Positions 1 through 64,000 of a DNA stretch of 64,000 nucleotides are shown here, piece after piece (position 1 is the first letter of the stretch; every line of letters begins with the position of its first letter). The position numbers and the translations under genes are program-made. The DNA lies in assembly GCF_010111755.1 (NCBI RefSeq), contig NC_088959.1:620001-684000 (forward strand), in the 5' to 3' direction. The notes beneath the pieces are model-generated. The model saw nothing but the letters and a program-made list of their open reading frames with translations. It did no database searches and had not been told where the DNA came from. Origin of the DNA: Nakaseomyces glabratus. Its lineage: Eukaryota > Ascomycota > Saccharomycetes > Saccharomycetales > Saccharomycetaceae.

Positions 1-1218
1 GGAAACAAACATTGAGTATACTTTGTATTGATCTTCACGGATTGACATGTCAGTTGGGTCGTCAATCAACAACTGCCTGTAGTCTTCGTATAGTTTCTTG
101 ATCGAGTCCAAATCGTTATTCAGGCGTGCGTAAGATAAACACGAAATGTAATAAAAGGAGTCCTTCTTGTAGTTTGGTAATATATTGATGTACTGTTGCA
201 AAGCGGATAATTGAATGAAGGATGGGTACAAGTTTGTCGATAGCAAACAGTAGTTTATGACGTCGTTAGATAGGTTCATGTCCTTTGCAGCCATTATTGT
301 CTGTAGCAGTTCACTACCGATCTTGTAGAAGTCGATACCGTTTCCATTTTTGTTCTTGAAGGCCACTATAGAGCTCTTGAATAACGTCTCTAGCACTATG
401 TTGTAAATCTCTAAATTTGGCTTAATTCTATTAGTGATGATGTCCTGGTAGCAACTCAAGAGCTCGAAGACCTTGTTGTCTATATCAAGATCGTCCATTT
501 CTCTGCGTGCCAAAGAGATCAGCACTTTTGTGAGGACTTCGCGGTCCTGGATGGCGATGCCGTTGCGCTTCAGGGACTTATAGAGGGCGTTTATGATGTT
601 GTAATTGCCCTTTACGAAGTGTTTGTTGATCTGGTCTATGTGTGTGCTCAGGTAAGTCTGTGGGTTCAAGTCATCGTCGGTGTCCTTCTCCCAGTTGTAT
701 TCCTTCTCCAGCTCCAGCAGGTCTGCGGTTTGCAGTGCCTCCGCTGGTGTGAAGTGGGCCGCTGAGGCGCGGCTCTCGATGTTAGTGGCATTGCTAATGA
801 ATCTCTTCTGCACGAACTGAGTCTTGCTGTTGTCGTTCCTCTTGCACAGACCCACCATGCGCTTGTTCTTGCTCTTGTGCTTGCGCCCGCCGAGAGTGAG
901 GTCTGTACCGTCGCCGGTGGCCACATTAGCCGTCACGGCGCTCGCAGCGTTCACAGCGTTGGAGTCGTCGTGGTCGTGGTGCAGCGCCAGCACACACTCG
1001 AGGTTGTTGAAGTTGTTGTTCGCGACCACCGCGGGGTGCAGCGCAGTGGACGCACCGACTTCCTCCGGCACCACATGGTGCAGCACCTGCCTGTTCCGCA
1101 TCTGCTGGTAGTAGTAGTACCCGTTGTCGAAGAAACTCGTCGACGACTGCGCAGCAGTCGCCGTCGAGTGGTGGTAGCCCTTGGCGTACAACTTGTACTT
1201 GAACGACTTGAACGCCAT
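1..1218 (-). CDS. RPM2: Mitochondrial RNase P protein subunit Rpm2-like, 5' part (cut by window edge)
   Basis: The minus strand is open for 406 codons from the ATG at 1218-1216 to the window edge, with no stop; I read every codon. The N-terminus (MAFKSF..., then KGYHHS and STSFFDNGYYYY) and a later VVANNNFNN stretch resemble the start of S. cerevisiae Rpm2 as I remember it. Rpm2 is a protein of about 1200 residues needed for mitochondrial tRNA 5' processing, and it also acts in mitochondrial translation and RNA turnover. About two thirds of the protein should lie outside the window. The first 170 codons are unusually GC-rich and the later codons are normal. Codons 200-400 look helical and PPR-like (ALYKSLKRNGIA, NLEIYNIVLETLF), but I did not score repeats. 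The gene is divergent from VPS4. The identification rests on N-terminal resemblance. Confidence 0.75.
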   Translation of the reverse strand, partial: MAFKSFKYKLYAKGYHHSTATAAQSSTSFFDNGYYYYQQMRNRQVLHHVVPEEVGASTALHPAVVANNNFNNLECVLALHHDHDDSNAVNAASAVTANVATGDGTDLTLGGRKHKSKNKRMVGLCKRNDNSKTQFVQKRFISNATNIESRASAAHFTPAEALQTADLLELEKEYNWEKDTDDDLNPQTYLSTHIDQINKHFVKGNYNIINALYKSLKRNGIAIQDREVLTKVLISLARREMDDLDIDNKVFELLSCYQDIITNRIKPNLEIYNIVLETLFKSSIVAFKNKNGNGIDFYKIGSELLQTIMAAKDMNLSNDVINYCLLSTNLYPSFIQLSALQQYINILPNYKKDSFYYISCLSYARLNNDLDSIKKLYEDYRQLLIDDPTDMSIREDQYKVYSMFVS

Positions 1219-1234
1219 TGCTCTGTTATAAAGC

Positions 1235-1300
1235 TTGTGCTTGTGCTTGTGCTTGTGCTTGTGCTAATGCTAATGCTAATGCTTGTGCTCGTGCTTGTGG
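1235..1300. repeat. Hexanucleotide tandem repeat, 11 units, in the RPM2 leader
   Basis: Five TTGTGC units are followed by three TAATGC, then TTGTGC, TCGTGC and TTGTGG. The array ends 17 nt before the RPM2 ATG. Read on the minus strand in the RPM2 frame, the TAATGC units give in-frame TAG stops, so the array is leader and not coding. Copy number is likely to vary between strains. Confidence 0.9.
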
Positions 1301-1667
1301 GTTTTGGCGGCTACGAGAAGTTGGGAGATCTGTGATTCGCAAGGCCTTATATACCCGGGGTGGCAGTCCCTGTCAAGGAAAAAAATTTTCCCGCCCTAGT
1401 ACCTGCCGCAGGCGGGCGCAAAACACCACACAAAAGGTACAGCGTTCCCCTACGTCAATCCCGGGGCAAAGAAACCCTCCACTAACAAACCCCCGCACAG
1501 AACAAAAGACTGTGTCAAAGAGTACAGTGCCGAGACGAGTTACGACTGCACTTAGAAACCCCCGCGCGCGCAAAAAGCGTTTTGACTTCATCCCGACTAC
1601 TCGGCAACCCGACTGCCCCCCTGGCGACTAAGAAATCGAGAAAGAAAAGACGCTGAATAAACACTGC

Positions 1668-1714
1668 GGGGGGGGGGAGCCGGGAGGGCCGGAAGGGCCG
1701 GGGGCGCCGGTGGG
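1668..1714 (+). other. G-run cluster, potential G-quadruplex
   Basis: A run of ten G is followed within 37 nt by further runs of 3, 3, 2, 3, 5, 2 and 3 G. This satisfies the usual four-runs-of-three-or-more rule with short loops on the plus strand. It lies about 200 nt upstream of the VPS4 ATG. The formation of a quadruplex is inference. Confidence 0.6.
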
Positions 1715-1914
1715 TTCTCTGATATGATTGGTTCGTTTTAAGTGTTACAACGTGATTATTGTGAGTACGTTGTGAGTGAGGTTTGGATGGGAGGGATAAT
1801 GGGCTTCGCAAAGCGTAGGGTGATGATATATAGGGTTCTGTAGTTACAATTGGTGACTGGGCTTGGGAGGGATAAGAAGTTACAAATGAATGTAGAGAAG
1901 GTAATTACATAAAG

Positions 1915-3213
1915 ATGAGTACTGGTGACTTTCTGAGCAAAGGGATTGATCTGGTGCAGAAGGCGATTGAGTATGATACTGCTACGCAGTACGAGGAGGC
2001 GTACACAGCGTACTACAACGGGCTGGACTATCTGATGTTGGCGCTGAAGTATGAGAAGAACCCGAAGTCGAAGGAGCTGATCCGGGCGAAGTTCACGGAG
2101 TACTTGCAGCGGGCGGAGCAACTGAAGCAGCACTTGGATGAGGAGCAGGAGGCGAAGAAAAAGGAGTCGACCTCGGTTGGTGCTGGCTCTGGCTCTGGCT
2201 CTGGCTCTGGGAAAGACGATGAGGATACAGAGGACGGTAAGAAGCTGCGAGGCGCGCTGTCGGGTGCGATACTGTCGGAGAAGCCCAATGTTAAGTGGGA
2301 GGACGTGGCGGGTCTGGAAGGTGCGAAGGAGGCGTTGAAGGAGGCCGTGATCCTGCCGGTGAAGTTCCCACACTTGTTTAAAGGTAACAGGAAACCCACA
2401 TCTGGTATCCTCCTGTATGGGCCTCCGGGTACTGGTAAGTCCTACTTGGCGAAGGCAGTGGCCACAGAGGCCAACTCCACGTTCTTCAGCGTCAGTTCGA
2501 GTGATCTGGTGTCCAAGTGGATGGGTGAGTCCGAGAAGCTCGTGAAACAGCTGTTTACAATGGCCAGGGAGAACAAACCCTCGATCATATTTATCGATGA
2601 AGTCGATGCATTGACAGGGCAACGTGGTGAAGGGGAAAGTGAGGCCTCGAGAAGAATTAAAACGGAGTTACTGGTCCAAATGAACGGTGTCGGAAACGAT
2701 TCGCATGGTGTCCTGGTCCTTGGTGCAACGAATATACCTTGGCAATTGGATAGCGCTATCAGAAGAAGATTTGAAAGAAGAATATACATTCCATTGCCGG
2801 ACGTAGCCGCAAGAACCAAGATGTTTGAGATCAACGTGGGTGAGACTCCATGTTCTCTAACCAAGGAGGATTACAGAAACCTCGGGCAAATGACAGATGG
2901 TTACTCTGGTAGTGATATTGCCGTTGCTGTTAAAGACGCTCTGATGGAACCGATAAGAAAAATCCAGGGAGCTACACATTTTAGGGACATATCAGATGAC
3001 CCTGACCATAGGAAGTTAACTCCTTGTTCTCCTGGGGATGAAGGTGCAATTGAGATGAGTTGGACTGATATTGAGGCTGACGAACTAGAAGAACCAGTAT
3101 TAACTATAAAGGACTTCTTGAAGGCTATCAAGAACACTAGGCCAACCGTTAATGAAGAAGATTTGAAGAAACAAGAAGACTTCACCAAGGACTTCGGTCA
3201 AGAAGGTAATTGA
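1915..3213 (+). CDS. VPS4: AAA ATPase Vps4 (ESCRT-III disassembly)
   Basis: A 432-residue protein, close to S. cerevisiae Vps4 (437). An N-terminal MIT domain (about residues 1-80), which binds ESCRT-III tails, leads through a charged linker to a type I AAA cassette. Walker A is GPPGTGKS with Lys175; Walker B is IIFIDE with Glu229; a second-region-of-homology stretch (RRRFERR) follows. The C-terminus has the beta-domain and the final helix typical of Vps4. It disassembles ESCRT-III at endosomes for multivesicular body sorting. The linker carries a Gly-Ser run (four GGCTCT units, 2185-2208). Base composition changes along the gene: the line 2041-2100 is 57% GC and 3061-3120 is 38% by hand count. 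It is divergent from RPM2 and convergent with the flavoprotein gene downstream. Confidence 0.97.
2185..2208 (+). repeat. In-frame (GGCTCT)4 Gly-Ser repeat in the VPS4 linker
   Basis: Four exact hexamers encode alternating Gly and Ser between the MIT domain and the ATPase domain. The length is a multiple of three, so slippage would keep the frame and only lengthen or shorten the flexible linker. Confidence 0.9.
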
Positions 3214-3465
3214 ACTTTGTTTCAAATTTAATTGTTTAATGAGACTCACTTGCATATTTAGATCTTTATTCTGCATACTTAATTAGAAACGTTATGTTTT
3301 TAGATGAATGGTAGAGCTACTTTGTAATAGTTAATACTGAACTGTGCTATGTCTGCGTATTACAGCATATCTACATCACATATAACCTAAACATAAATTT
3401 CTCGTTGCTAATAACATTTCATTAAAAGTATATACTAATGCTTTCATAACAATATAAAAACCACA

Positions 3466-4095
3466 TCATTTGTAAACAGCGGTGTTATTTTCGCTATCTG
3501 TCACCTTAGCACTCTCGATCTTAACCTTGACAATAACAGTGTTATCACCTAGAATGAAAACCTCAGCGTCTGGATTAGTCTTCAGAAGTAATTGCTTGTA
3601 GAATTTAGATTCCTCAGTAGCTGGATTAACAATCTTTGCATGGCCTTTGATATTAGCACTCATTTGATTCAATTCAGCCTGATTTAGTTCATGCAATAGG
3701 TTAAGCAGTTTGCTTGGATGTGAGTTTGGAATTGCACCGCCCCCCGTACCGGAAGCAGGATTCAGCTGTGTAGAAGCAGGATCAGGTGTTGGGGTCTGTG
3801 ATAAACTAGCTTTCCTCACAGATAAATTATTTGCTGTAATCCAATCATGAAACAAAAGTGAAACGGGAGGATTAGCAACCATATTATGGTATTTCTCGGA
3901 ATCCTTGTTGGTAGCAAAAATTATGTAATCATTCTTGTCATTCTCTTGATCAAAGGTTTTATCTCTTGGAATATATGAATAGTTCATCAACGATACAGAT
4001 GGAACACAATCCTTAGAACATGTACCAACATGTACATACTTGGAAGTTTTGATTAAGTGAATCAAATGTCCTGGAAATTTTTCAGTACAAGGCAT
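3466..4095 (-). CDS. Pyridoxamine 5'-phosphate oxidase-like flavoprotein (YPR172W/YLR456W family)
   Basis: A 209-residue protein that begins MPCTEKFPGHLIHLIKTSKYVHVGTC, followed by a split-barrel core (VSLMNYSYIP, DYIIFATNKDSEKYHNM, PPVSLLFHDW). This matches the fungal PNPOx-like family whose S. cerevisiae members are YPR172W and YLR456W. These are predicted FMN-binding proteins without a proven reaction, and they should not be called true Pdx3 enzymes. The position between VPS4 and BSP1 fits YPR172W. The middle (about residues 100-135) is a low-complexity Ser/Pro/Gly insertion. No targeting signal is evident. Confidence 0.88.
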   Translation of the reverse strand: MPCTEKFPGHLIHLIKTSKYVHVGTCSKDCVPSVSLMNYSYIPRDKTFDQENDKNDYIIFATNKDSEKYHNMVANPPVSLLFHDWITANNLSVRKASLSQTPTPDPASTQLNPASGTGGGAIPNSHPSKLLNLLHELNQAELNQMSANIKGHAKIVNPATEESKFYKQLLLKTNPDAEVFILGDNTVIVKVKIESAKVTDSENNTAVYK

Positions 4096-4396
4096 TCTTG
4101 TTGTGTTGTATGCAACCGATTAGATATTTATAATAGACACTGATTCGATTAACAGAAGATAATAGTTTGAAATGCAAGTACTATAGAATATTGTGAAGAG
4201 ATACAACATATGCATTGTCTTAAGTCTTTAAGGGTTCATTATATAATTTTTGTTAACTTCCATAGTAAGTTTCGTAGATTAGTGATATCATTTTCGATGA
4301 TAATGGTGTATTAGTTATTATTGTCATTAAATATGTATTAGCATTAGGTTTTGGAAAATAAAAACATATTAATCATTAGAATAGTATGCGCAAATA
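4096..4396. other. Tandem intergenic spacer
   Basis: This 301-nt AT-rich spacer is the promoter of the flavoprotein-like gene's downstream neighbour order (both genes minus): it lies upstream of the flavoprotein gene and downstream of BSP1. No specific site stood out. Confidence 0.5.
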
Positions 4397-5974
4397 CTAT
4401 ATTTTGGTAGGCAGCTTTCTTTTTGGACCACGACTGCGTGATTTATTTGGATGACTTAGAGATTGTGTAGTATGCGGTTCTTTTTTACTTAACAAGTCTC
4501 CAGTTGTTGCAGCTCTAGGTGGTAAATGACCAATATGCTTGCTCCCAATTTGGCCTGATGTATTAGCTCGTTTGAGAACGGATTCCAACTTATTGTTAAT
4601 GCTCTCCGGCTCTGAGTCTGAAATCTCAGATTCCTCACCATTGTCCTTTTGTACATTTTCTGTCGTGGAGTTTTTATTCTTCATAGATTCCAGCTTCTTA
4701 AGTGCTTCAGGCATAGAGACTTTCCGTTGAGGAACTGGGGGTCCTTTTTTATTCAGTTTAGGAAGCATGTCAATTGACTCCTTGCTTTGGGCAACAGATT
4801 TCTTATTCTCAGTGTTCTTGGATAAATTTTGAGCTTTCAATAAGGCTTCCGGAATAGATGGCTTACGCTTAGATACAGGCGGTGGAGTTCTTTTGTTTAG
4901 GACTATCTTTTGAAACTCTGGCTCAATTTGTTTACCATCCCCCCCTTTTCCTGTCTTGTCGACCTTTTCTAACTCGATATCCTTCAATTTTATATCCTTC
5001 TTTGGCGGAACTACAGGCTTTTTCTTTTCAGCTTTTGTTGTGAGTCCTCCAGACAAATGGTAATTGCCTTCATTACTCGGTTTTTCACTCAAGGAGGATC
5101 TGGAGTTCTCTTCTGAGCTCAATACCGAAACTATAAAACCGTCTTTTTTGGGCGAATTCAATTTAAAATGCTTTTCCTCTATAGTTTTCATCTTCGATGG
5201 CGATTGAGGCGGTGATTTCAGTTGGACTGATTCCAAGAAATCGACATTCCTTGTTGGTTTTAGTTCAGGTCCTTTGTCTTGATCTTTATAATTACTGGTA
5301 GTTAGTTTGTTATCTTCAAGTGATTTCAAAAATGTCTTCTTTTCTGGTAATGGAGGTTTTGATTTATTTTTATCTGATATTGATGACATTTCTTTGATCT
5401 TGTTTGAACTATTCACATTATCTGAAACCACATCAAGTTTTTTTGCCGTTATATCGTCCTTATACCTTCTTCTAGGTAGTAACGGAGGAGCAGATGTTGT
5501 ACTCTTTACAACATTCTCAGAGCTAGCACGATTCCTGGAAGGCAATGGTGGAGCTTCATCTTCACTCTCTTCTCTTACTATTACTGGTTCATTGTGAAAT
5601 ATAGGTTTAGAGTGCCTATCGGGGATGATATGGCGAACCGGCTCAATATGGCGATGATGTCTCTCGGATAGATGCTGTTGTTGCTGTTCCATTTTGATTT
5701 TCTGCAATAATTTATAGTCTTCTTCTGAGACAAGAAATTTCCTATCGTCTTCTTTATCCAATCCAATTACTCCAACTGGCTTCTTCGAACCAAAACTCTT
5801 CTCATAATTAAACGCCGATTTATAAACTAAATTACCATCAAGTGTATCATCGTTTTCTATTGGGGTGGTACTCAAATGCTGCGGTTTCTTCTTCACAATT
5901 GGAGGTTTATTGATCTTCCCGTCAAGATCCTCAACCCGCTTTAAAAACTCTTCAACTTCGGCATCTTTGGTCAT
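4397..5974 (-). CDS. BSP1: Cortical actin patch adaptor Bsp1-like
   Basis: A 525-residue, mostly disordered, Lys/Ser/Pro-rich protein (S. cerevisiae Bsp1 is 576). It has repeated short proline modules: PPLPSRNR, PPLLPRRRYK, KPPLPEKK, VVPPKKD, and two related repeats PPPVSKRKPSIPEAL and PPVPQRKVSMPEAL. Such modules suit SH3-type binding. In S. cerevisiae Bsp1 links synaptojanins (Inp52, Inp53) to the actin cytoskeleton and takes part in contractile ring closure. The basic tail (KSRSRGPKRKLP) is typical of the family. The identification combines the modules with synteny (between YPR172W and subunit f). Confidence 0.87.
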   Translation of the reverse strand: MTKDAEVEEFLKRVEDLDGKINKPPIVKKKPQHLSTTPIENDDTLDGNLVYKSAFNYEKSFGSKKPVGVIGLDKEDDRKFLVSEEDYKLLQKIKMEQQQQHLSERHHRHIEPVRHIIPDRHSKPIFHNEPVIVREESEDEAPPLPSRNRASSENVVKSTTSAPPLLPRRRYKDDITAKKLDVVSDNVNSSNKIKEMSSISDKNKSKPPLPEKKTFLKSLEDNKLTTSNYKDQDKGPELKPTRNVDFLESVQLKSPPQSPSKMKTIEEKHFKLNSPKKDGFIVSVLSSEENSRSSLSEKPSNEGNYHLSGGLTTKAEKKKPVVPPKKDIKLKDIELEKVDKTGKGGDGKQIEPEFQKIVLNKRTPPPVSKRKPSIPEALLKAQNLSKNTENKKSVAQSKESIDMLPKLNKKGPPVPQRKVSMPEALKKLESMKNKNSTTENVQKDNGEESEISDSEPESINNKLESVLKRANTSGQIGSKHIGHLPPRAATTGDLLSKKEPHTTQSLSHPNKSRSRGPKRKLPTKI

Positions 5975-6257
5975 CTCTGTACAATTCCAATAGCTTTCAA
6001 ATCAATTACAGCACTTTCACCTGACAAATACAAAAATCTATTTCAATACTATGCTATATTGTTCATATTTATCATTTCTATTTTAACTATTTTTTAAATG
6101 GCAATGGATGCAGATCAAAATAAAGAAGTGTGATCACTCACAGAAAATTGAGTGGGCTATCTCAAAGCAAAAAGATATTATGTATTCGCCTATTATTAAT
6201 GTACAAGGTATGTGGAATGATTGTTATATTCTATATATGCTTTGTGCAGTTTGCACT

Positions 6258-6794
6258 CTAACGTAATTTAATTGACCTTCTTCTGGTGCTCAAGTAGGCT
6301 TGGAAACCACAGAACACAAAGAACACCAAGTAAACTAACGCAGCAAGATACACCGTCTTTGCAACACTACAATAATAAAAACAACCAAGTAGATAATCCA
6401 TTTTCAAGATATTGATTTCGGTTATTCATATGGCATGATTAAAAAAACAGTTAGTAAAGCATTCTCCTTGATGTGTCAAATGGCAGAAAAGGAAACTTTG
6501 AAGATATTGTAAAAGATAGTTCAACATACGCTGGCCCGTCCTCGGGATCGTTAATAGATCCCACAAAGGATTCATGATTTGTGTTAAACAAATGTGCTAT
6601 TACCGATAGTATCACCACCCCAAAAGCGGATAATATTGTACAAAACCAAGCTTTACCACTCTATTTATAACTTTCCAAATTGCCTATATTAAAAACATAA
6701 GCCTTTCGAATTTCTCAATTGTTAGTATTACAGGATTCCATGAATAGGTAGATCATATTCTTCAAAGTTAACATACAGATACAACTGGATTCAT
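6258..6794 (-). CDS. YPR170W-B: V-ATPase V0 subunit f (YPR170W-B/RNaseK family), three exons, two introns
   Basis: I assembled this by eye on the minus strand. Exon 1 is 6794-6777 (18 nt, MNPVVS), exon 2 is 6660-6530 (131 nt), and exon 3 is 6366-6258 (109 nt, ending in TAG). Together they give 85 residues. Both introns have a GTATGT donor, a perfect TACTAAC branch site and a TAG acceptor. The product has two hydrophobic helices (ILSAFGVVILSVIAHLF and TVYLAALVYLVFFVFCGF) joined by a NTNHESFVGSINDPEDGPAV loop. This matches S. cerevisiae YPR170W-B nearly residue for residue as I recall it. That protein was identified structurally as subunit f of the vacuolar ATPase proton channel. Position between BSP1 and JIP5 agrees. 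I recall one intron in S. cerevisiae, equal to intron 2 here; intron 1 would be extra. Confidence 0.93.
6367..6529 (-). other. Intron 2 of the subunit f gene (163 nt)
   Basis: The donor GTATGT is at 6529-6524, the branch site TACTAAC at 6456-6450, and the acceptor TAG at 6369-6367. It splits an Ala codon (GC|T). The exon sizes on either side match the two exons I remember for S. cerevisiae YPR170W-B (149 and 109 nt, with exons 1 and 2 here summing to 149). Confidence 0.92.
6661..6776 (-). other. Intron 1 of the subunit f gene (116 nt)
   Basis: The donor GTATGT is at 6776-6771, the branch site TACTAAC at 6727-6721, and the acceptor TAG at 6663-6661. The intron is phase 0, after codon 6. Without splicing, the frame upstream of exon 2 hits the acceptor's own TAG immediately, so the intron is required to reach any ATG. 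Confidence 0.9.
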
Positions 6795-7109
6795 TTCTTC
6801 TAACCTGTTTCAGTTTTGCGTTATTAATACAATTGCCTTCAAACCTTTAGCGACAATATTAACCCGGACTATAACTAAGGCAAGCTTTTAACTATATAAT
6901 AGTGGCAGATCTGCTCTTTTACATTATATACTTCGCTATGTGACGTATTACCTGGTCTTGAAGTTGCTATCGAACACTCCCTCGCTTCATTTGCAGGGGA
7001 ACACATCGAAAGATTAGGCTGTTAGTTGCTTAAATGCCGGGTAATGCGGTGCTTGAAGATTCTCTAATGTGACCGCGTCTTTCGTCTCGAAATATCAACA
7101 AATTACAAT
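6795..7109. other. Promoter region of the subunit f gene, up to tRNA-Ile
   Basis: This 315-nt AT-rich spacer lies upstream of the spliced gene (minus) and of the tRNA (plus). No clear factor site was recognised. Confidence 0.5.
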
Positions 7110-7183
7110 GGTCTCTTGGCCCAGTTGGTTAAGGCACCGTGCTAATAACGCGGGGATCAGCGGTTCGATCCCGCTAGAGACCA
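7110..7183 (+). tRNA. tRNA-Ile (anticodon AAT)
   Basis: A 74-nt cloverleaf. The acceptor stem is GGTCTCT paired with AGAGACC, with discriminator A. The D-arm is GGCCCAGTTGGTTAAGGC-like. The anticodon stem CCGTG/CGCGG encloses loop CTAATAA (anticodon AAT). The T-loop is TTCGATC. There is no intron and no encoded CCA, as usual for nuclear genes. A T-rich stretch follows shortly downstream and could terminate Pol III. Confidence 0.97.
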
Positions 7184-7390
7184 TTTATTTTTGTCTTTTG
7201 GTCTTTTGTTGTTGAATTCTGTTAGACAACCAGGTAAGTGGGAAATTGAATGATAGACAACGGTCTGTACCTTTCTCTGTCTTTTTATTTTTTTTTCAAT
7301 TATGCCATAGCAGTATTATCAATGCCCTGATATTTGCTTCAAGAGATATGAGATTTACTAATATACAATGCTAATCAAAATTTACTAATA

Positions 7391-8917
7391 TTACAAACCA
7401 TCAAATTTGGTAATACCATGAGATAAGTTATTCTCATTCTTTTTAAACTTCTTATTCTTTTTATCCTTCACTTTTAGTGATCTTTTCTTGGGAGGCTCTT
7501 CTTCATCAGAAGTAGGTTGATCAAGTTCTTTCCACAGTTCTTCACGATCGTCGTGATTGTCGTCATCATTGCTGTTATTTTCGCCCTCACTACCTTCTAT
7601 ATCACCAGGAAGATCACTACCAGTACATTCTTCCAGGTCACTGTCAGATTTAGAGCTGGCATCAGATTCAACTTCCGATTCTGAACCAGATCCTAACTCC
7701 GAGTCGGAATCGGAATCTTCAGATGAGGACAAACCGGCTTCTGAGTCGTCATTTATATCTGAGTCTGAGTCTGAGTCCGAATTTTCTTCCTTTGGTACTT
7801 CCCAAATTTTCAGCTTATCCATACCGCCTGAAACAAGTCTGTATTCGAAATCGAGATCTAGCATACCTACTTCATCAAGTCCACTGTGCTTTCTAATTTC
7901 AACAATTTTACCACGCTTAGTGTCAACCTTATACAGTAAACCGTTGGAACAACCACACCAAACACAGTTATCGTCTTGGAGAGTTGATATCACGGTATCG
8001 ATACTCTCACCCTTTGCAATCTTCACTCTCGTCAGTTGATCTTCCAAGTCGTTCTTCTTAGGTTTCCAAACAGTCAGTGTCCCTTCACCCATACCACATA
8101 CTAAAGTATCACCCTCAATTGGATCCACAAATGCACCACACAAAATTTCGTCCTCTTGGTCATCGCTACACATGATATTAGAGAGCTCTTCCTCGGTTTG
8201 GTTCCCACTGTTCTTCTTCGGTTGCTTCATCTTGGGCTCTCTAGTGTCCCAGTAGGCCAGCGTAGTTTGACCCAAGGAGATATATTTGTAGACCGACCTC
8301 TTGCAGAATTGGAATATGTCGTTGATGGCATCTCCCCCGTGGATCTTGGTCAGAGTGTTCTTCGTAGTCAGATCATTACTGTCCAGCACCACGATGGTGC
8401 CAACTTCATCACCCATCACCAGGAAATCATGGGTAGCCGACTTCACCAGCTTCGTGACTTTAGAGCCACCATCCAGCGTCACCTTCTTGACCACTTTCCC
8501 GCTATGCGTGTCCGCCTTCTTGAGAACGTTGTCCGCACCAATAGTGTAGACATGCTTACCGTCGTGGTCAATGGCCAACGCACGCACACTGCCTTTGTGC
8601 CTCTTGGTCCTCCACAACAACGTCACCCCACTGGGCAGAACAGGATGCTTGTCCGCGGCGTCCACATCCACCACAGTCCACAGCGTCTGCTTCTTCTCCT
8701 CAACCTTCACAGCCTCCTGCACTTTCCTCGCCTCCCGCAACTTCTCAGTCAGCAGCTCAGCATCATACCGATGGCACAGCACATGGCCCGTAGCCAGCGC
8801 ACTCACCACCATAGGCTCCTCGGGGTGACACACAAACTGGAACAACGGCTCCGCATACCGAAACTCAATCACAGGCAACTCATCAGACTGCACAACACTC
8901 GTCTTCTTCTTCCCCAT
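7391..8917 (-). CDS. JIP5: WD-repeat ribosome biogenesis protein Jip5
   Basis: A 508-residue protein from the ATG at 8917 (MGKKKTSVVQ...). The open frame continues 12 codons upstream but has only a TTG there, so I chose the ATG. A single WD40-type propeller covers about residues 15-350 (HKGSVRALAIDHDGKHVYTIGADNVLKKAD, VSGGMDKLKIWEV). A long acidic Ser-Asp-Glu tract follows and then a basic KDKKNKKFKK tail, a common nucleolar pattern. S. cerevisiae Jip5 (492 residues) is needed for 60S subunit biogenesis. Two PAC boxes stand in the promoter. The 5' half is GC-rich (58% in 8581-8640) and the 3' end AT-rich (25% in 7381-7440). Confidence 0.93.
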   Translation of the reverse strand: MGKKKTSVVQSDELPVIEFRYAEPLFQFVCHPEEPMVVSALATGHVLCHRYDAELLTEKLREARKVQEAVKVEEKKQTLWTVVDVDAADKHPVLPSGVTLLWRTKRHKGSVRALAIDHDGKHVYTIGADNVLKKADTHSGKVVKKVTLDGGSKVTKLVKSATHDFLVMGDEVGTIVVLDSNDLTTKNTLTKIHGGDAINDIFQFCKRSVYKYISLGQTTLAYWDTREPKMKQPKKNSGNQTEEELSNIMCSDDQEDEILCGAFVDPIEGDTLVCGMGEGTLTVWKPKKNDLEDQLTRVKIAKGESIDTVISTLQDDNCVWCGCSNGLLYKVDTKRGKIVEIRKHSGLDEVGMLDLDFEYRLVSGGMDKLKIWEVPKEENSDSDSDSDINDDSEAGLSSSEDSDSDSELGSGSESEVESDASSKSDSDLEECTGSDLPGDIEGSEGENNSNDDDNHDDREELWKELDQPTSDEEEPPKKRSLKVKDKKNKKFKKNENNLSHGITKFDGL

Positions 8918-8983
8918 CTCTTTACCCTGTATACAATCCACAACACAACTCAAAAGTTAGACCCTCCTTGCCTTAACATAGTA

Positions 8984-8993
8984 GCGATGAGCT
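8984..8993 (+). promoter_or_regulatory. PAC box GCGATGAGCT
   Basis: An exact match to the PAC consensus (GCGATGAGMT) bound by Dot6/Tod6 in budding yeast. It is 67 nt upstream of the JIP5 ATG and fits the ribosome-biogenesis role of that gene. Confidence 0.8.
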
Positions 8994-9076
8994 CATATAA
9001 TAATTTTTCACTTTTTTTCACTTTTTCCCGCTGCTTCTTTGGATGTGCAGGAAAATTGAAAAAATATTGGGAATCA

Positions 9077-9086
9077 GCGATGAGAT
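9077..9086 (+). promoter_or_regulatory. Second PAC box GCGATGAGAT
   Basis: Another exact PAC match, 160 nt upstream of the JIP5 ATG. Two PAC copies with a nearby T-rich RRPE-like element is the typical layout of ribosome-biogenesis promoters. Confidence 0.75.
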
Positions 9087-9452
9087 AACATTATACGTAC
9101 CGCACCTTGTGATATAAACGTATAACACTACCAAAATACTCCGAATTATCGCAGCATACGAATTGTCCTCTTTGTAGTCCGTATTGAGTGAGGTGTATGG
9201 GTTTCACCATTTTTTACGGGCTTTTTCAGGCTTTTGTCCCTCTAGTCTCTTTTTGCCTGATTTCGAGTGCTGCGTGTGTACAAATCGTGAGATCTGGCGA
9301 TCTTTTTCCTTTATTTTAGGAGTGTTTATAACTCTCAGCGGTTGCTATTCCCCCCCATTGCAGAACCAGGGTGTAGAGGAAGACAAGATTTTCAATTATC
9401 TCGAAAAGGTACAGGGCGTAAGGTTTGTCTTTTGTTTTTTTTTGAGAGGAAA

Positions 9453-12400
9453 ATGAAGAATTTGCTCTGGCCCAAGAACAGGAAGTCTAAGAAAGCCAGT
9501 GCCGGCGGAGCCGGCACGGGCTCTGACGCAGGCACTGATGCGTCCTCGTCGCTTCGGAGTACTAGCTCGCTGTCCGTGAATAAGCTCACGCACAGCAGCT
9601 CGCATGGCGCGTCGCTGGATAACTACATCGCGCAGGCTAAGCGCGGGAGCCGGAGCTCGCGATCCAGCCAGAACTTGCTCGCGTCGAACAAGAGCAAACG
9701 GATGAGCTCCGCCAACATGCGCAACATCACTAACCCTGAGAACACAATGTCCAGCGGCAACGAACAGGCGCACGGCTCTGGAAAGCTCGGCTACGGCGCC
9801 CTGGGGAAGCTGAAGGGATCGGCCTCGCGGTCCCAGGTGTCGCTCCACTCCATGCGACAGGACAGCGCCGGCTCCACGCATCAGCATAGCAAGGAGGAAG
9901 CCGGCTCGATCCTCTCCGATGACGTGACAAGCATAGACTCCAGGAGATCACAACATCTGTCCACCTTGGACTCATCAGGGAAAATACCCGATCACGTGAA
10001 CGTAAACAGTAGCAGAACCTTCAGCAAGTCAAGAGAGTCCCTGCAATCCATCTCGGGCAAGTCGTCCACTTCGCCGCAGCCTACGCACACACTCCTGCAC
10101 GGGGCTTCAGATGACAACAGGAACACGCTCGCGTCAATTGACTCGAACATAACCGAAACAACGATTATCAGCGACGGCGGCCCCGATAACGTAAACTTAA
10201 CGTTTGAAAACTACGACGAAACGGTGCTGAAAGTGGGCTGGCTGAACAAATCACAAGGTCAAGTCACAGTACCGTTGAGTTCTACGCATTCTACCAGCGG
10301 AGTCACTACAACAGCTGCCGATTATCAACCCAGAAATAGAGAGAGCAGAATATATGAGACTAACACACTAGATAGCTCTGATGATATGAGCGGGAAGACT
10401 GTGACAACTCTGCCTGACTCACAGATAACAATACCTGATTATAGAGTATTTAGAGCTCAATTGAAAGGTTCATTACTGACTTTATACAAGAGCTCTTTGG
10501 GGTCCCATGTGAAATGCTTTGATCCCAGCTTAAAGTCTCTTGAGAGCGATTTGACTACAAAAGAAAGTAATAGACAATCTGTGATTCCTTCAAAAAGTAA
10601 GCAGAAAAGTAGTACTAAAAATGATGTCATACCGAAATCAGTCACATTAAAACATCTAAGCGTTACGGGACCTCATCCTGATCTCAAAGTTGATAAGCAT
10701 GGAATTGTTATCGGCGGAACTGTAGAGGCCATATGTCATGATATATTATTCACAACAAAACCCATTCATTTATTGCACAAGAAACACTCAAAGATCTCCA
10801 ACAATAATTCAGATGATGACGTCGAAGTCCAAAAAAGTCTTGTTAATTTCCTAATTATTTTACCGATGCTGGATCATTTTATCAAATTTATTATAACGTT
10901 CAATCAATTTGGTCTAACTTTTACAAAACACAAGTCTAAGATTAGTTCCACATCATCACAATACGTTCGAATCACAGAAGTTGTAGATACTCAAATAAGC
11001 AACAGGTTAGTCCTGGTCATAAGAACTATACTAGAATTCACTCCAGCCTATTTACTCGATGACAATATCTTCCAGTCCATTATAACTCTTATCGATACAA
11101 TTTCGTTACACAACGATGCAATTTGTAATCAAATAAAGATCGATGTGGCCACTCGTTGTAACGAGTTGAATAAACTGACCAAGTTCAGTAAGACTAACAT
11201 TAACAATAAAGATGGATTTCTTCCTATGGAAAGTTTGGTTGACGTTAATAGATTCATGGAACTAGATCCTTCCAAATTTGCAGAGGAAGTACACTCGATC
11301 AACCTGGAATTCAACAAAGTTTGGGCCCCTAGAAAGGATTTTTCTCTGCTCTATGACTCCAAATTCAACAACAAAAATATATTATCATTGAGCCCTCTAA
11401 TTTTCAATAACAAGGATAATGTACATTTTCTGGGCAGACTCCTAGTTACACACTTATTCTCAACTAACCATAGGAGTAAGGAGCAATGCAGAAAAACTGC
11501 AGAAGTTTTGAACAGATGGGTGCTTCTTGGTTGCAAATTCGAGCAATTAGGCGACATGGTATCGTGGTTGGCAATTGCAACTGTGATTTGCTCCATTCCA
11601 ATTCTGAGACTAGGCGCCATATGGAAATATATGCCCGAATCAACTGTTAAAATCATTTTAAATGATTGGGTACCTACAATTGTTCAGTTAGACAGGAGAC
11701 AGATATCATCTAAATCCACAGGAAGCGTTTTTATTTTGGCGCCACCCAATTTAGATGATCCCAACATTAAGAATAATATTGTTTCATATTTTGGTGATCT
11801 TATCATTCATGCCGATGATCTTCCCAACGATGTTAAGATTAAATATCTAGCTAAGAAAATAAACAGGACAAAAAATGCTTTCCATAAATGGCAATCTCGT
11901 GTCGATAAAGATAATAGTACTGGACAAGCCGCCACATTTAAGTCAATTGATCCTAACTCTTCTATGGTTTATGATTTCTGGAATTTCCATATCCATCAAC
12001 CTCCTATGAATATTAATGATATTATGAAACAGAGTATCAAATGTGAACCGGCCTTGGTAAACCAAAGTGTTTATTCCAGTATTGGGCTTAAAAGAAGCTC
12101 TTTAATGACCGGTAGCTATTTGCCAACTCTTTTCAATAACTTCCTCAATTCATACTCAATATTTCCGAAGGAGGTTTTGATCGGTGCAGCTGGTGTTTTA
12201 GCGGATACAAACATAAGCAGACAATCAATGCTTGCGGCAAAGGAGCTTAAAATCAGTGAACCTATATCTCAAGTGGTTCCAGGATCCTTAAACTATGAGC
12301 ACAGGTATAGCCAAATCACAGGTTTGGACAACATTGATGGCCCTGTAAAGAAAGAAATTGCTGGGAAACCTCTCAACAAGCACCATCTTCTGAAATCTAT

Positions 12401-15400
12401 CCGAGATGCTTTCAATGTTGATTTGGATGTCTTTCATGTAGGCGATGATCTTGTTTTCAAATCAATTACAACTAACCAGGGTAAATCAAGACCATCAAGC
12501 ATCGTTATTGACACGCCAAAGAGGTTCTCACAATATTCTACCTCTAACAGTAGTCCTTCTACACCAAAACTCAATAGGGAATCCACTACCATTGTTAGAT
12601 TAAGCAAAGGATTCGAGAATTTGGATTTGTTTGATAATGTGGGCAACTTATCGGATAGCCTAAAGGAGCTAAACATTGATGTTGCTTTAAAGTCAGCCAG
12701 TATCGAGAGAATATATGACTTATTGGTCCTAACTGTCTCAGCTTTTTCTAGACTTGTTGACTCTGTTGATCTTACAAAATACTATAAGGGCAGGAGATCT
12801 TTTGATAACAATACAAATGACTTATCTGACATAGGCCTATTAGACTTTGCCTATATTAAAATCAACATGGATAATGCGGCTTATACGGAAACCTTTTTCA
12901 ATACCTATAAGAGCTTCACTACAACAGTCAATGTGTTAGAAGGTTTGGCTAGAAGATTCATTGGCGCCAAGAGTTGTGCTCTATCCATCGAGAAAATTAT
13001 TGGTAATGAAAATCTGGATTCACTTAAGGACGAAACTTTAAAGTCAAAGTTGTCTCAATTAAATGCAAAGAAATTCCCTCTATGGGATTTGAATGTGAAT
13101 AAAAATGAGACTGTAAACTTAGGATTTCTAGCTAAAGTTCAAATTGGAGCCATGGAGGCTATCTATTATTTAGTTAAACATCATTATAATGATTTTACGG
13201 ATGATATGAACTGCCACACAACAATGCTAGATATTGTTAAGATTATAGAGGAGGAAATAACAGTTGAGTGGGAACATCGCTTGAAAACATCAAAAGAGAA
13301 TAACTTATTCGATAATGTTGCACATCAGGAGCTCGAGAATTTAATCAAAAGATTAAGAGAACTATTCAATATTTTGAAATCCACATATAGAAAGCAACTA
13401 TACAAACCTCTGAACATCTCCAAAACCGAAAGAAACTCGTCAAACTTATCAGAACAGTTCAAAACCCTTCCTTACGAAGATTATATAGCATTTTTGTCGG
13501 AGGGCGAAGGCGACAAGCTATATTTGAATTTCAAGAACATGAATTATGATGACTATGATTCTATTCATGCATGGGTAAATGACATAAACAATATCGTAAC
13601 TTCCAGATTTGCTGCAGTCACTAGAATGGAGTGGTTTCAACTCTACCAACAACTCGATCTGCTATCAAATGCTAGTCTTACTTCTTTCTTCCAATATCCG
13701 TTAAGCGCTAAATCCTTTTCAACAATCAACACTGGAAATCCTCTTTTGAATGAAGTTGAAATAACTGATGTTTTTGAATGGATTTCAACATTAAATACCA
13801 AAACATCAGATGTGAATGAACTATTTATTGATAAAATTCCATCCTCAATAAAAGTTTTAATCGAAATGCATAACAGTCTCAAGTCATTTTTTGTTTCTGA
13901 GCTAGCGAATGTTAGTGCAAGTTTGGAAGAAAGGAAAAAAGTGTATTGTACCATCCTACAACTTCTCAACTATGTTCGTTGGAAAAATTCATCATTGAAT
14001 TTATTTGAAGGCGAAATTGATAATGAAAACATAATCTCACCGCATATCCCCTCATTCATTGAAACCACATTATGTAGAGCAATTGTTTCCCCTGAGTCTA
14101 GATTTAACGAGTTGCTTTGGAAGCATGCCCATTATACCTTATCAACATCTGATGACAAATACTCTTTGAAGTCAATTTCAAATATCTTGGACGACTTAAA
14201 TGTCTCACATATTCGAGCATTTTTGGAAATCGATAATGTCTATACTGCTAAACCTCAAAATTTATGCCCTTGCCCAGGCTGGTTTATAACAAGATTACTT
14301 GAAATTTCACAGTTTGTTCCAAATATGAGCATATCCAATACAAAACTAGTTAACTTTGATAAGAGGAGATTTGTTTGCAACATAATCTATAACATATTGG
14401 AAATCCTCCCAAAAGATATTGAGTTAGCTACAACGGCAGAATCACATAGAATGCTGTTTACCAAATTATTAGGCGATAATGCCGAGCTAAGGGAAAAGTT
14501 ACGTTCAAAGGCACTGGAAGATGCCAAAGAAGAAGGTTACCAAAATACAGGTATATTCAATAATATTCTGGTAGATGAGGTCGATAAAATTCGTAGGGAA
14601 CATAAGAAGAAGGAATCTTTGACATTACAGGAAGCTGAAAATCAAAGATCTCTGAACTTGCAGAAAAACTACGCAATAAACAAGCATGATTCACTACTAC
14701 TGACAAGTAGTACCTCTAATGTTTCTGCAAATTCTGCACATTTACTCCGTAATAAAAGAAGCTCCACTGCATCTTTAGCATCAAGAAGTTCTGTGATCTC
14801 AGGAACCAGTCATTCGGGAGTAGGCCGAAAAATTGGAGGCTTTTTCAGGAGACCATTTTCGATTAGTGGTTTCAATAGTACTGGGCAAGGAATACCACCA
14901 AATGGAGTTCAAGATAAGTTCATTTCACCTGATAATCTACCACATCTTGAATCAAATATATTACAGGATTATAAACCTGCATTGACAATAAAAACTTTTG
15001 AGATCAAATCTATTGTTGACATAATCAACCATAATAAAGTATCTTCTTACGCTCATGCTTTTCGTATAGTTATGCAGGACGGTAGCGAGCATATGGTTCA
15101 AGCTGTATCATCAGAAGAGGCCTTAGAATGGATTAGATTGATTAAGATTTCTAAGAGATATTCTTTCCATTCGAAAAAATATAGCGGCCAGACCCGTAAT
15201 AAGATTTTTGGTGTACCATTAGAGGATTTATGTGTTAGAGAAAACACCTTAATCCCATCTATCGTGGTAAAATTGCTCGAGGAAATTGAATTGCGAGGAC
15301 TGGATGAAGTAGGCCTTTATAGAGTACCAGGTTCGGTTGGAAGTATTAATGCCTTGAAGAATGCTTTTGATGAGGAAGGTGCTACAAATAATACTTTCAC

Positions 15401-15812
15401 GCTTGAAGACGATAGATGGTTTGAAATTAATGCTATAGCAGGCTGTTTCAAGATGTATTTGCGTGAATTACCTGATTCATTATTTACCAATAATATGTTT
15501 GGCGATTTCACGAAAGTTGCACTACAGTATAAGACGTCAGCTATCGATTTCGAAGCTTATAAGGCTGAAATTAAAAGATTGCTCAGTCTTCTACCTCCAT
15601 GCTATTATGCCACATTGGAACGGATTGTAATTCACTTGAACAAAGTTCATAGGCATTTGATGAATAATAGAATGGATGCATCCAACTTATCTATCGTTTT
15701 TGCCATGAGTTTTATAGACCAGGATGATTTGAGCAGTAGTATGGGTCCAACATTAGGTGCAGTTCAAAGCATATTACAGAAATTCATCACTAACCCTGAA
15801 GATTATTTTTGA
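9453..15812 (+). CDS. BEM2: Rho GTPase-activating protein Bem2
   Basis: A 2119-residue protein from the ATG at 9453 (MKNLLWPKNRKSKK); the frame upstream has no ATG. S. cerevisiae Bem2 is 2167 and starts alike. A Ser-rich, low-complexity N-terminus (to about 220) is followed by a RasGEF-like helical middle (about 1060-1700), a PH-like segment (about 1840-1905) and a C-terminal RhoGAP domain (about 1920-2119). The GAP arginine finger is Arg1957 in GLYRVPGS. Bem2 acts on Rho1 and Cdc42 and is needed for bud emergence and cytoskeletal polarity. The first 230 codons are GC-rich (65% in 9481-9540), against 27% in 10861-10920. Confidence 0.97.
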   Translation: MKNLLWPKNRKSKKASAGGAGTGSDAGTDASSSLRSTSSLSVNKLTHSSSHGASLDNYIAQAKRGSRSSRSSQNLLASNKSKRMSSANMRNITNPENTMSSGNEQAHGSGKLGYGALGKLKGSASRSQVSLHSMRQDSAGSTHQHSKEEAGSILSDDVTSIDSRRSQHLSTLDSSGKIPDHVNVNSSRTFSKSRESLQSISGKSSTSPQPTHTLLHGASDDNRNTLASIDSNITETTIISDGGPDNVNLTFENYDETVLKVGWLNKSQGQVTVPLSSTHSTSGVTTTAADYQPRNRESRIYETNTLDSSDDMSGKTVTTLPDSQITIPDYRVFRAQLKGSLLTLYKSSLGSHVKCFDPSLKSLESDLTTKESNRQSVIPSKSKQKSSTKNDVIPKSVTLKHLSVTGPHPDLKVDKHGIVIGGTVEAICHDILFTTKPIHLLHKKHSKISNNNSDDDVEVQKSLVNFLIILPMLDHFIKFIITFNQFGLTFTKHKSKISSTSSQYVRITEVVDTQISNRLVLVIRTILEFTPAYLLDDNIFQSIITLIDTISLHNDAICNQIKIDVATRCNELNKLTKFSKTNINNKDGFLPMESLVDVNRFMELDPSKFAEEVHSINLEFNKVWAPRKDFSLLYDSKFNNKNILSLSPLIFNNKDNVHFLGRLLVTHLFSTNHRSKEQCRKTAEVLNRWVLLGCKFEQLGDMVSWLAIATVICSIPILRLGAIWKYMPESTVKIILNDWVPTIVQLDRRQISSKSTGSVFILAPPNLDDPNIKNNIVSYFGDLIIHADDLPNDVKIKYLAKKINRTKNAFHKWQSRVDKDNSTGQAATFKSIDPNSSMVYDFWNFHIHQPPMNINDIMKQSIKCEPALVNQSVYSSIGLKRSSLMTGSYLPTLFNNFLNSYSIFPKEVLIGAAGVLADTNISRQSMLAAKELKISEPISQVVPGSLNYEHRYSQITGLDNIDGPVKKEIAGKPLNKHHLLKSIRDAFNVDLDVFHVGDDLVFKSITTNQGKSRPSSIVIDTPKRFSQYSTSNSSPSTPKLNRESTTIVRLSKGFENLDLFDNVGNLSDSLKELNIDVALKSASIERIYDLLVLTVSAFSRLVDSVDLTKYYKGRRSFDNNTNDLSDIGLLDFAYIKINMDNAAYTETFFNTYKSFTTTVNVLEGLARRFIGAKSCALSIEKIIGNENLDSLKDETLKSKLSQLNAKKFPLWDLNVNKNETVNLGFLAKVQIGAMEAIYYLVKHHYNDFTDDMNCHTTMLDIVKIIEEEITVEWEHRLKTSKENNLFDNVAHQELENLIKRLRELFNILKSTYRKQLYKPLNISKTERNSSNLSEQFKTLPYEDYIAFLSEGEGDKLYLNFKNMNYDDYDSIHAWVNDINNIVTSRFAAVTRMEWFQLYQQLDLLSNASLTSFFQYPLSAKSFSTINTGNPLLNEVEITDVFEWISTLNTKTSDVNELFIDKIPSSIKVLIEMHNSLKSFFVSELANVSASLEERKKVYCTILQLLNYVRWKNSSLNLFEGEIDNENIISPHIPSFIETTLCRAIVSPESRFNELLWKHAHYTLSTSDDKYSLKSISNILDDLNVSHIRAFLEIDNVYTAKPQNLCPCPGWFITRLLEISQFVPNMSISNTKLVNFDKRRFVCNIIYNILEILPKDIELATTAESHRMLFTKLLGDNAELREKLRSKALEDAKEEGYQNTGIFNNILVDEVDKIRREHKKKESLTLQEAENQRSLNLQKNYAINKHDSLLLTSSTSNVSANSAHLLRNKRSSTASLASRSSVISGTSHSGVGRKIGGFFRRPFSISGFNSTGQGIPPNGVQDKFISPDNLPHLESNILQDYKPALTIKTFEIKSIVDIINHNKVSSYAHAFRIVMQDGSEHMVQAVSSEEALEWIRLIKISKRYSFHSKKYSGQTRNKIFGVPLEDLCVRENTLIPSIVVKLLEEIELRGLDEVGLYRVPGSVGSINALKNAFDEEGATNNTFTLEDDRWFEINAIAGCFKMYLRELPDSLFTNNMFGDFTKVALQYKTSAIDFEAYKAEIKRLLSLLPPCYYATLERIVIHLNKVHRHLMNNRMDASNLSIVFAMSFIDQDDLSSSMGPTLGAVQSILQKFITNPEDYF

Positions 15813-15966
15813 GTTTACTAGTTTAACTATAACTTCAAAATTCTACTACCATATCCTTTTTGAAAGTCTATTTCTGTTCACTTTTGCATTTTTTTCTATA
15901 ATATAATTAACATCCCTTTCCATCATATATTAATATTAAGCAATAACAGTAATCGTAATAATAGTA

Positions 15967-16013
<47 letters not shown>

Positions 16014-16141
16014 TAATATTGGATTCTTAAGTTAATTATTCTTTCTGCATGAATAAAATCTAATCTACACTAAAATTGTGAAACTATTTACAGTATTATA
16101 ATCAAGGTTTATATGTTCCAGACAGTCTGTCCACTTAGCGC
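15813..16141. other. Convergent BEM2/OXA1 3' region
   Basis: This 329-nt AT-rich spacer holds both 3' UTRs and the AAT repeat. TATATA and AATAAA-like motifs suit yeast 3' end formation, but no site can be fixed. Confidence 0.6.
15950..16013. repeat. AAT trinucleotide microsatellite
   Basis: An imperfect start (GTAATAATAGTAATAG) runs into an uninterrupted (AAT)n tract of about 14 units. It is noncoding, between two convergent genes, and likely to vary in length between strains. Confidence 0.95.
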
Positions 16142-17302
16142 TTAATGATTTTTATTTAGTTGCTTCCTTGAGACAATTTTTATGCGCTGATTCTCCCTTA
16201 GTTTTTTGGAAAGCTCTTGCATTTCCATTTCTTTTTCCTGCATTTTTTGTTTCCGTTCCGCTTGAGCTCTTGCATTAGCCATATTTTCTCTGAAAGTGTC
16301 CATTATACCCTTGTTGGCTTGTGCTGGGTCGAGTGGGCGTTGTACAACATCAGCTATATTTAGCTTCCGTCTAACCCATTTGTTTCTTAAAAATAAAGTT
16401 TGTAAAACTGAGAATGAACCATTGACTGCGAAGTAAAGCACTACAGCAGAAGACAGGTTCATTGTTGCTGGGATGGAAAGTAATGGCATAATTGTAAAAA
16501 ACTTCTTCATCGTTGGTGAAAATTGTTGAGCACCAGTTTCACCACCCAATCTAGTGAAGGAGATCAACACTGCTGCAGTGATTACTTGTAAACCTAAGTA
16601 TGGATCTGCTTGTGTTAAGTCATTGAACCACAGAATACCTTGATCTTGAAACCCTTGTACCGGGAAATTCGCCATATGTCTTATACCATTAAAAAACCCA
16701 ATTGCCATAGGTATCTGAACCATCGGAGCTGCCAACCATCTGTTCTTGATCCCATTATCGGCTAAAAGCTTCTTTCTCTTCATAGCTACCTTTTGTCCCT
16801 CAGTCATATCAGTGGTACCCATTAATTGCTTGTTGATCTTGTCTAATTCCGGTTTGATCCTGGAGTTTCTAGCGATAGTATCGGAAGACTTCACATACAA
16901 GGGAACGAGCGCCAAACGCACCAACAATGTCACTGTGATAATTGTACCCCACCATGGTAATCCCGAATATGCATGTACATATTCCAAAGCATGTTGCACC
17001 AAGTCACTCGGCCAATACCACGTCTGAGCCAATCCGATGCTCTCCAAATAACCGACATGCGTAGATAGCTCTCCCACGGTCCCAACGGTCTGTGTAACAG
17101 CATCAGCAGCAGTGGCTCCAAGTTCATCAACAGCTGGCAGTTGTGTAGTAATTTCTGAAATAGGCTTGCCATTGCTCGACATGTACCTAGGCATCATCAC
17201 CCTCCATGAAGGCGTCACTGGCGTAAGCCTGCCAGGTGCTCTGGCTGCTACTCTAAGCGTCGAAGTCCTCGCCAAGGACCTTAGTCCCGTAATTCCCAGC
17301 AT
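16142..17302 (-). CDS. OXA1: Mitochondrial inner membrane insertase Oxa1
   Basis: A 386-residue protein (S. cerevisiae Oxa1 is 402). The N-terminus is an Arg/Ser/Thr-rich presequence without acidic residues (to about 45). The YidC/Oxa1 core begins with LPWWGTIITVTLLVRLALVPLYVKSS and includes about five transmembrane segments. A basic, coiled C-terminal tail (about 310-386, rich in Lys, Glu and Gln) matches the matrix ribosome-binding tail of Oxa1. It inserts mitochondrially encoded subunits such as Cox2 into the inner membrane. It is divergent from PET122, another mitochondrial gene. Confidence 0.97.
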   Translation of the reverse strand: MLGITGLRSLARTSTLRVAARAPGRLTPVTPSWRVMMPRYMSSNGKPISEITTQLPAVDELGATAADAVTQTVGTVGELSTHVGYLESIGLAQTWYWPSDLVQHALEYVHAYSGLPWWGTIITVTLLVRLALVPLYVKSSDTIARNSRIKPELDKINKQLMGTTDMTEGQKVAMKRKKLLADNGIKNRWLAAPMVQIPMAIGFFNGIRHMANFPVQGFQDQGILWFNDLTQADPYLGLQVITAAVLISFTRLGGETGAQQFSPTMKKFFTIMPLLSIPATMNLSSAVVLYFAVNGSFSVLQTLFLRNKWVRRKLNIADVVQRPLDPAQANKGIMDTFRENMANARAQAERKQKMQEKEMEMQELSKKLRENQRIKIVSRKQLNKNH

Positions 17303-17788
17303 CGTTTCCGCGTTATCAATGCTTGTTCTGGAGGTCCCTACTTCAAGAAACAGCTAGAGTTACCCTTTGACTTAATGCTTTCCTTTTAAATCTGATTTCT
17401 TGTCTCGATGCGATGCTGAGCAATCGTGAGACGAGAGTTTCGGTTGAGTCTTCCCAGCTTCACAGTTCTTTAAGCTTTAAATGTCAAAAGTTAATGAAGT
17501 TCCCTTCTAATTTCAAGATTTGAATTATTTTTCATCAGTTCTTCATAACTAAGGCAGTCTAGTGTTTTAGATTCCTTGAAGGTAAGCTTCTTATACTGTA
17601 TATGCTGGGCGTCTATTGCTAGATTCGTCATACACGTGTGCTCAGATTCAGAAGTAGGTTTTGTAACCAAGGTCCTGTTATGATAGTTTTGTAAGTATTT
17701 GGCTTATCCTTTTGTCTCAAATATTTGAAAGATTGAGAATTACAATACAATTGAGTATAACTACAAGGAGTGACAGGTGGGAATAGCT
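17303..17788. other. Divergent OXA1/PET122 promoter
   Basis: This 486-nt spacer serves two mitochondrial genes. A CACGTG core (Cbf1/E-box type) stands near 17634. No CCAAT box was found by eye. Confidence 0.55.
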
Positions 17789-18619
17789 ATGGATGTAAGG
17801 AAGCAGCTGTATCTGCAATGTTTGAATAGGGAATTTGCCCAGGTTCTGGCAAAGGTGAGGGGTATGTCTACTGAATCACTGGATTATAACTTCCTACAAA
17901 TGTACTTAGGTCGGAGTTGCCAATGGGCTCATGTACCTTCAATTGACTACCTATGGATGCGATTTGTGATGAAGGAGCCCCTGCTTCTTGTTAGGCCCCA
18001 GGTGCTTTGCGATATGGCTACCATTGCGCTCAATAACGATAAGGGGTTTTTGCCGTCACAATTGTTGAAGCATTACACTATGAACTATCTCAATAAGAGG
18101 CATATCTCCTTTGATGATCCAGTGTTATACCATCTGAATAGAGTTAAAGTAGAGAGCTTCGCAAAAGGTACCAAGGATAGGACAACATTCATGGAAAAAT
18201 GGAAAGTGTTCTTGCAGGATATAGATGACAAGTTTCCAACTAGCTATAAATTTAGGATACGAGATTACATGAACTTATCACAAGCCTCTAGAACTGCCAC
18301 TCAAGAAAGACTAGGGTCCATGCTTTTCGACCAAGACCAGATCACTATAAAGAACCCGACTTCAATGTCACTGCTCTTGAACATAATTTTACTCCATAAG
18401 GGTATCTCAACGGACTACAAACTAGCAATATTTGAACAGTTCCTAAGATCATCTAATGGAGCAGCATTGATTGATGACTCAATACAAATCCTACTGAGAT
18501 TAGTTGACGGCAATAGTTCCCAGCTCCGGAATCTGCTGGAAACTCTGAAGAGTGTTGACGTTAAAATCTCAGCCACCACTTGCAATGAAATTGACAGCTG
18601 TAAGGCCAAATTGCAATAG
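17789..18619 (+). CDS. PET122: COX3 mRNA-specific translational activator Pet122
   Basis: A 276-residue protein from the ATG at 17789 (MDVRKQLYLQCLNREF); the frame upstream offers only GTG. S. cerevisiae Pet122 is 254 residues and starts with a very similar MxVRKxxYLxCLNREF. The protein is helical and lacks an obvious enzymatic motif. In S. cerevisiae Pet122 joins Pet54 and Pet494 at the inner membrane and directs mitochondrial ribosomes to the COX3 leader. These activators evolve fast, so the similarity plus its place between OXA1 and the aminotransferase gene makes the call. Confidence 0.88.
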   Translation: MDVRKQLYLQCLNREFAQVLAKVRGMSTESLDYNFLQMYLGRSCQWAHVPSIDYLWMRFVMKEPLLLVRPQVLCDMATIALNNDKGFLPSQLLKHYTMNYLNKRHISFDDPVLYHLNRVKVESFAKGTKDRTTFMEKWKVFLQDIDDKFPTSYKFRIRDYMNLSQASRTATQERLGSMLFDQDQITIKNPTSMSLLLNIILLHKGISTDYKLAIFEQFLRSSNGAALIDDSIQILLRLVDGNSSQLRNLLETLKSVDVKISATTCNEIDSCKAKLQ

Positions 18620-18994
18620 TGTGAGCAAGTGCAATATGCCTTTGTAGCTTTTTAACCGTTATGGTATATGACTTCAGACAATATTCACGATTAACGATAC
18701 TCATTGATGGTATATAGAACTAAAACTAATGTAAATACTTAATATATTCCGTGATAATAACTGAGCTGGCAATAATGTCATTTAAAATGTTACTTAATTT
18801 GTGAATCATCTGGCTATTTGTGTAATATTGAACGTTGACTGATAAAGCTCTTGCCAATGTGATGAGCTACATATGGGATTAATATTAGTTGGAGATATCT
18901 AACCTTATGAGGATGGCATTAATGAGTCCTTATTTAAAATCCAAACAAACCTCGCTGCGACTGCTACTGTCGAAAGATCGAATTGACTATAAAG
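18620..18994. other. Tandem spacer PET122 to aminotransferase gene
   Basis: This 375-nt AT-rich spacer is the 3' UTR of PET122 and the promoter of the next gene. Nothing specific was recognised. Confidence 0.5.
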
Positions 18995-20305
18995 ATGAGT
19001 ATGGACCAACCTGCCAGAATCAACTTCTTCAAAGGACACCCCAGTTTCCGGTTGTTGCCTAATGAAGAGATAGTAGAAGCCACCAGACAATTGCTCACCA
19101 GCGAAACTAGAGATTATGACGATGACACAAGGAATAGGCACCCATTGACATATGGTCCTGATGAAGGCGCTCTATGGGTGAGGCAACAGATATGTGATTT
19201 CAACAACAGGCTGTTTGGTAGTGACTCAAAACCGGAGTTTTTAAACTTGAGCAGTGGTTCCTCATACGGATGCCTGAGTGTCTTATTACATACTACATTA
19301 CCTCACACAAATTTTACTAGACAGGCGTTCATTATATCACCAACTTATTTTCTGATCAATGATTGTTTTATTGATGCTGGATTTGGTTCAAAGCTAACTG
19401 CAATTGATGAGGAAGGAGAAGACTCCATTAACTTTGAACAATTACTAAGCAAATTGAGGCACTTTGAAGAATTATATGGTAATAGCAATGGCGATGTATC
19501 GATTATCCAGAACCCAAATAAACCAACAAAAAAGGTGTACAAATATGTAATGTACTGTGTGCCAACCTTTGCAAATCCGAGCGGCAAGAGTTACTCTTTG
19601 GAAACGAGAACTAAATTGATAGAGATAGCAAGAAGATATGATATGTTAATAATATGTGATGATGTCTACGATCTATTAGATTACTCGACAGATGTTCATG
19701 AGTGGCCAAGACCTCAAAAAAGGCTTGTACATATTGATAGGGCTACGGCACCTGATGATAATGAATTTGGCAACACTATATCTAATGCGACATTTTCCAA
19801 GATCATTGCCCCTGGTCTAAGGTTTGGTTACCATGAGACTATAAATGATAAATTAGCTGCTCAGCTCTCTAGAGGTGGTGCCAATGTGTCTGGTGGTACA
19901 CCTTCACAATTAAATTCAATGATAGTTGGCACCATACTTCAAAATGGGAGTATGGAAAGAATATTAGGTAAACTAAGAGAAACTTATAAAACTAGATCAG
20001 TTGCAATGTGGGATTCATTGCAGAAACACATGCCAAAGGACACACATATCTCGTCTCCCAAAGGTGGCTATTTCGTTTGGGTAACCTTACCACCCGGGTA
20101 TGATGCCAAGAAAATAGGAAAAAAGCTAAAAGATGAGCATGGAGTAATACTGGCAAATGGATCAGACTTTGAAGTTATAGGAGATGAAAGAGGGTGGGGT
20201 GACAGATCAGTGCGTCTTTCCATTAGTTTTCTCGAGACTCCTGATATCATTGAAGGTTGCGAGTTATGGGGGAAAGTGTGCAAGGAGATGGCACCCAGTT
20301 CATAG
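18995..20305 (+). CDS. YER152C: PLP-dependent class I/II aminotransferase (YER152C-like)
   Basis: A 436-residue protein from the ATG at 18995 (MSMDQPARINFFKGHPS); S. cerevisiae YER152C is 443. The fold type I features are in order: a Tyr-Gly substrate region (HPLTYGPDEGALWVRQ), the NPSGKSYSLETR motif, the aspartate segment (IICDDVYDLLDY) and the PLP lysine, Lys269, in ATFSKIIAPGLRFGY. A C-terminal GGYFVWVTLP and RLSISF complete it. The family is related to 2-aminoadipate/kynurenine aminotransferases. In S. cerevisiae, 2-aminoadipate transaminase activity has been reported for it; the substrate here is inference. Probably cytosolic. Confidence 0.9.
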   Translation: MSMDQPARINFFKGHPSFRLLPNEEIVEATRQLLTSETRDYDDDTRNRHPLTYGPDEGALWVRQQICDFNNRLFGSDSKPEFLNLSSGSSYGCLSVLLHTTLPHTNFTRQAFIISPTYFLINDCFIDAGFGSKLTAIDEEGEDSINFEQLLSKLRHFEELYGNSNGDVSIIQNPNKPTKKVYKYVMYCVPTFANPSGKSYSLETRTKLIEIARRYDMLIICDDVYDLLDYSTDVHEWPRPQKRLVHIDRATAPDDNEFGNTISNATFSKIIAPGLRFGYHETINDKLAAQLSRGGANVSGGTPSQLNSMIVGTILQNGSMERILGKLRETYKTRSVAMWDSLQKHMPKDTHISSPKGGYFVWVTLPPGYDAKKIGKKLKDEHGVILANGSDFEVIGDERGWGDRSVRLSISFLETPDIIEGCELWGKVCKEMAPSS

Positions 20306-20418
20306 AATGCATATGTACGTAGACTAGTAATTAATCATCTAACAGCTATGGAATGGTTCATATCCACAGTTTACTATACTTGTCATTTGACTTTGATCAC
20401 TAAACACGTTTAGATAGA

Positions 20419-20685
20419 ATGGTAATTTGTCAAAATTCCGGGAAAACTGCCTTTCTCACCGAAGAAATGGCAGGAATCTCTTTACAACTGCTATTATGCT
20501 CTCGGCTTGACAAGTATGGGTATCAGTTTCAATACCTAGAAACATACACATCGCATCGTGAGTTTCATAACTATTTATCGTCTTACTCACAGGTTTTCTA
20601 CCAGACAAAAGCTTTGATCAGGGAACTTAAAACATCTTCTGCGAAGCAAAAACAAGATAAAAGACCGAGCAAGCAACTGCTTTGA
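20419..20685 (+). CDS. Small open reading frame, 88 codons, unknown
   Basis: An ATG-initiated frame lies on the same strand between the aminotransferase gene and UBP3, and ends 94 nt before the UBP3 ATG. The peptide has a hydrophobic stretch (GISLQLLLCSRL), an aromatic middle (YGYQFQYLETY) and a very basic end (KQKQDKRPSKQLL). I recognise no family. It could be a small gene, a long uORF of UBP3, or chance. S. cerevisiae has no gene that I know of at this place. Confidence 0.3.
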   Translation: MVICQNSGKTAFLTEEMAGISLQLLLCSRLDKYGYQFQYLETYTSHREFHNYLSSYSQVFYQTKALIRELKTSSAKQKQDKRPSKQLL

Positions 20686-20779
20686 TCGCTTATAGCACAT
20701 ATTACCTATAAGATTACGTTTACTACTAGATATTAACTACAAAAGAGAAAGCAAACACGAGTCACACACAGTAGATACC

Positions 20780-23230
20780 ATGCACGACCCACAAGAAGAA
20801 TCATACTCTATGTATCCAAAGACCTCATCTCCACCACCACCACCTCAAGCCAATATGCATTTTCCTGTTTACCAGACTCCTATGATGTACGGTTACTCGC
20901 AGAACCCATACATGTATGCTGGTCAGGCTCCAGGTTATCATTTTGGTATGATGAACCAAGGTCAAATGATGTACCAGCCTAATGCTATTCCTCAACAACC
21001 TAATGGTGGTGCTGGCGGTTCTAAGAAGAAATGGAACATGAATAATAATATGGGTGCTTCTTCTGGATCTAGTGCCAACTTGTCCAACGGGAAGACTCAT
21101 AATTACCATAATAGCTCACATGCTGCGAGTTATCACCCTCAATCATCTTCTTCTACTTCTGGAGGAAGTACTGCCAAGAATGCTTACACCCCAGCTGCAG
21201 CAGATCCATTGAAGTTCAACATCTCAAAGATTAAAGAAGAGACAACTTCCTTCCCAATGTTTTTTAATACAAACGAAAAGGACTTTGCAGAAGCTAAGGC
21301 CAAAAGATACCATCTAAGTTTGAAGGCGTTGGATCATGAAGAACAACCAATTCAAAAGGAACCCCAGGTACAATCAGAGCAAGTGAAACAGGAAGAACAG
21401 ATTCAAAAGAAACAAGATTCCCAACAACTTAGCATCGAAGAAGAGGATATAAAGGATCTGAAAAGTGGAGATAAAACTGATATCGTACTTCCAGAAACCA
21501 CTACTAATAAGGAAAATATTCAGCAAGGTACTGAAATCAAAGTAAGCTCGCCAGAAATGGGAAACAAGCAGGCTAGTGGTTCACCAGTGGAGGAAACTGC
21601 TACTCCTTATATAACACCGGCACCAACACCAAAACCAGCTGCCAAATCCTGGTCTGCTATTGCATCCAGCGCTATTTCTAAAGGGAAGCCCTCCAATGTA
21701 TCTTCACCAATCTCAAGGCCAGGATCTACCCATCAGCAACCTCAGAAGAAATCAAAAAAGTACGTTCCTGCGACCCCAAAAGGACTTGAACCATTAGGAT
21801 CAGTAGCTCTAAGAATGTGCTTCGACCCAGATTATGTCTCATACACGTTAGATACTGCCAAAAACGAAGACAAACTGCCAATTAGAGAGATAATTCCAAG
21901 AGGTATTATAAATAATGCTAACATCTGTTTCATGAGTTCCGTTTTGCAAGTGTTATTGTACTGTGCGCCTTTTGTAGATATTTTGAATGTTGTCAGTACT
22001 AGAAATATGAACGCAAAGAGTGGCTCTTCCTCGGCGAAACTATTGGACGCCTGTCTAACAATTTATAAGAAATTTGACAAGGCAAACTATGAAAAGGAGA
22101 AGGAGAAGGAGTCAGAAAAAGAAAAGCCTGGTTCTAAAAAGTCCTCTCCACCAGCTTACGCGTCCATCACAGAAGCGGTCAATCCAGATGAGTTTTATAG
22201 ATCTCTATCAACAATTCCAAAATTTAAAGATTTGAGATGGGGTCATCAGGAAGATGCTGAAGAATTTTTAACACATTTATTAGATCAACTTCATGAAGAA
22301 TTGATTTCTGCCATTGATTCACTATCAGAGAATGAAATACTAAACCTACTACAAAGTATTCATGACGAAGATTTGAAGATATACATCATTCGTAACTTGA
22401 GTCGCTATAAGGATGCGGAATTCATCAAAAACATGTCACCACAACTGAAGGACCAAATTAACAAATACGGAACAATTTCTGATGATTCTGAAGAAGGAAA
22501 TGGCTGGCATGAAGTTAGTGGTTCTAGTAAGAAGGGCAAAAAGACAAAGACAGCTGCTAAGAGAACCGTGGAATTTATCCCATCCCCTATTTCTAACCTG
22601 TTTGGCGGCCAGTTTAGATCTGTTCTTGATATTCCACAGAACAAAGAATCTCAATCCATTACATTAGATCCATTCCAAACTATTCAACTAGATATCTCGG
22701 ACCCAGGAGTTGATAGTCTAGAGGCTGCTTTAAAGAAATTCAGTGAATATGAGCTGTTACCTTTTAAGTCATCATCTGGAAATGATGTAGAAGCAAAGAA
22801 ACAAACATTCATTGACAAGCTACCTCAAATCCTTTTGATTCAACTGAAAAGATTCTCTTTTATTAGTAATGCTGATAAAGATAATGGCATGACCAACTAT
22901 AACGCATACAGTGGCCGTATTGAAAAGATTAGAAAGAAGATTTCTTACGGACACACTCTAGAAATCCCTGATGAAACTTTAGCATCCTCTGCATTGAGGA
23001 ACAACTCTTCGAAGACATATGAGTTATCAGGTGTTATTTACCATCATGGTATGAGCCCTGATGGAGGTCATTACACTGCTGATGTTTTCCATAAGCAAAC
23101 TAAGACCTGGTATAGAATTGATGACGTGAATATCACCAAGCTAGAGGATGATGATGTCTTGAAAGGTGGAGAGGACAACATGGACTCCAGAACTGCTTAC
23201 ATTTTAATGTACCAAAATGTGCACTGCTAA
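20780..23230 (+). CDS. UBP3: Ubiquitin-specific protease Ubp3
   Basis: An 816-residue protein (S. cerevisiae Ubp3 is 912). The N-terminal half is low complexity: a Pro/Tyr/Met/Gln-rich start, then Ser/Gly- and Lys/Glu/Gln-rich segments that in Ubp3 bind the cofactor Bre5. The USP domain starts near residue 370. Its Cys box is RGIINNANICFMSSVLQ with catalytic Cys383, and the His box is GMSPDGGHYTADVF with His764 and then YRIDDVNI. With Bre5, Ubp3 deubiquitinates Sec23 and takes part in ribophagy and stress responses. The long insert with acidic and Lys-rich repeats (EKEKEKESEKEK) is variable in the family. Confidence 0.97.
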   Translation: MHDPQEESYSMYPKTSSPPPPPQANMHFPVYQTPMMYGYSQNPYMYAGQAPGYHFGMMNQGQMMYQPNAIPQQPNGGAGGSKKKWNMNNNMGASSGSSANLSNGKTHNYHNSSHAASYHPQSSSSTSGGSTAKNAYTPAAADPLKFNISKIKEETTSFPMFFNTNEKDFAEAKAKRYHLSLKALDHEEQPIQKEPQVQSEQVKQEEQIQKKQDSQQLSIEEEDIKDLKSGDKTDIVLPETTTNKENIQQGTEIKVSSPEMGNKQASGSPVEETATPYITPAPTPKPAAKSWSAIASSAISKGKPSNVSSPISRPGSTHQQPQKKSKKYVPATPKGLEPLGSVALRMCFDPDYVSYTLDTAKNEDKLPIREIIPRGIINNANICFMSSVLQVLLYCAPFVDILNVVSTRNMNAKSGSSSAKLLDACLTIYKKFDKANYEKEKEKESEKEKPGSKKSSPPAYASITEAVNPDEFYRSLSTIPKFKDLRWGHQEDAEEFLTHLLDQLHEELISAIDSLSENEILNLLQSIHDEDLKIYIIRNLSRYKDAEFIKNMSPQLKDQINKYGTISDDSEEGNGWHEVSGSSKKGKKTKTAAKRTVEFIPSPISNLFGGQFRSVLDIPQNKESQSITLDPFQTIQLDISDPGVDSLEAALKKFSEYELLPFKSSSGNDVEAKKQTFIDKLPQILLIQLKRFSFISNADKDNGMTNYNAYSGRIEKIRKKISYGHTLEIPDETLASSALRNNSSKTYELSGVIYHHGMSPDGGHYTADVFHKQTKTWYRIDDVNITKLEDDDVLKGGEDNMDSRTAYILMYQNVHC

Positions 23231-23531
23231 GGCATAAATGTAATGACATATTGCAAATATTTTCTATTATGTATTACTTTCAATTATCTTAATTCGATAA
23301 TACTGCTTTTCTGTAAATAAATAGAACTGGCATAGGCATAGATAGATTTATCAAACAATTCTAATATATTTTGATATGAAAAATAAGTTATAAAACAACA
23401 GGTCATTGTGTTTAAACAGCCATGTTTAGATTTGGTTGAGATATGTTCTTGGTGATTTTACAACAAAACATAAAAAGTATTATTAAATAGTCGTGATTCA
23501 GATGTTATCTAAAAAAAATAACAAAAAAAAA
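23231..23531. other. UBP3 3' region up to tRNA-Val
   Basis: This 301-nt AT-rich stretch contains the 3' UTR of UBP3. The A-run at 23521-23530 reads as a T-run downstream of the minus-strand tRNA and should act as its Pol III terminator. Confidence 0.6.
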
Positions 23532-23605
23532 TGATTTCGCCCAGGATCGAACTGGGGACGTTCTGCGTGTTAAGCAGATGCCATAACCGACTAGACCACG
23601 AAACC
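23532..23605 (-). tRNA. tRNA-Val (anticodon AAC), copy 1
   Basis: A 74-nt cloverleaf on the minus strand. The acceptor stem is GGTTTCG with CGAAATC (one G-T pair), discriminator A. The anticodon stem TCTGC/GCAGA encloses loop TTAACAC (anticodon AAC), and the T-loop is TTCGATC. There is no intron. The sequence is identical to the plus-strand copy at 49315-49388. Confidence 0.97.
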
Positions 23606-25839
23606 ATATTAACTTGTTGAAGTGTGGTGTTAATTTGTTGTACTACCGTTTTAGTTTTCCTCCAGATTGTAAGCGTATGCATTCACTCCAAGCCTTTCAG
23701 ATCTAACCAAACTGAGATGGAATCTCATGAATTTTGGGTTATTTCCCCTGTTGATAATTGATAGAATAGGATAGTAAATTACTACGGACAAGTTAGGGAT
23801 AGAGTTTTGCAGATAAAAATGGCTTTTCTTCAACAACCCAAATTATCAAATGCACAATTTTAAGAGGGTGTTTTAAGTGAACAAGTTAATTGCAGAAACA
23901 AGTTCTCTACCTACCTTTTGAGAGCGCACTCATATGTTCTACACATGAACCGCATTAGTTATAATATTCTCAAAAGTATATTTTCTTTAACGTGCTTAAT
24001 TGGTAGCTTTTCCATATACGTTTTATCATAGAGTATAAGATTGAGTCGTACGTTTACTAGCTTTACTTAGAGCAACAAGTATCTTTATTTTAATACTCAT
24101 CAAGTATACTATATAGCACGTAGAAGAATACGAGGTTTCAACAGGACATACAATAATATCGGCTAAATCCTAACCATTTATTTCGAGACTCTAAACCCAA
24201 ATTTTGAGGTGAAAAAAGATAAATCACAAAAGACCATCATTCAGTTGTTACTATAAATTTAGAACTTACATCAGTATACTTCTTGATTGTGGCAGAAAAT
24301 ATATTGTTCATGGCATTTGGTTATCTATATTTACATATTGGCACTTAATAAATCAAAAAGTAGATTTATGATAATTTATTATATCGCTCTTTTTGTATCA
24401 AGAGCTTCTCTATGCAACAAAAATGCCCACTAATAAGTCAACTTAAGCAGCAAGGTGATACCAAACCGAATCTACATGATGTTTTAACTGCAGCAAATAG
24501 TTGTTACGCCTGGGACATATCAAAAATTGCGAAGCTTACCAAATCAATACAATACGAAAGGTGGTTACATCAGATAAAAAAATGTCAATATGTTTCATCC
24601 TATATGATCTGAATTTTATAATAACTGATTGTAAAATTTAGTAAAAATAAAATGTACAAAATTCCAGTACATTTTATTAAGCCTAAATATAGCGCTAATG
24701 AATCTGAAAAAAAAAGTGTCAAACTAGATAGCAGCTGAGACAGATAAAATTTTGCTATGTAAAACAAAGTTTAGCGGGAAATCATTCTTAGTTCTGGATA
24801 TGATTAATGAAAACTATGATAAACACAATTTAGCCACTAAACTGGAAGGATACTTCGGTGATTATCTTATTACAATGTGCTACCTGTGAAAGTCACTTAT
24901 CTAATAGTACACCAATTGTTCAGAAATGGGCTTACACCCCAGAAGCTGATAAATTTGTTGTTAGTAGACGTCCAGAACCTGAACAACAGGAATTCCATAA
25001 ATTACGATGGGAGATCATAAATTACCTTGTTGGAATGCATTTATTTATCTCTTATACCAGAAGAGCCCGGAATCTCATATCTTTCCAGATGAGGGAACTA
25101 AGATGGTATCAATATAAGAAAATTGCAAGTATTGCTTTGTCTTAGAATTCTACCAAAATGCAAACAAGTTCATATTACCACATGAAAAATACTAGCAATA
25201 GCGCTTTGAACAATAGGAAGCAAAACATAAAACCCAGAAATAATGGACACTAAACAAGACATAGTAATCATATCCGATCGTGAATATAAATAGTTTCAAC
25301 AATTCTTTCACTGCTATATATTAAACAGCTTTTACTCATGTAATACAGAACATGGCCTCGATAGCGCAAGACAACCTTTGGAAACAGCTACATAACAGTT
25401 TTTTTTTCCATATATTTGGAAAAATCCAAATGTTTTTGGTACTTTTAGATACATAATAATATTTTTGATCCTAACTTGTAAGTAGACTAGCATGTTCTCA
25501 GAGCTTCAACCAGTTATATTTTCATTTTCTCTTAATCTAATTGTAAAATTTTGGGATTGCTAATATACCAAACTGGGATTCGGGGGACTGATACAAGGCA
25601 ATACCAAGACTACTGAATTACCTTATTTCAGGATCTTTTATTTACTAAGAATTCCAAACGATTGTGAAGGCTTCAGAGATTCACCTAAATATTTATTCTA
25701 GAATAGTCTAATGGGGTATATATATAATAAAATAACTCTGTCGACATAAGACTTTAACTACCTATATTAATATATACAGGTAGTTGAGTATTTAGTTAAA
25801 GAAAAAAAGAGAGTTAGCAAAAAACTTCTGTCCAAACGT
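23606..25839. other. Gene-poor region between tRNA-Val and the GPI protein gene
   Basis: These 2.2 kb are AT-rich, with no gene I can support. Short open frames at 24412-24612 (66 codons, ATG) and near 24837-25145 (no early ATG) show no family and no recognised relic of a Ty element. No long terminal repeat was seen beside the tRNA. S. cerevisiae has no gene between YER151C and YER150W, so the expansion is lineage-specific. Confidence 0.6.
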
Positions 25840-26514
25840 TTAAAAAGTAGTTAACATCATTGCCAAAGTTAGGAACAATGAAGCCATTTGCAAATGACCT
25901 GCACCGTTGGTGGTTTGAACAGTCACTGGAAGAGAAGAAGAAGACTTAGTAGCCTTAGCGTTTTCAGTGTGAGAAGTTCTTAAGCTGCCAGTAGTTTCAT
26001 GATGAGTAGCAGTGACCTTCTTAGTCTCTGAAGCAGCTTTGCTTTCCACCTTGGATTCAGCAGCAACTGAAGAAGAGACAGGCTTGTGGTCTTCTGGGTG
26101 AACAGCATGTGGACCAACAGTTGGACAATCAGTGATACATGTAGTAGTAGTAGTGGTAGAAGTATTGTGGTAAGTGGCAGCAATTTCAGAGGAGTGGTGC
26201 TTTTCTTCGGAGTGATGGTGGTGGTCATCTCTCTCAATGTGGGTCATGGTGCATGGGCAGTCAGTAATTGTCAAAGTAGTTGGCTTGGTAACAATGACAG
26301 TCTTATTGTTGTAGGAGAAGGTAGTTGCTTCTGGACAGTAGGTGGTAAATTCGGAGACAACTTCAATTCTGGTAGAAGTGAAAGTGTGTAGATGGTGATC
26401 ATCATGGTGAGAGACCTCAGCGCTTGAAATAGAAGAAGCACTGGTGGCATTTTGGAACTGACCATTAACAGAAGCAGCAGCACCCAACAAAGTTAACAAA
26501 ACAGACAATTGCAT
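25840..26514 (-). CDS. SPI1: GPI-anchored cell wall protein, Spi1/Sed1 family
   Basis: A 224-residue protein from the ATG at 26514. It starts with a signal peptide ([18 protein letters not shown]) and ends with a GPI signal: a small-residue site in the TTNGAG region followed by a hydrophobic tail ([15 protein letters not shown]). The core [21 protein letters not shown]...[13 protein letters not shown] is the Sed1/Spi1 module with paired Cys. The rest is Ser/Thr/His/Lys-rich with DDHHHH patches. The upstream frame extends 54 codons but has no ATG and would destroy the signal peptide. Synteny (YER150W) supports SPI1, a stress- and stationary-phase-induced wall protein in S. cerevisiae. Confidence 0.9.
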
Positions 26515-27639
26515 TTTGAGAATCTGATAATAAATTTTTTTCTGATTAGTAGTGGAGTAGCGAATGAAATGATTTTTAACTTTACTGACGCCCTTTGTTG
26601 CGTTTCCAATCAAGTTGATAACTATCTGTGTGAAAGACGAATATAGGAACAAAGAAAAAAGGACACCGAGGTTCACAAAACATTACTGATGAGCTTGCTT
26701 TTATAACTTCCAAAATAACCAGAGAGTCATAAAAGTCTGTTAATAAGATATATGCTGATAAATAACTATAGAAAGAGTTTGAAATCTAGTAAAATATTAC
26801 ATTTTGCCAGTACCTGAAAAAGCCTCCTCCACCTCCACTAACAGCGATAAAAAATAACAATTTCCTTTTCGAGAATCAATTATTAACTTTTGGCATTTTG
26901 GTGAATTTTCCATTTTGCATTGTTCATTTGGTAAATTGGAAGGCTTATGCTGTTACTTTTTAGTCAGCATTATTGCAACTGTCAGCAAAATGGTTGCTAT
27001 GCAGAATCAAGAAAAAACCCAGAATTCAGAACAAAAGACCCAACGCTTTTGGAAAACAACAACAGTAAACAACACCAAAAATCTGAGTTCACAGAATCAT
27101 TACTCAAATTAGATCAACAATAAATAAACACTATACCAGAGTTATTTCTCCATAAGTATAAGCTGCATAATATATTTGAGCAAATTATCAAAAGCTTAAT
27201 CATGTGATATTTTCGTTTGTAAACACACACAAGCAAAAAAAGTGACGCGAAAACGCGTCACGAAAAATTAGAAATTGGCAAAACGGAAAATTGAAAAAGA
27301 AATATAAACAATCATTAGGGACGTCAACCCATAAGGAGAGATGATTGGGAAATGCTCATCACCCCAGTAGAAAGTTTTGTTTTCAATTGTTTACAAGAAC
27401 AAAGAATAAACAAACCAGTTCTATACATCTTTACTTAAGTTAGATTTCAGATCCGGTATTAGCCGCTGATTAGAGGAGGACTACGTTAACCACAGTTGCA
27501 AGGAAGCTATACGTTTTTGAAACTAGTGATCCAGCAAAAAGAAAGAAAAAGCAGTGTTCCAAACCTACTGACTGGAAGAAATACATTCTATAAGGATCAG
27601 CAAATCATAGCAGTTGATAGTATATCAAGCACAGGAACA
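26515..27639. other. Divergent SPI1/PEA2 promoter
   Basis: This 1.1-kb spacer holds a G1/S box cluster at 27242-27265 (separate entry). The remainder is AT-rich. The frame 26915-27112 lacks an ATG at its start and is probably noise. Confidence 0.6.
27242..27265. promoter_or_regulatory. SBF/MBF box cluster with perfect inverted repeat
   Basis: Within 24 nt there are CGCGAAA (27246-27252, SCB type), ACGCGT (27253-27258, MCB) and CACGAAA (27259-27265, SCB). The first two are part of a perfect 8-nt inverted repeat, GTGACGCG-AAAA-CGCGTCAC (27242-27261). It stands about 375 nt before the PEA2 ATG and suggests G1/S control of PEA2. Confidence 0.75.
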
Positions 27640-28986
27640 ATGTATGACATGGATTTATTAAGGAGAGCTAATCCGGTGTTGTTTTCACCGGAGAGATATG
27701 ATGAATATCCGCTAGGTTATGATGATCTCATGCAGTATTTGTCTACAAAGGATATAACAAGTCAGAGTGATCCACAACACAACAGACCGTACACGTACAT
27801 TGACTCACTCGACTTCTTGCTTTACAGTCAGGACGAGGATGAAATAGATATTGATTTGGACAAGAAGTTAGCTTGTGAATATGCGCTATACTACGCTCAG
27901 AGCAAGAAGAGACAGAACAAACACAAACGGATGAGTCTTTTGGGCTCGAGGAAGTACTTAGACGATCTGCTTTATGGCGGAGCTAATCATTCTCGAGATT
28001 GGTATGAAGCAGTGATAACTATGCTAGAGAATTTGTCAATTACCGAGTTAGATCCGGATACTGTGGGCAAGTTAGAGAGGTTAGTGAAGACAAATAAAAG
28101 TGGTGTTAACGTTAGCATGTTATCACACAATATGAATGGTTTCCAAAAGCCGGAGTTCCCAAGAAGCAGAAAGCAGAGTGGGTCTGGTCTAGATCTAATG
28201 AGAGACAATAACGGCTCTCACTCAGAAGTGTTCAGTGGTCATACATTGAATGAGAGTGACGACACAATGGAAGAGGAAAGCCAAGGGATAATACAGGACT
28301 TAATTTCATACTTGATTTCGAATTCAATAAAGAGAGGCATAAATGTAAAACCTACAAACTTGAACAACCCAGTAGAATTTTTAAAAGGAGCCATTGATGA
28401 AATACTGGATGCCAAGACCGACAGTCTAGATAACAAACCACAGGATAGATCTTCGAATATCGATACTTTAGAAACAAGTGTTACACCAGTCAATTTCCAT
28501 GAAGCTGACACTAACGAATTAAAGACTGCATTAAATGATCTGCAACTTGCCCATTCCTTCTTAACGAAACAATTTGAGACTTCACGACTTGAGCAATCAC
28601 AAACAATCAATAGATTAACAAAGACCAATAGAGAATTACAAGATAAGTTATTGAAGTACCACGCTAAAATATCAAAGTTAGAAGAGAAATTGAAGGTAAC
28701 CGAAGATGCAAAAACTCAGCTAGAGGATGCTGCGCACAAGATCAATATGAAAGAAAATCTACTATTAAGTTCACCTATCATGGCACCTGAACTATTCTCT
28801 CCATCCACACCAACCAGTGGTTTGAACAGCTCCCCATCCAACAATAACTCTCATTCAATAACAGTTATGCGTAATGAATTCAAGAGAATGATACTTGAAA
28901 CACAAGATAAATACGAAAAAGAACTTGCAGAAGAACGAGAAAAAAGACTGAAACTTGAGAAGGAGTTTGAAGAGTTGAAGGACTAA
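27640..28986 (+). CDS. PEA2: Polarisome subunit Pea2
   Basis: A 448-residue protein from the ATG at 27640 (MYDMDLLRRANPVLF). The open frame runs 48 codons further upstream, but only from a TTG. The N-terminal half has conserved blocks (YPLGYDDLMQYL, SRDWYEAVITMLENLSITELD). A coiled coil covers about residues 294-370 (LQLAHSFLTKQFE, INRLTKTNRELQDKL), and a second short coil ends the protein (EKELAEEREKRLKLEKEFEELKD region, 415-448). In S. cerevisiae Pea2 (420 residues) joins Spa2, Bud6 and Bni1 at the bud tip. Convergent with SPT15. Confidence 0.9.
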   Translation: MYDMDLLRRANPVLFSPERYDEYPLGYDDLMQYLSTKDITSQSDPQHNRPYTYIDSLDFLLYSQDEDEIDIDLDKKLACEYALYYAQSKKRQNKHKRMSLLGSRKYLDDLLYGGANHSRDWYEAVITMLENLSITELDPDTVGKLERLVKTNKSGVNVSMLSHNMNGFQKPEFPRSRKQSGSGLDLMRDNNGSHSEVFSGHTLNESDDTMEEESQGIIQDLISYLISNSIKRGINVKPTNLNNPVEFLKGAIDEILDAKTDSLDNKPQDRSSNIDTLETSVTPVNFHEADTNELKTALNDLQLAHSFLTKQFETSRLEQSQTINRLTKTNRELQDKLLKYHAKISKLEEKLKVTEDAKTQLEDAAHKINMKENLLLSSPIMAPELFSPSTPTSGLNSSPSNNNSHSITVMRNEFKRMILETQDKYEKELAEEREKRLKLEKEFEELKD

Positions 28987-29691
28987 CATATACTACCAAT
29001 CTTTGATTACAGAAAAATCCTGCATTTTACTTAGAATAATAACAGACTTTAATATTACATTTCACATGAACTTTCTACGCCATTATGACTCAATCGTTAT
29101 AAATAACCATATTCTTTAATTAAACATATCTAATTGTTCTTTATCGTACTCTTTGTAATCTAATAATTACATTGGACTTTTGCAATGGACTCAAATAAGG
29201 GTATTATCTGGAAGTAGGATATTATAGGGCCATTATTATAAGAAATCTAAGGCACTACAACTTCCACCGATGGGGAATTTGTCCTTATTTCAATAGCTAA
29301 GAATAATAAAAAAATTAGAACGTTACTAAATATTTAATGTACAGAATTAACAGAACATATTGTGTTCTGATACAATTTTTTATAATAATTTATTATCTTG
29401 AAAATAATCCGAAAGTTCTCCTAATGATCAAATACTTGGTAAATGCTGAATAGACTCCATGCTCCTCCACGGAACCTAATCATTTACACATCAGTTCAAA
29501 AAGAACAGGAACAACATCATATTTTTGGGAATGCCTACAAATAGAAGTAGAAATACCATTTTCAAGATCTAGCAATTCCATCGGATTTTGTAATCATTCA
29601 AACCAACAAAGCAAATTTGGTGAAGGACTAGACCTTGAAGTTCTTCAACTTATAGTTACATTATACCCAAACATCAATCCCATAGACCGTA
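28987..29691. other. Convergent PEA2/SPT15 3' region
   Basis: These 705 nt are AT-rich, with no gene seen. A TCCACGGA octamer (29466-29473) equals the pleiotropic drug response element core, but it lies between two 3' ends and may be chance. Confidence 0.55.
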
Positions 29692-30393
29692 TCACATCTT
29701 TCTGAATTCACTCAACACCGGGTATATAGCTTCAAATGCCTGATAAATTTCCTCTCTTTGCTTTGCACCAGTTAAAACAATTTTACCGGAAACGAAAATC
29801 AATAACACAATCTTTGGTTTCACCATTCTATAAATCAAACCCGGGAACAATTCTGGTTCGTATGACGAGAAAGTACCGTGACTGAATGCTAAACCTTCCA
29901 AACGTATAGGAAACTTAACGTCACAGGAGCCGACTATATTTTGAATCTTGAAATCGGTGAACTTAGCTGCAAAACCAATTTTCTGAATAATTCTTGCGTA
30001 TTTCCTGCTCGCTAGTTTAGAATCATCTTCACTCTTAGCACCAGTAACAACCATCTTACCAGAGGCAAAAATTAGTGCAGTAGTTTTAGGTTCTCTGATA
30101 CGCATAATAACAGCGGCAAAACGCTTAGGGTTATACTCGGCATTACGTGCGTGCAGAGCCACAGTTTTCAGATCCAGTCTACACCCCAAATTTACTGTCG
30201 CAACAATATTCTGTAACGTTGGCACTATACCTGAGGTGGCCGCATCATCCTCATCCTCATCTTCATCAGCTTCTGGTTTCACAGCATCATCTTCTGTCTT
30301 ATTTACCTGATTTTCCCACACTTGGCGAGTGTTAGGATCAAACACCGCCTTGTTGGCTTCTTGAAACTCTTTCATACGCTCCTCATCAGCCAT
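29692..30393 (-). CDS. SPT15: TATA-binding protein
   Basis: A 233-residue protein. An acidic N-terminal tail (about 1-55, with DEDEDEDD) precedes the two-repeat saddle domain. Both repeats show the highly conserved signatures: [48 protein letters not shown] and the parallel second repeat with [16 protein letters not shown]. It is the general factor that nucleates preinitiation complexes for Pol I, II and III. The core is essentially identical to S. cerevisiae TBP (240 residues); the tail is shorter. Confidence 0.99.
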
Positions 30394-30585
30394 CTTTATT
30401 ATTTATATTTATCGAATTCTTTAGTCCTATGGTTCTCAAATATTAAAAGTTGTTCTACCAAAACTAGTTTCCAAAAAACAAGCCAGACACAACTATTAAC
30501 TATATTCCTAAAAGACTGGTACTCTTTTCAGGCAATATCCGAGGAGTATGTGGAATGATGAAAAATAAAAACTACTACCGCAGGT

Positions 30586-30879
30586 ATGGGAACTAAAACA
30601 AAAAGAAGGGTTACCAATCAGCAGTTACTGCAACGTTCACCAAACAACCAATATACGCCTACTAGCCAAGTCTGCACTATGTTAGGGCACCAACAACCAC
30701 ATAATGTATTGGCCTTTATTCTCTTCTTTTGCTTATTATCCATTTCTTTTTTTGTCATTCTGAGATGGATTTTGTCAAACTGTCGTATTGTACGTAAATA
30801 TACGTCCATACGTCAAATATCAGATGACATACATGTACGTACAATGATACAAAGAAAATGTGACTTGTATCGTATATAG
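30586..30879 (+). CDS. Small open reading frame with one hydrophobic segment, unknown
   Basis: An ATG-initiated frame of 97 codons in the SPT15/SCC4 promoter region. The peptide has a basic start (MGTKTKRR), one strongly hydrophobic segment (VLAFILFFCLLSISFFVIL) and a basic end. I know no relative and no S. cerevisiae gene at this place. AT-rich DNA often produces such hydrophobic frames by chance. Confidence 0.2.
   Translation: MGTKTKRRVTNQQLLQRSPNNQYTPTSQVCTMLGHQQPHNVLAFILFFCLLSISFFVILRWILSNCRIVRKYTSIRQISDDIHVRTMIQRKCDLYRI
30787..30845. repeat. Imperfect TACGT cluster with 10-nt inverted repeat
   Basis: ATTGTACGTA (30787-30796) and its exact reverse complement TACGTACAAT (30836-30845) flank 39 nt that contain two further TACGT copies. 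ACGT cores can bind bZIP factors; the role here is unknown. Confidence 0.6.
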
Positions 30880-30933
30880 GCATTATCCAATGTCCATTTT
30901 CCTCTCTTCGAAAATTGTCATATCGTGTGGAAA

Positions 30934-30939
30934 ACGCGT
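30934..30939. promoter_or_regulatory. MCB box ACGCGT upstream of SCC4
   Basis: A palindromic AACGCGTT context about 250 nt before the SCC4 ATG. MBF boxes of this type are common in S-phase and cohesin genes of budding yeasts, so this fits. Confidence 0.65.
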
Positions 30940-31187
30940 TAACAATGCGCAAGAAAACGAAACTCCAGATCTTCTTTTCTATTCTTATCTGTGACTTCGG
31001 CGGTTATCTCATATAAATCTTGTGGCAAAACATTAAGTTCTCGTTTTGCCTCGATACGCATTCTCATGGCAATATTGACAAGAGGAGAAATACTCAGCCG
31101 TTCTCTCTCTATATTTGTGCTACTAAACTTTTCTGTACTAAATCATTATTGCATTGCTAAATAAATATACAAGAAGCCATAGTGATA

Positions 31188-33203
31188 ATGAGTTATAGTG
31201 CGCAGGAGTTGTGGGAGTTACATGAAGAATACGTTACATGTGCCCATAATTGTGTGTCTAAAGTACAAAACCGCGATCAATTACGTCAGTACTATCAGTT
31301 GATCGGTGCCGGTGTTACATGTCTGGTGACTATAAAGGAGAAATACTCGCTGTCGATGGAACATGATGCCCAGGTTACTCTGGCGCTGGTAAGCTTACTG
31401 GTGGATGAGACAGCTGATTATGACGCGGCTGAGATGTATATCTCAAGTTTACAAGAGAGGTTGAAGAACGACAAGTATTCGGATGATCTGGAGGTGTATA
31501 GGTTGGTATGCCATTTCATGAACTTTTACACTATTCCATTAAAGAGGAAGTCGCAGTTTCACATGAATATTGCCCTCAAAAATTGCAACGAACTAGTAAC
31601 ATACATGGAGAACGCATTAGAGTCCGGATCTATGCAACCATACTCCGAGTGGCTAGTCGTATTTAAATTTGTAGTTCTGACCTTGAGTATACTCACCAAT
31701 AAGCATGGGAGATTACATGAAAGGTATAAAGAATTGATAGAATATGAAAACGTCCCCAAGATTTGGAAATATATTCTGGTATTACATTATGTTGATTATA
31801 GACTAAAGCAAAGGAAACCTATAGAGCAAGATATTCTCTCAAGTCTCAGTGAGATCACCGTCGAAACTGCTGGCGCAAAGCTATATGCTTGGAGGTTAAT
31901 CTCTGAGCTTCTCATGGATATCTATAATGATAGAAATATAACAGAACAACTAAACAGGTTCAAATTATTTTTCAAAGAATGCAAAGACAAATTGGATGGC
32001 AGCCTTGAAGTAAACGTTGATAGCAAAGCAAAACTGCAGTTAAAACTTGAACCCATTTTCCACTATAAGGATTTAAAAAACATTTTACTACTATTACAAA
32101 GTGTCAGCTATCTGCTTAATGGATATGATAAAAAAGCAAACTTCTCTATTAAATTTTTACCAAAAGTTCAAACGACAACACAATTACTATTAGAGGGTAT
32201 AAGGAATGATAGTGCTAATTCAATATTGACAGTTGACAATAAAGTATCCTGGTATACCACAATTCTGAAATATGTCTCATTTTATAAATTATGGGATTAT
32301 GTTCTATTAAAAGGGATCACTCATGAATATAAAAGAAACTGCCTTGAAATACCCCAAAAAGATCATCAATTATTTTTGGAGTTGATTGGAAGGCAATCAA
32401 AATTAACAAGCACAGGGGGTTCTGAAGAATTACAGCAGTTGACAGAACAGTATACCGATTTAGCGGGAGACAGTAGTGTTCACTATGAAGTTAAACTGTC
32501 AAGCTTGTTGAATTGCTATATCATCTTATCAAGCCTTGTTAGTGAGGATATCGATAAGGCTAAAAACATTTCAAGATGTAATGATGTTTGGATGTCTATT
32601 CAAAGTATATTTGACAATTGCGATCTGCGTGATAATAGTTTATGGAATGTCACCATACTTATGGTGTGGATTATAAGCCATTTTGAGCCATTTACTGCAA
32701 ACCCACTACCAAGTACTGATGAGGAAAAGTCATCTAAATTGGAAGCTTTTAAAGGCTACTACCAGAATAATAAATACAATGTTATTGATAAAAAGGATGC
32801 CGGGATGCATAACAATCTTAAAGTTAAACGGGGACTTCTATTACATGTGCTGCTAAACTATATTGGAGCTCGATTATTTGAGCAGGATTTAGAGGAAATG
32901 ACAAAAATCTCTGAGCGGTGTTTCCGCATGGCTAATATAAGCATAGAAGATGCCTCATATTCGAAAAAGTCTTCCAAGCAGCCCAGAGTTGGGAGTCTCA
33001 ATACGACAGATATCGAAGAAAGTGAACTTGATCACCCAACCAATATGAATGTGGAAGGTAATCAAGGTATATGGGCTATACGATATATTATGGGTTTATG
33101 GTCATTAATGAACTATACTGTAGGCATGCGACAAAAAGAAGTGATATATACTAGAAATAAACTCAGCCGTATTATAGCTTCTTACCACCAGGCACAAGCA
33201 TAG
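31188..33203 (+). CDS. SCC4: Cohesin loader subunit Scc4
   Basis: A 671-residue protein from the ATG at 31188 (MSYSAQELWELHEEY); the two codons upstream begin with GTG. S. cerevisiae Scc4 is 624. It is all-helical and TPR-like throughout, without catalytic motifs, as expected for the MAU2/Scc4 family. With Scc2 it loads cohesin onto chromosomes. Synteny between SPT15 and LSM5 matches YER147C. The last 32 nt of its coding sequence overlap the end of LSM5 on the other strand. Confidence 0.92.
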   Translation: MSYSAQELWELHEEYVTCAHNCVSKVQNRDQLRQYYQLIGAGVTCLVTIKEKYSLSMEHDAQVTLALVSLLVDETADYDAAEMYISSLQERLKNDKYSDDLEVYRLVCHFMNFYTIPLKRKSQFHMNIALKNCNELVTYMENALESGSMQPYSEWLVVFKFVVLTLSILTNKHGRLHERYKELIEYENVPKIWKYILVLHYVDYRLKQRKPIEQDILSSLSEITVETAGAKLYAWRLISELLMDIYNDRNITEQLNRFKLFFKECKDKLDGSLEVNVDSKAKLQLKLEPIFHYKDLKNILLLLQSVSYLLNGYDKKANFSIKFLPKVQTTTQLLLEGIRNDSANSILTVDNKVSWYTTILKYVSFYKLWDYVLLKGITHEYKRNCLEIPQKDHQLFLELIGRQSKLTSTGGSEELQQLTEQYTDLAGDSSVHYEVKLSSLLNCYIILSSLVSEDIDKAKNISRCNDVWMSIQSIFDNCDLRDNSLWNVTILMVWIISHFEPFTANPLPSTDEEKSSKLEAFKGYYQNNKYNVIDKKDAGMHNNLKVKRGLLLHVLLNYIGARLFEQDLEEMTKISERCFRMANISIEDASYSKKSSKQPRVGSLNTTDIEESELDHPTNMNVEGNQGIWAIRYIMGLWSLMNYTVGMRQKEVIYTRNKLSRIIASYHQAQA

Positions 33204-33444
33204 TAATGTTATTACCACTTAATAGCATCCTTCCATGGTGTTCCATTACCACTTCACTTTTCAAACCGTCATTTGCTGTAATTTCTGTAGTGTATTCGAT
33301 TGGATCTTCCAAGATCACATTTACAAACTCATCAAATCCCACCAACTTACCGCTAAATTCGCGATTTGACTGTAATATTATGTGTACCTGCTGGTCTATG
33401 GTCTTGTCTATAACTTCCAATGGCAAAACGTCTAAACTGCTCAT
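33172..33444 (-). CDS. LSM5: U6 snRNA/mRNA decay Sm-like protein Lsm5
   Basis: A 90-residue protein with the Sm fold. The Sm1 region is LPLEVIDKTIDQQVHIIL...FSGKLVGFDEFVNVILED and the Sm2 region is HHGRMLLSGNNITMLVPGG. S. cerevisiae Lsm5 is 93 residues; here the last few residues after PGGKK are missing. It belongs to both the nuclear Lsm2-8 (U6) and cytoplasmic Lsm1-7 (decapping) rings. The 3' end overlaps SCC4 by 32 nt in convergent orientation. Confidence 0.97.
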   Translation of the reverse strand: MSSLDVLPLEVIDKTIDQQVHIILQSNREFSGKLVGFDEFVNVILEDPIEYTTEITANDGLKSEVVMEHHGRMLLSGNNITMLVPGGKKL

Positions 33445-34642
33445 CTCACTATTGGGAAATGTTTTTCAAAACTATTTTATCAAATGCTGCTCTTTGCTAA
33501 ATATTGGTGAGTCGAAAATTCAATGATGAAACGTAAATGCAGTTAAATTCTGTCACTGGTACGACGGCTTAATAATTATTATAGCTGATGTTATTGGCTT
33601 ATAGACGAATCAGCAAACGCCAGCTATTGATCTTTGACAGTACTTGATGACTAAGGGTAACATTGCATCAAATACTAGCTCATCCTGGAATGCGTATTGT
33701 TACCATTCAACTTTCAATTCTGGAGTTCATTGAGCACACACAATCAAAGGAAAAAATAAAATACCTAATACTTTTGAACGAAAACACGAGATTTTATATA
33801 AACTTTGGTACGAATGGTAAGTTCATGTCCGAACTAACAAATTCGTTGTCAGAACACACCGATTTCATTTTAGCATTGTATGTATACCATGAAAAGGCAG
33901 CAGGTATCATCAACAAGTACGAATGAATAAGAGGTGCAATTTCGAAGGTAATATACTTTTTGCCTTAATTGGACACTACGAAGCTTTCTTTGTCAATTTG
34001 AAGAATATTTGGATACTGTAAATACTAGACTATATGGAATTCATCGCAAGTACTATTGTGAACAATACAAAAATAAGAATGTTGGGTGAAACAGCCTAAA
34101 AAAGAAATAAGTCGCACTATGACATGTTGTTAACAAGTTCTATGCGCTGCTGATTTGTCAATATTCACTGGATAAACAATACGGTTGTGCATACTACTCT
34201 TATCATTGTAAAGAAAAATCATATTGAAATATAATTGAAGAGATAACCTTAACATAAGATACTTAACGAAATTCAAAAAAAATAGAACAAGAACCAGGAT
34301 CAATATAAAATTCGTTAGCAGTTTAACGGCTTTTCACTTTCTTTCATCCATAGCCTCTGACTCCGAAAATTTCTTGAATAGAATACCATGTACCACCAAT
34401 TGTAACGGATAGACAAAGTGCTTAAGTAAATGATTCATTTAGTGAAGTAGTGGTGCTATCCTTTTTTCTTTTTCTTCTACAAGAATTTACTATCCTGATC
34501 ACACCGTGCGGGATTGTCTTCACTTCTTAGAAGATGCAGTACTCACAGACCCTAAAAAGTCATGTTTGTTCCATAAACGTCAAAACTATGAGTTTTCTTA
34601 GAAGTAGACAACAAAGAAACCATGCTGCTCAAGTTGTAGTAT

Positions 34643-34649
34643 TGCACCC
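34643..34649 (+). promoter_or_regulatory. Aft1-type iron-responsive site TGCACCC (distal)
   Basis: An exact TGCACCC, the core bound by Aft1/Aft2 in S. cerevisiae, 657 nt before the FTR1 ATG. Confidence 0.7.
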
Positions 34650-34988
34650 ACAATATCTTCAACCATCGCTAAATTATGCTGTTAGCGGAGCAAGCTTGAT
34701 AAAGAGGTGAAGTTTAAATTCTTATCGAATCAATGTTCTTTCTCTGACCAAATCTGTGTGCGTAATGCTTATCGGGTAATAGAGTCAACTAAAATACAAC
34801 CAAAGGTGTATGTGCGAATTGAGTTATTGTGTGGATTCTGACAACGAAGTCGATACTCAATTGGCCGAAATGGCCTGTCAGAAATAAATTCATTGGTTGA
34901 GCTTTTCCCTTTTGACAGTTATACCTTTAATCAAGGAAGGAAATAACTATACAATGGCCAACCATGCGGATTTTTAGTTACAACTCTT

Positions 34989-34995
34989 GGGTGCA
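34989..34995 (-). promoter_or_regulatory. Aft1-type iron-responsive site TGCACCC (proximal)
   Basis: GGGTGCA on the plus strand is TGCACCC on the minus strand, 311 nt before the FTR1 ATG. Two copies in the promoter of an iron permease make iron control likely. Confidence 0.75.
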
Positions 34996-35305
34996 TTATC
35001 TGATATCTAATTCTGCTTGTGCTGAATAGTCTTTCCAGGAACGACTTATAGAGTAAAATTTGAGAAATGGTAAAGGTCAACCTGGCTATATAAATACCAT
35101 CAGAAATGAGCAATTTCTTTGCAATTGGAAGCGTTTTAAAATTTGCTCATCGGTTTTATTATCTTATCATTGCTTCTTTGTTCTATTTTGTTCTAAAATC
35201 AAGGAATATCGATACCTAACTGTGTTATTCAACTTTGCTCAAGTACTATAATTTCCATAGTCGATAATACATAGCAAGATCTGTTCTACATTATAAAAGG
35301 AAAAT

Positions 35306-36532
35306 ATGCCTAACAAAGTATTTAACGTGGCAGTCTTCTTTGTCGTGTTCAGAGAATGTTTGGAAGCTGTTGTTATCGTTTCCATTCTATTGTCTTTCCT
35401 GAAGCAAGCAATTGGTTCCAAAGATATTAAATTATATCGCAAATTGCGTAAGCATGTTTGGATTGGTGTCGCACTCGGGTTCTTTATCTGTTTAGTGATT
35501 GGTGCTGGTTTCATTGGTGCCTACTACTCTTTACAGAAAGATATCTTTGGTTCTACAGAAGATTTATGGGAAGGTATTTTCTGTATGATTGCTACTACTA
35601 TGATCAGTATGATGGGTATTCCAATGTTGCGTATTAACAAGTTGCAAAGTAAATGGCGTGTGAAGCTTGCTCGTTCACTTGTTGATATTCCAAAGAGAAA
35701 GCGTGATTACTTCAGGATTGGTTATTTGACTAGACGTTATGCGATGTTCATCTTACCTTTCATCACTGTTTTAAGAGAAGGTTTGGAAGCTGTCGTTTTT
35801 GTCGCTGGTGCCGGTATTACCACGAAGGGTTCTCACGCATCCGCTTATCCTTTACCAGTCGTTGTTGGTCTAATTGCTGGTTTTATAGTTGGATTCCTAT
35901 TATATTACGGTACTTCAAAGTCTTCCATGCAAATCTTTTTAGTTATTTCTACCTCCATTCTTTACTTAATTGCAGCCGGTTTGTTCTCAAGAGGTGCTTG
36001 GTACTTCGAAAACTACAGATTCAACAAGGCAACGGGTGGTGATGCTTCTGAAGGTGGTGACGGTAATGGTTCCTATAATATCGCTAAATCAGTTTACCAT
36101 GTTAACTGTTGTAATCCTGAACTGGACAACGGTTGGGATATTTTCAACGCTTTGTTGGGATGGCAAAATACTGGTTATCTGTCCAGTATTCTTTGTTACA
36201 ATATTTACTGGGTTGTTCTAATTATTGTCTTAGGTTTGATGATGCACGAAGAAAGATATGGCCACTTACCATTTATGAGAAACGTTGGTATGAGACACTT
36301 AAACCCAGGTTATTGGATAAAGAACAAGAAGAAGGACGAATTGACTGATGAACAAAAGGCTGAGCTGCTAAACCGTATGGACAACATTCAATTCAATGAA
36401 GAAGGTGATATTGTCGCTCATGCTAACGAAGAAGAACACGACCAGGAGAGTTCTTTGTTGAGAGGCAACTCTAACAAGATGGGATCCAAGGAAGAATTGA
36501 ACTTCAAGGTTACCACTACCAGTTCCGACTAA
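35306..36532 (+). CDS. FTR1: High-affinity iron permease Ftr1
   Basis: A 408-residue protein, about the length of S. cerevisiae Ftr1 (404). About seven transmembrane segments are visible. Both iron-translocation motifs occur at the canonical positions: RECLE at residues 16-20 and REGLE at 157-161. The first reads REC rather than REG. The cytosolic C-terminus is charged and ends in a Ser/Thr/Asp tail. Ftr1 works in the plasma membrane with the multicopper oxidase Fet3, whose gene is not in this window. Codon use looks biased towards well-expressed yeast codons. Confidence 0.97.
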   Translation: MPNKVFNVAVFFVVFRECLEAVVIVSILLSFLKQAIGSKDIKLYRKLRKHVWIGVALGFFICLVIGAGFIGAYYSLQKDIFGSTEDLWEGIFCMIATTMISMMGIPMLRINKLQSKWRVKLARSLVDIPKRKRDYFRIGYLTRRYAMFILPFITVLREGLEAVVFVAGAGITTKGSHASAYPLPVVVGLIAGFIVGFLLYYGTSKSSMQIFLVISTSILYLIAAGLFSRGAWYFENYRFNKATGGDASEGGDGNGSYNIAKSVYHVNCCNPELDNGWDIFNALLGWQNTGYLSSILCYNIYWVVLIIVLGLMMHEERYGHLPFMRNVGMRHLNPGYWIKNKKKDELTDEQKAELLNRMDNIQFNEEGDIVAHANEEEHDQESSLLRGNSNKMGSKEELNFKVTTTSSD

Positions 36533-37489
36533 TTATAGGGAATAGCTGACAGCTATCTTTTTCTTTTTGTTACTCTTCCTTAAAAATAATAATAATAATA
36601 TGCCAATCTTATTTCCCCGCCCTAATAATTACTCATTATTTCAAAAAGTATAAGACGTTGGCATGAATGAACAATAATAAGGAAAATATAATAAGCAATA
36701 AATTATTAATGAAATTATAAAACAGTTTTTTTCTGAATAGGAGACTAACAAAAAGTATTTATTTTTCTCTATTATAAATAAATGTCTTAGTAGTTTATAT
36801 ATTTGGATTTGTTGATCTTTTTTGTAGATAATAAAAAATATACCCAATTATAATAATTCAATTTGGCAAGATCAGATAGGTGCATTTATAGCTTAATTAT
36901 TTATTGGTGATCATCACCTAGTGCAACAATTAAAGGGTGTTTATATTCCAATATCACATGGGTTCCCAAAGACGATTTGCCATATTTTTCTGATGACACT
37001 CATTCTAAATCGCAAAAGGGACAAGGAACTATAATAGATGCGATGATCTGGTAAGAATATATTCGATTTAGTCAGTAAACGATAACTATAAACAGATTTG
37101 AATAGCACAAATTTTCACTTAACCACTAACATTATATTTGACCTATAAACTGTACTTCCGAAGGTTCGTTACTGAATCGAGATCAAGAAAAATTCTAAAT
37201 TATACGGCTTGAATCTCATCCACAAAAATAAACAATAACATACACCAGACCTTTTCTATTCATTATATTTGATAAGAACTAATTATTCTCTGGATCGTGG
37301 ATGCTTTGCCCTGACGTTTCTTTGATTGAGATCCTTATTGGTAATACATATCTGAACTTATACCCTTAAACTACAATCACACTTCAAATTATTATCTTTG
37401 GTATAATCTCTCAAAGTTTAACTGTAACTTAAGAGATATCTGCATCGGTATACTTTGCTGAACGATAAAGAATTTAAGTTCTCAGGGAT
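36533..37489. other. Tandem spacer FTR1 to UBP5
   Basis: These 957 nt are AT-rich, with a short (AAT)5-like run near 36585-36600 just after FTR1. No coding frame or factor site was recognised. Confidence 0.55.
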
Positions 37490-40153
37490 ATGCCTGGTAT
37501 TGAACAACCGGTTAGCCGGAAGAACGAAACACTGGTAAAATTATCAAGCTTAGCCGACGAGTTTGTGTTTAATGATGAAGTCCAGTTGAACTTACAGGAT
37601 GTACTACAAGAATGCGTTGACACGTATCAGAACTACCAGGATGAAGTTAAAAAGATTAAAAATATGGATCACACTGAAAGTGAGAAAGTATCAGAACTCT
37701 GCAAGTCAGCATATATCTACTACAAGATAGTCCACAACTTCATAACGAAAGTAATACCCCATCTACCTGAATTCGAGGTGGCAACTGGACCTAAAGCATC
37801 GAAGTTGCAAGCTGAACTGATCAAGATATACTATTCATTATTCTCTCGATTGGAGAGTGACAAGAAAATAAGTTATATTAAAAACATAATTATAAAGCAT
37901 ATGGATACTCAAGAAAATAATCATTCAGTTGAATCACATGAACAAGTCAAATTGAGTAACAAAAAACTACCAGTTAATCGTGATGCCATAGAAATCGATA
38001 AGGATTCCATACTTCAGGATATCAGGTATATTAATGGTAAGAGATCCGGGTCAGGTATATCATGTTCAGAGCTATTGTCTTTGATGAAGATGAAGGAAGA
38101 TAGCTTACTATTAATAGATGTGCGACCAAAACTTGAATACGATGCCCACCATATCAAGACTAAAAATATCATATGTATAGAACCGATATCATTCAAAGAA
38201 AGCTATTCAGATCAACAGATAGAGAAGACTTCAATGATTCCTTCTCCGAAGCATGAGATCCAATTATTTCAACGGAGAAGCGAATTTCAATATATCATCT
38301 TATATACAGACCTGGAAGAGAAGTCTAATTTTTACTTCCAACAGTTAAAATCACTATTGGAGATACTTTTACAGCGGTCTTTTCTGAGACCAATCGACGA
38401 TAGAAAGACCAAGGTTCTTTTTTTAAGCGATTCCCTACAAAATTGGATAAAGAATGGAGGGGAAATCGATAAATCACAGGAGGTAAGCAAAATTAGAAAT
38501 AGGTCAATCAGTGGCAGCGGGCCTCTACTAAATTCATTATCAGAAAGAAAAACAATCGGAGCCTTTCCAGATATCAATCGAAATAGTACAAAGCAAATGC
38601 CAATATCCCCATTACCATCTTTACCTGGATCAGAAAGGACAGTTGCTACACCACCAAACGGGTCAAGTACCCTTGGCAGAATAAATAGTCCAGTTACCCA
38701 TTATCCCAAAGCCCCACTAATTAACGATAGTGAATTCCACTTGAACATAAACAACAATCACTCACCTCCCACTCACCTCCCCTCCAAGGACAACAATCCC
38801 CTGGCAAGTAGTATGCCTATTGGTTCAGATCATAAACCATTTATGTCTCCACAAAATTCCTTGCCACTAGCACCCAAACCCCCGACATTAGAATCAAAAA
38901 ACTATAACTTCATATCTGATCGTTCTAACATAATTGACCAAAAACAAAATAGAAGTAGGTCACTTGAACCCCAGCTGCCACCTATACCAAGCACTCTGAT
39001 AAGAAAAAATTCACCAGAAAAAACTTTGTCATGTAATCAAATGATGGATACATCCTTTACTGTGGGTTTGGAAAACATGGGAAATTCATGTTACATAAAT
39101 TGCATAATACAATGTATTTTTGCAACTACAGAACTTATCAAAATTTTTCTTAATGGAACCTATGCCAAACATATTAACAAGCAGAGTAAACTCGGCTCTA
39201 AGGGGGTTCTAAGTCATAATTTTGCAAAGCTATTAAAAGATATGTATGAAGAGAATAGTAGCAAAAAAATTGGTAAAAAGCATGGTGCAGTTAAAACTCT
39301 CCAATTCAAGATGGCCTGTGCATCTGTAAATTCCTTATTTAAAGATGCTAGCCAACAAGACTGTCTGGAATTTTGTCAATTCTTATTAGATGGACTCCAC
39401 GAGGATTTGAACCAATGTGGGGCTAATCCACCCCTCAAGGAACTTTCACCGGAAGCTGAGAAAATGAGGGAGAATTTATCTTTGCGTGTGGCATCAAGCA
39501 TTGAATGGGAAAGGTATTTAACAACTGACTTCAGCATAATTGTAGACTTATTTCAAGGCCAGTATGCATCCCAACTAAGGTGTAAAGTTTGCAATCGAAC
39601 TTCAACGACATATCAAGCCTTTTCCGTGTTATCTGTGCCTGTACCCTCAGGTAAAAGTTGTGGTTTATTGGATTGCTTCATCGAATTTACTAAGACTGAA
39701 AACTTGGAAGTAGATGAACAATGGTTCTGTCCAAGCTGTAAAAAAAAGCAACCATCAACCAAAAAATTGACTATCACCCGTCTACCCAGAAATCTGATAA
39801 TTCATTTGAAAAGGTTTGACAACATGATGAATAAAAATAACATATTTGTTAGATATCCCCAAATTTTAGATCTAACACCATTTTGGGCAAACGACTCTGA
39901 TGGAAAGTTACCACCTGGTATCACTGATGAAATACCAGCCAGAGGACAAGTACCCCCATTTAACTACAGATTATATGGTGCTGCATGCCATTTCGGGACT
40001 TTGTACGGGGGACATTACACATCATATGTTGACAAAGGTCCCGAAAAAGGTTGGATTTATTTTGACGACACAGTATACAGACCTGTAAGATTCCAAAATG
40101 AATTTATAAGCCCTAGTGCCTATGTTTTGTTTTATCATCGCATAACGTCTTAG
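37490..40153 (+). CDS. UBP5: Ubiquitin-specific protease of the Doa4/Ubp5 pair
   Basis: An 887-residue protein. A helical N-terminus (about 1-130) precedes a rhodanese-like domain (about 185-320, SLLLIDVRPKLEYDAHHIK), a Pro/Ser/Asn-rich linker (about 325-520), and a USP domain. The Cys box is VGLENMGNSCYINCIIQC with catalytic Cys534; the His box is FGTLYGGHYTSYVDKG with His842. Zinc-type Cys pairs occur (CKVCNRT, CPSCKKK). Synteny between FTR1 and DDI1 points to UBP5 (YER144C). Doa4 and Ubp5 are duplicates; the YPQILDLTPFWA stretch sits where Doa4 has the YPFL motif that binds Bro1. Function is thus Doa4-like or Ubp5-like. Confidence 0.92.
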   Translation: MPGIEQPVSRKNETLVKLSSLADEFVFNDEVQLNLQDVLQECVDTYQNYQDEVKKIKNMDHTESEKVSELCKSAYIYYKIVHNFITKVIPHLPEFEVATGPKASKLQAELIKIYYSLFSRLESDKKISYIKNIIIKHMDTQENNHSVESHEQVKLSNKKLPVNRDAIEIDKDSILQDIRYINGKRSGSGISCSELLSLMKMKEDSLLLIDVRPKLEYDAHHIKTKNIICIEPISFKESYSDQQIEKTSMIPSPKHEIQLFQRRSEFQYIILYTDLEEKSNFYFQQLKSLLEILLQRSFLRPIDDRKTKVLFLSDSLQNWIKNGGEIDKSQEVSKIRNRSISGSGPLLNSLSERKTIGAFPDINRNSTKQMPISPLPSLPGSERTVATPPNGSSTLGRINSPVTHYPKAPLINDSEFHLNINNNHSPPTHLPSKDNNPLASSMPIGSDHKPFMSPQNSLPLAPKPPTLESKNYNFISDRSNIIDQKQNRSRSLEPQLPPIPSTLIRKNSPEKTLSCNQMMDTSFTVGLENMGNSCYINCIIQCIFATTELIKIFLNGTYAKHINKQSKLGSKGVLSHNFAKLLKDMYEENSSKKIGKKHGAVKTLQFKMACASVNSLFKDASQQDCLEFCQFLLDGLHEDLNQCGANPPLKELSPEAEKMRENLSLRVASSIEWERYLTTDFSIIVDLFQGQYASQLRCKVCNRTSTTYQAFSVLSVPVPSGKSCGLLDCFIEFTKTENLEVDEQWFCPSCKKKQPSTKKLTITRLPRNLIIHLKRFDNMMNKNNIFVRYPQILDLTPFWANDSDGKLPPGITDEIPARGQVPPFNYRLYGAACHFGTLYGGHYTSYVDKGPEKGWIYFDDTVYRPVRFQNEFISPSAYVLFYHRITS

Positions 40154-40349
40154 TTATTTTGTGGCGATAAATTGAAATCAATTAAGACTCAGCATTATTT
40201 GAAGCAAGCGCCTTGTGTAAGCCCCCATTGCCATTCAATCACCATGAACTTTAATGATACTTAACGATACTCGATGATATATTCGTTATAATTCCTTCAT
40301 TTCTGTAATTACAATTTACGTACTAAACTTATATTCGAAAATATAGAAA

Positions 40350-41630
40350 CTACTGAAATAGTAATGAAGCGGCAAATTCAGCATTCCCATTTGTGGAAAC
40401 CAACGCTTGTATCACTTCTTGTCTTGAGAATCCCAAATCCATAAGCTGTTTGATAGTCTTTTCTGGGAATGTTCTCCCTGTATTTCCCATAGGTGAACTA
40501 TTATTGAGTAAATTGTCTGCCTTAACAGGCTTTACTTTTGGGGTGATAGTAAAGGAAGTTTTCATTTTCTTTTTACTATGATCAGCAGACTCCTTTATCT
40601 CCACAGGTGGCTGAGGGTTACCAACAGCATCAAATGAGGTACCTTTAGGTATTTCTGCCTCACCCAAGAATTTAGTTTCCGTACCAGCTATCCTTAGAAC
40701 GTTCTTCTCAAGATCAATGCATGCTTGATGCCTCTTTAGCATATCGAGACCCAAAAGTAAATCAACATTGGAATCCAACACAACAAAACTACATGGAATG
40801 AATTGAGTCTCAATCTTGACTTGTACTTGATGGACTCTACCGAGTATTTTACCCGTACCAACACCTCTAGCTTCACCAATAAATCTGTTGTCAATAAAAC
40901 GCTTAAGTTCAGTTTTCTCTGCTAATCTGGGAGAAATAATAGTCATTTGCGCACCTGAATCTACGAATGCCTTCACGGGGTGACCGTTGATTTCCATGTT
41001 AATATATAACATACTAACCTGCGCAAATACTTCAGGAGTGTATTCAAGTGCATTTCGTAACTGCTCATCAATTAACTGTTTATCTTGTAGTTCCTGCAGG
41101 CGTTTCTTATGTTCTGGATCCTCAGGGTTAGTCATCAATTTCTTGTACTCCTCATCAGGAATTCCGTATGGATTAGTGGGCATAGCCGATTGCATTCTTC
41201 TTCTTTGTATAATGACTGGGCCCATATGTGTCTTGAATTGCTGGGGATCATTCACTAGACTGTCAATATCAGCAAATGGCATTCTCAAGGAGTTTCTTAA
41301 AGCAGAATTACTCAATAGTTGCAATCGAAATTGTTCAACGTATGCGTCATCATCTAGTTCGATGGCTGATGTACTATTTGCGATAGAATTACTAGACACA
41401 GGTTGCCCACGTATAACAATCAGATCATCATTACCAATACCAAGTTCCTCAAGGGTCTTTTCAACGTCTGGTTTTAATTCTTTACCATTAAAGTAGAGCT
41501 GCTGCTTGCCACTCTCAAATGCACAATCAACTTCCAATAGTGCAACCAAATCCATCAACATCATATCTCCACTAAGCTCCAAGGGGCCGTATACCTCCCC
41601 ATTAACATCATTTGTAACTGTCAATTGCAT
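40350..41630 (-). CDS. DDI1: Ubiquitin-shuttle retroviral-type aspartic protease Ddi1
   Basis: A 426-residue protein (S. cerevisiae Ddi1 is 428). The domain order is an N-terminal ubiquitin-like domain (about 1-78), a helical middle, a retropepsin-like domain with the active-site triad AFVDSGAQM (Asp224), and a C-terminal UBA domain (about 388-426, TIKQLMDLGFSRQEVIQALVSTNGNAEFAASLLFQ). It cleaves or shuttles polyubiquitinated proteins to the proteasome. It is divergent from MAG1, as in S. cerevisiae, where the two share a damage-inducible promoter. Confidence 0.97.
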   Translation of the reverse strand: MQLTVTNDVNGEVYGPLELSGDMMLMDLVALLEVDCAFESGKQQLYFNGKELKPDVEKTLEELGIGNDDLIVIRGQPVSSNSIANSTSAIELDDDAYVEQFRLQLLSNSALRNSLRMPFADIDSLVNDPQQFKTHMGPVIIQRRRMQSAMPTNPYGIPDEEYKKLMTNPEDPEHKKRLQELQDKQLIDEQLRNALEYTPEVFAQVSMLYINMEINGHPVKAFVDSGAQMTIISPRLAEKTELKRFIDNRFIGEARGVGTGKILGRVHQVQVKIETQFIPCSFVVLDSNVDLLLGLDMLKRHQACIDLEKNVLRIAGTETKFLGEAEIPKGTSFDAVGNPQPPVEIKESADHSKKKMKTSFTITPKVKPVKADNLLNNSSPMGNTGRTFPEKTIKQLMDLGFSRQEVIQALVSTNGNAEFAASLLFQ

Positions 41631-42883
41631 CCTTCTATTTAATATTCGATATTCTCAATGCTGCTACTCTGAACACTTTATTTTTCACTATATCTTATCA
41701 AAATAGAATCCCTAAGCGCAGTACAATGTCAGCGGTCAACACTAAATCAGGAAGAAAACAGGAGCTGCAGAATCTTCAAATCATAAATGCAGCCATGCTA
41801 TTATAGTAGCTCCTACCACACACCCAATGTGCACATGCTACCTGTAACGCTACCTTTACTACATGATCTCTACGGGTATTGTCTCAGAAGGCTAGCTCGC
41901 GCCACCATGAAAGAAGAAACCCAATCAAGTTACTATGACGTATTACGTTATTAAACACGTGTGTAAGGGTACCAAGCTGATGATTACGTAATTAGGGAAC
42001 ATTTATTGATTTTCAGCTTTCACTTCTCTCCATTGTTAATTTCTCTGTGTTTGGCACAGATATTTGCGCGAGGTTGATTTGCTGACGTAATAAATATTGA
42101 TCTACACTTTATTTCTTATGGAGATCATATAGCAAATGCTGTTATTGTTCGATTCTGAGCTAAAAAAAGGTACCGAAATCAAATATAGCATTCTATTTCA
42201 ACCTTATCATAAATGAATATAGCTTGTTTCTTTCATATCTTTTTTTTATATCAATTCTGAGAGATACGCATTAGGTACAGTATTTTAAACAAACATGAAT
42301 TTTTACTTTTCCTGAAAGCACGCCATCATAGTACTTTAATAAAGAGAATGATTCAACATGCCATTACCATATTACATCCGTTTTAGAATGTCTTGTGAAT
42401 TTAGGGAAGTCTGGATTTGAATCAAAAAATATGTCAGTGCTCATCACCTATTATTTGTGAAAGATTACCAATCATTATTTTTTAATTGTAACTTATGTAT
42501 GGATCTTTCTACCAAGTAAGGTACTTACAGTTTGAAAAAACACATGAAATTCAAAGGAAATAAACACTTTACCATCACTACAATAAGGAATTGCACTGAC
42601 CTCAAACAATCATTCTAAGTGCCACCACACAAAAGCCTATTTTGCTTTGTCATGTCGAAGGACTCATGAAGGACGATTTCCTTTCTAGGGTGTGTAAGTT
42701 GTGGGGTGGATCAATTAAACATGTAATTGTAAAATTTGCCATCGAGAATCAAACTGATATGAGCTATCGATACTGGCTGATTAAATGTCTCTTTAAGTTG
42801 TAATATCCACTTTTAAACCTTGGAATAGCGTACAAGAATAGCAGTAAAAGCTTAGGCTAAAATCAGATCTCAAATCAGCATAG
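41631..42883. other. Divergent DDI1/MAG1 promoter
   Basis: This 1.25-kb spacer is longer than the compact S. cerevisiae one. One GGTGGCGC box (41899-41906) resembles the shared damage element. The rest is AT-rich with no gene. Confidence 0.6.
41899..41906 (-). promoter_or_regulatory. GGTGGCGC box, Rpn4/UAS-type candidate
   Basis: The minus strand reads GGTGGCGC, one base from GGTGGCGA, the element I recall as the shared damage-response UAS of S. cerevisiae MAG1-DDI1, and close to the Rpn4 box GGTGGCAAA. It lies 269 nt before the DDI1 ATG and about 980 nt before MAG1. Confidence 0.5.
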
Positions 42884-43894
42884 ATGACTCGAAGATTACG
42901 CAGTTCCACGAAGTCAGAGCGAGATGCAGCTTTACTGAAATCAGAGGTTGATACCGAAGCTGCTTCTGCAGTCATCGAGGCAATGGTTGAACCGGTGAAA
43001 AAAAAAGCAAAGATTAAGAAAGAGAATTCTGATGCTGATGGAGTAGCTGATTCAAAGGCACCAGAGCCTATAGAAATCCCACAAGATTTCCTGGACAAAC
43101 ATGTCGATGAATTTAAAGTGGGGCTAAAAGAAATACTTGAAGTTGACCCAACGCTTTCACAATATGTGCTGATTAAGGAGTTTCCCTTGTTTTTGAAAGA
43201 TAGACCCAGAGCAGATGATCTACACGACAAGTTTACAAGACTCGCCAGTGCAATCATCTCACAACAGCTGAGCAACTCAGCTGCTAGATCTATAAGAGAG
43301 AAATTTATTAACCTTTATGACGGACATTTCCCAGATTACAAAGTACTTAAGGTAGACATAAAGATACCATCTAAACATGAGCAAATTTTTAAATGTGGCC
43401 TGAGTAGGAAAAAATGCGAATATCTAGAATCACTGGCCAATTACTTTGCTGATAATGAAGAGTACATCAGAAACTTATTTCAAGACAAAGGAAATGATCA
43501 AAAAATTATGGACGAATTGGTATCGAATGTTAAAGGGATTGGCCCGTGGTCCGCAAAGATGTTCTTAATGACTGGCCTTTACCGCATGGATGTATTTGCC
43601 CCAGACGATGTTGGAATAGCTAGAGGCTGTGCTAAATATCTATCACAACACCCTGATACATTGAAAAAGCTCATGAAAAATCGAAGGGAAATAAAGAAGA
43701 GTAAAATTAAACACAAGAAATTAAATTGGAAGGTATACGATGAAGACATCGTAGACAGTCTTGCCCTTCTTTTCTCACCCAACAGAACTATATTTAGTTT
43801 TATAATATGGCGAATGGCAAGTACTGACATTGATGCCATAATCAAGACAGAAACCGATTTTACTAGTTCGAGAGGTGGTGGATCCGGTCTGTAA
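42884..43894 (+). CDS. MAG1: 3-methyladenine DNA glycosylase Mag1
   Basis: A 336-residue protein (S. cerevisiae Mag1 is 296). The extra length is a charged N-terminus (about 1-65, Lys-rich patch VKKKAKIKKE), which could act as a nuclear signal. The HhH-GPD fold follows: hairpin VKGIGPWSAKMFLMTG and FAPDDVGIARG with catalytic aspartate most likely Asp242. It excises alkylated purines (3-methyladenine, 7-methylguanine) from DNA in base excision repair. Divergent from DDI1. Confidence 0.96.
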   Translation: MTRRLRSSTKSERDAALLKSEVDTEAASAVIEAMVEPVKKKAKIKKENSDADGVADSKAPEPIEIPQDFLDKHVDEFKVGLKEILEVDPTLSQYVLIKEFPLFLKDRPRADDLHDKFTRLASAIISQQLSNSAARSIREKFINLYDGHFPDYKVLKVDIKIPSKHEQIFKCGLSRKKCEYLESLANYFADNEEYIRNLFQDKGNDQKIMDELVSNVKGIGPWSAKMFLMTGLYRMDVFAPDDVGIARGCAKYLSQHPDTLKKLMKNRREIKKSKIKHKKLNWKVYDEDIVDSLALLFSPNRTIFSFIIWRMASTDIDAIIKTETDFTSSRGGGSGL

Positions 43895-44221
43895 TAATAC
43901 GTTTAGTGATCATATTAACATTTTAAAAAGGAAATCATATTAATCTAGAACATTAATAAATAAATAAGCATAAATATATTTACATGTACCTTCCAATTCT
44001 AAATTAAACCTAAGTCATAATAATAACACGTCAACTTTATAAATTTTATAATTGAATTTGTTTGGCAGATTCAACCTACCAAATAGGTGACCAATATGAC
44101 ACTAGTACAATTTAAACTATATGTCTGGTCGCATTGAAATAATCCATTATTAACAAGAACATAATAAAAAAGTCAATTTTTCATTACTCATATACCGAAG
44201 AGTAAGCATAGGTATTCCACT
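43895..44221. other. Convergent MAG1/COX15 3' region
   Basis: 327 nt, AT-rich, containing both 3' UTRs. Nothing further was seen. Confidence 0.5.
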
Positions 44222-45733
44222 TTATTTGGACACATGCTTGGCCGCTTCTTGGATGACTTTGCTACCAGATTTCAATTGTTGAGCATGTAACTTTGAAATT
44301 GTACTTCTAATTGGAGCTCTTGGTGCTTTCAATTGGGCAGTAAATAGCAAAGATAGAGTCAACAAAGCCAAGGCACCACCTTGATGCATTGATGCAATGG
44401 AGATTGGAACATAGTACCATAGAGCCAACGCACCTAGAGTAACTTGACAGGTTAAAACACCCATCATAGCTTTCATAGTGATGTCTGCGTTTCTTGGAAC
44501 AATTTGTTTCCTTCTATTACAGTAGATATGGGCAACAAGAATCGCCGTGAAAGTAATGGTAGCTAAAATTCTGTGATTTAGTTGAACAGTAACTGGGTTT
44601 TCCAACATGTTTCTCCACCACATATCAGACTTGTCTTCTTTACGAGCAAATCTATCTTCGAATAATTCTCTCTTTGGAGGAATCCAATGTTCACCCATGT
44701 GTGGGAAAGTTGGGTACAGTAGACCAGCATCTAGACCAGCAACCATACCACCGCTCATGGCAGTGACAAAAGTCAAAGCTGTCAAACCAACGGCAACTCT
44801 TCTAATAGGAATAATAGCTGGGCTTTCAAGTTTTTTGAATGCTTCTAAAGCTCTAGCAGGGTTTTTCAACCACTTCAATTCCCTTAGAATTTCCCAACCA
44901 GCCCACATCATACCCATATACAAGAAGAATGCAGCACCCAAGTGAGTTGTCAGTCTATATTGAGAAACTGTTGGCTTGGATTGTCTAATTTCCAGTTGTT
45001 CTTTGTCCAAACCAGATTTAACCATCCACCAACCGACGAAACCTTGTAGACCCAACAAACCAGACAAGAAAAGCAATCTCTTATTGATGTGAGAGGATGT
45101 TCTCTTTGTGGCAGCAAAATATAATGCAGGCATAACAAAGATGACACCGATAGCACGGCCCCAAAGTCTGTGGAACCATTCCATGAAGAAAATGAACTTG
45201 AACTCGTCTAGGTTAATGTGAGAGTTCAATTCCATGAATTCTGGAGACTCTCTGTACTTGGCAAATTCTTCTTCCCATTCCTTTTGAGACAATGGTGGCA
45301 GAGCACCTAGGATAGGCTTCCACTCGGTAATAGATAGACCTGACTCAGTCAATCTTGTTAGACCACCAAGGATAACAATACCAAACACAAGACCTGAAGT
45401 ACCGATAAGCCAGTATGCGACGTACTTGCTAGTCTTAACATCCTTGGCAGCCAATGGAATACCGCTAGAATCCAGCTTCAAAGCGGCTTCATCAATAATC
45501 CTGGCACCTGCTGCAGCATTACGTAATACATTGTTAGCAGTAGAGAACCATCTTCCACGGGCCACGCATTTCAAAATACCACAACTAGAAGCCTTCTGAG
45601 ATAGATGCTTAGCACCTGTCCAGTTAAGAGTACTATTTAAAGTAGATCTACCAACCACACCATTGCTTGCTAAAATTCCAGCATTTTTTGAGAGAAGTCT
45701 CTGACCAGAACGCACCAATTGTCTTGTCAACAT
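44222..45733 (-). CDS. COX15: Heme A synthase Cox15
   Basis: A 503-residue protein from the ATG at 45733 (MLTRQLVRSGQRLLSKN), a good presequence; the frame upstream has no ATG. S. cerevisiae Cox15 is 486. About eight transmembrane segments carry the conserved heme-ligand histidines: EWFHRLWGR, TTHLGAAF, LNHRILAT and SMHQGGAL. It oxidises heme O to heme A in the inner membrane for cytochrome oxidase. A CCAAT box (45829-45833), the Hap2/3/4/5 core, stands about 100 nt upstream, fitting respiratory control. Confidence 0.97.
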   Translation of the reverse strand: MLTRQLVRSGQRLLSKNAGILASNGVVGRSTLNSTLNWTGAKHLSQKASSCGILKCVARGRWFSTANNVLRNAAAGARIIDEAALKLDSSGIPLAAKDVKTSKYVAYWLIGTSGLVFGIVILGGLTRLTESGLSITEWKPILGALPPLSQKEWEEEFAKYRESPEFMELNSHINLDEFKFIFFMEWFHRLWGRAIGVIFVMPALYFAATKRTSSHINKRLLFLSGLLGLQGFVGWWMVKSGLDKEQLEIRQSKPTVSQYRLTTHLGAAFFLYMGMMWAGWEILRELKWLKNPARALEAFKKLESPAIIPIRRVAVGLTALTFVTAMSGGMVAGLDAGLLYPTFPHMGEHWIPPKRELFEDRFARKEDKSDMWWRNMLENPVTVQLNHRILATITFTAILVAHIYCNRRKQIVPRNADITMKAMMGVLTCQVTLGALALWYYVPISIASMHQGGALALLTLSLLFTAQLKAPRAPIRSTISKLHAQQLKSGSKVIQEAAKHVSK

Positions 45734-46064
45734 CTTTCCAAGCTCTAAAAAGAAAGGGCAAGACAAATATATACCAAACTGAATTAATTTAGGTTAAAGT
45801 ATGCTTGTTTTTAGCCGCCCAAAAAGAACCAATAGGCTGAATGGAAGAGAACAATGGGGGAAAATATGCCAAAAGTGTTCCTGAAACATCAAGCGGTATT
45901 TATACTTCCTGATGTTGTCCTAAGAAGAAGAAATCGCCTGGGGGGTCGAAAGTGCTCTGTTGCATTTCGTAGTTTATGATTAGTATAAACACCGATATAA
46001 AAGAGATATAGTTAGAGAATCACTTATTCTTTGTCTTCTTGGGTACATAGCTATATATGATATG
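45734..46064. other. Tandem spacer with COX15 promoter
   Basis: 331 nt between EMP65 (3' end) and COX15 (both minus). It has a CCAAT box at 45829-45833 and TATTTATA near 45897, a plausible TATA element for COX15. Confidence 0.55.
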
Positions 46065-47702
46065 CTACCATATCCGTTTTGAGACCATCTTGTATCTGGT
46101 TACACCTTCGAGGGATTGATCGGGGGTAGCTGTGTTGGTTAGAATTGGTATTGGCAAGAGACTTGCATCACGGTTTGAGTCAGAGAAGTCTGTGTGTGGC
46201 TCAGGCGTTGCTTCACGAGAAGATTGCGGCGATTGCCTAGAGAGCATGAATGAATCTGTGGAGGGGCTCCTTGAATCGGTCTTCTTTTCGTAATTTATCA
46301 GTTCCCTCGTTATCTCGTCCATTTTGCTCAGTCCAGTGCTAATAATACCTGGCACATAGCTCTCTGAGTTTACCATTGTGTTGTATTCGCCGTCTGGGAA
46401 CCGGCGTTGGATACTACGAGACCATTGCACTAAGATCCAATGTAACAAAGTCTTCGATAGTAGAATGATCACTGCACTCCCAAGCAATGTGATAACAATA
46501 CTTAACATCCCACTGGAATCTTCTGCAGGCTGGAAGAATACTGGCCGTAGCATTGTCAAAAACAAGACTACCGAGGCTGGCAGTGGTATCCCCAGACGGT
46601 TTTGGTATTGAGTACCATTTTGTGTGTAATCTCTATAAGCGATAAAATAAAACTTATCGTACATCTCCGGACGTATACGGTTAAATTTTGTAATATATGC
46701 ATGTTTAATCCAGTCGACAATGATTTCGCTGCCAATGACATTCAAAGTGGGACTGTTTTGGATCCCTGATGAAGTGATGTTGAGACACCAAGTAAAGGGT
46801 ATCACGCTAGATATGTTCCTTGACTTGGCTACAATATTCCTGAGGCCAATAATTGATAGAAATAAAAGCAACTTGAACCTCTCGGCAACATCAGACATCC
46901 CTATTTGAAAGAGACCCTCTTTATCAATCTTTTTGAAAACAGAACCTTTAATTTCCGAAAATTGCATAGACAGTAATAATGTGAGTAACGCATTTGAACA
47001 TGAATTGGTCGCAATATTCAAGGAGATTGTCTGGTATACCAACACATACCCATGGCATGTTAGATATACAACTCCTAAAAATAAAAGAAAAAATTGCCTG
47101 TGCCTTAGTCTCTTGTAACAATTATGAGAAATTACCACTGTAAGTAAGCTTTGACCTACACTAGAGAGTAATTGGTCACTCATTTCAAGCAAACTAAACA
47201 GAACATATAATTTGACTGTACTTTGTCTCTTTATTCTGTGATATACTTTTGAAGTATCTAGCGGACTCAAGAGGATAGAGGATGCAATTATTAAAAACAT
47301 TGTACACTTGTCTTGGAACATCTTAGATTGTTGCTCTTTCAGCTGTTTTTTCAACTGCTTCGGTAGCGATTGCACTTTATTCTGTTTTTTATTTCTTCCC
47401 AATATTGACAAGAGGCTATTCTTTATCGACCTGACATGGTATCGACAAACATTGTATGGCAGCTCAGTAAAATAATACAAAAACCAATCGTAGCTGGCTA
47501 GTAATGTGAATAACATAAATTTCTCTAAGTATATCGGTATCCTAAACATATTCAACAGTTGCTCCATCTCGAAATCATGCTGATTAAAATCTTCTTCCTC
47601 AAACTCTGAGTCCGTCTCATCAAGTGCGTCATTATCTGCACCACCGCTCATAGCCTGTTTCCTGTCAGTTTCCCCGGCAACAACATCCTTGTTCTTAGTC
47701 AT
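46065..47702 (-). CDS. EMP65: ER membrane protein Emp65 (TAPT1 family)
   Basis: A 545-residue protein (S. cerevisiae Emp65, YER140W, is 556). An acidic N-terminus (DETDSEFEEEDFNQHDFEMEQ) is followed by the TAPT1-type core with about six hydrophobic segments: MFRIPIYLEKFMLF, YDWFLYYFTELP, MFLIIASSILLSPLDTSKVYH, LLEMSDQLLSSVGQ and later ones. The C-terminus is Ser-rich and disordered. In S. cerevisiae Emp65 pairs with the SUN-like protein Slp1 in the ER and protects soluble proteins from degradation during folding. Confidence 0.92.
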   Translation of the reverse strand: MTKNKDVVAGETDRKQAMSGGADNDALDETDSEFEEEDFNQHDFEMEQLLNMFRIPIYLEKFMLFTLLASYDWFLYYFTELPYNVCRYHVRSIKNSLLSILGRNKKQNKVQSLPKQLKKQLKEQQSKMFQDKCTMFLIIASSILLSPLDTSKVYHRIKRQSTVKLYVLFSLLEMSDQLLSSVGQSLLTVVISHNCYKRLRHRQFFLLFLGVVYLTCHGYVLVYQTISLNIATNSCSNALLTLLLSMQFSEIKGSVFKKIDKEGLFQIGMSDVAERFKLLLFLSIIGLRNIVAKSRNISSVIPFTWCLNITSSGIQNSPTLNVIGSEIIVDWIKHAYITKFNRIRPEMYDKFYFIAYRDYTQNGTQYQNRLGIPLPASVVLFLTMLRPVFFQPAEDSSGMLSIVITLLGSAVIILLSKTLLHWILVQWSRSIQRRFPDGEYNTMVNSESYVPGIISTGLSKMDEITRELINYEKKTDSRSPSTDSFMLSRQSPQSSREATPEPHTDFSDSNRDASLLPIPILTNTATPDQSLEGVTRYKMVSKRIW

Positions 47703-48063
47703 ATGTAATTACAACTCCTATTATATCCCGAGCTCCCCAATATATCTCCCACAAAATGAAAGGGCAGCAATAATAGACTCTTTTTCCCCAGCCAAATGTA
47801 AATAGCCACCTAGCACTGAATAGTAAGTTGCTAACTAGCTGATTCAATCAACTTATCTACTTTTAATAGGACTGCCTTCCACCTTTTTTAAGAACAATCA
47901 GCTACGTCAATCCCGAAATTTTTCAGTTCGACAAATCCGAAGATGAGCTTATAAGAAAGAAGGGTTTTATGATGAGCAGTAACAGTTGTTAAGCTTGCGA
48001 AGAGATAGCTATGGATCAGCAGGATTGGATGGTGCTAGAGAAGTGCTAGTAAAACTTTCAGCA
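47703..48063. other. Divergent EMP65/RTR1 promoter and RTR1 leader
   Basis: 361 nt. The part nearest RTR1 has three short upstream ATG frames (separate entry). No factor site was recognised. Confidence 0.55.
47943..48049 (+). promoter_or_regulatory. Three uORFs upstream of RTR1
   Basis: ATG frames at 47943-47954 (3 codons), 47969-47992 (7 codons, double ATG) and 48011-48049 (12 codons). The last one ends 14 nt before the RTR1 ATG at 48064. Whether they are in the mRNA depends on the transcription start. Confidence 0.5.
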
Positions 48064-48741
48064 ATGATATCGAAGCAGGATGTGTGTGAAATGCTAAGGC
48101 CGTTTCAGAAACATAGACAGTTGTCAATAAGGGAAGGCGAGGTTATCTCTCTCGAGATACTGACGTTGCTATGTGATGATTACTGTGGTGACGAGGGAAC
48201 TTTGAAATACTTAGCGAGGCTAATGACTCCAGAACTTTATGCTGATCTGGTTGACGAGCGCAACTTGAATCAAAGGTGTGGTTACCCATTGTGCTCGGGA
48301 GCACCTGAGAGAATACGGGATCCGTTTTCAGTGGACCAAGTTACTAAGCAGTTTCTGTGGGAGAACAATCCCTATGCATATTTATCAAAATACTGTAATA
48401 AGTTTCACTTCAGATGTTCACAGTTCTTTCAGGTACAATTGTCTGAAGAGGCCATTTTCGCTAGGACAGGCGTGCACCTGCTAGAAGACACACAAGAAAT
48501 GAGACAGACTCAAGATGACAAATTTAATGTTACGTTATTTGAAGAGCTTTTGAGAGAAAAAGCTTCAGAAGAGGATATCAAATCACTTGTAGCAGGGCTC
48601 AAGAGGCTTGGTTTGGATGCTTCACAGGACGGTGAAGATGGGGATGAACAATTAGAGGTAGATCTCTCAAAATGGCTTGAACAAATAAAAATTGTGGAAA
48701 ATAAGGACCCGCCTATGCTTGGTGACCTAGTAAAGGACTAA
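48064..48741 (+). CDS. RTR1: RNA polymerase II CTD phosphatase Rtr1
   Basis: A 225-residue protein from the ATG at 48064 (MISKQDVCEMLRPFQKHRQLS); S. cerevisiae Rtr1 is 226 with the same PFQKHRQLS at the same place. The frame stays open 26 codons upstream but without an ATG. The zinc-binding RPAP2-type signature is present: RNLNQRCGYPLC and YCNKFHFRCSQF. It acts on phospho-CTD during the elongation transition and helps Pol II import. S. cerevisiae has a duplicate, RTR2, elsewhere. Confidence 0.95.
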   Translation: MISKQDVCEMLRPFQKHRQLSIREGEVISLEILTLLCDDYCGDEGTLKYLARLMTPELYADLVDERNLNQRCGYPLCSGAPERIRDPFSVDQVTKQFLWENNPYAYLSKYCNKFHFRCSQFFQVQLSEEAIFARTGVHLLEDTQEMRQTQDDKFNVTLFEELLREKASEEDIKSLVAGLKRLGLDASQDGEDGDEQLEVDLSKWLEQIKIVENKDPPMLGDLVKD

Positions 48742-49314
48742 TAAGCAAGACTGTTAACGATTTGTTACGATATAAGGACTTCCCATTACTACATACTAGT
48801 GCATAAATACGGTTATATGTATTCTAAATCTAATTTACGTTTTCTTATGAAATTGATGGGCTTCTATAGTAAATTTGGTAAAATATACTATGTTGTTAAG
48901 TAATTTGGATTATGACCTTTCATGTTCCATTATCCATACCACGATCAGAAATGATTTTTTTTAGTATCTTTTTACCCAGTTGGATAGTTCATGGCCATCA
49001 CGGATTCTTTTGTAATAAATGTGTCTGCACTTGCACTGACAGGGCACTCTAGCTATCAGAATCATATGGACATATTTTTGTTCACGTGTAGGCGCTTTAG
49101 AGCTTGGAACACTAAATGTTAAAAGAGGAAACTGTTTTGATATATTTGTCAAGTAGTTAAATTTTCTACTAGATTCTGTAAGTAATTAGAGAGTAAAATG
49201 CCTTAGTATCCTAGTTAATGGATAAGTACACATGACAAATAGCATAATCCCAACAAAATAAAACACTACTCCTACTGTAGATCTAATTATTATCCATTTA
49301 CAACAAGTTAATAT
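48742..49314. other. RTR1 3' region up to tRNA-Val
   Basis: 573 nt, AT-rich. No gene was seen. This is the left side of a synteny junction. Confidence 0.55.
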
Positions 49315-49388
49315 GGTTTCGTGGTCTAGTCGGTTATGGCATCTGCTTAACACGCAGAACGTCCCCAGTTCGATCCTGGGCGAAATCA
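49315..49388 (+). tRNA. tRNA-Val (anticodon AAC), copy 2
   Basis: A 74-nt cloverleaf identical to the minus-strand copy at 23532-23605, with loop TTAACAC (anticodon AAC), T-loop TTCGATC and no intron. A run of T (TTTAATTTTTTTG) follows as terminator. The gene stands at the junction between the YER block and the YGL block. Confidence 0.97.
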
Positions 49389-49645
49389 TTTAATTTTTTT
49401 GTGGGCTCTTCCATTTACGCTCGACTCAATTTATGCTCTACTCAATAAGTTAGCACACGTAGCTCAGCAACGTACTCTAAACTCGAGTATGCTTGCTCTA
49501 GAATTTCTTAATTATACTAACCGGTCTTTCCACATCAAATGATCTAATAAACATGATTAGAGATAATTTACATCAGTGTGAAATGGCTTGTATATATTTA
49601 TTATTTGTATACATAAAATAACGACACATCCATCCGACCATTACC

Positions 49646-50884
49646 TTAATCTTGTGATAGATTAGTTATAGCTTGTATTTGTGAATTAACCAATTGAGCG
49701 AGTTTGCTAGAATTGTAAGTTCCTATTAGGGTAGTCAATTGAGTCGTTGATATTTTTTTGTCTTTAATGTCCACAGATTCTAATATCTCGAGGAGATCTT
49801 TTTTATATCTTGCAATGAGTGTCTTATCACATTTATAAGTACCCAGTTTACGAATTTGTTGTATCAGATTATTCAAAACCTCAAATATCTTCATTTTTAT
49901 CTTCGAATCTAAACCCATCGAATACATGTTTCCTGTATTAATGATCTCCTGGATATTAACATGATCTGATATTGTATGTGGATAGAGAATACCATCAATT
50001 TCAATCTTGCCCGCATTTGGCTCAATTGATGCTTGCTTATCCTCTTTCATAAGTTCCACTAACTCTTTCAGTTTTTGCTCGATTGACTCCTTCGTATGTG
50101 CTATTAGTGAATTCTGGAACTTTTCTGATCTTACAAATGTTTTAACTAATTCATTTGTTGACGAGGATACAATATAATCGAGATCCTGCTCTTCCTCAAA
50201 TATATACCCGTATAGACTCTTTTCAAAAACTTCATGTATTTGCACGTTCCAAGGGAACCCCGAGTACTCCATAATTTTATTCAGTTTAACCCATTGAAAT
50301 AAAGTGAAATAAAGCTCATTCTTTGTAACAGCATCAACAATATAACGTTGTAGTTGATTACATTTTGTTGCTAAAACTCGTTCATATGTTTTATTCGATA
50401 TAATATTATCCAGTTGCTTATGAATTTTTGCGAAATGCTCCATTAAATTATCAATCAGATTGTTTACCCCTGGTTCAGAAGTTGTAGTGGGCATCTTTGA
50501 TATGAAATTGTATACAGCCATTGCCCATTCTGTTAATTCAACCAAGATCATTGAGGAACTAGTTTCATCATCCTCAATGCTTCCCTGTTTAAGAGGAGAT
50601 TTAGTATGACTTTGAACCACCAAGTCCGGCAGTTTTCTCAATTGATATAGATCATCATTATAACATAGTTCTCCAAACTCTTTATCCACTTCTTTTAAAG
50701 TATATGTTAAAGTAGACACTTCATCTGTGACTTCCAAGATATCCCAGTATTTCTGGGCCATTTTATGGTTAAACTTATCATTGATAGTAGATAATTCGTG
50801 TGCCAGCTCAACAACATGGTTCTTTATTTCAGGAATTCGCTGCTGGGTAAATAATTGATGCACTTCATGTTGTTCTTGTGCCAT
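49646..50884 (-). CDS. COG1: Conserved oligomeric Golgi complex subunit 1, Cog1-like
   Basis: A 412-residue helical protein, with the N-terminus MAQEQHEVHQLFTQQRIPEIKNHV followed by a long helix typical of tethering-complex subunits (HELSTINDKFNHKMAQKYWDILEVTDEVSTL). S. cerevisiae Cog1 (YGL223C) is 417 residues. I recognise no catalytic motif. The call rests on length, the N-terminal tether-like pattern, and synteny next to EDC1 (YGL222C). Cog1 is part of the lobe A of the COG tether for retrograde Golgi traffic. Confidence 0.8.
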   Translation of the reverse strand: MAQEQHEVHQLFTQQRIPEIKNHVVELAHELSTINDKFNHKMAQKYWDILEVTDEVSTLTYTLKEVDKEFGELCYNDDLYQLRKLPDLVVQSHTKSPLKQGSIEDDETSSSMILVELTEWAMAVYNFISKMPTTTSEPGVNNLIDNLMEHFAKIHKQLDNIISNKTYERVLATKCNQLQRYIVDAVTKNELYFTLFQWVKLNKIMEYSGFPWNVQIHEVFEKSLYGYIFEEEQDLDYIVSSSTNELVKTFVRSEKFQNSLIAHTKESIEQKLKELVELMKEDKQASIEPNAGKIEIDGILYPHTISDHVNIQEIINTGNMYSMGLDSKIKMKIFEVLNNLIQQIRKLGTYKCDKTLIARYKKDLLEILESVDIKDKKISTTQLTTLIGTYNSSKLAQLVNSQIQAITNLSQD

Positions 50885-51340
50885 TATAATTATATATACT
50901 TATCTTCCTTCAGAGGTCTAGCTCCTCTTCTGTCTAACATTAGCTGTACTAATTACTTTCTTGCTTTTTATCTTTTTTCATGAAATTTGCCCAATCTAGC
51001 AGAAGCGATGAGCTGTTGTTTCGGATCCTAAGCAACTATCAAAAAGATCAAATATATATTCTTTACCTTATACATCATATATATCAATAATATCATTATC
51101 GATTACTCGTTCATAACATTAAAATATCTTAGATACCAAAAAATCAAGCTTTTCATAAACTGATCATAATTGTGAGATATCGTTAGAATGATAAGACCAG
51201 CAATAGAACCAACAATAGAGATGAATCTGATGCAAGTAATATAAAGAGCCTTAACTGATTAAAAAAAAAAAAAACGTCAAAGTTCTTCTGAAATATGAAA
51301 AAAAAAATAAAAAACATATTCAGTGAAGAATTGATAAGCT
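50885..51340. other. Spacer COG1 promoter/EDC1 3' region
   Basis: 456 nt between two minus-strand genes. A PAC-like GCGATGAGCT stands at 51005-51014, 121 nt upstream of the COG1 ATG. An A-tract follows at about 51261-51275. Confidence 0.55.
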
Positions 51341-52402
51341 TTAGGTGAAACTTGGCTTGGGTAAATTACTCTCATTAGGTACATCTGTAGCAAATGATGC
51401 TCCTGCGAAGGTGTTGGATTTCCTGCCACTATTTCTTTTACTCTTATTTGTAGGCTTTGTATTTGTAACAGGGCCATTGGATGTGGGGTTCTTCACAACA
51501 GGAGGTGTAGATAATGCTGGATTAATATAGTTCATTGGATTTGGTGGAATAATACGAGGCAATGTTGGTGAAGCTCCAATGCTCTGGTTGATAGGGAACG
51601 CACTGTTAGGAACAGGCATAGGTGGCTGATTATAATACATTGGCTGTCCATTAAAGTTTAGCTGTTGTGGCATACCAGGAGGAGGACCGTTCGGACCTGG
51701 CGGATAGCCCGGAGGAGGTTGAGGGGGAGCCACAGGTGCAATACCAGGTCTGAAATTATCGAAGTTCATAGGTCCTGGTCCAACTGGTAACCTATTCTGC
51801 TGCTGCTGCTGCTGTTGCAATTGTTGAGGGTTATAAGGCAAGTAGTGATTGTTTGCCGGGAAGTTGGGATTTCCGAGTGGGTTCATTGGAAGATTATGAG
51901 GCAGTATCATTGGAGTAGATAATGGTGATGAAAAATTCTGACTTAGACCATGACTATTTGTTATGCCTTGAGTAGTATTGGGGGCTTTCTGTGGTGTGGC
52001 AGTAGCTGAGTTCGAGTTTGACTTAATGAGTGTCTCTACCACTGTTTTTTCTGTCTTCTCAGGATTAATCAGTAAGTTCTTTAAATTTTTAGTCAAATTA
52101 TCATAAGAATCCTTTGTTTCTTGTAGTTCCTTATCTTGCTTCTTCTTGTTCTTAGTCTTCGCCCCATTTGTTTGCTTTCCACCACGAGGACCATGCCCAA
52201 AATCAGGTCTCTGTCCATTTGGCAACTGTTGAGGCGACAATAGCTGTTCGATATCCTTCTCTGTTTTCTTGCTTGGCTTCTTATTGTTCAGAGCAGGTAT
52301 CCGCGTGGAACTATTATTCTTTGCTGCCACTATAGGTGAATTATTCCTGCTATGCGTCGGCAGTCGGCGTGAACTGTTGAAATACATTGTATCATTAGAC
52401 AT
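51341..52402 (-). CDS. EDC1: mRNA decapping activator Edc1/Edc2-like
   Basis: A 353-residue disordered protein, twice the length of S. cerevisiae Edc1 (175). The start [15 protein letters not shown] and the end [19 protein letters not shown] match Edc1/Edc2 termini (Edc1 begins [15 protein letters not shown]). [12 protein letters not shown] is also shared. The expanded middle is rich in Pro, Gln, Asn and Gly, including a Gln run (51797-51829) and [15 protein letters not shown]. Edc1 binds Dcp1-Dcp2 through a Pro-rich motif near its C-terminus and stimulates decapping. Basic patches ([10 protein letters not shown]) suggest RNA binding. Confidence 0.92.
51797..51829 (-). repeat. CAG/CAA glutamine repeat in EDC1
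   Basis: About nine Gln codons, with one Leu, mostly CAG. The tract is in frame and likely polymorphic. Confidence 0.85.
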
Positions 52403-53442
52403 AGTTTTCCAGGTTTTCTGATAGTGGTTTCTGTAGTTTACAATACTGGCGAAAATGCAACTTTAACCATGAATCAATAAGGATAAGGCCACAAAATAGT
52501 AGTCAATATATTAGTCAAACCGTCTGGCCGAGCTCTCTGGGAGAGTGTTGATTGCAAGTCTCGCCATTTGCTTTCAGAATTTACAGTGGGCCCCTCCGTC
52601 CCCAGTGTCGTCAAAGCTTTCCCACCGCACCATTGTTCTCTGACTTACCACTGTTTATCATTACACCAGTGATAGAGCCGTAAGTTCAACTCACAAGAAT
52701 ATATAACATAAATACGGGGTTATAAAGTTGTTTGGAAGGACCTTCCTCTTGGTCATGTATTCAAACAGGAAACACGAGTGAATGATAGTGAAACCATTTA
52801 GTAGTGTTCCTTTCCCAGGCGGAATATGTATAGGCTTCCAGTTTCGTTCTAGGAACGGGTAGTATCACAAAAAGGCAAGTATGGATGTTCTCTTAATGAA
52901 AAAAGATACCATAACCATTCTGCTTCTATTGTCCACCCTCAACACCTACAGACATAATATACACACGTTAATGTGATATACAAATGTGAAAGGTGTTAAA
53001 AGATGGAAACTTAATCATTCCAGTCAGTCAAAAAATATTAAACTAGATGACATTATAGTATGCATCCCAAAATAATGCCAAAGAAAGATACCCTCCTGGA
53101 CATATATACGATCTTTGCCACTATTATGGAATGTGGATCTATGGGGTTTTGACTCTTGAAGACACTGTCACAAATGGACTTTTAAAGACATTGTTCATTT
53201 GCTCTTTATATATTAAATTTCTTCAAAAGTAAGCTCATCGCTGGAAAAGTTTTCTTTCTATGTCGTATTAAAACATATAGATACAAAGCTATATAAAAAG
53301 GGCATAATGGCTCTTAATCTCTGATGCAATAAGTATGCATTGATGTGAGGCAATTCTTCGTAATCGTGAAATATATACACGCTTAATAGGGGTGATTTCG
53401 ATCGTAACACTAGATAATACCGTTGAAGTAGCACCTATGCTC
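52403..53442. other. EDC1 upstream region/NIF3 3' region
   Basis: 1.04 kb between two minus-strand genes, unusually long for this genome. A GC-richer part lies at about 52510-52700 and a PAC-type sequence (GCGATGAGCT on the minus strand) at 53232-53241. No ORF was seen. An unannotated ncRNA is possible but not shown. Confidence 0.5.
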
Positions 53443-54333
53443 TCAAACAATATTTAAAGGATCTCTGTCTGTTTCACTAACTTGGACATCCTGCAACAAG
53501 CCAGCTGTGTCGTGTCTTTTCAGCAGTTGAAGCATCGAGGTCTTCACGTAGCCACGTTCTGTATTTGAGTGGTTACAAAGGATGACCGCTTTACCCATTT
53601 CTTTGTACTTCAATACTTCGTGGTGTGATAACTCTCCGGTGACGTAAAGATCGGGGGTCTCTTTCAAGTTACGGAATACTCCCGAGCCACTACCAGCACA
53701 AACAGCAACAGTTTGTACTTCATGATGCAGGTTACCAGAAATTTCATATGGTAGAGAAGCTATTTGTACATGGGATAGACCTGTGTTCTTTTTCAGGACA
53801 TCCACAACTTCTTGTAAAGTAACTGCTTTGTCCAACTTGAAATAACGACCATAACCAGTGATAGGGTCATGTGGAGCTGTGTTTGCAGTAGACTCAATAC
53901 ATTCCTTCGTTGTAATGTTGACAGTTTTTGGAACTAAACTCTCAACTAGCCAATCATTAACACCACCATCAACTGCATCCACAGCAGTGTGTGGTGAGTA
54001 GACAGAAATGTTGTTCTGGATTAGTTTAATAGCACTTGCGTGTTGAACATTGGTTTGTGGGTTCAATCTATTCCAGCTTGGGAAGATGAAAGGGTGGTAT
54101 GCCAGTATTAAGTTACAACCTTGTTTGACAGCTTCATCTGCGACCCTCGATGTCAAATCAACGGTCAACAACATCTTCACAGCATTATTGGCATGAGATT
54201 CCTCATTGCTACTACAGTCAATTAGTAGCCCAGTGTTGTCAAAACTTTTGTCAGCGTACTTTTCCGGGAAAGCAGCACGGATAACTTCCAAGGCCTTATT
54301 CAATTGTCTTCTATGTAGTGCACCCATTCTCAT
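53443..54333 (-). CDS. NIF3: NIF3-family metal-binding protein Nif3
   Basis: A 296-residue protein from the ATG at 54333 (MRMGALHRRQLNKALEVI); a second ATG at 54327 is equally possible, and the longer frame starts only at TTG. S. cerevisiae Nif3 is 288. NIF3/DUF34 motifs are present: FDNTGLLIDCS, the metal-ligand AYHPFIFPSWNRL and YSPHTAVDAVDGGVNDWL, and near the end GELSHHEVLKYKEMGKAVILCNHSNTERG with further His/Glu ligands. The family is universal and binds two metals, but its reaction is uncertain. Confidence 0.95.
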   Translation of the reverse strand: MRMGALHRRQLNKALEVIRAAFPEKYADKSFDNTGLLIDCSSNEESHANNAVKMLLTVDLTSRVADEAVKQGCNLILAYHPFIFPSWNRLNPQTNVQHASAIKLIQNNISVYSPHTAVDAVDGGVNDWLVESLVPKTVNITTKECIESTANTAPHDPITGYGRYFKLDKAVTLQEVVDVLKKNTGLSHVQIASLPYEISGNLHHEVQTVAVCAGSGSGVFRNLKETPDLYVTGELSHHEVLKYKEMGKAVILCNHSNTERGYVKTSMLQLLKRHDTAGLLQDVQVSETDRDPLNIV

Positions 54334-54653
54334 ATGTACTGAACTGTAGTCGGATGTTCTAATGGAATAACTCAATTCATTTCTATAATTAATGCGTATT
54401 ATTATAAGTCCCCCATTAATTGCATTTTAACGGAAATCATCGCTTTCACTTTAATTTTATCACTTAGAACAGAAGAATCGAGATAATTGCAATGATGGCA
54501 AGAAATGCATATAGAGCTTACAAATCATTGCATAAGTCTTGATCAACTTATATTGTGGAATACTGACAACAGTTTAGGGATCTTATTCAGAATTATAAGT
54601 CACTCTAGAATAACCAGAAGAAAGTATACCACAAAAGCTCAAGATAAATACAA
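54334..54653. other. Divergent NIF3/FRA2 promoter
   Basis: 320 nt, AT-rich. No specific site was recognised. Confidence 0.5.
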
Positions 54654-54908
54654 ATGATTACTGAAGAACATCTGCGAGAGAAGTTGAAGACATCGATTCC
54701 TGATGTCTACCACGTTATAGTTACAGATCTATCATATGGATGTGGCCAAAGTTTTGATGTCGTGGTAGTGAGTAACACGTTTGTGGGTAAGAACAAGATC
54801 CAAAGATCAAGGCTTGTTAATGGTGCTTTAAAGGAAGAACTCGCTGATATCCATGCTTTCAGTTGTAAATGCTATTCTGAGGAAGAGTGGTCAAAGATAG
54901 TAATTTAA
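54654..54908 (+). CDS. FRA2: BolA-like iron-signalling protein Fra2/Bol2
   Basis: An 84-residue BolA protein: IPDVYHVIVTDLSYGCGQSFDVVVVSNTFVGK, then HAFSCKCYSEEEW. The conserved Cys in GCGQSF and the His in EIHAFSC position (DIHAFSCKC) are the ligands used with glutaredoxins for iron-sulphur cluster sharing. S. cerevisiae Fra2 is 120 residues because of an N-terminal extension; the core matches from its internal Met. With Grx3/4 and Fra1 it reports cytosolic iron-sulphur status to Aft1/Aft2, the regulators likely acting on FTR1 in this same window. Confidence 0.96.
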   Translation: MITEEHLREKLKTSIPDVYHVIVTDLSYGCGQSFDVVVVSNTFVGKNKIQRSRLVNGALKEELADIHAFSCKCYSEEEWSKIVI

Positions 54909-55191
54909 CTTAATTAATTTGGAGACACATATACTACATCACTTATTTATTCAAATCTCGTTTTTCAACACAGTTCATTGAAACTTTAATAACATTTAAT
55001 CTAATACAATAACCTTATTTTGAAAGTTTGAAACGATTTCTGCATAGAAAGGGTATATGTTTACATTAAATTATATATAATCTGAAAGTGTCATGAATAT
55101 TATTAGTTTTATTTGTTCATTATAGTCAATTATTATGAACATAAAAATACGACTCATATATTGGTAATTAGCAATAACGCTTAAAAATACC

Positions 55192-56808
55192 TCAATAATA
55201 TGGTGGTGGTGGCGGTGTAGCAATATGATTTAGTCCCAATAGGTAACCCATTTTTGTATGAGCCACGGAGTCAATACTCTGTGCTCTTAACCTTGTTTCT
55301 TCGTCTAATAGGTTTCCATTTTTTTGTAATAATGTATTCAAAATACGGGAATTAGTGTACGTCTTATCCATAGTAGACCTGATAAGCTTAGGAGAAGATA
55401 GTACCGATTCTCTTTCTTCTTTAACAGCCTCAGTTTCATCATTATGCTCAATAATAATCTGTGGTTCTTCAAACGGCATTGAAACTGTAATTGTACTTTG
55501 AACAGGTTCTTGTTGTTCTATTTCCTCTTTGTATGCCGGCTTATCTTTCTTATTCTTACCTATCTTTATCTTTCTTCTTCTTGGTTTAGTATGGTTTACT
55601 TGTTCATCGTGATCAGTACTTCTCATGTATAGTTTGTTTTGGATGTCGGTTATAACATCTAAGTCATATGCATTCTCTTCAAGAACCTCCATTGGCAGTA
55701 GATTGGACTCTTTATCGAAGTAAGCTTGACTACTCATTAAACTATTTCCAGACGATGATGACCTCCTCAATAGGTAATCTACAGATGGTCTCTTATTCAT
55801 TAGCAATGAAGGGGTGCCAGCTCTTTCCTTCTTATGATCAACATAGGAAGAGTAGTAATTACTTAAGGAAGGCATCCTGGAGATAAATCTATACAGATTT
55901 TGTCTTTCCAAACAGCCGGGTATCAGCGAAAGTGTACTGGAGACAGTCGAGTGTAGTGATAAAGTTTGTCTTGAAGATACCAAGGTGGACAGCCGTAGCA
56001 TGTTTGCCGGTGATAATTCTTGCAGGTCAGCATCTTCAAATATTATCTTAGGAGCACTTGGCTGATTATTCTCATCACATGTGTCCTTCTTATGCTTCGC
56101 AGAACTTCTTGAGCCATCTGAGTTCGTGAACCAACTCTGTGACATATTAAACAAGGCTGTGGGTAATGTATCCTTAAACAAGAGTTCCATCGCTCTTTTG
56201 AGTCTCTTTTCTATGGTTGTTTGTAAAATTTTGATGGAACAATCAAACTTAAAGTCAAGCACAACATCATCGAAGGAGATACCTATACCTGAATTGCGTG
56301 CTACAAAGAATACCTTAGATATGGCTTCCATCTTAATATTACTGAAAGTCATAGTTATCGGCAGGCTGAATGAATCATTTGTAATCAAAGTTGGCGTCAC
56401 AAACTCAGGCGAGTCAGCCATGCTCAACATCAACAGATTTGACTCAATCACAGTCCGTACTTGCAACATCGCTCCTTCAATAGAGATTTTACATATACCT
56501 TTCATCATTGAAGAACCCCCACCACCGCTACTTATAGAGGAAACACCTAGTCCTACATCCAGATCCAGAATCTCCAAGTTGGGTATCCTTGAGAAATCAA
56601 CTTTTTCCACTATAATGTCATTCTTCAAAATATCTAGCGACCCGCCGCTCTTCCTTTGATGACCACTGCTATCATCCTCATTGCCAGCCTCATCTGCACG
56701 CTCCACATGTCTGCGACTCTTAGGATTCAGAGCACCGGTGAGCCGCTCTCTGAGCCGCTCATTAAAATCGGCACTCTCAAAAACGCTCCGATCAAACCGA
56801 AACGACAT
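55192..56808 (-). CDS. MDM34: ERMES complex subunit Mdm34
   Basis: A 538-residue protein (S. cerevisiae Mdm34 is 459). The N-terminal SMP lipid-transfer domain (about 1-225) begins MSFRFDRSVFESADFNERLRERLT and contains FSRIPNLEILDLDVG and ISIEGAMLQVRTVIESN. The C-terminal half is disordered, Ser-rich and basic (KPRRRKIKIGKNKKDKPAYKEE), ending in a Pro-Tyr tail (ATPPPPPYY). Mdm34 is the mitochondrial outer membrane part of the ER-mitochondria tether with Mdm10, Mdm12 and Mmm1. PPPY at the end is a PY motif, a WW-domain (Rsp5-type) ligand. Confidence 0.95.
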   Translation of the reverse strand: MSFRFDRSVFESADFNERLRERLTGALNPKSRRHVERADEAGNEDDSSGHQRKSGGSLDILKNDIIVEKVDFSRIPNLEILDLDVGLGVSSISSGGGGSSMMKGICKISIEGAMLQVRTVIESNLLMLSMADSPEFVTPTLITNDSFSLPITMTFSNIKMEAISKVFFVARNSGIGISFDDVVLDFKFDCSIKILQTTIEKRLKRAMELLFKDTLPTALFNMSQSWFTNSDGSRSSAKHKKDTCDENNQPSAPKIIFEDADLQELSPANMLRLSTLVSSRQTLSLHSTVSSTLSLIPGCLERQNLYRFISRMPSLSNYYSSYVDHKKERAGTPSLLMNKRPSVDYLLRRSSSSGNSLMSSQAYFDKESNLLPMEVLEENAYDLDVITDIQNKLYMRSTDHDEQVNHTKPRRRKIKIGKNKKDKPAYKEEIEQQEPVQSTITVSMPFEEPQIIIEHNDETEAVKEERESVLSSPKLIRSTMDKTYTNSRILNTLLQKNGNLLDEETRLRAQSIDSVAHTKMGYLLGLNHIATPPPPPYY

Positions 56809-57169
56809 ATATTACTCCCACACCAAATACAAAAAAAACCTCAAAAAAACAACACCCTATAGATCGCACACGACACGCTACTCAAAGATATTATAAACAG
56901 TTGATAAACAGCTTAACCGACGCACTTTGAAAGATGATAAACAACCGCCCAATAGAAACGGAAATGAGCCAAATCCGGGCAATGACCTTGCTCCTTATAT
57001 ACTAGCAATACATCATTTTATACGTATAATGTTGATCTGTTTTTGTTTTCGTAATTTAAGCGCAGCTTGCCAAAACTCTAACATAACTGCCATATATTTA
57101 CTTGTGGGGGGCATAGGCATTACATATATTCTTGCGATATATATAATCAAGATACAATATATAATGGCT
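56809..57169. other. Divergent MDM34/KIP3 promoter
   Basis: 361 nt. The KIP3 frame is open through most of it (from 56927), but only with a TTG start or in-frame ATGs at 57029 and 57164. It encodes hydrophobic, AT-driven peptide and is probably noncoding. Confidence 0.55.
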
Positions 57170-59287
57170 ATGGAGGTACCTGAGACGCGGCAGTCTTCAA
57201 TATATGTATGTGTGCGGGTTCGGCCTTTTTCCGAGTCCGAGTCGCTGCGGTTGGCGCCCGAGGTTGGCGATGAGTTTGATTCTATGCTGGATGATTCGAT
57301 GATGGGTGGAGAAGTGTCTATGGTAGTTGGGCGCGGGGATTTTGTTGGCGAGGTTTCTTTTACTGAGGACAATGGGAGAAAACACAACAGGCGTCAATCG
57401 TTGGCTCCGCGTCGAATTCACAAGATTGTTGATTGTGTGGATGACAAGATGATAATATTTGATCCCAACCACCGGAATCCACTGTACAAAGTCAAGGAGA
57501 GTGTACTCAACTCCATGTATGGAGGAGCGAATATGCGTGGGTCCATTGATGGCGATATGCTTATGGGATCAGATGCTACAGCTTCGAGAAGGTTCAAGAG
57601 AGCAAACGGAAACTCTGCAGGTTCAGAGATTAAGTTTGTGTTTGACAAGCTTTTTGACACTGATGCTACTCAACGCGAAGTGTATCAGAGCACCACTAGC
57701 TCACTATTGGACTCAGTATTAGATGGCTTCAATGGAACAGTTTTTGCATACGGCGCTACAGGATGTGGTAAAACTTATACAGTGAGCGGTACTCCAGAGA
57801 ACCCCGGGATTGTGTTTCAAGCAATGGAGGAACTATTTCAAAAAATGGAAGACTTGAAGGATACAAAGTCTTTCCAGATATCGCTATCCTTTCTGGAAAT
57901 TTACAATGAAAGAATCAGAGACTTGCTAAAACCTGAGACGCCATCGCAGAAACTTATCATAAGGGAAGATACTGATAATAAAATCACTGTTGCTAATTTG
58001 TCTCAACATTTTCCAACCACAGTACAAGAAGTGATGGATTTGGTTATTAGAGGAAACTTCAATAGAACTACATCGCCGACCGAGGCCAATGAAGTCTCGT
58101 CAAGATCGCATGCGGTGCTACAAATACACATAGTGCAGAAAAACAGGACACCGGATATCAAGGAAGAACACACATTTGGCACTCTCTCGATAATCGATTT
58201 AGCAGGGAGCGAAAGAGCTGCGGCAACTAAAAATAGAGGTGCCAGATTACATGAGGGTGCTAATATTAACCGGTCGCTATTAGCGCTGGGAAACTGTATC
58301 AATGCTCTGTGCATAAACGGAAACGACGAGCGGCCTCGCTGCCACGTCCCATATCGTGACTCAAAGCTTACTAGGCTTCTCAAGTTCTCATTGGGTGGGA
58401 ACTGTAAAACCGTTATGATAGTCTGTATTTCACCAAGTAGTTCTCACTATGATGAAACTTTGAATACACTAAAGTATGCTAACCGAGCTAAAGAAATAAA
58501 GACAAAAATCATAAGGAATCAACAATCATTGAATAGACATGTCGGGTCCTATCTGAAGATGATCACAGAACAGAAGAAAGAGATAGAAGAACTACGCAGT
58601 AGAGAAAACAAAATGATCCAGTTTCAGTTGGACAAATACAAGTTATCCCGACAACAAATTGCCGTTGCAATTACGGATTGTGTGAACAATGTCCGCTTTC
58701 AGTATACCCAAGTACCAAAATTTCAAAGGATCAAATTAATCAAATCCTTAATCCTTTGTAAGAGACGGTTTTTACAACTGGTGCTGCTTGAGATGAAGAA
58801 GTCTCCAATACAACGGGAGGACAGTTCCGGAGCAATGGCATCTCTTGAGGAACAAATTAAAAGAAAGATCAAACAACTAGAGAACAAATTCGACTCGCCG
58901 GATGAGTTAGACACTGTGATCACAAACGCAAGGACCGTTGACCTCTTAAAATTGCGGGAGATGGAAAACTGGGATGACAAAATCGACACTCTGACGCTTG
59001 AGTTAGAGCTGGATTACGTCTCTGAACAGTTGCGTAACGATATTTTAATCACCGCTTCCCAAATGACGGAAAAGTTATTCGATGAAGACAGCCCGTTGCA
59101 TAAGGTAGAGCTAGATGTAGAAGGCCTCATCAGCATAGACCGTGAGTTCGATGAGTTCGGCAAACAATTCCAAACAGAGCAAGGTAAAAAACGGATAGCT
59201 AGCAATGACGACCCCAGAGAAATGGATGTAGATAGAAAATCCTTACTAAAACATAGGCTAAGAGAAAGTGATTTAGATATTAAGTAG
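57170..59287 (+). CDS. KIP3: Kinesin-8 motor Kip3
   Basis: A 705-residue protein (S. cerevisiae Kip3 is 805). I chose the ATG at 57170 because MEVPETRQSSI aligns with the S. cerevisiae start; 57164 (two codons earlier) is possible. The motor domain (about 1-460) has Walker A GATGCGKT with Lys201, switch I NEVSSRSHA and switch II DLAGSERAA. A short neck coil and helical tail follow. Kip3 walks to microtubule plus ends and depolymerises them, controlling spindle length and position. The C-terminal tail is about 100 residues shorter than in S. cerevisiae. Confidence 0.97.
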   Translation: MEVPETRQSSIYVCVRVRPFSESESLRLAPEVGDEFDSMLDDSMMGGEVSMVVGRGDFVGEVSFTEDNGRKHNRRQSLAPRRIHKIVDCVDDKMIIFDPNHRNPLYKVKESVLNSMYGGANMRGSIDGDMLMGSDATASRRFKRANGNSAGSEIKFVFDKLFDTDATQREVYQSTTSSLLDSVLDGFNGTVFAYGATGCGKTYTVSGTPENPGIVFQAMEELFQKMEDLKDTKSFQISLSFLEIYNERIRDLLKPETPSQKLIIREDTDNKITVANLSQHFPTTVQEVMDLVIRGNFNRTTSPTEANEVSSRSHAVLQIHIVQKNRTPDIKEEHTFGTLSIIDLAGSERAAATKNRGARLHEGANINRSLLALGNCINALCINGNDERPRCHVPYRDSKLTRLLKFSLGGNCKTVMIVCISPSSSHYDETLNTLKYANRAKEIKTKIIRNQQSLNRHVGSYLKMITEQKKEIEELRSRENKMIQFQLDKYKLSRQQIAVAITDCVNNVRFQYTQVPKFQRIKLIKSLILCKRRFLQLVLLEMKKSPIQREDSSGAMASLEEQIKRKIKQLENKFDSPDELDTVITNARTVDLLKLREMENWDDKIDTLTLELELDYVSEQLRNDILITASQMTEKLFDEDSPLHKVELDVEGLISIDREFDEFGKQFQTEQGKKRIASNDDPREMDVDRKSLLKHRLRESDLDIK

Positions 59288-59374
59288 TATGTGGTGTGAG
59301 GAGGGTTCGCTCAGTTTCCCTTACCTCCTTTAACCACCCACTTTTTTTATTTTCTCCCGCAAATTTGTTGCCTC

Positions 59375-59400
59375 TTTTTTTTTTTTTTTTTTTTTTTTTT
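59375..59400 (+). repeat. Poly(T) tract, 26 nt
   Basis: 26 consecutive T, shortly downstream of KIP3. Such tracts exclude nucleosomes in yeast and vary in length. Confidence 0.95.
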
Positions 59401-59698
59401 ATTTTTTATTTTATTTTGTTCTTTGTTTAGTGTATGGAACAGCTACGTTGTTTCTTTTTACCTTTGCTTTAAACCTCCCCATACTAAAATGTTCTCGACT
59501 CCTTACTATCCCTCTTAACCATGCCTCCATCTTTCTTTTTGAGTATTGCAAGTGCAGTAACTCTCGCAATATCTGCTGTTTCTTGAACAACTAGGTAGAA
59601 AAAGAAACAAAGACCCAGCCTTTTACAATTTTCATACGATATCAGTGTTGTCCTTATCCATCATCGTTCCCACCCACCCCCTCTCTATCAGCAAAGCA

Positions 59699-59706
59699 TC
59701 CACGGA
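59699..59706 (+). promoter_or_regulatory. TCCACGGA, drug-response-element type octamer
   Basis: An exact match to the PDRE octamer bound by Pdr1/Pdr3. It lies about 1.26 kb before the CLG1 ATG, so the target is doubtful and chance is possible. Confidence 0.3.
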
Positions 59707-60963
59707 AATTCCTGATATCAAAAGCTGAAATGACTTGTCTTTGTTTGTGTTTTTTCATTTACTGCCTTGTATGTTGTCTTGATAGTACAAACACAGACAT
59801 TACCACAGACCGGGAAGTGGAAGGATTGTCAAGAAGAGAACCTCCCTCACTTCATTAGTGATTCGCATAGTCTGGTGTACCTAAAAATCCACTAAAAATG
59901 CCCAATGTCTCTCTCCCTCCCTCTTCATTTGAATGAGTAACAATATTACTGAGGGGGATGGGGGACTCAAAGCAAATATTGGTCCTTTGTAATGCTAAAT
60001 TTCGGGCAAAAAAAAGTCACGTGTGCACAGAAAACAGTGTAGGAAAGAAAAATTTTTTCTCTTTCATTCATCCAAATCTTTGAGCCAACGACGACTTTTT
60101 GCTTTCAGGCAAGAAAGTGAAAGAACAGAATGGCAATAGTAATAGCCACTGTGAAATCTATTTTGGCAAAGTAGGATATATAAGAAAGAGAGTTTATGGA
60201 GAATATTGGTTGTTCAGATATTGGGAAAGATGGCCAAGACACTCTCTGTTTTCTTTCTGGTTTTTAACATTAAAAACACCAAACTGAAAAAAAAATAGAT
60301 CATATTAACTGTATATTCTTTTTTCTTGTAAGAAGATTACATCTTTCGAAAGAAAAAAAATATACCAAGTTAATTAACTCTAACTAACCTTAAGACCTAT
60401 AGAGGAAGGAGAAAAGAACAAAATTGACTACTCAAGGCTCCACTTGTTTTAGCAATTTACTTTCCCTTGTCAGAAGATTCTTATAGTATCCACAACTTTG
60501 CCGACTACGAAAAGGGAAGTTGTATTACTATACAGAACTGGTCTAAAAGAATAAAAAAAATATCATCATTACTGTGCAAATAGACACAAGTTTTGCTATT
60601 TTTTTTTATTGGGCATTTACATTTTGATAGCAAAGAAAAAAGAAATAGATAGGAATAGACATACTAATTTCTACATCTCTTTTTTTTTGAAATTATTAAG
60701 AAAGATCTTCATTACTCCATATAAGAAGTTTTTTCTCTTTTGCCTTCATTAATTTGACAGTTATTAAGTTAATCAGTCAAAAAATAACAATTAAACCACA
60801 CTATTAACATTTCTCTAAACAGAGATCTTGTTAAAAGGAAGGTTAATAGGAAAAGGATTAAAAAAAAAACTTAAACCTAGGCTGCTTTATATATTCCATT
60901 CGGTTCCAAACTTTTTTTAAAACACTCTTTCAATCTTCTCAAACAATAAGAAAACATAAAGCT

Positions 60964-62310
60964 ATGGCATACAACTATCTGCAAGATCCAGTGCTTTTCA
61001 ACCAAGGGCCACAAGTGGTGAGTCACCATACACATTCACAATCCATGAACTTACTACCTTCTCTAAGCCATCCTGCTCACCACCGTCACAATACTTATTC
61101 CCAGCAGCAAATGATGTCTATGATGCCAATACAACAGAACGCTATATATCAACCGGTTATGCCACTCGATCAAACACAGATGCACATACCCAAGATGATA
61201 GTACAGGATCAATTTCTACCACCACAACCACAACCACAACCACCTCAAGAACAAGTGAACGGTGGTGTGAGTCACGTCCTAGATTATGACGTTGAGATCA
61301 TGACACAGTTTGTGATGAAGAACGCGTTCTTTGCTTTCCGCACTCCGGTCAACGACAACATCAACAATACAACCTTGTTCACTAAAGGTATAATATCGGT
61401 CCTTAATGCTACCAGACTACCTTCAGTGACAATTTATCTAGCTATAGACTACTTGTTCAAGTACATCAACAAGCTAGCAGATGGCCCAAACACGATAGGC
61501 GGTAACTCAATAAATGTCATCTATCAGAATACAATGATTGCTTTCATACTCGCAAACAAGTTCAATGATGATAAGACATTTACAAACAAATCATGGTCGC
61601 AAGCTACAGGGATGTCTATCAAAATTATCAATGACTATGAAAGAGACTGGCTGAAGACGTTTGAGTGGAAACTATTCGATGACAAGTTCATTCTGTACCC
61701 AGAGTTTGTGGCTGCTTACAAATTATTTGAAGAGGAGACTCGTAGAGACCAATACGAATTACAACAACAACAACAGCAACAGTCACCTATGCTGCAACCA
61801 AAGCCTTCCTCAACAAACAACTACTTACCTCCATCGATTGGCACGAGTACATACGAATTCGGTTACCAGACACCATTAACCATGTACTCCTCACCAACTA
61901 ACTTCTTTTACCAAAGCATGCCTTCCAAGAATGATTACGGTAATGAGGTAGATCCATACCAACAAAATTATATTCCACCAGCAATGCCATTGGTCTCGCC
62001 ATTGTCAGATGTAGGACGCGTATCTGCTAGAGATGAGTTTGCTGACAATTCATTTGATTACGATTTCTACAACTTTGGAACGAACCAGACTAATAATACC
62101 ATGAATTATAAAGTTAATTCTAAAGGCAATTTACAACCATCTCAAGCCTTTTTCAGTAATGCAGATGGGTACCATATGAATCAACCTTACTATCAACAAA
62201 ACTCTGACATTACCACATTAAACATGATGCTTCAACATCAACAATACAATAAGCCATTGTACAGTAGCAACCTAAATCAAAACTGTTTCCCATACTCAGC
62301 TGTATATTAG
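60964..62310 (+). CDS. CLG1: Cyclin-like protein Clg1 (Pho85 partner)
   Basis: A 448-residue protein (S. cerevisiae Clg1 is 452). A Gln/His/Pro-rich start (HSQSMNLLPSL, PQPQPQPPQEQ) precedes a cyclin box of the Pcl type (about 110-265, ATRLPSVTIYLAIDYLFKYINKL, MIAFILANKFNDDKTFTNKSW, EWKLFDDKFILYPEF). A Gln run (61761-61783) and a Tyr/Asn/Gln-rich C-terminus follow. In S. cerevisiae Clg1 interacts with the Pho85 kinase and has been linked to life span and autophagy. Low-complexity flanks may vary. Confidence 0.93.
   Translation: MAYNYLQDPVLFNQGPQVVSHHTHSQSMNLLPSLSHPAHHRHNTYSQQQMMSMMPIQQNAIYQPVMPLDQTQMHIPKMIVQDQFLPPQPQPQPPQEQVNGGVSHVLDYDVEIMTQFVMKNAFFAFRTPVNDNINNTTLFTKGIISVLNATRLPSVTIYLAIDYLFKYINKLADGPNTIGGNSINVIYQNTMIAFILANKFNDDKTFTNKSWSQATGMSIKIINDYERDWLKTFEWKLFDDKFILYPEFVAAYKLFEEETRRDQYELQQQQQQQSPMLQPKPSSTNNYLPPSIGTSTYEFGYQTPLTMYSSPTNFFYQSMPSKNDYGNEVDPYQQNYIPPAMPLVSPLSDVGRVSARDEFADNSFDYDFYNFGTNQTNNTMNYKVNSKGNLQPSQAFFSNADGYHMNQPYYQQNSDITTLNMMLQHQQYNKPLYSSNLNQNCFPYSAVY
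61761..61783 (+). repeat. CAA/CAG glutamine repeat in CLG1
   Basis: About seven consecutive Gln codons, mostly CAA, directly after the cyclin box. Confidence 0.85.
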
Positions 62311-62785
62311 AAAATTAAGGATGACTGATACTTGTGGATTTTATAAGAAGTCAATCATAATGGGGATATAAAAGTTAAAGTAATTCCACAGTTATTTCCC
62401 AGCAGCCGTTTATTTTTTTTTTATTTTTTTTGTTGTTTTTTGTTACAATTTTTTTTTCATTTATGTCAACTTTTTAGTTTGAAGGTTCTTTGAATCTCCA
62501 AATAAATTCTATTGTCTAGCCTTTCTTGGTTATCAATAGTTAATAATAGAAAAATTTTGAAAAAAATAATAAAATCATATAAAAACCTAAATTTAAAGTT
62601 CTATTAGAAACAAAAGACCTCTTTACTGAGTAATCTTTGTTAGTACCAATAATTTTTTTCTTTTTTTTTTTTGGCATTTTTTAATATTGAATAATATTTA
62701 TATACTGTAAAATATAATTCCTGTTATTCTTTTTTATGTGAATATGTTACTTGATACATAGCGGTCTATGATTTAGTTTGAATGT
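62311..62785. other. Convergent CLG1/SKI8 3' region
   Basis: 475 nt, very AT-rich with several T-runs (near 62411-62460 and 62659-62670). No gene was seen. Confidence 0.6.
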
Positions 62786-63967
62786 TCAACTTCCACCAGC
62801 TTCTCTATACCATCTCACACTTCTGTCAAGACAGACACAGCATAAACCCTCGTTGACATCACTACCCATACCAGCTCGTACACCTTTCTTTATAAATTTG
62901 ACATCGAATATTGGCGGATGCTTTAAAGAATTGCCTTCTTCGTCTTCCTGTAAGATATCTTCTTCAACCTCAATATCACCGGCCGTTATATGTAGTGTAC
63001 TGACTCTTTCTCTTAATTTAACATCCCAAACTCTTACTTTACTGTCGTAACCACAACTGGCTAAAAACTCTCCAGTTTCATTAAAGGCTAGTCCGAAAAC
63101 CCAGCCGTCATGGGCGAAAGAGCCGATACTTGTTTGAGTACTATGTGTTGCCATAGTGAAATTACCTATTCTTTCACCAAATTCCGTTTCATACAATGTA
63201 ATATTACCGTAAGAGCCTGAGTCATTGGCCACAGCAAGCAGCCTACCAGTTGGTGAGAATTTGACGTTACGAACAGTGTTACTATTTTGATCGATTCCGT
63301 GTAAACCATAGCCTTCAAACTGGTAAAGGGGTTTTAAGGATGTCAACTGGGACACAAATACAGTGCCATTTTCTAAACCGGTAGCTATTAGTCCATTTGA
63401 GGAAATGTCTAATGCAGTGGCTACACATGGCTCTTTTACTGGTATTTCACCTTGAAACTTTAAATGAGGATTGTACTGTGGCTCATCAGAATCAGCGGTT
63501 CCTTCCTGAAATACGGAGAGATCCCAAACGTATGTGCTACCTTTAACATCTGTAGCGGCAAATTTGTGACAGACAGTAAGGTCAGAGGATTGTAGCCATT
63601 TCACCGCCCAGTAGGATTTTTTTAGTTCCTTCTCAGTTAATAGCTTGATCGGTTTCAATTGATTCTCCTGGGTCAGTTCAAAGAACACAATTTCACCAGA
63701 AAATGTAACACAACTGATTATACAAACATTAACTCCACCTTTCTCCACTGTGTCTATCAGGTCGATGTGGTGTACACCTGATTTATGAACAAACTGTTTC
63801 TGAACGTGGTCCTTAGGCTGCTCGTTATCCAGCAATTTGTTCTTCCATAACTTGATGTAACCATCTCCAGAACAGGTTACGGTAAATGTGTTGCAAATAG
63901 CAACCCCAAATATATCGGCGTCGTGTGCTTTACCACAATTGGCAGTAGGAATAAATATCTTCGACAT
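62786..63967 (-). CDS. SKI8: WD40 subunit of the Ski complex, Ski8
   Basis: A 393-residue protein (S. cerevisiae Ski8 is 397), a seven-bladed WD40 propeller: MSKIFIPTANCGKAHDADIFGVAICN at the start, GDGYIKLWKN, SPTGRLLAVANDSG, GWVFGLAFNETGEFLASCGYDSKVRVWDV. The terminal SVRWYREAGG is typical of Ski8. With Ski2 and Ski3 it feeds mRNA to the cytoplasmic exosome; in meiosis it also acts with Spo11 in S. cerevisiae. The 33 nt after it to the window end are upstream DNA. Confidence 0.96.
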   Translation of the reverse strand: MSKIFIPTANCGKAHDADIFGVAICNTFTVTCSGDGYIKLWKNKLLDNEQPKDHVQKQFVHKSGVHHIDLIDTVEKGGVNVCIISCVTFSGEIVFFELTQENQLKPIKLLTEKELKKSYWAVKWLQSSDLTVCHKFAATDVKGSTYVWDLSVFQEGTADSDEPQYNPHLKFQGEIPVKEPCVATALDISSNGLIATGLENGTVFVSQLTSLKPLYQFEGYGLHGIDQNSNTVRNVKFSPTGRLLAVANDSGSYGNITLYETEFGERIGNFTMATHSTQTSIGSFAHDGWVFGLAFNETGEFLASCGYDSKVRVWDVKLRERVSTLHITAGDIEVEEDILQEDEEGNSLKHPPIFDVKFIKKGVRAGMGSDVNEGLCCVCLDRSVRWYREAGGS

Positions 63968-64000
63968 GTTGGCAACTTATCTTCACAACCAATAAAGCTT

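What the first reader, a model, noticed from the sequence alone, without database searches (positions are those of the whole stretch)
6258..6794. Spliced V-ATPase subunit f gene with a six-codon first exon and two introns
The gene is invisible to ORF scanning because its longest exon codes for only 43 residues. Each intron has GTATGT, TACTAAC and TAG, and the assembled frame gives exactly 85 residues matching the YPR170W-B family. S. cerevisiae has, as I recall, only the second intron; exons 1 plus 2 here (149 nt) equal its first exon. So intron 1 is an ancestral intron lost in S. cerevisiae or a gain here. A two-intron gene is rare in budding yeasts.
Basis: partly seen in the sequence, partly recalled or inferred. 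Interest (0 to 1): 0.8.

Follow-up and report, generated by a model that had tools for sequence, protein, structure and literature searches.

The report
Two-intron yeast proton-pump subunit gene
This is the ordinary gene for a small membrane subunit (f) of the vacuolar proton pump, very probably of the yeast Nakaseomyces (Candida) glabratus, cut by two introns, one of which baker's yeast lacks; the protein is already annotated and an extra intron in this gene is already reported.

Summary
Exons 6794-6777, 6660-6530 and 6366-6258 (minus strand) join into an 85-residue V-ATPase subunit f. It is not new. An identical protein is annotated in Nakaseomyces glabratus as GVI51_I06259. Hooks et al. 2014 (PMC4202332, passages) list an additional, then unannotated intron in YPR170W-B that S. 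cerevisiae lacks; it is not among their eight possible gains.

Independent support: a public ORF, P0051, joins exon 1 to exon 2 at exactly the predicted junction while reading into intron 2. Nine ORFs (at most seven distinct sequences) from other yeasts break at the same point, each with Q, a possible CAG acceptor, before it. This favours an old Saccharomycetaceae intron lost in Saccharomyces over a gain here.

One detail not seen in the papers I looked at: the acceptor at 6661 lies 61 nt from the branch A, beyond an earlier UAG at +38 whose use would shift the frame. That UAG is predicted to be paired in a hairpin: one post-hoc case with mixed controls. Overall ordinary; low interest.

The parts
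6777..6794 (-). exon 1, six codons (MNPVVS)
   Evidence: identical start in annotated N. glabratus protein P0001; joined to exon 2 in P0051
6661..6776 (-). intron 1, 116 nt, GTATGT...TACTAAC...TAG, phase 0, branch A 61 nt before the final G
   Evidence: removal at this junction fits P0051
6674..6710 (-). predicted hairpin between branch point and acceptor of intron 1; the upstream UAG (ends 6684) is paired in it
   Evidence: prediction only; window coordinates worked out from the fold, whose first base is 6720
6530..6660 (-). exon 2, 131 nt
   Evidence: translated match to residues 6-57
6367..6529 (-). intron 2, 163 nt, GTATGT...TACTAAC...TAG, phase 2, same position as in S. cerevisiae
   Evidence: read-through in P0051 and in S. 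cerevisiae P0061
6258..6366 (-). exon 3, 109 nt including stop
   Evidence: translated match to residues 50-85
1915..3213 (+). neighbour: VPS4-like (MIT, AAA, Vps4_C), synteny
3466..4095 (-). neighbour: PNPOx-like protein (YPR172W by position, name recalled), synteny
4397..5974 (-). neighbour: 525-aa ORF without Pfam or PDB match at E 0.001 (BSP1 by position, name recalled)
7391..8917 (-). neighbour: WDR55-like (JIP5 by position, name recalled; best Pfam match is below its curated cut-off, 83 against 200 bits)

Best explanation
A single-copy orthologue of S. cerevisiae YPR170W-B, the membrane-embedded subunit f of the V-ATPase Vo sector, very probably in Nakaseomyces (Candida) glabratus. Its pre-mRNA carries two ordinary spliceosomal introns. 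Intron 2 is shared with S. cerevisiae; intron 1 is an old Saccharomycetaceae intron that Saccharomyces lost precisely. Shown: sequence, frame, family, one locus in the genome. Supported indirectly: removal of intron 1 in RNA (P0051), and intron 1 in relatives (protein-level breaks). Inferred: a hairpin between branch point and acceptor hides the earlier UAG so that the distal, in-frame UAG is used; this last step is rated apart in the novel case and is not covered by the confidence given here.
For: Exact frame and consensus. Pfam PF23489 E 8.9e-39, 132 bits against a cut-off of 27. PDB 6c6l_O E 1.3e-46 over 85 of 85 residues. Identical annotated protein P0001, GVI51_I06259 [Nakaseomyces glabratus], 28 contigs. 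One locus in the 12.7-Mb, 13-contig genome: 1 DNA match, and 2 protein matches that are exons 2 and 3 of this gene. P0051 (75 aa, one 566-bp ENA contig) equals, residue for residue, the script's product 'intron 1 removed, intron 2 retained'. Nine of the 147 proteins listed (P0013, P0018, P0068, P0074-P0077, P0079, P0147) have foreign residues ending in Q directly before exon 2; P0018 and P0079 agree over the break, as do P0077 and P0147, so at most seven distinct sequences. In P0018, P0076 and P0079 the foreign part holds HTN, which CATACTAAC would encode. Hooks et al. 2014 (passages and section 11): additional unannotated introns in five genes including YPR170W-B, only the HOP2 one present in S. 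cerevisiae; YPR170W-B is not among the eight possible gains.
Against: No RNA reads could be examined. P0051 could come from a strain whose DNA lacks intron 1; its library type is unknown. Codons behind Q and HTN in the relatives are back-translated, not seen. The position of Hooks et al.'s additional intron and the species that hold it are not in the passages and section I read, and their reconstruction used Dollo parsimony and assumed an ancestor with almost all introns, which leans against gains. Many rows like the named CTG-clade yeasts are unbroken 84-85-aa proteins from uncurated contigs, and Penicillium proteins show insertions at other positions, so age beyond Saccharomycetaceae is not shown. 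The nearest YAG to the branch point is not the one the model uses.
Confidence: 0.96

Rival explanations
1. Intron 1 is a recent gain in the Nakaseomyces lineage.
For: S. cerevisiae P0061 (and unnamed, similar P0063) read uninterrupted through the site.
Against: Nine ORFs (at most seven distinct sequences) from other yeasts break at the same point, one named Zygosaccharomyces rouxii (P0018), which Hooks et al. treat as outside the post-duplication species. Hooks et al. do not list YPR170W-B among gains.
Confidence: 0.03
2. Intron 1 uses the nearer UAG (ending 6684) as main acceptor; the in-frame product is a minor isoform and splicing throttles expression.
For: It is the first YAG after the branch point, 38 nt from the branch A.
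Against: That product is a 29-residue frameshifted peptide; P0051 fits the distal acceptor; the UAG is predicted paired with probability 1.00 at 25-42 C in all five contexts folded.
Confidence: 0.04
3. A different upstream exon, not the six-codon one, is joined to exon 2.
For: Very short first exons are hard to prove from sequence alone.
Against: 127 of 146 proteins fit the script's pattern M-x-[PA]-[VIL]-V ahead of the exon-2 part. Between 7500 and 6661 the pattern GT[AGT]NGT occurs only at 7398 and 6776. P0051 holds this very exon joined to exon 2.
Confidence: 0.01

Closest known systems
S. cerevisiae YPR170W-B, V-ATPase subunit f (PDB 6c6l chain O)
   Same: 85 residues, aligned over 1-85 without gaps; same position of the second intron (P0061); similar neighbours (S. 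cerevisiae gene order recalled)
   Different: S. cerevisiae has no intron after codon 6 (P0061)
Nakaseomyces glabratus GVI51_I06259
   Same: identical 85-residue protein
additional intron of YPR170W-B in Hooks et al. 2014 (PMC4202332)
   Same: an intron in this gene absent from S. cerevisiae (passages)
   Different: position and species list are not in the passages and section read
S. cerevisiae SUS1, a two-intron gene with regulated retention (PMC4691836, abstract start in the listing)
   Same: two introns in one gene
   Different: no evidence here for regulated splicing
mammalian RNAseK, f-subunit homologue (PMC10003446, passages)
   Same: stated homologue of yeast f
   Different: not compared by sequence here

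Membership tests
V-ATPase subunit f (PF23489) | profile match above curated cut-off | tested here: met
   132 bits against 27, residues 1-78 on profile 1-78 of 78; the only other listed family, ABC_membrane, is below its cut-off
V-ATPase subunit f (PF23489) | full-length match to the solved subunit | tested here: met
   6c6l_O, 85 of 85 residues aligned
V-ATPase subunit f (PF23489) | presence in the Vo sector of the organism | not testable with these tools
   needs protein purification or structure
Saccharomycetaceae spliceosomal intron | GTATGT, TACTAAC, AG (consensus as stated in PMC4202332) | tested here: met
   both introns
Saccharomycetaceae spliceosomal intron | removed from RNA at the predicted junctions | tested here: inconclusive
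   P0051 fits removal of intron 1 but could be an intron-less allele; the spliced protein is annotated; no reads available
ancestral (not gained) intron | same position in several lineages | tested here: met
   at the protein level only: nine of 147 listed proteins, at most seven distinct sequences, break at this site with Q before it; no DNA of relatives was found
stem between branch point and acceptor that shortens their effective distance (Meyer et al. 2011, cited in PMC12350175 and PMC7935899; itself not read) | stable stem between branch point and acceptor, here covering a decoy AG | tested here: inconclusive
   -11.6 kcal/mol, z -3.38, 2 of 200 shuffles as good; but the whole intron has z 0.01, and 70 of 1000 flank shuffles also pair the decoy

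The most novel reading that the evidence does not exclude
Intron 1 carries a hairpin that hides a frameshifting UAG at +38 and brings the in-frame UAG at +61 within reach of the branch point (61 minus a 37-nt stem-loop, about 24 nt). Correct V-ATPase f would then depend on RNA structure, with structure loss giving a 29-residue dead product: a structure-gated acceptor outside Saccharomyces.
Probability: 0.35. Interest if true: 0.35.

Novelty: already known. Interest (0 to 1): 0.15.

Why it matters
It also shows how a six-codon first exon can mislead annotation: the public Z. rouxii entry P0018 appears to start inside intron 1 (inferred from its protein). Scientifically it is a routine case of the reported pattern that yeast introns are lost far more often than gained.

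Tried and rejected
Search for relatives' DNA: one scan of viral contigs (25 stretches matched a pattern) and one of genome contigs (305 stretches) gave no encoded relative. These collections cover viruses and bacteria/archaea, so intron 1 in relatives was judged from broken protein ORFs only. Rows that start late or are partial (P0045, P0065, P0072, P0082, P0086) were not counted, because a late start does not prove an intron; P0104, P0114, P0137 and P0138 failed the script's pattern but carry an intact MKP start by eye. Penicillium proteins (P0073, P0078, P0080, P0081, P0083, P0084) show insertions at other positions, so they do not support a pan-fungal age for either intron.

The hairpin idea was tested with controls. 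Locally it is unusual (2 of 200 shuffles fold as well; 8 of 1000 flank shuffles as stable). The whole intron is not (88 of 200 shuffles fold as well). 70 of 1000 flank shuffles also pair the decoy at 0.95 or more. With exon sequence included, the used UAG at +61 is itself paired with probability 0.44-0.63. The AG at +51 is open in the local folds (0.01-0.05) but paired in the whole intron (0.82-0.93) and partly so with both exons (0.41-0.48); the AG at +19 stays mostly open. Intron 2 shows no such signal (z -0.74). It was one intron, looked at after the fact; it is kept only as the novel case.

Papers: nine searches. Four papers in the library hold YPR170W-B; passages of three were seen (PMC4202332, and its section 11; PMC6453484; PMC10003446), and PMC8269383 only in the listing. 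Passages were also seen of PMC3847288, PMC12350175 (no YPR170W in its text) and PMC7935899. The guessed locus name CAGL0I06259g gave no paper. Candida glabrata + intron + V-ATPase + subunit f gave one paper, by its title on another subject. I made no search specifically for a hairpin in this intron.

Full report
Observation. On the minus strand, exons 6794-6777, 6660-6530 and 6366-6258 join into 258 nt, 85 codons and a stop. Introns are 116 and 163 nt, each GTATGT...TACTAAC...TAG. Exons 1+2 make 149 nt. In the 1416-nt gap between the flanking genes the donor/branch-point pair occurs twice on this strand; 17 of 5000 dinucleotide shuffles had one or more and 1 of 5000 two or more. The three full donor/branch/YAG combinations found in the window are all in this gene.

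Identity. Pfam gives PF23489 V-ATPase_su_f, E 8.9e-39, 132 bits against a cut-off of 27. The best solved structure is 6c6l chain O, V-type proton ATPase subunit f / YPR170W-B, 85 of 85 residues aligned, E 1.3e-46. The protein database holds an identical 85-residue protein named GVI51_I06259 [Nakaseomyces glabratus], which points to the organism; the window's genome of 12,726,212 bases in 13 contigs fits that yeast (chromosome number recalled). DNA and protein searches of the own genome find this one locus. Neighbours are a VPS4-like AAA protein, a PNPOx-like protein, a 525-aa ORF without Pfam or PDB match, and a WDR55-like protein (below that model's cut-off); this fits the S. cerevisiae order VPS4, YPR172W, BSP1, YPR170W-B, JIP5 as I recall it.

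Is intron 1 spliced as drawn? P0051, a 75-residue ORF on a 566-bp ENA contig, equals the script's product for 'intron 1 removed, intron 2 retained' over its whole length. The simplest reading is a partly spliced transcript. An allele without intron 1 is the alternative, since the type of library is unknown. Of the five AGs from the branch point to the end of intron 1, only the last restores the frame. Predicted structure pairs this UAG fully at 25-42 C in all five contexts folded, in a stem of -11.6 kcal/mol (z -3.38, 2 of 200 shuffles as stable). Stems that shorten the effective distance from branch point to acceptor are described in S. cerevisiae (PMC12350175 passages, citing Meyer et al. 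2011; PMC7935899 passages, where most Prp16 signal lies within about 45 nt of the branch A). Against it: the whole-intron fold is unremarkable (88 of 200 shuffles as good), 70 of 1000 flank shuffles also pair the decoy, and the used UAG is about half paired when exon sequence is included.

Ancestral or gained? Nine of the 147 listed proteins from the three searches have foreign residues running into exon 2 at precisely this junction, each with Q just before it, as a CAG acceptor would give: P0013, P0018, P0068, P0074, P0075, P0076, P0077, P0079, P0147 (eight of the nine, without P0147, aligned). P0018 is named Zygosaccharomyces rouxii; P0079 agrees with it across the break, and P0077 agrees with P0147 over about the first 100 residues, so there are at most seven distinct sequences. 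In P0018, P0076 and P0079 the foreign part includes HTN, compatible with CATACTAAC, four codons before exon 2. S. cerevisiae P0061 reads MRPVVS directly into exon 2 and then into intron 2. Hooks et al. 2014 (PMC4202332; passages, section 11) report manual discovery of additional introns in five genes including YPR170W-B, of which only that in HOP2 is in S. cerevisiae, and list eight possible gains without YPR170W-B. Since S. cerevisiae already has the second intron, their additional intron is most likely intron 1 (inference; position not in the text I read). Their method assumed an ancestor with almost all introns, so it leans against gains. [quoted passage not shown] glabrata; another paper gives 129 intron-containing genes against 287 in S. 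cerevisiae (PMC3847288 passage). Age beyond Saccharomycetaceae is open: many rows like the named CTG-clade yeasts are unbroken, and Penicillium proteins show insertions elsewhere.

Function. [quoted passage not shown] Nothing here suggests a new function.

Verdict. Correct observation, correct identity, already annotated protein and already reported extra intron in this gene. Interest 0.15.

Noticed in passing
window 6684 (minus strand, inside intron 1): A UAG 38 nt after the branch A precedes the used acceptor and is predicted fully paired in a hairpin.
   Followed up: partly
protein P0018 (Zygosaccharomyces rouxii ZYGR_0N00380): The public 87-aa entry begins MHTNTTYQ before PGKAW, probably intron 1 sequence including the branch point, so its start looks misannotated (back-translation only).
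   Followed up: partly
protein P0062 (S. cerevisiae BON23_2757): A 67-aa entry follows the GPA end of the first S. cerevisiae exon with residues that match neither the last exon nor the intron read-through seen in P0061, so its splice model looks wrong.
   Followed up: no
window 7109-7184: tRNA-Ile (AAT) on the plus strand, upstream of the gene.
   Followed up: no
window 9453-15812: 2119-aa ORF with RhoGAP and RasGEF-type domains, BEM2-like by recall.
   Followed up: no
window 15956-16018: TAA trinucleotide repeat of about 20 copies.
   Followed up: no
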